From the NCBI GenBank assembly GCA_021785255.1, contig JAJYGA010000165.1:1132-37376 (forward strand): DNA of 36,245 bases. Reading direction: 5' to 3'. A program made the position numbers and the translations under genes. The notes under the pieces were generated by a model. The model was not told the origin of the DNA. It searched no databases and saw only the letters and a list, made by a program, of their open reading frames with translations. Origin of the DNA: Actinomycetes bacterium (lineage in GTDB: Bacteria; Actinomycetota; Acidimicrobiia; Acidimicrobiales; Acidimicrobiaceae). Numbering within the stretch: the stretch's first letter is position 1; each line of letters opens with the position of its first letter. Positions 1 to 36,245 of this stretch are shown here, one piece after another.

Positions 1-187
1 GACGGAGGTGAAACAAGGGGATAAATCGGCACACTCGTCGGCCATAGGATGGCCTCCCATCAGAAGTGTACGAAAACTCCGGATTGGGTGTACGAATTCA
101 CCGGAATACTCAATGGGAGCGATGCCAGGTAACCCCAACCAAACGGCGGAGCCAGAAGCCCCGTCTGTAAGGGCGGAGAGGTTCACT

Positions 188-970
188 CTACTGTACAAGC
201 ACTGTCCTGAGAGACTCAATGTCTTCATCTCCTACGCCGATAAACCTTAGATAGCCGTCGAAACTGCCATAGCTATGGTTCAACCAATCAATGACGTTTG
301 ACATGGTCTTGGGATCTGCGCTCATCAGGTTGCTAGGAAGTGATCTGACGTATCGAGCCATATCTGGGCTGATCTCGTCCAACCAAAGTAGCATTCGTTT
401 TACTGCCAACGCAGTCAGTGCATAATCTGAAACGATGACCTCTTTGGTGACTCCCAATGTTCCTAAGATGACCATGGCGATCAACCCAGTTCTATCTTTA
501 CCCACGGCACAATGAAATACCAATGGATGATTCTTGGGATTGGAGATGGTTTCAACTACAAAGGCTATCTGTGGAGCCGCCTCCTTTAAGATCTCTTTGT
601 ATCTGTGTTCTAAGTAGTTCTCGTCTACTTTGGCTTGTTCTGGGTCGGCGGATAGGTCCATTATGGGTAGATGGAGATAAGTTCCAAAGGCACCGTCGAC
701 CATTTCATAGCTGCCTCTGGTCTTTATTTCGTGGTCGGTGCGTAAGTCGATGACGGTCTGTATCTTGAGTTCTTTTAGTGACTTCATGTCTCGGTGTGTC
801 AACTGTGCCAGATTGTCAGAACGAAAAAGTGTCTCGCGTCTTATTTGTCTGCCATCGATGGTGTTGTAACCGCCCAGTTCTCGAAAGTTGAAGACTCCTT
901 CGAAAGGAAAGAACTTCTCGGTCAGCTCCACCTCTAGACCGAGAGATTGCATGTTGCCTGATTCTGTCAT
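188..970 (-). CDS. Protein tyrosine/serine phosphatase (Y_phosphatase3-like)
   Basis: 260 aa ORF with P-loop HCAVGKDRTG (CX5R) and N-terminal FNFRELGGY motif typical of this family. Confidence 0.9.
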   Translation of the reverse strand: MTESGNMQSLGLEVELTEKFFPFEGVFNFRELGGYNTIDGRQIRRETLFRSDNLAQLTHRDMKSLKELKIQTVIDLRTDHEIKTRGSYEMVDGAFGTYLHLPIMDLSADPEQAKVDENYLEHRYKEILKEAAPQIAFVVETISNPKNHPLVFHCAVGKDRTGLIAMVILGTLGVTKEVIVSDYALTALAVKRMLLWLDEISPDMARYVRSLPSNLMSADPKTMSNVIDWLNHSYGSFDGYLRFIGVGDEDIESLRTVLVQ

Positions 971-1175
971 GTCTTCAAGGCTAGGGTGCCTTATTGAATA
1001 ATAGGTGACCTTGGAGTAACACCTTTGGATGCTTTTTAACCTGTATTGTCACTATATGTGAAAAAACGTCTAAATGTGGTTAAGTTCTGCGGCTATCTGT
1101 ACGAAGAGTATCACTGAGAACCCAATCGTCTTTGAGGATCTCAAGGGTAAGTTCGATAGTTCAGGAGAATGCCTA

Positions 1176-1697
1176 ATGAAGTCAAAAAATTTGAAGTTCT
1201 ATTTAGAAAGGATCAACGGCGAAGAAGGGTTCACCCTTATTGAGCTCATGGTTGTAGTGCTCATTATTGGTATCTTGATGGCCATTGCCATTCCTACCTT
1301 CTTGGGTGCACAGAAGTCGGCTCAGGATCGATCAACTCAGAGCGATTTGCGTAACCTACTGACCTCCGAAGTGTCGTATTACACTCAGAATCAGTATTAC
1401 GCGGACGCCACTGACCTGGCTACACAAGATCCATCTTTTGGTTCTAAGTTGACAGGTAGCACGCCAGCTATTACTGTAGCAGCACCTACGGGCGAAACTC
1501 TTAGCTCCTCAGGTGCCACTACTGTATGTCTGTCGGAGACCTCTGTTAGCGGTACCATCTGGGGTATTGAAGAGATCGCCACGGGATCTGGTGCTGGTAC
1601 ATGGTACTACAAAGGCACTACTGCCTTCAGCTGTTCCGCGACACCAACTGCCGTTGCTGGTAGCTTGAGCCAAAACGCCTCTACCGTTGGTTGGTAA
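1176..1697 (+). CDS. Type IV prepilin-like protein 1
   Basis: Prepilin site EEG^FTLIELMVVVLIIGILMAIAIPTFLGA; in-frame ATG at 1176 preceded by AGGAGA, giving an 18-aa leader (track ORF starts at 1074). Confidence 0.9.
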   Translation: MKSKNLKFYLERINGEEGFTLIELMVVVLIIGILMAIAIPTFLGAQKSAQDRSTQSDLRNLLTSEVSYYTQNQYYADATDLATQDPSFGSKLTGSTPAITVAAPTGETLSSSGATTVCLSETSVSGTIWGIEEIATGSGAGTWYYKGTTAFSCSATPTAVAGSLSQNASTVGW

Positions 1698-1726
1698 GAC
1701 GTTAGTGGACTAAACGGACGCCTAAT

Positions 1727-1776
1727 AACCCCAACTCACTTAGCTTGAGAGCTAGATGAGTTGGGGTTTAGGTTTT
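1727..1776 (+). terminator. Rho-independent terminator after pilin 1
   Basis: AACCCCAACTCA (1727-1738) / TGAGTTGGGGTT (1757-1768), 12-bp perfect stem with nested TAGCT/AGCTA, followed by T-rich tract (taggttttt). Confidence 0.85.
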
Positions 1777-1841
1777 TGCTTCAGATTTGTTCATTGGGGT
1801 CGATGAGATCGGAGAGACTTTAATCACCATGGGGTACGGAG

Positions 1842-2399
1842 TTGAAATTATTTTGTTTTGTGGCTGACGGCGAGGAAGGGTTCACCCTTATTGAGCTCAT
1901 GGTCGTAGTGCTCATAATTGGTATCTTGATGGCCATTGCCATTCCTACCTTCTTGGGCGCAAAAAAGTCGGCTCAGGATCGATCGGCACAGAGTAATCTA
2001 AAGGCTGTTCTGACAGGTGAAATTGCGTATTATGACTCCCATGGTGTATATGCCCAGGCGGGTTCTGGTCCTGGGACTTTGGGTGAGTCCGATCCTGAGT
2101 TTGCTCAACTTCTAACCTCATCCGCTCCTAGCTCCGCATCGACGACCAATCCTATATACGTTGCCTTGGCCAGCGCTAGCGGCCGGCCGGCGCAGGCCTT
2201 TTGTGCTTTTGAGTACTCAAGCGGTGGTTCGCTCTTTGGCGTTGAAGCTGTTGCGATCGGTGCATCTATGGGAAACTACTTCTATGCGGACGAGGGGAGT
2301 TCGGCATCTGTTCCTAGTTCATGCAGCGTTCCCCCTCTCCTAGGTGGATCAGTCAGCAGCGGTATATGGTCTCAAAACGCTAAAAGTGCAGGGTTTTAA
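1842..2399 (+). CDS. Type IV prepilin-like protein 2
   Basis: GEEG^FTLIELMVVVLIIGILMAIAIPTFLGAKKSAQDRS; TTG start; short leader. Confidence 0.88.
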   Translation: MKLFCFVADGEEGFTLIELMVVVLIIGILMAIAIPTFLGAKKSAQDRSAQSNLKAVLTGEIAYYDSHGVYAQAGSGPGTLGESDPEFAQLLTSSAPSSASTTNPIYVALASASGRPAQAFCAFEYSSGGSLFGVEAVAIGASMGNYFYADEGSSASVPSSCSVPPLLGGSVSSGIWSQNAKSAGF

Positions 2400-2400
2400 G

Positions 2401-3150
2401 GTGTCAACGTCTTTGTTCATAGCTCTCGGCGCTGTAGTTGGAGCTCTATTGGGTTCCACTGCGAGTGCGCTTGCGTATCGGATACCCGTAGGCATGAACG
2501 TTACTTTTGCACGATCTGAGTGTCCGAGTTGCCACGGGAAAATTGCCGCATACGACAACATTCCTATCCTCTCCTACCTCGTGTTGAAGGGACGCTGCCG
2601 GAGCTGTCATGAACGTATCTCGGTCTCCTACATCGTGCTTGAGAGCTCAATGTCCCTACTTTATGCGACTTTGCTGCCGCTATATCGATTTGGATATGTT
2701 CAAATAGGGATATATCTTGCTGTATTTATTGCTGTAACGGGGGCGGTAGTTGACCTAAAGATTAGGAGAATACCCAATAAGTTAACGTATGTTGGACTGC
2801 TTGGGGAGCTTGTGCTTGTTTTGGGACGATCTATCCGGAGTCATTCACTCGCTCCTTTGGAACATGCCCTATTAGCGTTGATAATCTTTGGGGGGTTCTT
2901 GTTTGTTGTTGCCCTTGCCACCAAGGGTATGGGTCTAGGCGACGCGAAGTTGATGGGGGTTATCTCCCTGGCCTTGTCATCTTTTGGTCTCTACTTTATT
3001 TTCTACGTCTTTTTGGGATCTTTTGCTCTGGCCTCAGTGGTTGGTATCTCCTTGATAGTGTCTGGTCGGGCAAGTCGTAAAAGTGCTATCCCATTTGGTC
3101 CTTTCATCACGTTGAGTTTTTTGCTGGCCCTATTTATCCCGAAGCTTTAG
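2401..3150 (+). CDS. pilD: Prepilin peptidase (type IV leader peptidase / A24)
   Basis: CPSCHGKIAAYDNIPILSYLVLKGRCRSCHERIS double CxxC, catalytic Asp regions (AVVDLKIRRIPN, GMGLGDAKLMG); likely GTG start at 2401 right after pilin 2 stop. Confidence 0.88.
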   Translation: MSTSLFIALGAVVGALLGSTASALAYRIPVGMNVTFARSECPSCHGKIAAYDNIPILSYLVLKGRCRSCHERISVSYIVLESSMSLLYATLLPLYRFGYVQIGIYLAVFIAVTGAVVDLKIRRIPNKLTYVGLLGELVLVLGRSIRSHSLAPLEHALLALIIFGGFLFVVALATKGMGLGDAKLMGVISLALSSFGLYFIFYVFLGSFALASVVGISLIVSGRASRKSAIPFGPFITLSFLLALFIPKL

Positions 3151-3276
3151 TTGCGCGAAACGTTCTGTGTTCGAGGCGACAAAGTGCTCAAGGTTTTTGT
3201 GAAGATGTCGACCAAATTAGAGTGAAAGATTTTGTTGCCTCCATGGTTGCGACCCGAAGATGACGAAGGGAAGTGC

Positions 3277-5040
3277 ATGGCAGAAAAGGTTATAGGACTA
3301 GATATTGGAAGCTTTGCCATCAAGTTTGTCGAGGTTGAGTTCAAGGGGACTTCGGCTACTTTAACCAAACTCGGTCAAAGGACACTTCCCAGGGGAGCTG
3401 TAGTCGCCGGCGAGATTGTGGATACCGATGCAGTCGTCTCTACTTTGCGGGAGCTCTTGGCCTCTGCTGACGTGCACACCAAACGCTGCGTTGTTGGCGT
3501 GGGCGGAACAAGAGTAGTGGTCAGATCACTGGTCAATCCAGAGATGTCTGACTCCGAGCTTCAAGATGCAATTGCTTTTCAGGTCATAGAGTCTTTACCG
3601 ATACCGGCTTCCGAACTCGTCAGTGACTTTGAGCGCCTGGCGACGGTCGAGTCAGATGAGGCAAAGTTTATTAGGGTGCTGCTAGCTGGAGCACATGAGA
3701 GTGTTGTAAAGTCCTCTCTTGAGATCGCCAAAAGGGCTGGGCTGTCTGTAGCTGGAGTAGACGTTAATGGCCTGGCGAGTGCACGAGCTCTAAGTCGAGT
3801 ACTGCATGAGTCATCTAAAGAGACATCAGGAGAGGAAGAGACTTCTAATCTCAAGAACTTTGCCTTAGTGGAGGTAGGTTCCGACATTACTGACGTGGTA
3901 CTTAGCGCTGAAGACGGGGTTAGATTCGTACGCACTTTGCAAGTCGGTGGCGGAGAGATCACCAGAAGGATTCAAGAGATCGCCAACTGTGACGAAACGA
4001 CAGCGGAATGGTATAAACGGGGCGGCCACTTGGAAGAACAGGATGTTACTTCCGAACTTCGCGAGAGCATCTCTATGGCTATTACTGAAGCAGTCGAACA
4101 CCTTACTCAAGAGGTGGCGAACTCCTTGGAGTACTATCTTTTGCAGTCGGATGATCTAGTCATAAACAAGGTGTTCTTGGGTGGTGGTGGCGGACTCATA
4201 GTGGGTCTCTCTGAGTCTCTGTGCAACCGTTTATCCATGAACGTTGAACTAGCTCCAGCATCTTCGTATTTCGATCTGATCTGCGATGACGCTATCTCGG
4301 ATTCAGATCGTAAGTTGCTCAGTGTTTCTGGCCTTACTGCGTTGGGTCTTGCTCTTTGGAGGGCGTCCGGTTCGTCCAAAGATGTACATCGAATCAACCT
4401 CATTCCAAAGAAAACAGCGTACAAGGAGTCCATCCGAAAAGAAGTCTCTGTATTTGTTCTGGCTGCTTTGCTTGTTGGAACTGGACTTGGTGCTGTCTCA
4501 ATGCATGAAAATCAAACTCTAAGCACGAATCAGTCAGAGGTTGCTGCCTTGGCTCAACAGAGCAGTGTTCTGCAACAAAAAATTGGAGCGCTGTCTGGTG
4601 TCTCAAAGTTGGCATTGGTGGTGAGCAATTTAAAGGGACAGGTTAAGTCTGATCTTCAAGGCTCGATATCTTGGGGGAGCGTTATAGCGCAGATCGCATC
4701 TGCAACACCGTCGGACTCATGGTGGACTCAGTTGCAGACGACTCAGGCAGCGATTGGAGCCCCAGCCTCTTTGACATTTTCGCTTACCGGATGTTCTCAA
4801 CAAGCTCCAAAGAACTGGCTCACGGCTCTTTCGTCTTTGAATTTAGTCCAAAATGAATGGGTTTCATCGTCGAATTTGGCGCCGGCTTTCTCCTCGGGGC
4901 AAGCTTGTCCCGGATACTCTGGTGGTGCCGGGCTCGGTATCGAGGACGGTATCACGACGTTCTCATCGACGGCGACACTTCCAAATGGATTCAGCTCAGA
5001 TAGAGCGTTGAGCTATTTAAACCAGGTGGTGACCAAGTAG
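3277..5040 (+). CDS. Fused PilM-like ATPase plus PilN-like protein
   Basis: N-terminal MAEKVIGLDIGSFAIKFVEVEFKG actin-like PilM start; C-terminal part has PilN signature HRINLIPKK followed by a TM segment and coiled/periplasmic region in the same uninterrupted ORF; ATG at 3277 preferred over 3232. Confidence 0.85.
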   Translation: MAEKVIGLDIGSFAIKFVEVEFKGTSATLTKLGQRTLPRGAVVAGEIVDTDAVVSTLRELLASADVHTKRCVVGVGGTRVVVRSLVNPEMSDSELQDAIAFQVIESLPIPASELVSDFERLATVESDEAKFIRVLLAGAHESVVKSSLEIAKRAGLSVAGVDVNGLASARALSRVLHESSKETSGEEETSNLKNFALVEVGSDITDVVLSAEDGVRFVRTLQVGGGEITRRIQEIANCDETTAEWYKRGGHLEEQDVTSELRESISMAITEAVEHLTQEVANSLEYYLLQSDDLVINKVFLGGGGGLIVGLSESLCNRLSMNVELAPASSYFDLICDDAISDSDRKLLSVSGLTALGLALWRASGSSKDVHRINLIPKKTAYKESIRKEVSVFVLAALLVGTGLGAVSMHENQTLSTNQSEVAALAQQSSVLQQKIGALSGVSKLALVVSNLKGQVKSDLQGSISWGSVIAQIASATPSDSWWTQLQTTQAAIGAPASLTFSLTGCSQQAPKNWLTALSSLNLVQNEWVSSSNLAPAFSSGQACPGYSGGAGLGIEDGITTFSSTATLPNGFSSDRALSYLNQVVTK

Positions 5041-5660
5041 TGCACGACAAGAGAGTTCGTTTGATTTTAGGGATCGTTGCTATAGTTCTCCTTGGCGCTG
5101 GTTGGTACTTTTTTTACTTTTCTCCACTTTCTTCCAAAGTGACTCAGTCTGTGCAAGCTATCTCGGTTGACCAGGGAAATATTGCCACTTTGCAGAGTCG
5201 CTTGAACTCACTCCTGTTGGAGAAAAAGAACCTGCCAACCTTGAAAAAAGATGCCTCCCTTTTGCAAACAGCGCTTCCATCTTCACCTGATCTTCCGGCG
5301 CTGTTTAGCTCATTTACAAAAGCTGCTGCAGCATCAGGTCTGCCGCTCATCAACATCACACCGACACCCCCATCTTCGGTATCTCAGACACCAGTGGCGC
5401 CTGTTGCATCTGGTGTCAAAGGTGCCCCAAGTGTAAAGAGTTCAGCTCCATCGATCGCCTTTTCCATTCAGACAGAAGGTGGATACTTCCAGGTGGAGTC
5501 TTTTTTGAAAGCTCTAGACTCTTTAGGTCGCTTGGTGAATGTGCAGTCCGTGTCCATCACTGCAGCTGGCTCACACATTCCTGGATATCCAAGTTCTGAT
5601 GGCGAGATATTGAACGTGACGATTAAGGGTCAAGCCTTTGAAGCTCTAGGGGCTTCGTAA
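5040..5660 (+). CDS. pilO: PilO-like pilus assembly protein
   Basis: Single N-terminal TM, coiled-coil, GGYFQVESFLKALDSLGRLVNVQSVSI typical PilO region, position after PilM/N; GTG start overlapping previous TAG. Confidence 0.75.
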   Translation: MHDKRVRLILGIVAIVLLGAGWYFFYFSPLSSKVTQSVQAISVDQGNIATLQSRLNSLLLEKKNLPTLKKDASLLQTALPSSPDLPALFSSFTKAAAASGLPLINITPTPPSSVSQTPVAPVASGVKGAPSVKSSAPSIAFSIQTEGGYFQVESFLKALDSLGRLVNVQSVSITAAGSHIPGYPSSDGEILNVTIKGQAFEALGAS

Positions 5661-5679
5661 GGACCGTTTGGGAGGATCT

Positions 5680-6075
5680 ATGTCAATTACAGAACGAGAA
5701 GTAAGAGACAACGAGGATGTGGTCGAGCTTCCATCGGAGAAAGGCAAAAAAAAGAACAGGAAGTTTTCAAATGAGCCACGTGCCAGATGGCTGATCGTGG
5801 CACTTGTTATTGTGGCGATTTCTGCGGCAGCGTCACTTTTTATCTACGAAGGGGGCTTATCGTCGTCTCCGTCTGTTTCTGTGCCATCGTCGCTGCCGAC
5901 ATTTCCGAAGGTTGGGGGGCATAAACTGCTCCCTTCCGCAGGCAAAACTAAAACTGCCGCATCAACGCCCACTAGCAAGACTACTGTTACAACGCTGGTC
6001 TCTACTTCGAGCAAGAATCCTTTTACGCCGATCGTAAATACGTCATCTGCGCCAGGATCTGCACCTCAAGGTTGA
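5680..6075 (+). CDS. Small single-TM protein at the PilP position, Ser/Thr/Pro-rich
   Basis: GGGAGG upstream of ATG 5680; one TM (WLIVALVIVAISAAASLFIY), low-complexity C-terminus ending SKNPFTPIVN (resembles PilP/GspC (R/K)xPFxP motif). Confidence 0.6.
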   Translation: MSITEREVRDNEDVVELPSEKGKKKNRKFSNEPRARWLIVALVIVAISAAASLFIYEGGLSSSPSVSVPSSLPTFPKVGGHKLLPSAGKTKTAASTPTSKTTVTTLVSTSSKNPFTPIVNTSSAPGSAPQG

Positions 6076-6147
6076 TCCCTGATACTGCATGTAATCTTGG
6101 AATAGGGTCAAGGTTCATGTCAGGGTATTTGTGGCTATCCTGGATCT

Positions 6148-7347
6148 ATGTTGAGGTTCATGACGGCCGGAGAGTCCCATGGCAAGGCGCTTGTTGTTAC
6201 AGTTGAAGGTGTTCCTTCAGGACTTGTGGTTACGAAGAAAGAGATTCAAAATGAGTTGGCGCGACGACGTCTAGGCTATGGCCGTGGTCCAAGGATGCGA
6301 TTTGAAGCTGATGAGATCGAGATCTTGTCAGGTGTACGCCACGGGAGGACCTTAGGTTCTCCGATTGCGATAGTAATTCATAACTCTGAGTGGGAAAGAA
6401 AATGGACCGAGGAGATGTCACCTGACCCAGGTGTCCCATCGAAGGTCTTGACCACTCCTCGTCCAGGGCACGCTGACTTAGCCGGAATGCTCAAGTACGG
6501 CTTCACAGACGCTCGAGACGTGTTAGAACGCGCGTCTGCTAGAGAGACTGCGGCAAGAGTGGCTGCAGGGGCCGTATTCAAACTGCTTCTCAAAGAGATG
6601 GGCGTCACGGTGCTGAGTCATGTCGTACAGATTGGCGAGGTCAGTGCGGATACCTCACATATCCCTCGCCCTGAAGATCTGGAGTCTATCGACTCCTCAG
6701 AGGTGCGATGCTTCGACAAAACTGTCGAAGAACGAATGATCGCGGAGATTAAAGCTGCGGCCAAAGTGGGGGACTCCTTGGGAGGAGCAGCACAGGTGCT
6801 GGCATATGGGGTTCCACTGGGTCTGGGAAGTCATGTTCATTGGGACCGAAAGTTGGATGGTCTTATTGGACAGGCGCTTATGTCGATCCAAGCAGTAAAG
6901 GCGGTTGCGATTGGCGATGCCATTGATGTCTCTCGTAGGAGAGGATCTGTGGGACATGATGCGATCTACTGGGATGAGTCCGAGATGCGTTACTATAGAT
7001 CTACTCATCGAGCTGGTGGAGTTGAAGGTGGTATCTCTACGGGTGATTTAATCTCTGCAACTGCCTGGATGAAACCGTTGGCAACTTTGAACCGACCTTC
7101 GATCGAAACGATTGACGTTGTCACTAAAGAAAAGGCGTTTTCTTTTAAAGAACGAACTGATGTAACTGCAGTTCCCGCTATGGGCGTGGTTGCTGAGCAT
7201 ATGATGGCGTTCGTACTAGCAAATGAGGCACTCAGGAAGTTTGGTGGAGACTCTATGGGTGAATTCAAGCGAAATCTTTCGTCATTTCTTGCTACTTTAG
7301 GTAACTCAGAGTCCAGCGTTGGAGATCGCAAACTCGGTGATGCCTAA
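6148..7347 (+). CDS. aroC: Chorismate synthase
   Basis: MLRFMTAGESHGKALVVTVEGVPSGL and GSVGHDAIYWDESE, typical chorismate synthase. Confidence 0.98.
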   Translation: MLRFMTAGESHGKALVVTVEGVPSGLVVTKKEIQNELARRRLGYGRGPRMRFEADEIEILSGVRHGRTLGSPIAIVIHNSEWERKWTEEMSPDPGVPSKVLTTPRPGHADLAGMLKYGFTDARDVLERASARETAARVAAGAVFKLLLKEMGVTVLSHVVQIGEVSADTSHIPRPEDLESIDSSEVRCFDKTVEERMIAEIKAAAKVGDSLGGAAQVLAYGVPLGLGSHVHWDRKLDGLIGQALMSIQAVKAVAIGDAIDVSRRRGSVGHDAIYWDESEMRYYRSTHRAGGVEGGISTGDLISATAWMKPLATLNRPSIETIDVVTKEKAFSFKERTDVTAVPAMGVVAEHMMAFVLANEALRKFGGDSMGEFKRNLSSFLATLGNSESSVGDRKLGDA

Positions 7348-7891
7348 GAGAGATTTGATCCTTTTTGCGGGAATGATGGGAACAGGGAAGTCTACTGTTG
7401 GGGTTCGACTTGCGCGGAAACTGAAGTGGAACTTCGTTGACCTAGATGAGGAGATCGAGGTTGATATCTCATCGTCTATATCCAGTTACATCTCGAGTTT
7501 GGGAGAGCAAGCTTTTCGGTCGCTTGAAGCTGAGATACTAAAGAAAACTCTACAAAAGGATCGACCGTTGATCGTTGCCCTCGGTGGAGGTACCTTGATC
7601 TCGATGGAGAATCAAGAGTTGGTGCGCCAACACAAAGCATTTGTTATTTGGCTGGACGTGAACCTAGAGTCAATCTTGGTTAGATTGACAAAAGATACTG
7701 AACAAGAGGTTCAAAAACGTCCGCTTCTTAAAGAGAGTGATCTCAGAAACTCGTTAAAAGAGAGAATGGATCAGAGGCGAACTGGATATGAACTTAGCAG
7801 CAACGTCCGAATCGACTGTTCAAACTTGACCGTGGATGAGACAGTCAACAGGGCTATGAAGATCGTTCTTTCAGGCGACGAGTTTAACTAG
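7340..7891 (+). CDS. aroK: Shikimate kinase
   Basis: GMMGTGKSTVGVRLA P-loop, FVDLDEEIE, VALGGGT; ATG at 7340 overlaps aroC end. Confidence 0.95.
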   Translation: MPKRDLILFAGMMGTGKSTVGVRLARKLKWNFVDLDEEIEVDISSSISSYISSLGEQAFRSLEAEILKKTLQKDRPLIVALGGGTLISMENQELVRQHKAFVIWLDVNLESILVRLTKDTEQEVQKRPLLKESDLRNSLKERMDQRRTGYELSSNVRIDCSNLTVDETVNRAMKIVLSGDEFN

Positions 7892-7904
7892 AAAGCGAAG
7901 TTGA

Positions 7905-8933
7905 ATGAGCAGCAAAGAGTTCTCTACAGTTGAAGTGTCTTTGGGGGATCGTAGCTATCCAGTAGTTGTCGGATATGACTTGTTTGCCGAGATCGATAGG
8001 TACGTATCTAGCCGCTATGAAAAAGTCGCTGTCATTACGCAGGCGGAGATTCCTTGGCAACTAGATCTTTCCGTAGAATTTGAGGTCTTTACGATTCCCG
8101 GAGGCGAAGACGCTAAGAGCTTGCGGGTCGTTGATGAGGTAAGTTCAAAGCTAGCCCAATTTGGATTGAAGCGTAATCACTTGATCGTTGCGCTTGGGGG
8201 CGGAGTAGTTACTGACTTGGGAGGATTTGTGGCCTCCACTTACTATCGAGGTATGGACTACATGAACGTCGCTACGACTCTGCTTGGAATGGTTGACGCA
8301 GCGATTGGAGGCAAAACGGCGGTGAACTTGCGAGAGGGAAAGAACCTAGTGGGTTCTTTCTGGCAGCCAAAGGCCGTATTTTGTGACCTTGAGACTCTCA
8401 AGACTCTTCCTGAGAGCCAAAGAAGATCTGGTTTTGGTGAGATGGCCAAGTACTCCTTTTTGTCATCGTATACTTTGCAAGACTTGAGTCTTATGGATCA
8501 GGTTACAAAGTGTATTGAGATCAAAGCCGGCTACGTTGCGAGTGATGAACGCGAAGGTGGACGTAGAGCACTCCTAAATTATGGCCATACACTTGGCCAC
8601 GCAATTGAGGCACAAGGTTTCGATCGTTCACTAACACAACGACTAACCCATGGTGAAGCCGTGGCAGTTGGAATTTATTTCGCGGCGAAGTTGGCACTTT
8701 CAATGGATCGGATAGATGAAACTCGATTAGAGGAACATTTGCAAGTGATTCACGGTTATGGTCTAAATGAACAGTTGCCCAATTGGATACAGAGGGACTC
8801 CCTTTTGGACTACATGAAAAGAGACAAGAAATCTACCGGCACCTTGACCTTTGTCCTCGATGGAAAGGAAGGTCTCGAAGTTGTCAGAGATATCAGTGAG
8901 TCAGTGGTTCAAGAGGTGCTAAGTGAGTTCTAG
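7905..8933 (+). CDS. aroB: 3-dehydroquinate synthase
   Basis: VALGGGVVTDLGGFVASTYYRGMDY, GGKTAVNL, NYGHTLGHAIE. Confidence 0.97.
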   Translation: MSSKEFSTVEVSLGDRSYPVVVGYDLFAEIDRYVSSRYEKVAVITQAEIPWQLDLSVEFEVFTIPGGEDAKSLRVVDEVSSKLAQFGLKRNHLIVALGGGVVTDLGGFVASTYYRGMDYMNVATTLLGMVDAAIGGKTAVNLREGKNLVGSFWQPKAVFCDLETLKTLPESQRRSGFGEMAKYSFLSSYTLQDLSLMDQVTKCIEIKAGYVASDEREGGRRALLNYGHTLGHAIEAQGFDRSLTQRLTHGEAVAVGIYFAAKLALSMDRIDETRLEEHLQVIHGYGLNEQLPNWIQRDSLLDYMKRDKKSTGTLTFVLDGKEGLEVVRDISESVVQEVLSEF

Positions 8934-9372
8934 TTCCATCATTCTCATGCACGGACCTAACTTGAATACGTTGGGGAAACGGCAGCCGGAGATCTACGGT
9001 AGCTATACGTTGGCAGACGTGGAAAAGATGGCGGCAGATAGCGCGGCAGAGATGGGCATGGATCTTGTGGCTATTCAGTCTAACTCTGAATCGCGGCTGG
9101 TCCAAGAGGTGCACCAGGCTAAAGGGATATATGGTGCAATCATTATTAACGCAGGGGCTTTGACTCATTACTCTTGGGCCCTAGCTGATGCATTGGCATA
9201 CTTTGATGGACCAGTCGTTGAGGTTCATATCACAAACACCTATGCTCGAGAGGCCTGGAGACATACTTCTGTCATATCTCCTTATGTAAGTGGAAGTATT
9301 TTAGGCTTTGGCGTAGATGGATATGAGCTTGCAATAAGAGCAGCAAAGCGCTTGTTGGCGAATGCTAACTAG
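8923..9372 (+). CDS. aroQ: 3-dehydroquinate dehydratase type II
   Basis: MHGPNLNTLGKRQPEIYG, QSNSESRLV, INAGALTHYSWAL. Confidence 0.96.
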   Translation: MSSSSIILMHGPNLNTLGKRQPEIYGSYTLADVEKMAADSAAEMGMDLVAIQSNSESRLVQEVHQAKGIYGAIIINAGALTHYSWALADALAYFDGPVVEVHITNTYAREAWRHTSVISPYVSGSILGFGVDGYELAIRAAKRLLANAN

Positions 9373-9402
9373 TCTGCTCGCGGTAGTCTGTCCGGTAGTG
9401 TA

Positions 9403-10080
9403 TTGTGGGTGGAAGTTGGTAGATCAGAGTTGAAAACCTATAGGGCGGCAGATCCAAAGAAAGATCCTTCGGAAGTAGCGGAGGAGCGACGTAGGAAACT
9501 TCGGCGCAGCTGGGGTCTAATAGTTTTGGTGATTGCGTTAGTTGCAGTCGTGCTTTCCAATCTCCCTCAGTCGTCGACAACTTCATCAAAACAAGCCGAT
9601 ATGAAGGCGATGATGAGTCAGGTCCATTTTGATCTCCTCGGCTGTAACCAGGCGCTCTTGGATGCTTTTGACGCCCTTCAAGCGGTTCAGAACCATACGG
9701 CAAAGAACTTAAAGACGGCGGACACCATTCTTTCTCAGGATCTTGCGGAGTGTACGATTGTAAACTCCGATCTCAACAACCTGGCATCTTATGTTCCAAC
9801 AGGTGATCTCATTCGACTTAACGTACAGCCGGCGCTAAATGACTACTACAACTGGGCTTTCCCAAATGCGTCAGCTATCATCTCCTACATTACTGATCTC
9901 ACCAAGTACCCTAACGATCCGATATACATTGCCAAGATAAAAAGTCGATTTCAAGTGATGGCTTATGACCTTCGCTCGGCTAACTCAGTCATTGCCGCTG
10001 CGTGCAACCAAATCCATCTTGCGCCTATATCTATAACCCTTTTTAGTCTCAAGGATGTTCCCAAAGGCGTGCTGTCTTAG
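9403..10080 (+). CDS. Hypothetical protein with one N-terminal TM segment
   Basis: 225 aa ORF (TTG start), basic N-terminus, TM (WGLIVLVIALVAVVLSNL), extracytoplasmic domain with 4 Cys after the TM; no family recognised. Confidence 0.65.
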   Translation: MWVEVGRSELKTYRAADPKKDPSEVAEERRRKLRRSWGLIVLVIALVAVVLSNLPQSSTTSSKQADMKAMMSQVHFDLLGCNQALLDAFDALQAVQNHTAKNLKTADTILSQDLAECTIVNSDLNNLASYVPTGDLIRLNVQPALNDYYNWAFPNASAIISYITDLTKYPNDPIYIAKIKSRFQVMAYDLRSANSVIAAACNQIHLAPISITLFSLKDVPKGVLS

Positions 10081-10125
10081 GGTAATTCAACGGTCGGGTT
10101 TTAGCTGGAGTTGCCGCTCGTCCTG

Positions 10126-10539
10126 TCAAGTTTCACAGGCGTGAGACTCTAAGTCTCTTTGAACCTCAGCCAAGACTCCGTTTATGAATCGACCGGAGTC
10201 CTCGGTGGAGAAGGTTTTGGCGAGTTCAACCGCTTCAGATATTGCAATCGCGGGTGTGACATCGCTACAGTGGATCAACTCGTAGATAGAGAGTCTGAGA
10301 ATATTTCTATCCAAGCTCGGCAGCCTTCCAAGCTCCCAATTGGTTAGGTGTTTTGAGCACATGGAATCTATCTCTTCAAGATGATGGTCCACGCCAAGGA
10401 CTCGCTGGGAGACGAAGTCAGATTCAGGTACTTCGGACCTTGTCAGGGTCTCTTTGATCGGTATTTTTAGGATCTCGGCCTGATAAAGGAGCGACATGAT
10501 GCGCTCGCGTTCAGCCCTTCTGATCTCAACGTTGTCCAT
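10126..10539 (-). CDS. nusB: Transcription antitermination factor NusB
   Basis: LPSLDRNILRLSIYELIHCSDVTPAIAISEAVELAKTFSTEDSGRFINGVL. Confidence 0.93.
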   Translation of the reverse strand: MDNVEIRRAERERIMSLLYQAEILKIPIKETLTRSEVPESDFVSQRVLGVDHHLEEIDSMCSKHLTNWELGRLPSLDRNILRLSIYELIHCSDVTPAIAISEAVELAKTFSTEDSGRFINGVLAEVQRDLESHACET

Positions 10540-10548
10540 AAATATACA

Positions 10549-11115
10549 CTAGGCCCGGGTTATGTATTCACCCGTTCGGGTGTCTACCTTTACCCGGTCG
10601 CCGGGATTGACAAACAAGGGTACTTGGATTACGAGTCCGGTCTCTAAAGTGGCAGGTTTTCGTGCTCCAGACACGCGATCGCCTTGGAGTCCTGGGTCAG
10701 TCTCAGCGATGGTGAGTTCTACAGAGGCAGGAAGCTCCGACGCAACTACTTGACCCTCGTACATCGATAAGGCAATTGAGTCACCTTCTTTCATGTAAGA
10801 GACTGCAGAGCCGATTACAGACTTATCTACCTGAAGCTGATCGTAGCTAGAGGTGTCCATAAAAACGTAGTGGTCTCCCTCCCGATAGAGGAACTGCATC
10901 TCTCTTTTTTCAATGATGGCTTGGTCCATCTTCTCGTCGGCACGATACGTTCGTTCAAGCACCTGTCCTGTTTTAAGATTCTTGAGTTTCGTACGAACAA
11001 AAGCTCCACCTTTGCCAGGCTTTACGTGTTGAAACTCGACAATTGTGAAGAGGCCCTCTGAAAGTTCCAAGGTCATTCCGTTTTTGAAGTCATTTGTTGA
11101 TGTTGAGATAGCCAT
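10549..11115 (-). CDS. efp: Elongation factor P
   Basis: QHVKPGKGGAFVRTKLKNLKTGQVLERTYRADEK; PGLQGDRVSGARKPATLETG. Confidence 0.97.
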   Translation of the reverse strand: MAISTSTNDFKNGMTLELSEGLFTIVEFQHVKPGKGGAFVRTKLKNLKTGQVLERTYRADEKMDQAIIEKREMQFLYREGDHYVFMDTSSYDQLQVDKSVIGSAVSYMKEGDSIALSMYEGQVVASELPASVELTIAETDPGLQGDRVSGARKPATLETGLVIQVPLFVNPGDRVKVDTRTGEYITRA

Positions 11116-11217
11116 AGTTGCCTCGTGATTGATCGTTATTATTTTGGCTTTAGTTTAGTGATGCTGGCACGGCTATTAGACATCTGAATGAATCCATGAC
11201 GCAGGGGTGTCTCTTGA

Positions 11218-12336
11218 CTAGGTGAGAATCCAATCTTTGTCTATCTTGGTCAACGCTCTCGCACTCTCTTTGGTCACGACCAAGGTGTCTTCGATGCGCA
11301 CCCCGAACTCGCCGGGGATATAGACACCTGGTTCAACGGTAATGACGTAACCTAAGTCCAATGCCGATTCATTGCGTGCGGAGATAAAAGGATCTTCATG
11401 TATCTCCAAGCCTACGCCGTGTCCGAGACCATGATTGAACCGATGCTCAAGATCTTTTGTTCTCAGCACGTCTCTAGCTGTTTCGTCTAGTGTCTTGCCC
11501 AGAGCGTTTTCCTTGGTGAGTGCGATCACTTTGCGCTGAGCTTCACTAACTAGTTCGAAGACCTCAGCCGCAAATGCAGTGGGTTCACCAATGGAGTATG
11601 TTCGCGTGCAGTCGGAGTGATAGCCCATGAAGGTTGCACCAAAGTCCACTACAACAATGTCTCCTTCTGTAATTGTCTTTTGCGTGGGGTGTCCATGAGG
11701 TAGCGAAGATCTTGAGCCGCTGGCAACTATGGATGCAAAGGATCTCTCGTCGGCACCGAGTTTCATCATCTGGTACTCTAACTCAATCGCAAAGTCTCGT
11801 TCTGAGACTCTTTCAAGGAGTAGACCCTTGACATTTGAGAGGGCTTGATCGGCTATCTCACAAGCTCTCTCAATCGCATATATCTCGGTGTCGTCTTTTT
11901 TCCGTCTGAGTGTTTCTACGATACCTTGGGAAGGTACGGTACTTATGTGGGTAGCTAAAAAGGTGCGAATATCCTCCAGCGTTGATACGGTCAGATCTGA
12001 AGCCTCAATCAGTAAGTTCCTGATGTCGTGTCTGAGCACCTCTGAGCCAACCTGCTCTAGCAACTTCGGCCCCTGGGGATTGCTAACAGAGATGGTTGTA
12101 TCGTCACAGTCAGAGTCCGTCAGTTCGATTGTGGCCTGTTCCCCGTAACGTCCGTCTGTGAAGAATATGGAAGGTAGATCTGAGTGAGCAAAAACCAATA
12201 GAGATCCATTCGACCCAGTAAAACCGGTCAAATACCTGACATTTACCCGTTTTGATATAAAGATAGCTTCATCTTTACGCTGTTGAAGAAGATTTTTTAG
12301 AACTTTGATACGATTTTTTGTCTTTATGGGTCTCAT
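11218..12336 (-). CDS. pepP: M24 family Xaa-Pro aminopeptidase
   Basis: VVVDFGATFMGYHSDCTRTY, HGLGHGVGLEIHEDP, VITVEPGVYIPGEFGVRIEDTL. Confidence 0.93.
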   Translation of the reverse strand: MRPIKTKNRIKVLKNLLQQRKDEAIFISKRVNVRYLTGFTGSNGSLLVFAHSDLPSIFFTDGRYGEQATIELTDSDCDDTTISVSNPQGPKLLEQVGSEVLRHDIRNLLIEASDLTVSTLEDIRTFLATHISTVPSQGIVETLRRKKDDTEIYAIERACEIADQALSNVKGLLLERVSERDFAIELEYQMMKLGADERSFASIVASGSRSSLPHGHPTQKTITEGDIVVVDFGATFMGYHSDCTRTYSIGEPTAFAAEVFELVSEAQRKVIALTKENALGKTLDETARDVLRTKDLEHRFNHGLGHGVGLEIHEDPFISARNESALDLGYVITVEPGVYIPGEFGVRIEDTLVVTKESARALTKIDKDWILT

Positions 12337-12404
12337 TCCTTGGTTTTTTCTGTTAACTTTCTAAGTAGGATTATCGCTTTACTTTCAGACTAATGTTTCT
12401 TTAC

Positions 12405-12449
12405 CTTTCTATAACTTTACTCACAGGCTAAAGTGGAGAATATAGAAAG
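12405..12449. promoter_or_regulatory. Nested dyad in the pepP/ctaB divergent intergenic region
   Basis: Outer arms CTTTCTATA (12405-12413) / TATAGAAAG (12441-12449); inner arms ACTTTA (12414-12419) / TAAAGT (12429-12434). Confidence 0.5.
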
Positions 12450-12503
12450 TTCTACTCGGGCAGTAAGCGGTTTTGTGGTAGCTGGTTGGAAAGTGTAGGG
12501 TAA

Positions 12504-13409
12504 ATGGATACGTTTATAACGGCGTCAAAGGCAGTGCCTATCTCGCGCCAGGTTCGGGGCTATGTTGCCCTTACCAAACCACGCATTATTGAGCTGCTTC
12601 TAATTACGACCGTTCCTGCGATGGTGGTTGCAAAAGGTGGCGTCCCATCTTTATGGAAGATGGCGATAACGGTGATTGGCGGGACTCTAGCAGCTGGTGG
12701 TGCAAACGCAGTTAACATGTGGTTTGATCGAGACATCGATGCGGTTATGAAAAGGACGCAGCATAGGCCCTTGGTCACAGGAGAAGTGACGCCCACCGGT
12801 GCTTTAGTCTTTGCGGTGGCGCTAGAGGTGATAGCGTTCTCGCTGCTTTATACAGGAGACAATCTGCTCTCCGCGATCCTGGCTCTCTCTGCTGCCTTTT
12901 TCTATATTTTTATCTATACTTTGTGGCTGAAGCGGTCGACATCTCAAAATATTGTGATCGGTGGAGCCGCTGGCGCAGTGCCTGTACTTGTCGGCTGGGC
13001 TGCCATACAAAACAACATTACCCTTGCCTCTTTGTTGATGTTCCTCATCATCTTTTTATGGACACCACCACATTTTTGGGCCTTGGCATTTAGATATAAA
13101 GAAGACTACTCCAAGGCGAATGTGCCGATGATGCCTTCGGTTAGGTCTATGCGTTCGACCACTATCCAAATTATGGTATATACAGTGGTCTTAACGGCTG
13201 TGACCTTGCTCCTTGGCCCGGTGGCACACTTGGGGCTTTTGTATGATGCTGCTGCATTGGCTCTTGGGGCAGGATTTTTTGGCTACTCCTATCGACTCTA
13301 CAGATCTGAGAGTCCTAAGGTGGCCATGAGAGTATTTTCGTATTCGATCACATATTTAATGTTACTTTTCATCTTTATGGGGGTGGATGTACTTGTCTAC
13401 CACGTATGA
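12504..13409 (+). CDS. ctaB: Protoheme IX farnesyltransferase (heme o synthase)
   Basis: YVALTKPRIIELLLITTVPAM, NMWFDRDIDAVMKRTQHRPL, WTPPHFWALA. Confidence 0.96.
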   Translation: MDTFITASKAVPISRQVRGYVALTKPRIIELLLITTVPAMVVAKGGVPSLWKMAITVIGGTLAAGGANAVNMWFDRDIDAVMKRTQHRPLVTGEVTPTGALVFAVALEVIAFSLLYTGDNLLSAILALSAAFFYIFIYTLWLKRSTSQNIVIGGAAGAVPVLVGWAAIQNNITLASLLMFLIIFLWTPPHFWALAFRYKEDYSKANVPMMPSVRSMRSTTIQIMVYTVVLTAVTLLLGPVAHLGLLYDAAALALGAGFFGYSYRLYRSESPKVAMRVFSYSITYLMLLFIFMGVDVLVYHV

Positions 13410-14043
13410 AGAACGAACTACGGTGAACCCCGAGCCTTCCATTTTGCCCACTACGGCACTCCTGAACTCTCCTAAGAAGATCATTGGAATGGTTCTGCTG
13501 GTGACAGCAGCGTTTGGTGTCGTGTTTGCGGTGTACCTTTCAACGGTTGTAGTTAAGTCCAAAGGTGCCACTAAGAATCTGATAGCCAGTGCGTCTGGAA
13601 CAACACTTACGGGTCCGTTGCAAGGAAAACAACTTCCAAGCTTCTCACTTCCTGGTCTACAAGGCCCTAGCAGCATCAGTTCGACTCTAATCTCAGGCAA
13701 GCCGACCGTAATAAACTTTTTTGCCTCATGGTGTACTTCATGTCAGGCAGAGATGGCCACTTTGGCATCCGCATCTAGGAGTTTCTCTCATAACGTTGCC
13801 TTTTTGGGCATAGATGAAAATGACACAGCCAGCTCTGCGACTAAGTTTCTTTCCAAGTACGGCGTTACATATCCGGTTGCGTTTGACCCTAAGGTTTCGC
13901 TGCAGGGACCGTTCAAGCTTGTTGGATTGCCAACCACGTTATTTGTTGAACCCAATGGAAAAATATATCGAGAGATCTTGGGCACGATGAGTAAGGGTGT
14001 TTTGACGCAAAACCTGAAAGCATTAGAAAAGGCTTCCAAGTAA
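13387..14043 (+). CDS. TlpA/ResA-like membrane-anchored thioredoxin-fold protein
   Basis: N-terminal TM, VINFFASWCTSCQAEMATLA (CxxC), VGLPTTLFVEPNGKI; exact start uncertain. Confidence 0.85.
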   Translation: MYLSTTYEERTTVNPEPSILPTTALLNSPKKIIGMVLLVTAAFGVVFAVYLSTVVVKSKGATKNLIASASGTTLTGPLQGKQLPSFSLPGLQGPSSISSTLISGKPTVINFFASWCTSCQAEMATLASASRSFSHNVAFLGIDENDTASSATKFLSKYGVTYPVAFDPKVSLQGPFKLVGLPTTLFVEPNGKIYREILGTMSKGVLTQNLKALEKASK

Positions 14044-14373
14044 ATGAGGGTTCAGATGCTTCAAACCATTGTTTGCTCTTGTCTAAAATTTTTTATGATA
14101 CAAAGATCTGGACACAATGATGTGTTCAAAGTTGAGATGGTCAAGGTTTCAAATCAGAGCACGGAGGGCCGAAAGCTCTGTAAGGATTCGGTTAGGCCGC
14201 TCTTAGGGGATCGTGAAATCCTCTTTGGTGTGGACTGCCGATGGGAGAGACTGAAGGAGTCCGTTGAGGGTCTTATGCGATCACTTTACGTTCCTTCGGT
14301 CACACGAGCAATGGATGCTCAATTCGTTCAGTACAAGCAAGGTAATTATTGGTTGACGCTAACTAACTACTAA
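14044..14373 (+). CDS. Uncharacterised ORF between TlpA-like and cupredoxin genes
   Basis: 109 aa open frame beginning right after the TlpA stop; no recognised family; may be leader/noncoding. Confidence 0.25.
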   Translation: MRVQMLQTIVCSCLKFFMIQRSGHNDVFKVEMVKVSNQSTEGRKLCKDSVRPLLGDREILFGVDCRWERLKESVEGLMRSLYVPSVTRAMDAQFVQYKQGNYWLTLTNY

Positions 14374-14390
14374 CTGAAAAGGGGGTTAGG

Positions 14391-15071
14391 TTGTCGAAAG
14401 GAGCACGAGCGGGTCTCGTCATAGTAGCCTTTGCGGCCGCCATCGGAATTATCCTGTTTGGTGTCTTTGGCTATCTACGGACAAGTCCGCCAGTGGTGTC
14501 AGCGGTCCCAGCTGCAACGCAGCCGAACACGGTTAATGTGACGATGCAGGTGGATGGTGCCGTTGGGGTAGGACCTCACCCTACGTGGGTGGGTTATTGG
14601 ATACAAGGAGCTAATGGACAGTACAAGCAAACGACGCTGTTTAAGGTTCCTGTGAATACATATGTGCATGTGAAGCTGTATGAGTACGACAGCGGTGGGC
14701 CAATTCGAAACCCTTATTGGGGTAAAGAGATAGGTACCGCTGGAAACGTCATTATCGTGAATGGACAGCCAGTTAGCCTGGTCAATTCATACGCGGGAAA
14801 TGGCGTGGCTCACAACTTTGATGTACCTGGTCTTGGCGTAAACGTTGCACTTCCTGGTGTAAATGGTAATGCTAAGAACTTCTGTAACGTAGGACCATGT
14901 AATCCAAGCGAAGCTCATAATCTCATTCAGTTCACCTTCTACTCAGGGAAAATCGTACACAACTACCGTTGGCAGTGCTTTGTTCCCTGTGGTCTTGGGT
15001 ATCTGACTGGTAACGGTGGACCTATGACGAGTATCGGTTATATGGCTGGATTTGTTCAGGTGGTGAAGTAG
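14391..15071 (+). CDS. Membrane-anchored cupredoxin-like protein (COX II-like, degenerate CuA motif)
   Basis: N-terminal TM; GVAHNFDVPGLGVNVALPG resembles COX II DVIHDFWAYQLGVK; YRWQCFVPCGLGYLTGNGGPM resembles COX II VVRCDELCGIWHGAM. Confidence 0.7.
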   Translation: MSKGARAGLVIVAFAAAIGIILFGVFGYLRTSPPVVSAVPAATQPNTVNVTMQVDGAVGVGPHPTWVGYWIQGANGQYKQTTLFKVPVNTYVHVKLYEYDSGGPIRNPYWGKEIGTAGNVIIVNGQPVSLVNSYAGNGVAHNFDVPGLGVNVALPGVNGNAKNFCNVGPCNPSEAHNLIQFTFYSGKIVHNYRWQCFVPCGLGYLTGNGGPMTSIGYMAGFVQVVK

Positions 15072-15955
15072 TGGCGCTTAAGACACAAGAAAGTGGTTCT
15101 CCAGCAGCGATAGCTAGAAAACACGGTATCCGAATTGTGGGTATCTGGTTTGTTCTATCGCTTATCACGGATCTAGTGGTTTGGTTTGTGTGGGGACCTC
15201 ATATGCCTCCTGGTACCATGACGACGAGTGCAGCGGGACAACAGTTTGACTTCAAAGTTCTTACTGTTATGTCAGTTCCGGTTTTGTTTATGGTTTGGGT
15301 GTATGGCGTATATGTAATTGTGAAGTTCCGTGATCGTGGAGACCATGAAGATGGATACTACGTGAAGGGTAATCGTAAAAGTCAAGCACTTTGGTATGCA
15401 GCTACGGCAGTCTTGGTTCTGTCGCTGGCGGGGTTTGGAACCTATGAGTTGGTTGTCCCAGCCGGTGCCGGTGTGGGTGAGGGACCCTCGCCCATTTGGA
15501 AGCCAGCGAATGCGAAACATATACTTCAAGTCCAAGTGATTGCGCAACAGTGGCGTTTCACATATCGTTGGCCACAGTTTGGTGGAATGGAGACTACGTC
15601 GTTGGTTCTTCCGGTAAATACGGAGATTCAATTCAACGTGACCTCCTTAGACGTTATCCATGACTTTTGGGCGTATCAGCTTGGAGTAAAAGCCGATGCT
15701 AACCCTGAGGTGAACAACGTCGCTTACACCAAGACGCAACAGACCGGTAGGTTTGTCGTGCGCTGTGACGAGCTGTGTGGAATATGGCATGGAGCCATGT
15801 ACAACTATGGAAACGTAGTGTCTCAAAATGCGTTTTATCAATGGGCTACCAGCATGCAAGCTAAGAACGCCTCTTTGACGAAGCTGTTGCCCAAGTATTC
15901 GACGGTATATGTTCCAAACGATAACGTCGTCGGCGGGCAGTACTTCAATGGCTAG
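15071..15955 (+). CDS. ctaC: Cytochrome c oxidase subunit II
   Basis: Two TM helices, QWRFTYRWPQ, IHDFW, RCDELCGIWHGAMY complete CuA site. Confidence 0.95.
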   Translation: MALKTQESGSPAAIARKHGIRIVGIWFVLSLITDLVVWFVWGPHMPPGTMTTSAAGQQFDFKVLTVMSVPVLFMVWVYGVYVIVKFRDRGDHEDGYYVKGNRKSQALWYAATAVLVLSLAGFGTYELVVPAGAGVGEGPSPIWKPANAKHILQVQVIAQQWRFTYRWPQFGGMETTSLVLPVNTEIQFNVTSLDVIHDFWAYQLGVKADANPEVNNVAYTKTQQTGRFVVRCDELCGIWHGAMYNYGNVVSQNAFYQWATSMQAKNASLTKLLPKYSTVYVPNDNVVGGQYFNG

Positions 15956-16041
15956 GCGTGTTGCTTGTTTCGTAATAGAGATGGTGGATCAGTCCTCTTT
16001 CTCAAATTTGAATCTATCTCGTGAATGGGAGGAAAAAATTA

Positions 16042-17973
16042 ATGGCGATTGATATGTCGCAGTCAACTGGCGTTGGCCAGTCTGGCGGAGCCGGCGGATC
16101 AACCGCAGTCAAGTGGTTTGCCCGTGGGAACATAGTCTCAGCGACTGTTCTTGGGGCTGGTGGTTGGTTCTTCGGTCACTGGTGGGGGAATGTCATTGCT
16201 GGACAGTACACCTCAGTGCAAAACAGCGGAACGAACGATGTCTCTTGGCTGCTTGGTGCAATATTCGCGACGGTGGCATGGTTTATTGGCCTTGGTGCTT
16301 TAAACCATCCGATCGCGAAGCTGTGGGGCGGCGAGGCTCCATTGCCCGAAAAGAAGGAGAAGTATTCGATTTGGGAGTACTTCTCTTACTCAACTGACCA
16401 CAAGGTAGTGGGTATCCAATACCTCTTTGCAATGTTGATGTACTTCTTTGTTGCTGGTCTCTTGGCGCTTGGGATCCGTACTGAACTGTTGTCACCGACC
16501 TATCACATCTGGGGTCCTGACACCTATATTGAAATTGTAGGTGAACATGGCACCATGATGATGATGATGATGACATCGGTCATAATGGGTCCATTTGGAA
16601 ACTTTCTTGTTCCTTTGATGATCGGATCTAAGAAGATGGCGTTTCCTCGACTAGAGGCGGTGTCTTTTTGGTTCACTGTTCCGGCGTTCTTCTTTTTGCT
16701 TTCCGCTCTGTGGCAGGGTGGATTTCAATCTGGATGGACGGGCTATGCACCTCTATCGATACAAGGGGGAGTAGGGCAAGACGCCTATCTCTTTAGCTTT
16801 GCGCTGATGGCGATGTCTATGTTGGCGGCTTCAACGAACATGGTGGCAACCATCATTAACTATCGAGCACCTGGTATGAGATGGAGTCGACTCTCCGTAT
16901 TGGCCTGGGGTATGATTACCACAGCGTTCACGATGATCTTGTCTGTTCCTGTTCTTATTGACGGACTATATGTCATGGGTATGGATCGTGCAGTGCAGAC
17001 ATCGATGCTGTATGGCCAGCACGGTGGTTCTCCATTTCTTTGGGAAAACCTCTTTTGGTTCTTCGGTCATCCTGAGGTGTATCTGTTGGCCCTTCCTGGC
17101 TTTGCGATGACGACTGAGATTCTTCCAGTCTTTGCTCGCAAGCCTATATTTGCCTTCAAAACTTCGGTTGCAGGAATGATTGGTGTGGCGACACTGAGCT
17201 TCTTCGTTTGGCAACACCACCTGTTCAACTCGGGTATGAACCCAGATATGAGACCGCTGTTCATGTTGTCAACGGAGTTGATCTCTATTCCAACCGGTTT
17301 CTTGTACTTAGTGGGTATGGGTACGGTTTGGAGAGGAAGACTTAGATTCAATGTGCCTATGTTGTTCATGCTGTCCGTGTTCTTCAACTTCTTATGGGGA
17401 GGAATTACCGGAGTTTATAACTCTGATGTTCCTGTAGATGCTTTGATTCACGGAAGCTTCTTTGTTATGGCTCACTTCCACTTTACGATTATGGGTCAGT
17501 TGATGTTTGCCGTGTTTGGCGCCATCTACTACTACACTCCTTTGTTCTTTGGAATTAAGCTGTCTGAGAAACTGGGTAAAATTCACTTCTGGACGATGTT
17601 CATCTTCTTCAACTCGACCTTCCTGCCACTGTTTATAGTGGGATGGTTAGGTCAACCCAGAAGAGTGTTTGAGTACGCTGCCAGATTGCAAACTTTAAAC
17701 CAGTGGGTTTCGATATCTGCATATGGTTTAGGTCTATCACTTGCTTTCTTTGTGGTTACATTCGTCTGGCAGTTGGTGGTATCGAGGCCGAAGTCCGAGC
17801 AAAATCCTTGGGACTCACGTGGTCTTGAGTGGCTTGTCGGCATTCCGGTTCCCAAGGACAACTTCGAGCAGATCCCAGTTGTTCTTTCATCACCATATGA
17901 GTATGGCAACCCTAATGCTGGCCCGATGGCGGATCTTGCGCCATCCATTAGTTCAGTTGGGAGTGATGCATAG
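16042..17973 (+). CDS. ctaD: Cytochrome c oxidase subunit I (heme-copper oxidase)
   Basis: GEHGTMM, WFFGHPEVYLLALPGF, WQHHLFNSGM, MAHFHFTIMG; GGGAGG upstream of ATG 16042. Confidence 0.97.
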   Translation: MAIDMSQSTGVGQSGGAGGSTAVKWFARGNIVSATVLGAGGWFFGHWWGNVIAGQYTSVQNSGTNDVSWLLGAIFATVAWFIGLGALNHPIAKLWGGEAPLPEKKEKYSIWEYFSYSTDHKVVGIQYLFAMLMYFFVAGLLALGIRTELLSPTYHIWGPDTYIEIVGEHGTMMMMMMTSVIMGPFGNFLVPLMIGSKKMAFPRLEAVSFWFTVPAFFFLLSALWQGGFQSGWTGYAPLSIQGGVGQDAYLFSFALMAMSMLAASTNMVATIINYRAPGMRWSRLSVLAWGMITTAFTMILSVPVLIDGLYVMGMDRAVQTSMLYGQHGGSPFLWENLFWFFGHPEVYLLALPGFAMTTEILPVFARKPIFAFKTSVAGMIGVATLSFFVWQHHLFNSGMNPDMRPLFMLSTELISIPTGFLYLVGMGTVWRGRLRFNVPMLFMLSVFFNFLWGGITGVYNSDVPVDALIHGSFFVMAHFHFTIMGQLMFAVFGAIYYYTPLFFGIKLSEKLGKIHFWTMFIFFNSTFLPLFIVGWLGQPRRVFEYAARLQTLNQWVSISAYGLGLSLAFFVVTFVWQLVVSRPKSEQNPWDSRGLEWLVGIPVPKDNFEQIPVVLSSPYEYGNPNAGPMADLAPSISSVGSDA

Positions 17974-18623
17974 TGGCGTCCAATGTTGATGAGAGACCAG
18001 TTATTGATGAGGAGGCGTACTACCATGATGCATCGTTGGGTGCAACTTGGACTGCGTCGAGAACGGCTGTTGCTATGGTGGCGACACTATACGGTGGTCT
18101 GGCGTTCGCCTTCTTTTACCTGCGTTCATTGAACTCGAACGGTCAGTGGAATCCCAATCACATCACCGCTTCGACGATTATCGGAACCACAATTACGCTT
18201 CTCATAGTGGTTGCGTCGTTGGTGAACTATTTTGGGGTCCGAAGACTGCGAAGAGGTCTAGTCCTGGACTGGCAAGTTGCTGGGACGTTTGCAGCGGCAT
18301 TTGTCCTAATCGCCGGAGGGATGCAGATTTGGGAGTTGACGAGACTCCCATTCCAGCCTTCCTCGTTTGGGTACGCCAGCGTATTTATCGCCTTCGCGCC
18401 AGTTAACGCTTTTGCGATTCTGCTGACGGGATATTGGTTAGAGACCGCAGTGATGAAGTCTGTTCGAATCAAGAGACAGGCGATTGCTGACGGAGGTCTT
18501 GGACTTTCAAGTCTTCCGATAGCAGAGCAGTTCCGAGCCAATTTGGATGGAATGTCATTCTTTCTCAATGGCTTTGCTTTCATTACCGTTGTCTTTTACA
18601 TTATCTTTTATGTGATTGCATAG
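17973..18623 (+). CDS. ctaE: Cytochrome c oxidase subunit III-like protein
   Basis: About five hydrophobic segments, follows coxI with TAGTG overlap; AFFYLRSLNSNGQWNP and GFAFITVVFYIIFYVIA; position plus topology. Confidence 0.8.
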   Translation: MASNVDERPVIDEEAYYHDASLGATWTASRTAVAMVATLYGGLAFAFFYLRSLNSNGQWNPNHITASTIIGTTITLLIVVASLVNYFGVRRLRRGLVLDWQVAGTFAAAFVLIAGGMQIWELTRLPFQPSSFGYASVFIAFAPVNAFAILLTGYWLETAVMKSVRIKRQAIADGGLGLSSLPIAEQFRANLDGMSFFLNGFAFITVVFYIIFYVIA

Positions 18624-18717
18624 TTTGGAGATCTTGCTGGGGATGTGGCATTGTGACTGCGTTCCCGGCAGGTCTTTGTTCGAAATTGTTTAGACGCTGA
18701 TAGGAGGTGCAGATAAC

Positions 18718-18846
18718 GTGTTTGGCATTATTGGAGAGAACACTCAAGCTGGTGCTGATTTGACTTATATTATTCCGATCGGTATTTTTGTCGCGGCACT
18801 AATCTATGGTTTTTTTGTCAGGAAACGTCCTACCAACAAGGTTTGA
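18718..18846 (+). CDS. 42-aa single-TM protein in the cox cluster
   Basis: Manual translation: (V/M)FGIIGENTQAGADLTYIIPIGIFVAALIYGFFVRKRPTNKV*, preceded by TAGGAGGTG ribosome binding site and followed by a hairpin terminator; below ORF-track length limit. Confidence 0.75.
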   Translation: MFGIIGENTQAGADLTYIIPIGIFVAALIYGFFVRKRPTNKV

Positions 18847-18864
18847 TGAGCCAAGTGTAACGTG

Positions 18865-18905
18865 GGGTGGAGAGCTGTCAATGGCGGCTTTCCACCCTAT
18901 TTTGC
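18865..18905 (+). terminator. Rho-independent terminator of the cox operon
   Basis: GGGTGGAGAGC ... GCTTTCCACCC stem followed by TATTTTG. Confidence 0.7.
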
Positions 18906-19534
18906 TTTGGTACCAACTAAACAGCTGAAAGACGATAGTTGTTCTGCCTCGTAATGCGTCTGTGAGGGAATTCGGAGAGGTATCTTTGTTGTTTAGTAAA
19001 CATATACCGCCTTACATCCATGATCATGTGTTGGCAGATATGTCGAGCTATTAGCGCCTCGTGTCTGGAGCCAACGCGCTGGTTGCTCTTGGTCTTTATT
19101 TTTCAAGCAAGCAAACTCTGCTTTGACGTTCTACGGTTATGTTGTTGTGTTTTAGTGATGCAAGATATTAATTTGGTCCAAAAATGCCAGCGTAACTTCC
19201 CAAGCTATTGAGCCTCGCATTAGCGATGACGTAGTTATCAGGTTGTAGAACCATGCCGTCTGTGATTAACGTCTCTAAGTCCCAGTTTCAGTAGTTAACT
19301 CGAATTGGAGATGATCTATTCCCAAAGGCTACTGCACCTCTTTGCGCTCAACTGGTTAGGTTTCGTAGGGCTACGCGAGGTTGCCCATCTATGCTTGGCG
19401 GTTCGGTGACGTTGTTTCACAGGACTCGTTACCTTGATTCTTCCTAAACAGAAAGCCGTGAAACTGCCACCTATGGACATACTGCATAGCGCTGTCGTAT
19501 CTTCAGAGGTGATAACTTGGGCTCAATGACCTCC

Positions 19535-21067
19535 TCACTTAGCGGGACATGCCCGAGGATCCCATGGCTGTAGTGGTTGATTGTATTGAGTTGCGGGAAG
19601 TGATACTGGTGCAGTTACTGCCGTAGTGTTCGGCTGAGCCGCTTTAGCGGTAGTCGTCGATGGAGCCGCCGTTGTTGATGCGGAGGTTGTTGCTGTAGAG
19701 GACGGCGTGTTTGGTGGAGATGCGACGACTAGTCCGGTTCCCGTGATGAGTTCGAGAGGCGTTCCAGTCGCAGTGTGGAGGACTTGCCCCATAACGACGG
19801 CGCCCGAGAGTGAGTTTAAAAGTACCTCGGCCTGTTTTTGATGTCCAGGAGTGTAGCGAATAATGGTCTCCGCAGGAGTAGATCGCACTTTAGCGTTGCC
19901 TATCTTGGCTATCTTGTACCCTAACGCTTGGAGTGATTGAGAGACATGAGTCGCTTGATTGTACAGTCCGCTCCCGTTCATCACAGATAGCGTTATCTGT
20001 GATGTGGGAATCTTTGGAACGGTAAGTCCTAGATATTTGTCGATTACTTGTTGATCTTGAGGCTGCGCTGGGAATACGACATCACCGTAGTTGGCGTTGT
20101 TGTACACGAAGTTGTTTTCAAGGGCTATAGGCAAAGTGACGGTCGGAACCTTGGACAGGCTCACATGTCGGAACTGTTGGGCTATAGATATCATGTCGCT
20201 GAGGGTGAAACCCGAATCGACAGTTAGGTATTTGGTTACTCCACCGATGAGGGAGTTCAGTTCTAGAGGATTGGATAGGCCTTGTGCTTGAACTTGAGCA
20301 GCGAGAACCTTGAGGAACTCATGGTCTCGACGTATTCGGCTCAGATCCCCAAGTGGATCTTCTGTCCAGACTCCGTTATGGTAGTAGTAGAGATGCCGAG
20401 CGCGTACCAGTTCAAGAGCCTGGAACCCATTTAGAAGTTTGCATCCTGGCGTCTTGACGTTGAGTCCGGAGTAAGCGTCCTTTACTGGCATAGGGAAGTA
20501 CATCTTCACGCCACCCAAAGCGTTAACGACGTTTTGGAAAGAGTCGAAGTTCAGTTCGACGTAACGCTGGATCGGAATGCCCAGATCGTTTTCTATGGTC
20601 TTTACCAGCTGCTCGGGCGACACGTTCAACGCGTCGTCAACACGGTTCGCGTTGGTCGAGTTGGGAATCGGCACGAACAGGTCTCGAGGAATCGAGACCA
20701 GCGATACGGTAGAGTTGGCAGGATTAAAGTGTGCAATCATAGTTACATCACTTCTTCCGCCACCAACTTGAGCAGCAGATCCAAAATACTTAGCTTGTGC
20801 GGGATTCAACCCTTTGCGTGTGTTGTCGCCCACTAAGAGAATGTTGAAAGGTTGAGAAGCCGATGTCTGTGCGAGGCTCGATACCCCTACCTTATTGATC
20901 TGATTAAATCGAAACATGGCATAGAAGTAGAAGGAACCGCCAATTAGAACGAGAACCAAGACTATCAGAAGTCCGGTACGACGAAGTCTCTTTGCCCGAC
21001 TCTTTCTAGCCTTTTTGGAGTGAGTTGGCCTTGTACTTGTGGGTTGGCCTGGTTCTTGATAGGTCAT
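19535..21067 (-). CDS. LytR-CpsA-Psr (LCP) family protein with LytR C-terminal domain
   Basis: FNILLVGDNTRKG, GGGRSDVTMIAHFNPANSTVSLVSIPRDLFV, RARHLYYYHNG, SRIRRDHEFLKVLAAQ; C-terminal ITLSVMNGSGLYNQATHVSQSLQALGY. Confidence 0.92.
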   Translation of the reverse strand: MTYQEPGQPTSTRPTHSKKARKSRAKRLRRTGLLIVLVLVLIGGSFYFYAMFRFNQINKVGVSSLAQTSASQPFNILLVGDNTRKGLNPAQAKYFGSAAQVGGGRSDVTMIAHFNPANSTVSLVSIPRDLFVPIPNSTNANRVDDALNVSPEQLVKTIENDLGIPIQRYVELNFDSFQNVVNALGGVKMYFPMPVKDAYSGLNVKTPGCKLLNGFQALELVRARHLYYYHNGVWTEDPLGDLSRIRRDHEFLKVLAAQVQAQGLSNPLELNSLIGGVTKYLTVDSGFTLSDMISIAQQFRHVSLSKVPTVTLPIALENNFVYNNANYGDVVFPAQPQDQQVIDKYLGLTVPKIPTSQITLSVMNGSGLYNQATHVSQSLQALGYKIAKIGNAKVRSTPAETIIRYTPGHQKQAEVLLNSLSGAVVMGQVLHTATGTPLELITGTGLVVASPPNTPSSTATTSASTTAAPSTTTAKAAQPNTTAVTAPVSLPATQYNQPLQPWDPRACPAK

Positions 21068-21134
21068 CTTTACTTGTTTATTTCCTTTCAGTAGCCTGAA
21101 GTCGTATCAAGCTACTATGATGCTACCGGCACTT

Positions 21135-21165
21135 CCGTGAAGTGAGTCCAGAGAGGCTCATACGG
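21135..21165 (+). promoter_or_regulatory. PyrR-binding RNA hairpin in pyr operon leader
   Basis: AGTCCAGAGAGGCT (21145-21158) matches the PyrR binding-loop consensus ARUCCNGNGAGGYU, within a stem CCGT[GAA]GTGAG...CTCAT..ACGG just upstream of AGGAGG and the pyrR GTG. Confidence 0.88.
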
Positions 21166-21180
21166 TAAAAGGAGGTTAGC

Positions 21181-21747
21181 GTGAATTCGCGAACTATCAG
21201 GCCCAGTGAGGAACAGGTTCGTTTAGCTTCTACTAAGGCTTTGATTCTGGAAAGACCAGATATCAGACGCGCCATAAAGCGCATGGCGCATGAAGTGGTC
21301 GAGAGAAACAGAGGCACGAGCGACCTTGTGCTTGTAGGTATTGAAAAAGGTGGGACTTGGATTGCTCGAGAGCTAGCGTTTGAACTCAGCAAAATTGAAG
21401 ACGCTGAGACGAGTTTTTTCCCTCTAGACGTTGGTAACTTTAGAGATGATGTTCCAAGGACTCGATTTGAACGTGATTTTCGACCGTGGGAGATGGTCCA
21501 AGCAAGGACGATTCTGCTCTGTGACGACGTTTTGTATACAGGAAGGACTGTGCGTGCTGCACTTGACGCGCTGGCGCAGTTTGGCCGACCAGCCTCAGTC
21601 CAACTCGCTGTTCTTATCGACCGAGGACATCGTGAGTTTCCAATCAGAGCCGACTACGTAGGGAAAAACGTTCCGACCTCTCGAGAGGAGTTCGTTACGG
21701 TCTCTGAGGACCAAGTCGAGATTGAACGTAGGGAAGATATGCAATGA
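21181..21747 (+). CDS. pyrR: Bifunctional pyr operon regulator / uracil phosphoribosyltransferase
   Basis: ILLCDDVLYTGRTVRAALDAL PRPP motif, AVLIDRGHREFPIRADYVGKNVPTSREE. Confidence 0.97.
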   Translation: MNSRTIRPSEEQVRLASTKALILERPDIRRAIKRMAHEVVERNRGTSDLVLVGIEKGGTWIARELAFELSKIEDAETSFFPLDVGNFRDDVPRTRFERDFRPWEMVQARTILLCDDVLYTGRTVRAALDALAQFGRPASVQLAVLIDRGHREFPIRADYVGKNVPTSREEFVTVSEDQVEIERREDMQ

Positions 21748-22694
21748 ACGGAGACAATACCTCAAAAAGCAAAGTCATGGAGGATTTTTTGTCCATCTCT
21801 GGACTTACCAAGAAAGACCTCGTAGGTTTGGTTGACGAAGCAACGAACTATCAAAAGCGATTCCGAAAAGGAGAGCGTTGCTTTGACGAGTTGAGATCTC
21901 ACTCAGTAGTTTCGTTGTTCTATGAGAACTCAACAAGGACGCGAATGTCATTTGAAAGAGCGACAAAACTCCTAGGTGGCGAGTTTGCCTACTTTGATAT
22001 TGCCTCATCTTCTGTTGCCAAAGGTGAGTCCTTGCGAGACACGGCAATTGTGCTTGAGGCTCTGGGCTTCTCAGCTGTTGTTGTCAGACACTATAGCGAG
22101 GGAGTTCCACAGCAGGTGGCGAGGTGGCTGGAGATTCCCGTTTTAAATGCAGGGGATGGATGTCACGAACATCCGTCTCAGGCGGTGGGGGATCTCGTGA
22201 CTCTGGCAGAACGCTTTGGGTCTTTAGAGGCACTAAAGGGTATGAAGGTGGCCTTTGTTGGTGACGTGGCGCACTCAAGGGTCGCTCGTTCGGTTTCGCT
22301 GGCACTTTCGATGTTTGGTGCAACCTCTATTTTCGTTGGCCCGCCAGAGATGATACCGGCTGTTACGTCGGTTGAAATAGCTAGAAACCTCGACGAAGTG
22401 GTGGCCGACGTGGATATAGCCTACATGTTGCGCGTACAACAGGAACGCCTATTGGTGCGAGAGACCTTGGATGTATCAAGTTATATCAGGAGGTTTCAGT
22501 TAAATGACTTACGAGCCCGACGAATGAAGAAAGAAGCAGTCATAATGCACCCCGGGCCAATGAACGTTGGTGTTGAAGTAGATTCAACTGTTTCCAAAGC
22601 GATAGATCTCCTGGCTCCTGCACAGGTCAGAAATGGAGTATTTGCTCGAATGTCAATACTGTCAAGACTGTTAGGAGGAGCTCAAGGTGTCTGA
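21744..22694 (+). CDS. pyrB: Aspartate carbamoyltransferase catalytic subunit
   Basis: SLFYENSTRTRMSFERATKLLGG, HPSQAVGDLVTL, IMHPGPMNVGVEVD. Confidence 0.97.
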   Translation: MNGDNTSKSKVMEDFLSISGLTKKDLVGLVDEATNYQKRFRKGERCFDELRSHSVVSLFYENSTRTRMSFERATKLLGGEFAYFDIASSSVAKGESLRDTAIVLEALGFSAVVVRHYSEGVPQQVARWLEIPVLNAGDGCHEHPSQAVGDLVTLAERFGSLEALKGMKVAFVGDVAHSRVARSVSLALSMFGATSIFVGPPEMIPAVTSVEIARNLDEVVADVDIAYMLRVQQERLLVRETLDVSSYIRRFQLNDLRARRMKKEAVIMHPGPMNVGVEVDSTVSKAIDLLAPAQVRNGVFARMSILSRLLGGAQGV

Positions 22695-24012
22695 AACTTG
22701 GATTAGAGGTGGCAAAGTGCTCCTTGGCGAACGGTTCGAAAAAAGAGATCTTGTCGTTACCGACACCAGCGTGTACTCTCCTGATAAAGGAGCCGAACCT
22801 TCCAGTTCAGCTGATGTGATAGATGCAAGTGGACTCTATGTGGGACCCGCGTTTGTGGATCTTCATACCCATAGCAGAACTCCAGGGAAAGATGGTTCAG
22901 AGACTCCAGAGTCACTCGCACATGCGGCTGTGATGGGAGGTTACTGCAGTGTTGTTGCCATGGCAAACACGGATCCGCCTATAGACAACGTCACTGTCTG
23001 GGAGCAGACTAAAAAGAGGTTCGAACAGCTCCCAGTTGAAGTCATTCAAGCAGCTTCCGTTACATTGGGACGAAAAGGGGAGCGACTTGTGGATATGGTC
23101 TCACTGAAAGAGAATGGTGCCGTATTCTTCAGTGACGATGGAGATGTAATTTCAAGTGCTCGAGTAATGAAGCGGGCTCTTGAGTACTCCAAGGAACTGA
23201 ATGTGTTGGTAGCAGAACATGCACAAGACGCCGAACTTGCCTTTGGCGCCGTTATGAACGAAGGTGAGATCTCACATCTCCTTGGAGTTCAAGGAGTGGG
23301 AGAAGAGGCCGAAACAATAGTAGTTGCACGGGATCTGGAGTTGAATCGGGTAGTGGGTGGCAACTTACACCTCATGCATCTGAGTGCCGCAGGTTCTTTG
23401 GACTTGCTGAGATATGCGAGGTCCAAAGGTATCTCCTTCAGCAGCGAAGTGACTCCTCATCATCTATTGATCTCAGACGATGAGCTTGCTACCTTTGACA
23501 CCAACTACAAGGTGAACCCGCCTCTAAGGTCTACAAAGACGCGAAATCGTCTCAAAGAAGCTCTTCGTGAAGGACTCTTTGACGTAGTTGCGACTGATCA
23601 CGCGCCCCACGCCAAGCACTTAAAGGAGCAGTCGATCAAAGAGGCGCCTTTTGGAATAATAGGCTTGCAAAGCGCATTCACAGCTACCTTTACCGCGCTG
23701 ATGGAGGACATCGATCTAGATGGGGAAAAAGAGAGCTACAGAGAAAGAGCTCTGGCGTCAATATTTCAAATGATGGCGATTCACCCCAGGAAGATACTTT
23801 CCAGATTCACTAGCGCAGAGACTATTTCGAACTCTTATGTCGTTGTTGATCCAGGTCCTGAGACCTCTCAAAAGGAGTCAGACCTCGTATCGTTGTCCAA
23901 AAATAGTCCCTATATAGGTAGAAACCTCAGTGGGCAGGTGGCATCACTCATAATCAAAGGCAAAGTATTACTCAAAGATGGCGAACTATACAAAGAAGGT
24001 GGTTTCAGTTGA
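22687..24012 (+). CDS. pyrC: Dihydroorotase
   Basis: GPAFVDLHTHSRTPGKDGSET, HHLLISDDE, VATDHAPHAKHLKEQ. Confidence 0.96.
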   Translation: MSETWIRGGKVLLGERFEKRDLVVTDTSVYSPDKGAEPSSSADVIDASGLYVGPAFVDLHTHSRTPGKDGSETPESLAHAAVMGGYCSVVAMANTDPPIDNVTVWEQTKKRFEQLPVEVIQAASVTLGRKGERLVDMVSLKENGAVFFSDDGDVISSARVMKRALEYSKELNVLVAEHAQDAELAFGAVMNEGEISHLLGVQGVGEEAETIVVARDLELNRVVGGNLHLMHLSAAGSLDLLRYARSKGISFSSEVTPHHLLISDDELATFDTNYKVNPPLRSTKTRNRLKEALREGLFDVVATDHAPHAKHLKEQSIKEAPFGIIGLQSAFTATFTALMEDIDLDGEKESYRERALASIFQMMAIHPRKILSRFTSAETISNSYVVVDPGPETSQKESDLVSLSKNSPYIGRNLSGQVASLIIKGKVLLKDGELYKEGGFS

Positions 24013-25112
24013 CGGGAGGGACTAAGGGTTTTGTGGTATTGGCTGATGGTAGCATATTCCCAGGTACGATTGTCACTAATGTTCCTGATGAACCGGTGGT
24101 ACTTGCAGTTGGAGAAGTAGTCTTCAATACTGCGATGACGGGGTATCAAGAGGTATTGACAGATCCGTCGTATTCGGGGCAGATGGTGACGTTTACCTAC
24201 CCTCATATTGGCAACTACGGAGTTACGGCTCGTGACAACGAATCCGCTAGCGTCCATGCCGAAGCTGTAATAATAAGAGACATCTCCTCTACGTACTCCA
24301 ACTGGCGAGGAGAGTCTTCACTCGTCGACTTTCTAAATTTGCAAAACGTGCCTCTTGTTACAGATGTAGACACCCGGGCGCTCACACGGCATATTCGGGC
24401 TAATGGGTCACTGGGCGCCGTCGTGGTCTCAAAAGAGTATGAGCTTGGTCTTTCGGAGTTGGATAGAGCTCTCACAACCGAAGGAAGAGATCTGGTCAGA
24501 GACGTAACAACGAATCAAATCTTAGAGTATGGATCAGGTGGACCGTTGATAGTTGCCTACGACTTTGGAGTCAAGAGGTCAATGGTGCGCTTTCTTGCAG
24601 AGCGATTCAAGGTACTTGTGGTACCTGCTTTTACCAAGGCTTCAGAGGTGATGGATCTCAAGCCCGACGGAGTCTTTTTGTCCAATGGACCTGGAGACCC
24701 GGCTGCGTTGGATGGAATTGCCTCTGAAATTGAAAGTCTTATAGGCCAGACGCCCATGTTTGGAATCTGCTTGGGGCATCAGATCATGGCGACTGCTCAA
24801 GGGGCAAAGACTGTGCGTATGCGCTTTGGACACCACGGTGCAAACCATCCGGTTTCAGACGTCTCCAATAAGAAGGTTGAGATTACCTCTCAAAACCATA
24901 ACTACGTGGTGGAAGAGTCATCACTTTTAGACACAGTATCAAAGGCAAAGGTATCGCATCGCAACTTGAACGACTCGGTTGTAGAGGGCATCTCCTATCC
25001 GACAAAGTCGGCGTTCTCAGTGCAGTATCATCCTGAGGCCGGACCGGGACCACACGACTCTTTGTATCTCTTTGACAGGTTTGAGCAACTTATAAGGACA
25101 GGAGAAATTTAG
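24009..25112 (+). CDS. carA: Carbamoyl-phosphate synthase small subunit
   Basis: [37 protein letters not shown] glutamine amidotransferase site. Confidence 0.98.
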
Positions 25113-28100
25113 TGCCAAAAAGACAAGACATCTCCTCGGTGTTAGTGATTGGGTCTGGACCCATTGTTATCGGACAAGCTTGTGAGTTTGACTATTCAGG
25201 CGTACAGGCGTGCCGCGTGCTTAAGTCTGAGGGGATCAGGGTAGTTCTAGCCAACTCCAATCCAGCCACGATAATGACCGATCCTGAGTTCGCGGACGCT
25301 ACATACATAGAACCTTTGGATGTCGAGATCTTGGAGAAGATCATTGCTAAAGAACGACCTGACGTATTGCTTCCGACGTTGGGAGGACAGACAGCGCTCA
25401 ATCTAGCGATTGCTCTTTCTGAGCTAGGTGTTTTGGAGCGCTACGGAGTAGAGATGATTGGGGCGAACGAAACCTCAATACGAACTGCGGAAAACCGCGA
25501 GATGTTTAAAGTTGCCATGAGTGAGATCGGACTAGCTACTCCAAGGTCTCACTTGGCTCATAGCTACGAAGAGGCGTTGGAGTTTGCTTCTGAAATAGGG
25601 TTTCCTTTGATGCTGAGACCCTCGTTTATCCTTGGTGGTGCTGGTACTGGTATCTGCAAAGACAAAGAGAGTTTCTCTGAGATGGTTAGGGCAGGACTGC
25701 AGGCATCTCCCTTACATGAAGTATTGGTCGAAGAGTCAATCGAGGGTTGGAAAGAGTACGAACTTGAACTTATGAGAGATAGAGCAGATAACTGTGTAGT
25801 TATCTGCTCTATTGAAAATGTGGATCCTATGGGTGTTCATACAGGGGACTCGATTACCGTGGCGCCGGCTCAGACGTTAAGTGATGTGGAGTACCAGACG
25901 ATGAGAGACGCAGCTTTCAAAGTTATTCGTCGAATAGGCGTGGAGACTGGCGGTTCAAACATTCAATTTGCCATAAATCCTCGAGATGGAAAGATGGTTG
26001 TGATCGAGATGAACCCCCGGGTGTCGAGATCTTCTGCTCTTGCATCAAAGGCAACAGGGTTTCCCATCGCTAAGATCGCGACAAAGCTGGCACTGGGATA
26101 TCTCCTTGATGAGGTGCAAAACGATATCACGAGGGTTACCCCGGCAAGTTTTGAACCGACGATCGACTATGTGGTGACCAAGGTGCCCAGATGGGTCTTT
26201 GAGAAGTTCCCTGGCGCCATCGATCGACTTGGTACCTCGATGCAGTCCGTGGGTGAGGTCATGGGGGTCGGTCGCAGCTTCTGTGAGTCCTTGCAAAAGG
26301 CGCTACGTTCTATTGAACGAGGCAAAGACGGCCTCAATGGAGATCCCCTTGAGGTACTTTACGACAAAGTTAACGTTGACGAACTGCTAAGAGAAGTAGA
26401 GGTTCCGACTTCAGACCGTATCTTCAAAGTGGAGTCGCTCCTTCGACGTGGATGTTCGATAGCAGAACTTTACGCTGGTACAGGCATTGACCCCTGGTTT
26501 TTGAGCCAGATCAACCGTATATCTCAGTTTCGAAATCAACTGAGCAGTCGACTCTTAAAAGAAGGTGCCTTCAGTCTTAGTGACGACGAGCTATATACGG
26601 CCAAACGACTTGGATTCTCTGATGCGCAGTTGTCGTACATAAGTGGTCTTGACGAAGAGGTCATTGAAAGTAGACGACGTCGTATGGGGCTTGTTACCAC
26701 CTATAAGGCCGTGGACACATGCGCTGCGGAGTTTGAGGCGTTTACCCCGTACTTCTACTCTACTTATGAATCAGAGTCGGAGGTTGTCTCTTCTCAAGCC
26801 AAGAAGATCATAATCCTGGGATCTGGGCCAAATCGGATTGGCCAGGGTTTGGAGTTCGACTACTGCTGCGTGCATGCGAGTTTTGCACTCAGAGAAGCCG
26901 GCTATGAGACTGTGATGATCAACTGTAATCCTGAGACGGTGTCGACGGACTATGACACCTCTTCAAGGCTTTATGTGGAGCCATTGACGAAAGAAGCGGT
27001 AAAGGACATAATCGATATTGAGTCTCAAAGCGGAGAGTTGGTTGGCGTAGTGGTGTCTTTTGGAGGCCAGACCCCTTTGAGACTTGCTGGCGATATCGAC
27101 CCCTCTTTAGTTCTGGGCACGTCACCGACGTCCATAGACCTGGCAGAAGACAGGGAGCGGTGGAACGATCTTTGTGCCAGACTCAACATTCCTCAACCTA
27201 GGGGCGCTACAGTTCACGATATCTCCGAAGCCAAAGAGGTTGTAGCCAGGATTGGTTTCCCTGTGTTGCTCCGCCCTAGTTATGTGCTAGGAGGTCGTGC
27301 TATGGAGATTGTCTACGACGAAAATCAGCTTGAAACTGCCTTTGGTCATCTTACGACTCTATCCGACGAAGGGTCTCGATCTCAAAGCGGTCCAATTTTG
27401 GTGGACAAGTTTCTTGAAGATGCTATTGAAGTTGACGTTGATGCCGTCAGGGATCTTGATGGAGCCTTCTATATCGGAGGGATCATGGAACACGTGGAAG
27501 AGGCTGGGGTTCACTCGGGTGACTCGGCTTGTGCTCTGCCACCACAGACACTTTCTTTTGAGACTTTGGAAGTGATAAAAGAGTACTCAAAAGCTCTAGC
27601 AGATGAGCTCAACGTAGTAGGTCTCATAAACATTCAGTTCGCGGTCAAAGCGGGACAAGTCTTTGTGATAGAGGCCAACCCCAGGGCCTCTCGGACTGTT
27701 CCTTTTGTAGCCAAGGCGACAGCGGTACCTCTCGCTAAGGTTGCATCTTTGGTCATGGTTGGAGAACGACTTGAGACGCTGAAAGCCAAAGGTATGTTAG
27801 GAACCGGTAGAGGACTGCCTCACGTGGCGGTAAAAGAGGCTGTGCTTCCCTTCAATCGCTTTCCGGATGCTGATACGTTGTTGGGTCCTGAGATGCGCTC
27901 AACGGGTGAGGTGATGGGCATCGACATCTCTTTCCCTCTGGCGTTTTTAAAGAGTCAATTAGGAGCAGGAACCAGGCTTCCTCACTCCGGAACAGTCTTT
28001 TTATCGTTAGCAGACAGAGATAAAGATGCTGGTGCGGAGTTGGCCCAAGGCTTTCAAAGCTTAGGGTATAAGATCTGTGCTACTCAAGGTACGGCTGAGT

Positions 28101-28453
28101 ATCTGATGCGTAGTGGAGTCGACATTGATCTAGAGGTGGCAAAGGTATCAGAGGAAGGATCAGTCTCCAAGAGAGACTTTGCCCTGAGGGAGTTTGATGG
28201 TGTCGATGGACGAGTAGACGCGGTTCGTCTCATATCCTCAGGCGAGGTCTCCTTAGTGATAAACACACCGAGAGGCTCAGGCCCTCGTGCTGATGGTTAC
28301 AGGATTAGAAGTGCTGCTCAAAGACATCTTGTTCCTGCTCTTACCACAATTTCCGCTGCAAAGGCTGCTCTGATGGCGTTGAAAGAGATGCAAGGTAAAG
28401 AGCTGGAAGTTCGCTCGATCCAGCAGTATCATAAGGCGTTGCAGGAGCTATGA
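25112..28453 (+). CDS. carB: Carbamoyl-phosphate synthase large subunit
   Basis: [26 protein letters not shown], duplicated ATP-grasp halves, [20 protein letters not shown]. Confidence 0.98.
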
Positions 28454-29415
28454 AAGCTAGTTTGAAAAAGTCAAAAACCGACGATATCGACGTAAGCACG
28501 TGGTTATACGGTCGACGGCTTCCCTCCCCGGTCATGAGTGCGTCTGGGACATCTGGACACGGAGCGGAACTTGCTGGCTACTTCGATCTATCTGCCATTG
28601 GAGCGGTGGTGGTAAAATCGCTGTCGCACTTTGTACATGAAGGTAATCCAGCCCCCAGAGTCGGGGTCTTGCCGACCGGGATGATTAACTCCGTAGGACT
28701 TCCGGGACCGGGGGTAAGGCGGTGGATTGACGAGTATCTTCCCGATCTGACACGCACAGGTGCAAACGTAGTCGTAAGTGTTTGGGGACGGACGAAGGCC
28801 GACTATGTAAAGGCCGTTGAACAACTTGCTCCTGTATCATCACAACTCATGGCCGTAGAGATTAACGTATCATGTCCAAACACGGAAAAAGGTGGGGAGA
28901 TGTTTGGGCATGATTCAAAAGAGACGGCAGCGATCGTGAAAGCTGTCTCTCAAACCTGTGATCTTCCTATCGGCGTGAAGCTGTCCCCCAACACCGATCG
29001 ATATGTAGAGGTGGCAGGTGCTGCCCTAGATGCAGGCGCTGTTGCGCTCATAGCCTCTAACACCTACTTGGGGCAGGCTCATAAGAGGGACTCCAACCAG
29101 CCTATGTTAGGGACAAGTAGCGGAGGAGGAGTCTCTGGCCAAGGAATATTACCACTTTCGCTCAGGATCGTGAGAGAGTTGAACAAAGCCTTTCCTGGTT
29201 GTGATATTGTCGGGGTCGGAGGAGTTCATAGTGCTAGAGATGCTCTAGCTTATTTATTTGAAGGTGCTTCAGCGGTGCAGGTCGGTACAGCAACCTTTGT
29301 CGATCCGCGTATTTTGTACCGAATATCTGAAGATGTCAAATGGTTGGTGAAAAAGCAGGGTGCTCAAAGTTTAAAGGAGCTTCTAGCTAAAAAGTCTATG
29401 CCGCCAAGTTTTTAG
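28450..29415 (+). CDS. pyrD: Dihydroorotate dehydrogenase, class 1 (1B-like catalytic subunit)
   Basis: [18 protein letters not shown] (catalytic Cys), [38 protein letters not shown]. Confidence 0.93.
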
Positions 29416-29452
29416 TTTTACAGTAGTTAGCCAGAGTAGGAGTATAAAAAGA

Positions 29453-30145
29453 GTGAACGAAGCTGAGGACAAGGCGAGGTCGCGACTTGCACTGGCTCTT
29501 GACGTTGACGACTTGGTCGTTGCTTCACGCTTAGCCAGAAGTATGACATCGTACTTTTCGACCGTCAAGGTTGGTTTAGAGCTGTTTTCTGCTACTGGAC
29601 CGGAGTCTGTCGCAGTATTTTTGAACCTTGGTTACAAGGTGTTCTTGGACTTAAAGTTTCATGATATTCCAACTACCGTGGGCAAGGCTGCAAAGGTAAT
29701 AGGTGGACTAGGGGCTACCTATCTTACGCTGCATGCTTTTGGCGGTATAGATATGTTAAAGGCAGGGGTAGCGGGTCTTGCTGAGGGAGCGTCTGAAACC
29801 GGTGCAGCTGTTCCTAAGGCCCTTGCAGTCACCATCTTGACCTCAGACGATGAAGCGCCGGGGCACGTTTTGCCGAAACGACTTGAACTGGCGATTGCTG
29901 CTAACTGTCAAGGTTACGTATGCGCGGCTGTAGATCTTCCTATTGCAAAAAGAGTCGCTCCAGAACTGTTTTCAGCTGTTCCTGGGATAAGGCCTACCGG
30001 AGCGGACAAACATGATCAAAGGAGAGCATCGACACCGGAACAAGCAATCGCAAACGGCGCAGATCTTCTTGTGGTAGGTCGTTCCATAACTCTGGCAAGT
30101 GATCCAATTGCGGCGGCAGAGGCGATTTTTGCCTCAATTCTCTAA
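29453..30145 (+). CDS. pyrF: Orotidine-5'-phosphate decarboxylase
   Basis: LALALDVDD, KVGLELFSATG, FLDLKFHDIPTTV, PGIRPTGADKHDQRR. Confidence 0.96.
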   Translation: MNEAEDKARSRLALALDVDDLVVASRLARSMTSYFSTVKVGLELFSATGPESVAVFLNLGYKVFLDLKFHDIPTTVGKAAKVIGGLGATYLTLHAFGGIDMLKAGVAGLAEGASETGAAVPKALAVTILTSDDEAPGHVLPKRLELAIAANCQGYVCAAVDLPIAKRVAPELFSAVPGIRPTGADKHDQRRASTPEQAIANGADLLVVGRSITLASDPIAAAEAIFASIL

Positions 30146-30228
30146 AAAATTGGAAGTTTTTTGCCTTTTTAGCGTAAAGTTCCCAAAAACCGTATGCAAA
30201 CACGCTCAACATCGGTTATGTTGCGTAC

Positions 30229-30549
30229 ATGCCATTGCCACCATCATTAACACCAGAGCAGCGAGCAGCTGCACTTGAAAAAGCAGCCCAAGCCCGTAAA
30301 GCGAGGGCCGAACTGAAAGAAAAGCTCAAGATGGGTCAGATTACCCTCTCTTCATTGTTGGAGAAGGCATCGACTGACGAGCTTGTAGGAAAGATGAAAG
30401 TCATCTCTGTTCTCGAATCCTTGCCCGGTATTGGCAAGGTCAAAGCGAGAAAACTGATGGACGAGATTGGGGTTGCTGAGACTCGTAGACTTCAAGGTCT
30501 GGGATCTAATCAAAAAGAACGTCTCATCCAAGAGACGTCGAAGTCCTGA
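30229..30549 (+). CDS. mihF: Actinobacterial integration host factor (mIHF)
   Basis: LTPEQRAAALEKAAQARKARAELKEKLKMG, VLESLPGIGKVKARKLMDEIGV. Confidence 0.92.
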   Translation: MPLPPSLTPEQRAAALEKAAQARKARAELKEKLKMGQITLSSLLEKASTDELVGKMKVISVLESLPGIGKVKARKLMDEIGVAETRRLQGLGSNQKERLIQETSKS

Positions 30550-31112
30550 TAGTAGTTCTTTGTGGGCCGGGCGGAGTAGGTAAAGGTACTGTCGCCGCTC
30601 GACTGGTAAAGGAAGTAAAAGGGCTTGAACTCTCTAGATCTTGGACTACTAGGCCTAGGCGTAGTGGGGAAGATCAGGGTGCATATACCTTTGTGTCTCG
30701 TGAAGAGTTTTTAGCAGCGATTGAGAACGACAAGTTTCTCGAGTGGGCGGAGTTCAACGGAAATTTGTACGGAACTCCGATCCCACGACATATGGGGGAG
30801 AAGGATCTTCTCTTGGAAATTGACTCTCAAGGAGCGCGCTCCATTAGAGTCCTTTTCCCGGATTCGCTCATAGTACTCTTGTTGTCACCATCTGAGAACT
30901 CTCTCAAAGATAGGATGAGATCAAGAGGCGACGATGACTCTCACATAAAGGCACGTTTGAAGTTGGCCCAGCAAGAGATTGCATCTGCTAGAGAGGTAGC
31001 CAACTTAAGCGTCGTGAACTCTGATCTAGATAGTGCTGTAACTGAAATTGCGTCTATGATCTATAAAGCTAGGGAGTCTATGCGTCAAAGTCAAGGAGAT
31101 ACAGATGGCTGA
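30546..31112 (+). CDS. gmk: Guanylate kinase (non-canonical start proposed)
   Basis: Frame upstream of track ORF 30693 encodes (L)IVVLCGPGGVGKGTVAARLVKEVKGLELSRSWTTRPRRSGEDQGAYTFVSREEF, the P-loop and N-terminus of Gmk; first plausible start is CTG 30546. Confidence 0.88.
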   Translation: MIVVLCGPGGVGKGTVAARLVKEVKGLELSRSWTTRPRRSGEDQGAYTFVSREEFLAAIENDKFLEWAEFNGNLYGTPIPRHMGEKDLLLEIDSQGARSIRVLFPDSLIVLLLSPSENSLKDRMRSRGDDDSHIKARLKLAQQEIASAREVANLSVVNSDLDSAVTEIASMIYKARESMRQSQGDTDG

Positions 31113-31374
31113 ATCTAACCGTTCTATGATGGTTCCACCAATTGAGACCCTTCTGGAGCGATCTGGATCGAAGTTTGTGTTGGTCTCTTTGGCCTCACAA
31201 AGAGCTCGACAGATCAATGACTACTATTCGAAGCTGGGAGAAGGACTGGGTTCAATTGTCCCGCCTCAAGTGGAATCTACCTCTGTGAAGTCCCTTTCGG
31301 TGGCTTTTGACGAGATTGCTGCGGGAAAGATAGTTCCTGAAGCGATCGAAGAAGAACCAGAAGAGGCAGAGTAA
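31105..31374 (+). CDS. rpoZ: RNA polymerase omega subunit
   Basis: MMVPPIETLLERSGSKFVLVSLASQRARQINDYYSKL; KSLSVAFDEIAAGKI; position after gmk. Confidence 0.93.
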   Translation: MAESNRSMMVPPIETLLERSGSKFVLVSLASQRARQINDYYSKLGEGLGSIVPPQVESTSVKSLSVAFDEIAAGKIVPEAIEEEPEEAE

Positions 31375-31411
31375 CCTTTTCAAAGAAGCGCTAGCTGAAG
31401 GACCTAGAACC

Positions 31412-32602
31412 ATGGCAAGGATTGTCTTAGGTGTTGGCGGAGGTATCGCGGCTTACAAGGCTGTCTATCTTCTAAGGGTTCTAACGGCAAAGGGACATTT
31501 CGTGACACCGATTTTGACGGACTCTGCCACTAGGTTTGTGGGCTCCACGACGTTTTCGGCTTTGGCCTCTGAAGCTGCCAAAGTGTCCCTCTTTGAGGAC
31601 TCAGACTCGATTCCGCACACTCACCTAGGTCGTGCAGCGGATCTTATATGTATAGCACCTGCGACCGCTGATCTCATATTCAAGTTGGCGAATGGAGCGG
31701 CAGATGATCTTTTAACTGCAACGGTCATGGCTTCAAAGGCACAAGTGGTCCTGGCCCCCGCAATGCACGAGGAGATGTGGGAAAATTTCGCAGTTCAACG
31801 CAACATAAAGACGCTCTCAGATGCAGGATACTTCATTGTGCCACCCAGTAGTGGGTCTTTGGCAGCGGGTGACACTGGCATGGGAAGGATGGCTGAACCA
31901 GACGTCATCTCTGACTTCGTCTCTTGTGCTCTAGCTGAGGGGAAAAAGAGTTTGTTGGGGAGAAAGGTTTTGGTGAGTGCCGGAGGTACTCAAGAACCCA
32001 TCGATCCCGTTCGTTACATTGGAAATCGCTCAAGTGGTAAACAGGGGAGGGCCTTTGCAAAGGTAGCAGCCTGTTTCGGCGCTGAGGTTGTCTTGGTTAC
32101 AAGCACTCCTGCCCCTGAGTTTCCAGGGGTTAAGAGGGTGTTCGTTAGCTCTGCCGAAGAGATGTCCAAGTCTATGCATTTGGAACGTGAGGGCGCCGAT
32201 ATCGTAATTATGGCCGCTGCGGTCTCAGACTTTCGAGTTGCCAATGTCTCTACTTCAAAGATCAAGAGAGAAGGACGAGAGCGAATGACTCTCGAACTTG
32301 TGGCTAACGGCGATATTTTGACTTCACTAACTTCATCCAAGTCGGGTGAGTGTATTTACGTGGGGTTCGCGGCTGAAACGGATTCTTTGGAGGAGAACCT
32401 TGAAAAAAAGCTTCGAGCAAAAGGGGTAGACATCATCGTAGGCAACGATGTTACTAGGCCAGGAGCAGGATTTGACTCTGACACCAACTCTGTCACAGTG
32501 CTTACGAAATCAGGAGATCGACTTTCTCTTGAGCTAGTTTCCAAAGAGATGGTAGCGGTAAAGGTCCTTGCCATGGCACACAGAATGCTCGAAGGATTCT
32601 AG
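31412..32602 (+). CDS. coaBC: Bifunctional phosphopantothenoylcysteine decarboxylase / phosphopantothenate-cysteine ligase
   Basis: MARIVLGVGGGIAAYKAVYLLR, PAMHEEMWENFAVQRN, VSAGGTQEPIDPVRYIGNRSSGKQG. Confidence 0.97.
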   Translation: MARIVLGVGGGIAAYKAVYLLRVLTAKGHFVTPILTDSATRFVGSTTFSALASEAAKVSLFEDSDSIPHTHLGRAADLICIAPATADLIFKLANGAADDLLTATVMASKAQVVLAPAMHEEMWENFAVQRNIKTLSDAGYFIVPPSSGSLAAGDTGMGRMAEPDVISDFVSCALAEGKKSLLGRKVLVSAGGTQEPIDPVRYIGNRSSGKQGRAFAKVAACFGAEVVLVTSTPAPEFPGVKRVFVSSAEEMSKSMHLEREGADIVIMAAAVSDFRVANVSTSKIKREGRERMTLELVANGDILTSLTSSKSGECIYVGFAAETDSLEENLEKKLRAKGVDIIVGNDVTRPGAGFDSDTNSVTVLTKSGDRLSLELVSKEMVAVKVLAMAHRMLEGF

Positions 32603-32626
32603 GGTATATCCAACAGGTTTTACCGA

Positions 32627-33850
32627 ATGCTTCAAATAGGACAGGAGACGGAGATGGCAAACAGACGCTTTACTTTTACCTCGGAGTCGGTTACAGAAGG
32701 TCATCCTGATAAGATGGCTGACCAGATCTCAGACTCGATCTTGGATGAGATTTTGCGTCAGGACTCCCAGGGAAGGGTAGCTTGCGAGACTCTTTTGACC
32801 ACTGGCCTCGTTGTGGTTGCGGGAGAGGTCTCAACAACAGGGTATGTAGAGATTCCCAAGATCGTCCGTCAAACAATCTGCAACATAGGTTATGATCGTG
32901 AAGACTTTGGATTCGATGGAAATACCTGTGGAGTCGTGGTCTCTTTGGACGAACAGTCCCCAGACATAGCTCAAGGTGTTGACGGTTCTTATGAAACCCG
33001 TGAAGGTATGAGCGAAGATGAACTTTCTAAACTCGGAGCCGGGGATCAAGGAATGATGTTCGGATTCGCCTGCGACGAGACTCCTGATTTAATGCCTTTA
33101 CCTATATGGCTCGCTCATCGAATGGCTCAAAGGCTCTCTGAAGTTCGAAAGGCCAATGTACTGCCTTATCTTAGGCCTGATGGGAAAACCCAGGTAACTG
33201 TGGAGTATGAAGGGTATGAACCTAAGGCAATAAAGACGGTTCTTATATCTACCCAACACCAGCCCGGGATAGATTTGAAGACGCTTTTGCTTCCTGACTT
33301 GAGAGACTCAGTCATAGTTCCCATGCTTCCAAACGACTTGGACAGATCCGATATGACGATACTCACAAATCCGACTGGGAGGTTTGAACTAGGTGGTCCT
33401 CATGCAGATGCGGGCCTTACTGGTCGTAAGATTATCGTAGATACCTACGGTGGTTCCGCTCGGCACGGTGGCGGGGCATTTTCAGGAAAGGATCCTTCAA
33501 AGGTTGATCGCTCAGCAGCATACGCTGCGAGGTGGGTGGCAAAACACGTCGTCGCATCTGGTGCGGCACGCAGATGCGAGATCCAGGTAGCTTATGCTAT
33601 TGGAGTAGCCTACCCTGTGTCTATTATGGTGGAGACCTTTGGTACTGAAACAGTTGATCCAGCCAAGATAGAAAGGGCTGTTTCAGAGGTCTTTGACCTG
33701 CGTCCTGGAGCTATTATTCAAGAACTCAAACTTAGACGCCCTATCTACAAAAAAACGGCCGCTTATGGGCACTTTGGTAGAAGCGAAAAGGGATTTACCT
33801 GGGAGGAGACTTCGAAGTTGACGGAGTTCCGATCTGCTTTGTCCTTGTAG
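32627..33850 (+). CDS. metK: S-adenosylmethionine synthetase (likely start at the 32654 ATG)
   Basis: [60 protein letters not shown]. Confidence 0.98.
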
Positions 33851-33896
33851 AACTTGGTCATGATGGACTTAGATCCGCAGAGATCGAGAAGGCACC

Positions 33897-35762
33897 TTGA
33901 ACGTTGACGTCTTGCCAAAAGCTGGACCTCGCAGCAGGGCACTTACTTACAGTTGGCCGGAGTCTCTAGGTGAACCCGTAGTTGGGATGCGTGTCAAAGT
34001 ACCTCTGCGCTCTTTGATACAGGAGGGTTGGATTGTAAAGATCGGCGCGGATGCTTCAAAGTATCGCCTAAAGGACGTTCGGTCCAAACTTGGCCCTGGT
34101 CCAAAAGCACCACTGGTGGATCTTTGTTTTGCACTTGGTGAACTCTACAGAACGTCACCAGCGTACTTTTTGCAGATGGCGAGTTCGAACGAACATGTTG
34201 CTAGAGACTTTAGGTATGAAGTTGAATCCCCTTATCTCATGCGCTACGGGCCCTATGGACGTGCTGATCCTTTCGAGTTGATGGAGGAAGCCGTTCGACC
34301 TGTTCTTTATTGGTCCCCTTCTGATGGTTCTCTCCTCGATGTCTTGAAAGATCGAGTCAGTAGTTATCTGGAAAGAGGTGGGTCGGTCGTTGTGATCGTT
34401 CCTAACTTCGCGCGCGTGAATGAAGTTAAAGTGGCCTTGGACACTTTGGGATGCGTGGTCAACGTCTATGACAACGACTGGATGAATATAGCTTCATGCC
34501 AAAGCTGCCAGGTGGTGATTGGTCCCAGGAGCGCCGTAATGGCACCGGTGTCCAACGCACTTGCTCTGGTTGTTGTGGATCCGCTTGATCGTTCAATGCG
34601 AGAGCAACGGACACCATTTTATGAACTTTGGGACATAGCCAAGTATCGTGCTCAATTTGAGGGGCTGCAGTTGGAAGCGGTCACGACCCTGCCACCTTTG
34701 AGCGCCCTTCGTTCTGCAAAGGTGATGAAACCACCCAAGGTGGTCATGGCAAAAGGGTTTGCTCATGTATATCTTCACAACACCTTTGATCATCGGTCTT
34801 ATCTTGAAGTGGTGCCCAAGGTATTTGAACTTTCTAAAAAACAAAGCCAAGGTGCAGAGAGTAAGATCGATGCGACGTTAGTAGTGGTCTTCAACAAAAA
34901 AGGTTTCATTCTTAGAGTGCGCTGTAAGTCCTGTAAAGTGATTCAAGTCTGTGAGAGTTGCGAACGGCCACTCATAGGAGTTACTGGTGCTGTGCATGGG
35001 AACTTCGAAGGTTTTAACCGAGTGACATGGGCTAAAGAGAGATCAACTCTCAACGGTCTTTTTTGTTCGAGTTGTGAGATAACGGTACCACCGGTATGTA
35101 GCGGGTGTCGCTCCTTTGAACTTGCTAGCGTGTCCAAAGGTACTCAGAAGATCTCCATTGAGTTACAGACTGTATTGGGGGAAAGAGCGACCGTGAGAGA
35201 GATGGAGTCTTTGGAGGGCGGTGACGCTCAGAGTCCGATTGACATAGTCGTTGCTACTGAGTCGGTGTTGCTCGGATCTATGAAGGCAGCAGCAGTCCTG
35301 TTTTTGGACTTCGACCAGTTCATCTATCCAAATTCAGAGACCAAGACCTACCTTATGTATCTGTTTTCTCGAGCCTCGACCATAGTGGGGGGTTCTAGGG
35401 GCGCTGTTCACCTACAGGGCAGATATATGAATGCGGAGTTCGTCCAGGAGCTTCACAGCGCTAAAATGGTAGAGTATCTGCGGAGGTTGTATAAAGAGCG
35501 TGAGAGCTTCGGTCTGCCACCGTTCTCAGAGGTTGCAAATGTTGATGTAGATAGCGCTAAAGAGTTTGGGCTATATCTTGAAAGCATGAACCAAGACGGC
35601 GCTGATCTCGATGTCTTTGTAGGAAACACCGATGAACGAGGAACTTATATAAGTGCTAGCTCTAGGAAACAACTACTGAAAGCAGTTAGATCGTTTGAAC
35701 AAGAACGTGGATCAAGGATTAAGCGGCTCGAACTTGCCCCTAGGGGTGTTGGGTTTTTATAG
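33897..35762 (+). CDS. priA: PriA-like primosomal protein N', predicted helicase-inactive
   Basis: VVIGPRSAVMAPVSNALALVVVDPLD replaces the DEEH region; Zn-binding CKSCKVIQVCESC and CSSCEITVPPVCSGC; position after metK. Confidence 0.88.
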   Translation: MNVDVLPKAGPRSRALTYSWPESLGEPVVGMRVKVPLRSLIQEGWIVKIGADASKYRLKDVRSKLGPGPKAPLVDLCFALGELYRTSPAYFLQMASSNEHVARDFRYEVESPYLMRYGPYGRADPFELMEEAVRPVLYWSPSDGSLLDVLKDRVSSYLERGGSVVVIVPNFARVNEVKVALDTLGCVVNVYDNDWMNIASCQSCQVVIGPRSAVMAPVSNALALVVVDPLDRSMREQRTPFYELWDIAKYRAQFEGLQLEAVTTLPPLSALRSAKVMKPPKVVMAKGFAHVYLHNTFDHRSYLEVVPKVFELSKKQSQGAESKIDATLVVVFNKKGFILRVRCKSCKVIQVCESCERPLIGVTGAVHGNFEGFNRVTWAKERSTLNGLFCSSCEITVPPVCSGCRSFELASVSKGTQKISIELQTVLGERATVREMESLEGGDAQSPIDIVVATESVLLGSMKAAAVLFLDFDQFIYPNSETKTYLMYLFSRASTIVGGSRGAVHLQGRYMNAEFVQELHSAKMVEYLRRLYKERESFGLPPFSEVANVDVDSAKEFGLYLESMNQDGADLDVFVGNTDERGTYISASSRKQLLKAVRSFEQERGSRIKRLELAPRGVGFL

Positions 35763-35848
35763 AAGTTAGAACTTCGTTTGTAAAACCTTGATACATGGTG
35801 TCGGGTTTTGCGTTGGCGAGAAAACAAAAAACGTGGAAGGGATGAGGA

Positions 35849-36245
35849 ATGCAAACTTCGACATATCTTTATCTGGGGGCGGCTCTTTTGTTTGTTGTCC
35901 TTGGTATCTCGATTCACGTATTGGGATTTAGAAAACTTGCCCAGAGGATGAGCACTTCTCACTCGGCTTTTGGTAGATCGGCCCTGAATCGGTTGAAAGT
36001 TCCCAGTCGCGTCGTTGTGCCGATCTTGCTGTTAGAGGCGTTTCTTCCAACGTTTCACCTTTCCCCACAGATGACATCTGAAGCGTTGCACATTGGCGGG
36101 ATAGCATTGATCGTGGCTCTTGCCTGGACGGCGGTGGTGATGACCTATGTGTTTGAAGACGTTGTCTTGGGTCGTTATCGAATCGATGTTACCGACAACT
36201 TAAAGGCTCGAAGAATTCACACGCAGATCATCGTGCTCAGAAGAG
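35849..36245 (+). CDS. Mechanosensitive channel (MscS)-like membrane protein, truncated by window end
   Basis: Open frame from ATG 35849 (GGGATGAGG upstream) to window end: MQTSTYLYLGAALLFVVLGISIHVLGFRKLAQ...DNLKARRIHTQIIVLRR; several TM segments and a RRxxTQxxVLRR stretch as in MscS homologues. Confidence 0.55.
   Translation, partial: MQTSTYLYLGAALLFVVLGISIHVLGFRKLAQRMSTSHSAFGRSALNRLKVPSRVVVPILLLEAFLPTFHLSPQMTSEALHIGGIALIVALAWTAVVMTYVFEDVVLGRYRIDVTDNLKARRIHTQIIVLRR

Follow-up and report, generated by a model that had tools for sequence, protein, structure and literature searches.

Exchanged D- and K-channel residues in a clade of CuA-bearing heme-copper oxidases

The stretch of DNA analysed here (the window, 36,245 nucleotides) comes from an acidophilic, iron-oxidising actinobacterium and encodes an A1-type terminal oxidase in which the residues equivalent to D132, N139 and K362 of subunit I and E101 of subunit II are Lys, Glu, Leu and Gln, respectively. 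Because the carboxylate lost at position 132 reappears at position 139 in 99/99 oxidases of the clade to which this enzyme belongs, we suggest that the D path has been remodelled rather than abandoned. The enzyme is most likely an aa3 oxidase of CuA type that serves respiration at low energy yield, possibly on ferrous iron. Positions such as 132, 139, 286, 353 and 362 are given in Rhodobacter sphaeroides numbering, and the oxidase gene cluster described below lies on the plus strand.

The oxidase subunits and their channel residues

An earlier note on this DNA had named the four exchanges and held that subunit I keeps all of its metal ligands, and direct reading of the sequence confirmed both. 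In subunit I, the codon AAG at 16633-16635 encodes K205 at the position of the D-channel entry Asp, GAG at 16654-16656 encodes E212 at the asparagine gate of the D channel (N139), and TTG at 17302-17304 encodes L428 at the position of the K-channel Lys (K362), while in subunit II CAA at 15383-15385 encodes Q105 in place of the K-channel entry Glu (E101). Every metal-ligand motif was found in the open frames of the two subunits. The note's statement that no gaps are needed around these sites agrees with a HMMER alignment to solved A-type oxidases, including the mycobacterial enzyme, in which K205, E212 and L428 face Asp, Asn and Lys without gaps; alignment to Escherichia coli CyoB pairs the same residues with D135, N142 and K362. 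A shifted alignment was rejected on the basis of these gap-free matches. The exchanges recur in all close relatives, and comparison with the two closest orthologues gives dN/dS values of 0.02-0.03, so that a sequencing error or annotation accident was rejected and, on the dN/dS values, a pseudogene as well. The oxidase genes are under purifying selection.

Subunit I (16021..17973; Pfam COX1, 8.5e-118) is of A1 type with an HPEVY motif, and it scores 510 bits against TIGR02891 (A-family) versus 64 bits against SoxB, a difference on which membership in the B family was rejected. Its true start is probably the ATG at 16042, because conservation begins there; residue numbers in this text follow the GTG-based start. 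An AF2 model, aligned to the R. sphaeroides and mycobacterial COX1 structures, has 14 predicted transmembrane helices, two of which are extra at the N terminus (residues 38-60 and 73-91). The six His ligands and the helix VI cross-link Tyr are present, as is the invariant E286 equivalent (E352, 17074..17076). The residue before the former entry Asp, P131 in R. sphaeroides, is basic too, giving K204-K205 at 16630..16635. E419 and S422 (17275..17286) correspond to positions 353 and 356 on helix VIII, and D469 (17425..17427) to position 403 in the P-side loop just before helix X. Clade-specific polar residues of subunit I include E175 (16543-16545) beside the heme a ligand, Q398 (17212-17214) beside the CuB His pair, and D469 in its P-side loop. 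At the C terminus, a PYxY motif (17896-17904; Y626 and Y628) was common to all K362-less oxidases of our first alignment and absent from its canonical oxidases.

Subunit II (15071..15955; Pfam COX2, 5.3e-15) has a complete CuA motif (VIH...CDELCGIWHGAM), matches CuA subunits in the PDB and conserves the CuA ligands. Because it holds these ligands, the enzyme classes by sequence as a cytochrome c oxidase and not a quinol oxidase. Among 88 orthologues, the residue at the Q105 position is Gln in 78, Ser in five, Glu in four and Ala in one, and Glu is the residue found there in the canonical subunit II copies encoded elsewhere in this genome.

Conservation and order of the exchanges

Across the 99 clade oxidases, the A1-type residues at the D-channel mouth are absent: position 132 is Arg in 81, Lys in 17 and Gly in one, with Asp in none, and position 139 is always Glu. 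K362 is likewise absent, replaced by Ile, Leu, Val or Thr. E286 and Y288 are present in 99/99, as the earlier note had observed for the window's HPEVY, and the metal ligands are kept. Also found in all 99 are T352 and T359, together with Glu at 353, Ser at 356, Asp at 403 and Gln at 332. Along the D path, N207 and T211 are kept and N121 and S142 mostly so, and the polar residues at 197 and 201 have mostly become Ile, Met or Val. These alignments and the clade survey support the note's view that loss of the canonical D- and K-entry residues fits an acidophile. Its account of the D-channel mouth was right about the missing entry Asp but overlooked that the carboxylate had moved from 132 to 139; its K362 loss also stands, although that loss proved older and wider than the window's clade and paired with Glu353 and Ser356, which the note had not noticed.

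The wider family shows how these residues covary. Three sequences beyond the 99 (L020-L022) have Arg at 132 and Gln at 139; nine relatives without K362 keep D132, N139 and E286; and eight A2-like relatives, which also lack K362, keep D132 and N139 and have Ala at 286. In the sampled set, position 139 is never Asn when 132 is basic and always Asn when 132 is Asp. Glu353 and Ser356 occur together in 119/119 K362-less sequences of the sampled oxidase family, and Glu353 in 0/20 K362-bearing ones, which have Met, Leu, Tyr, Ala, Ile or Val there. The top plasmid matches were ordinary oxidases plus one Sinorhizobium enzyme (L139, CtaD of S. medicae plasmid pSMED03) with Asn at 132, Gln at 362 and no Glu353. 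This enzyme, a further oxidase devoid of the classical channel residues, shows by its Lys-to-Gln exchange without Glu353 that K362 loss and Glu353 do not always go together.

The order of the changes was read from a maximum-likelihood tree of 78 rows, built without the tested columns and rooted on CyoB. On this tree K362 is lost twice and Glu353 gained twice, D132 changes once, inside a K-less, D-retaining ancestry, and position 139 departs from Asn a single time, a change from Glu to Gln following later. A single origin of K362 loss was rejected, as forcing one K-less clade gave an AU p of 0.001. In distant actinobacterial oxidases (L126/L129), K362 disappeared and Glu353 and Ser356 arose independently, with D132 kept. 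Judged from the alignments and the tree, loss of K362 with gain of Glu353/Ser356 happened at least twice. Because D loss nests within K-less, D-retaining enzymes, the history reads, given the CyoB rooting, as K362 lost first and the D-channel mouth changed second. A sign test on independent pairs, of which there were very few, was not significant.

Gene neighbourhood, partner proteins and distribution

The gene order in the window is ctaB, a thioredoxin-like gene, a cupredoxin gene, subunit II, subunit I, a COX3-like gene and a gene for a membrane protein of 42 residues. Where a locus is long enough to judge, the cupredoxin-II-I-III set is almost always conserved. The earlier note had overlooked the cupredoxin, the full CuA centre, the COX3-like subunit and the 42-residue protein. 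The cluster opens with heme o synthase (CtaB/CyoE; 12504..13409; NCBIfam NF003349, 389.6 bits against a cut-off of 246), followed by a thioredoxin-fold protein of the ResA/TlpA-like kind (13387..14043; Pfam AhpC-TSA, 1.6e-19), whose NCBIfam ResA-like score is below cut-off and whose possible role is that of an oxidase assembly factor. Downstream of subunit I, a five-helix protein (17973..18623) is a COX3-like subunit III: its profile has COX3 as best PDB match (E=0.0046), one family member matches Pfam COX3 at 0.003, and its gene position is conserved. Behind an AGGAGG site lies an unannotated single-helix protein of 42 residues (18718..18846), a probable small oxidase subunit, homologues of which sit downstream of subunit III in many loci. 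Farther upstream, the region 1074-6075 holds genes of a type IV pilus, namely for a prepilin-like protein, a peptidase A24, PilM and PilO.

The membrane-anchored cupredoxin-like subunit (14391..15071) resembles AcoP and rusticyanin. Its AF2 model (pLDDT 84) has one transmembrane helix and a beta fold whose best fold matches are rusticyanin and CuA domains. A phmmer search with the single sequence returned nothing relevant; only the profile pointed to AcoP, as a weak best PDB match (E=0.012 over 33 residues). An N-terminal transmembrane helix, a cupredoxin fold and a gene adjoining the oxidase are shared with AcoP. The invariant residues in the orthologue alignment are H141, C165, C170, C196, C200, M212 and M218, which do not provide the His-Cys-His-Met copper ligand set of AcoP: there is no second invariant His, and C196-x3-C200 is present instead. 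Because of these two differences, the copper site may differ from that of AcoP or be missing. With its four invariant Cys, His141 and two Met, the protein may carry a copper site of a new type or else be a structural domain.

The source genome (2.57 Mb) contains CtaA and two further COX1 genes, both canonical aa3. These two genes (L001/L002) are nearly identical, and each has its own subunit II. Genomes of the source organism's family mostly have one canonical and one variant-type COX1, as judged by score and length. Orthologues of the variant occur in Ferrithrix, Acidithrix, Ferrimicrobium, Acidiferrimicrobium, Trebonia and many metagenome-assembled genomes (MAGs), including ones from acid sites, bog and palsa. 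Of the named relatives, Ferrithrix thermotolerans comes closest, at 94% in subunit I, and one MAG exceeds it (95%). Ferrithrix and its kin belong to the iron-oxidising acidophiles (PMC5143472, PMC8790237), and in two iron-oxidising relatives Fe2+ reduces a-type hemes in whole cells (PMC5143472).

Proton uptake, pumping and comparison with known oxidases

We propose that this A1-type aa3 oxidase, with its full CuA centre and AcoP-like cupredoxin, would serve as a second terminal oxidase for strong acid, the two canonical aa3 oxidases being kept alongside it in the genome. A periplasmic donor of high potential would hand electrons, which in iron oxidisers probably stem in the end from Fe2+, to the cupredoxin, and from there they would reach CuA, heme a and the heme a3-CuB centre. 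The protons consumed in forming water would be drawn from the cytoplasm by way of a remodelled D path, in which a basic residue replaces the entry Asp and a carboxylate, the Glu at 139, lies one step inward, below E286. With E286, N207 and T211 retained, and usually N121 and S142, the D path above its mouth is probably still used, fed via E212. With the Lys-based K path gone, the load would fall on the D path alone or together with Glu353/Ser356 of helix VIII. Energy would be conserved mainly by taking up chemical protons from the inside against electrons from the outside. The earlier note's suggestion that protons arrive by another route is therefore one option only, and the apparent remodelling of the D path is a second.

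The potential of the Fe3+/Fe2+ couple is +0.77 V and that of O2/H2O is about +1.11 V at pH 2, which yields about 0.34 eV per electron at pH 2 with Fe2+ as donor. At a protonmotive force of 0.2-0.25 V, this amount would make chemical protons from the inside affordable, but not full pumping on top of them. Because it cannot pay for both, we favour a decoupled or weakly pumping oxidase, a reading to which we would nevertheless assign slightly less than an even chance. Altered pumping, which the earlier note had also raised, is plausible, since mutants with Asp, Ser or Thr in place of N139 remain active but no longer pump (PMC12901375). The region from D132 to the asparagine gate is thought to be a bottleneck for pumping (PMC4321873). 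Several points count against the proposed account: L020-L022, with Arg at 132 and Gln at 139, have no carboxylate at the gate, and Glu for Asn together with a basic 132 differs from the studied mutants. In addition, Acidianus oxidases without classical channels, their D and K paths modified, reportedly still pump. The role in iron respiration is weakened by the inclusion in the clade of Trebonia and of peat and soil MAGs, which to our knowledge are not known as iron oxidisers.

It is unlikely, though deserving of serious weight, that the remodelled D path pumps normally at 1 H+/e-, with Glu139 and the basic 132 acting as a displaced proton antenna. The carboxylate is relocated and not lost, E286, N207, T211 and mostly N121 are kept, and in R. 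sphaeroides moving the carboxylate from 132 to 139 (D132N/N139D) reportedly restored pumping, which also counts against decoupling. Normal pumping is harder to reconcile with the small free energy available if the donor is Fe2+, with the decoupling caused by the gate exchanges to Asp, Thr or Ser (PMC12901375), and with the mostly Ile, Met or Val residues at 197 and 201. We consider it improbable that a basic-acid pair shuts the D mouth and that protons enter via Glu353/Ser356 of helix VIII as a K-channel substitute. The strict co-occurrence of these residues with K362 loss, twice independently, and the break that the AF2 model places in helix VIII at residue 421, beside E419, would suit such a route, but the canonical Asp and Asn of the D channel are retained in the other Glu353-bearing relatives that lack K362, so that on its own Glu353 need not replace the D channel, and helix periodicity sets Glu353 opposite the K362 face. 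Very improbable is an electroneutral enzyme, serving mere electron disposal, that takes its water-forming protons from the acidic periplasm: there are new acids at 403 in the P-side loop and at 105 next to the heme a ligand, and a proton leak through the exit path is believed to supply D132N mutants (PMC4321873), but no energy would be conserved and there would be no need for E286 to be invariant. There is the slightest of chances that pumped protons take the H pathway, making the D and K changes irrelevant for pumping, as this pathway is proposed to be conserved in all families (PMC12901375) but is contested for bacteria.

Returning to the decoupled or weakly pumping oxidase, its most novel form seems doubtful to us: an A-family subfamily with both channels re-engineered, stably decoupled and fitted to low-yield iron respiration in acid, the D132 carboxylate having moved to N139 behind a basic residue and Lys362 having given way to Glu353 on the same helix. 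In open-licence literature without supplements, we found no report of coupled D132R/K and N139E in an E286-keeping A1 enzyme, nor of the K362-Glu353 pairing. Views on which residues proton uptake and pumping need rest mostly on point mutants of a small number of enzymes. In the variant oxidase, evolution has produced one combination of exchanges and retained it in roughly a hundred species. Intermediates for the successive steps are still alive, first with K362 gone and the D channel intact, then with D132 gone and N139 exchanged, which makes the variant oxidase a natural test of proton uptake and pumping. Given the order of changes, the K362-Glu353 pairing and, as controls, the canonical paralogues that this genome also encodes, direct tests can be made of decoupling, of channel relocation and of the tie to low-energy respiration.

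With A1-type aa3 oxidases from mycobacteria and R. sphaeroides, the window enzyme shares its fold, the CuA subunit, the six His ligands and both the Glu and the Tyr of HPEVY; it differs from them in having D132, N139, K362 and subunit II E101 all exchanged, two added N-terminal helices and new Glu353, Ser356, D403 and Gln332. Two extra N-terminal helices are also described for the 2TM COX1 clade in the main-text passages of Degli Esposti et al. 2021 (PMC8239418); these passages infer several K-channel losses in family A under one scenario and contain no description of D132R/K with N139E or Glu353. In Acidithiobacillus ferrooxidans, likewise an acidophilic iron oxidiser with a CuA oxidase and a cupredoxin in the same cluster (aa3/AcoP/rusticyanin), AcoP is the cupredoxin partner of the aa3 oxidase, contacts it and cytochrome c, and keeps the oxidase optimally active (PMC4059628); the window cupredoxin differs from AcoP in lacking the second His and having C-x3-C. 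The B-family ba3 oxidase differs in carrying Ile in place of E286; it shares an Arg at the D132 position (R100), but its D path is inactive (PMC12901375). The decoupled mutants N139D and N131D (N98D in bovine numbering) share with the window enzyme a carboxylate at the asparagine gate, but they keep D132 and K362, whereas the window enzyme has neither.
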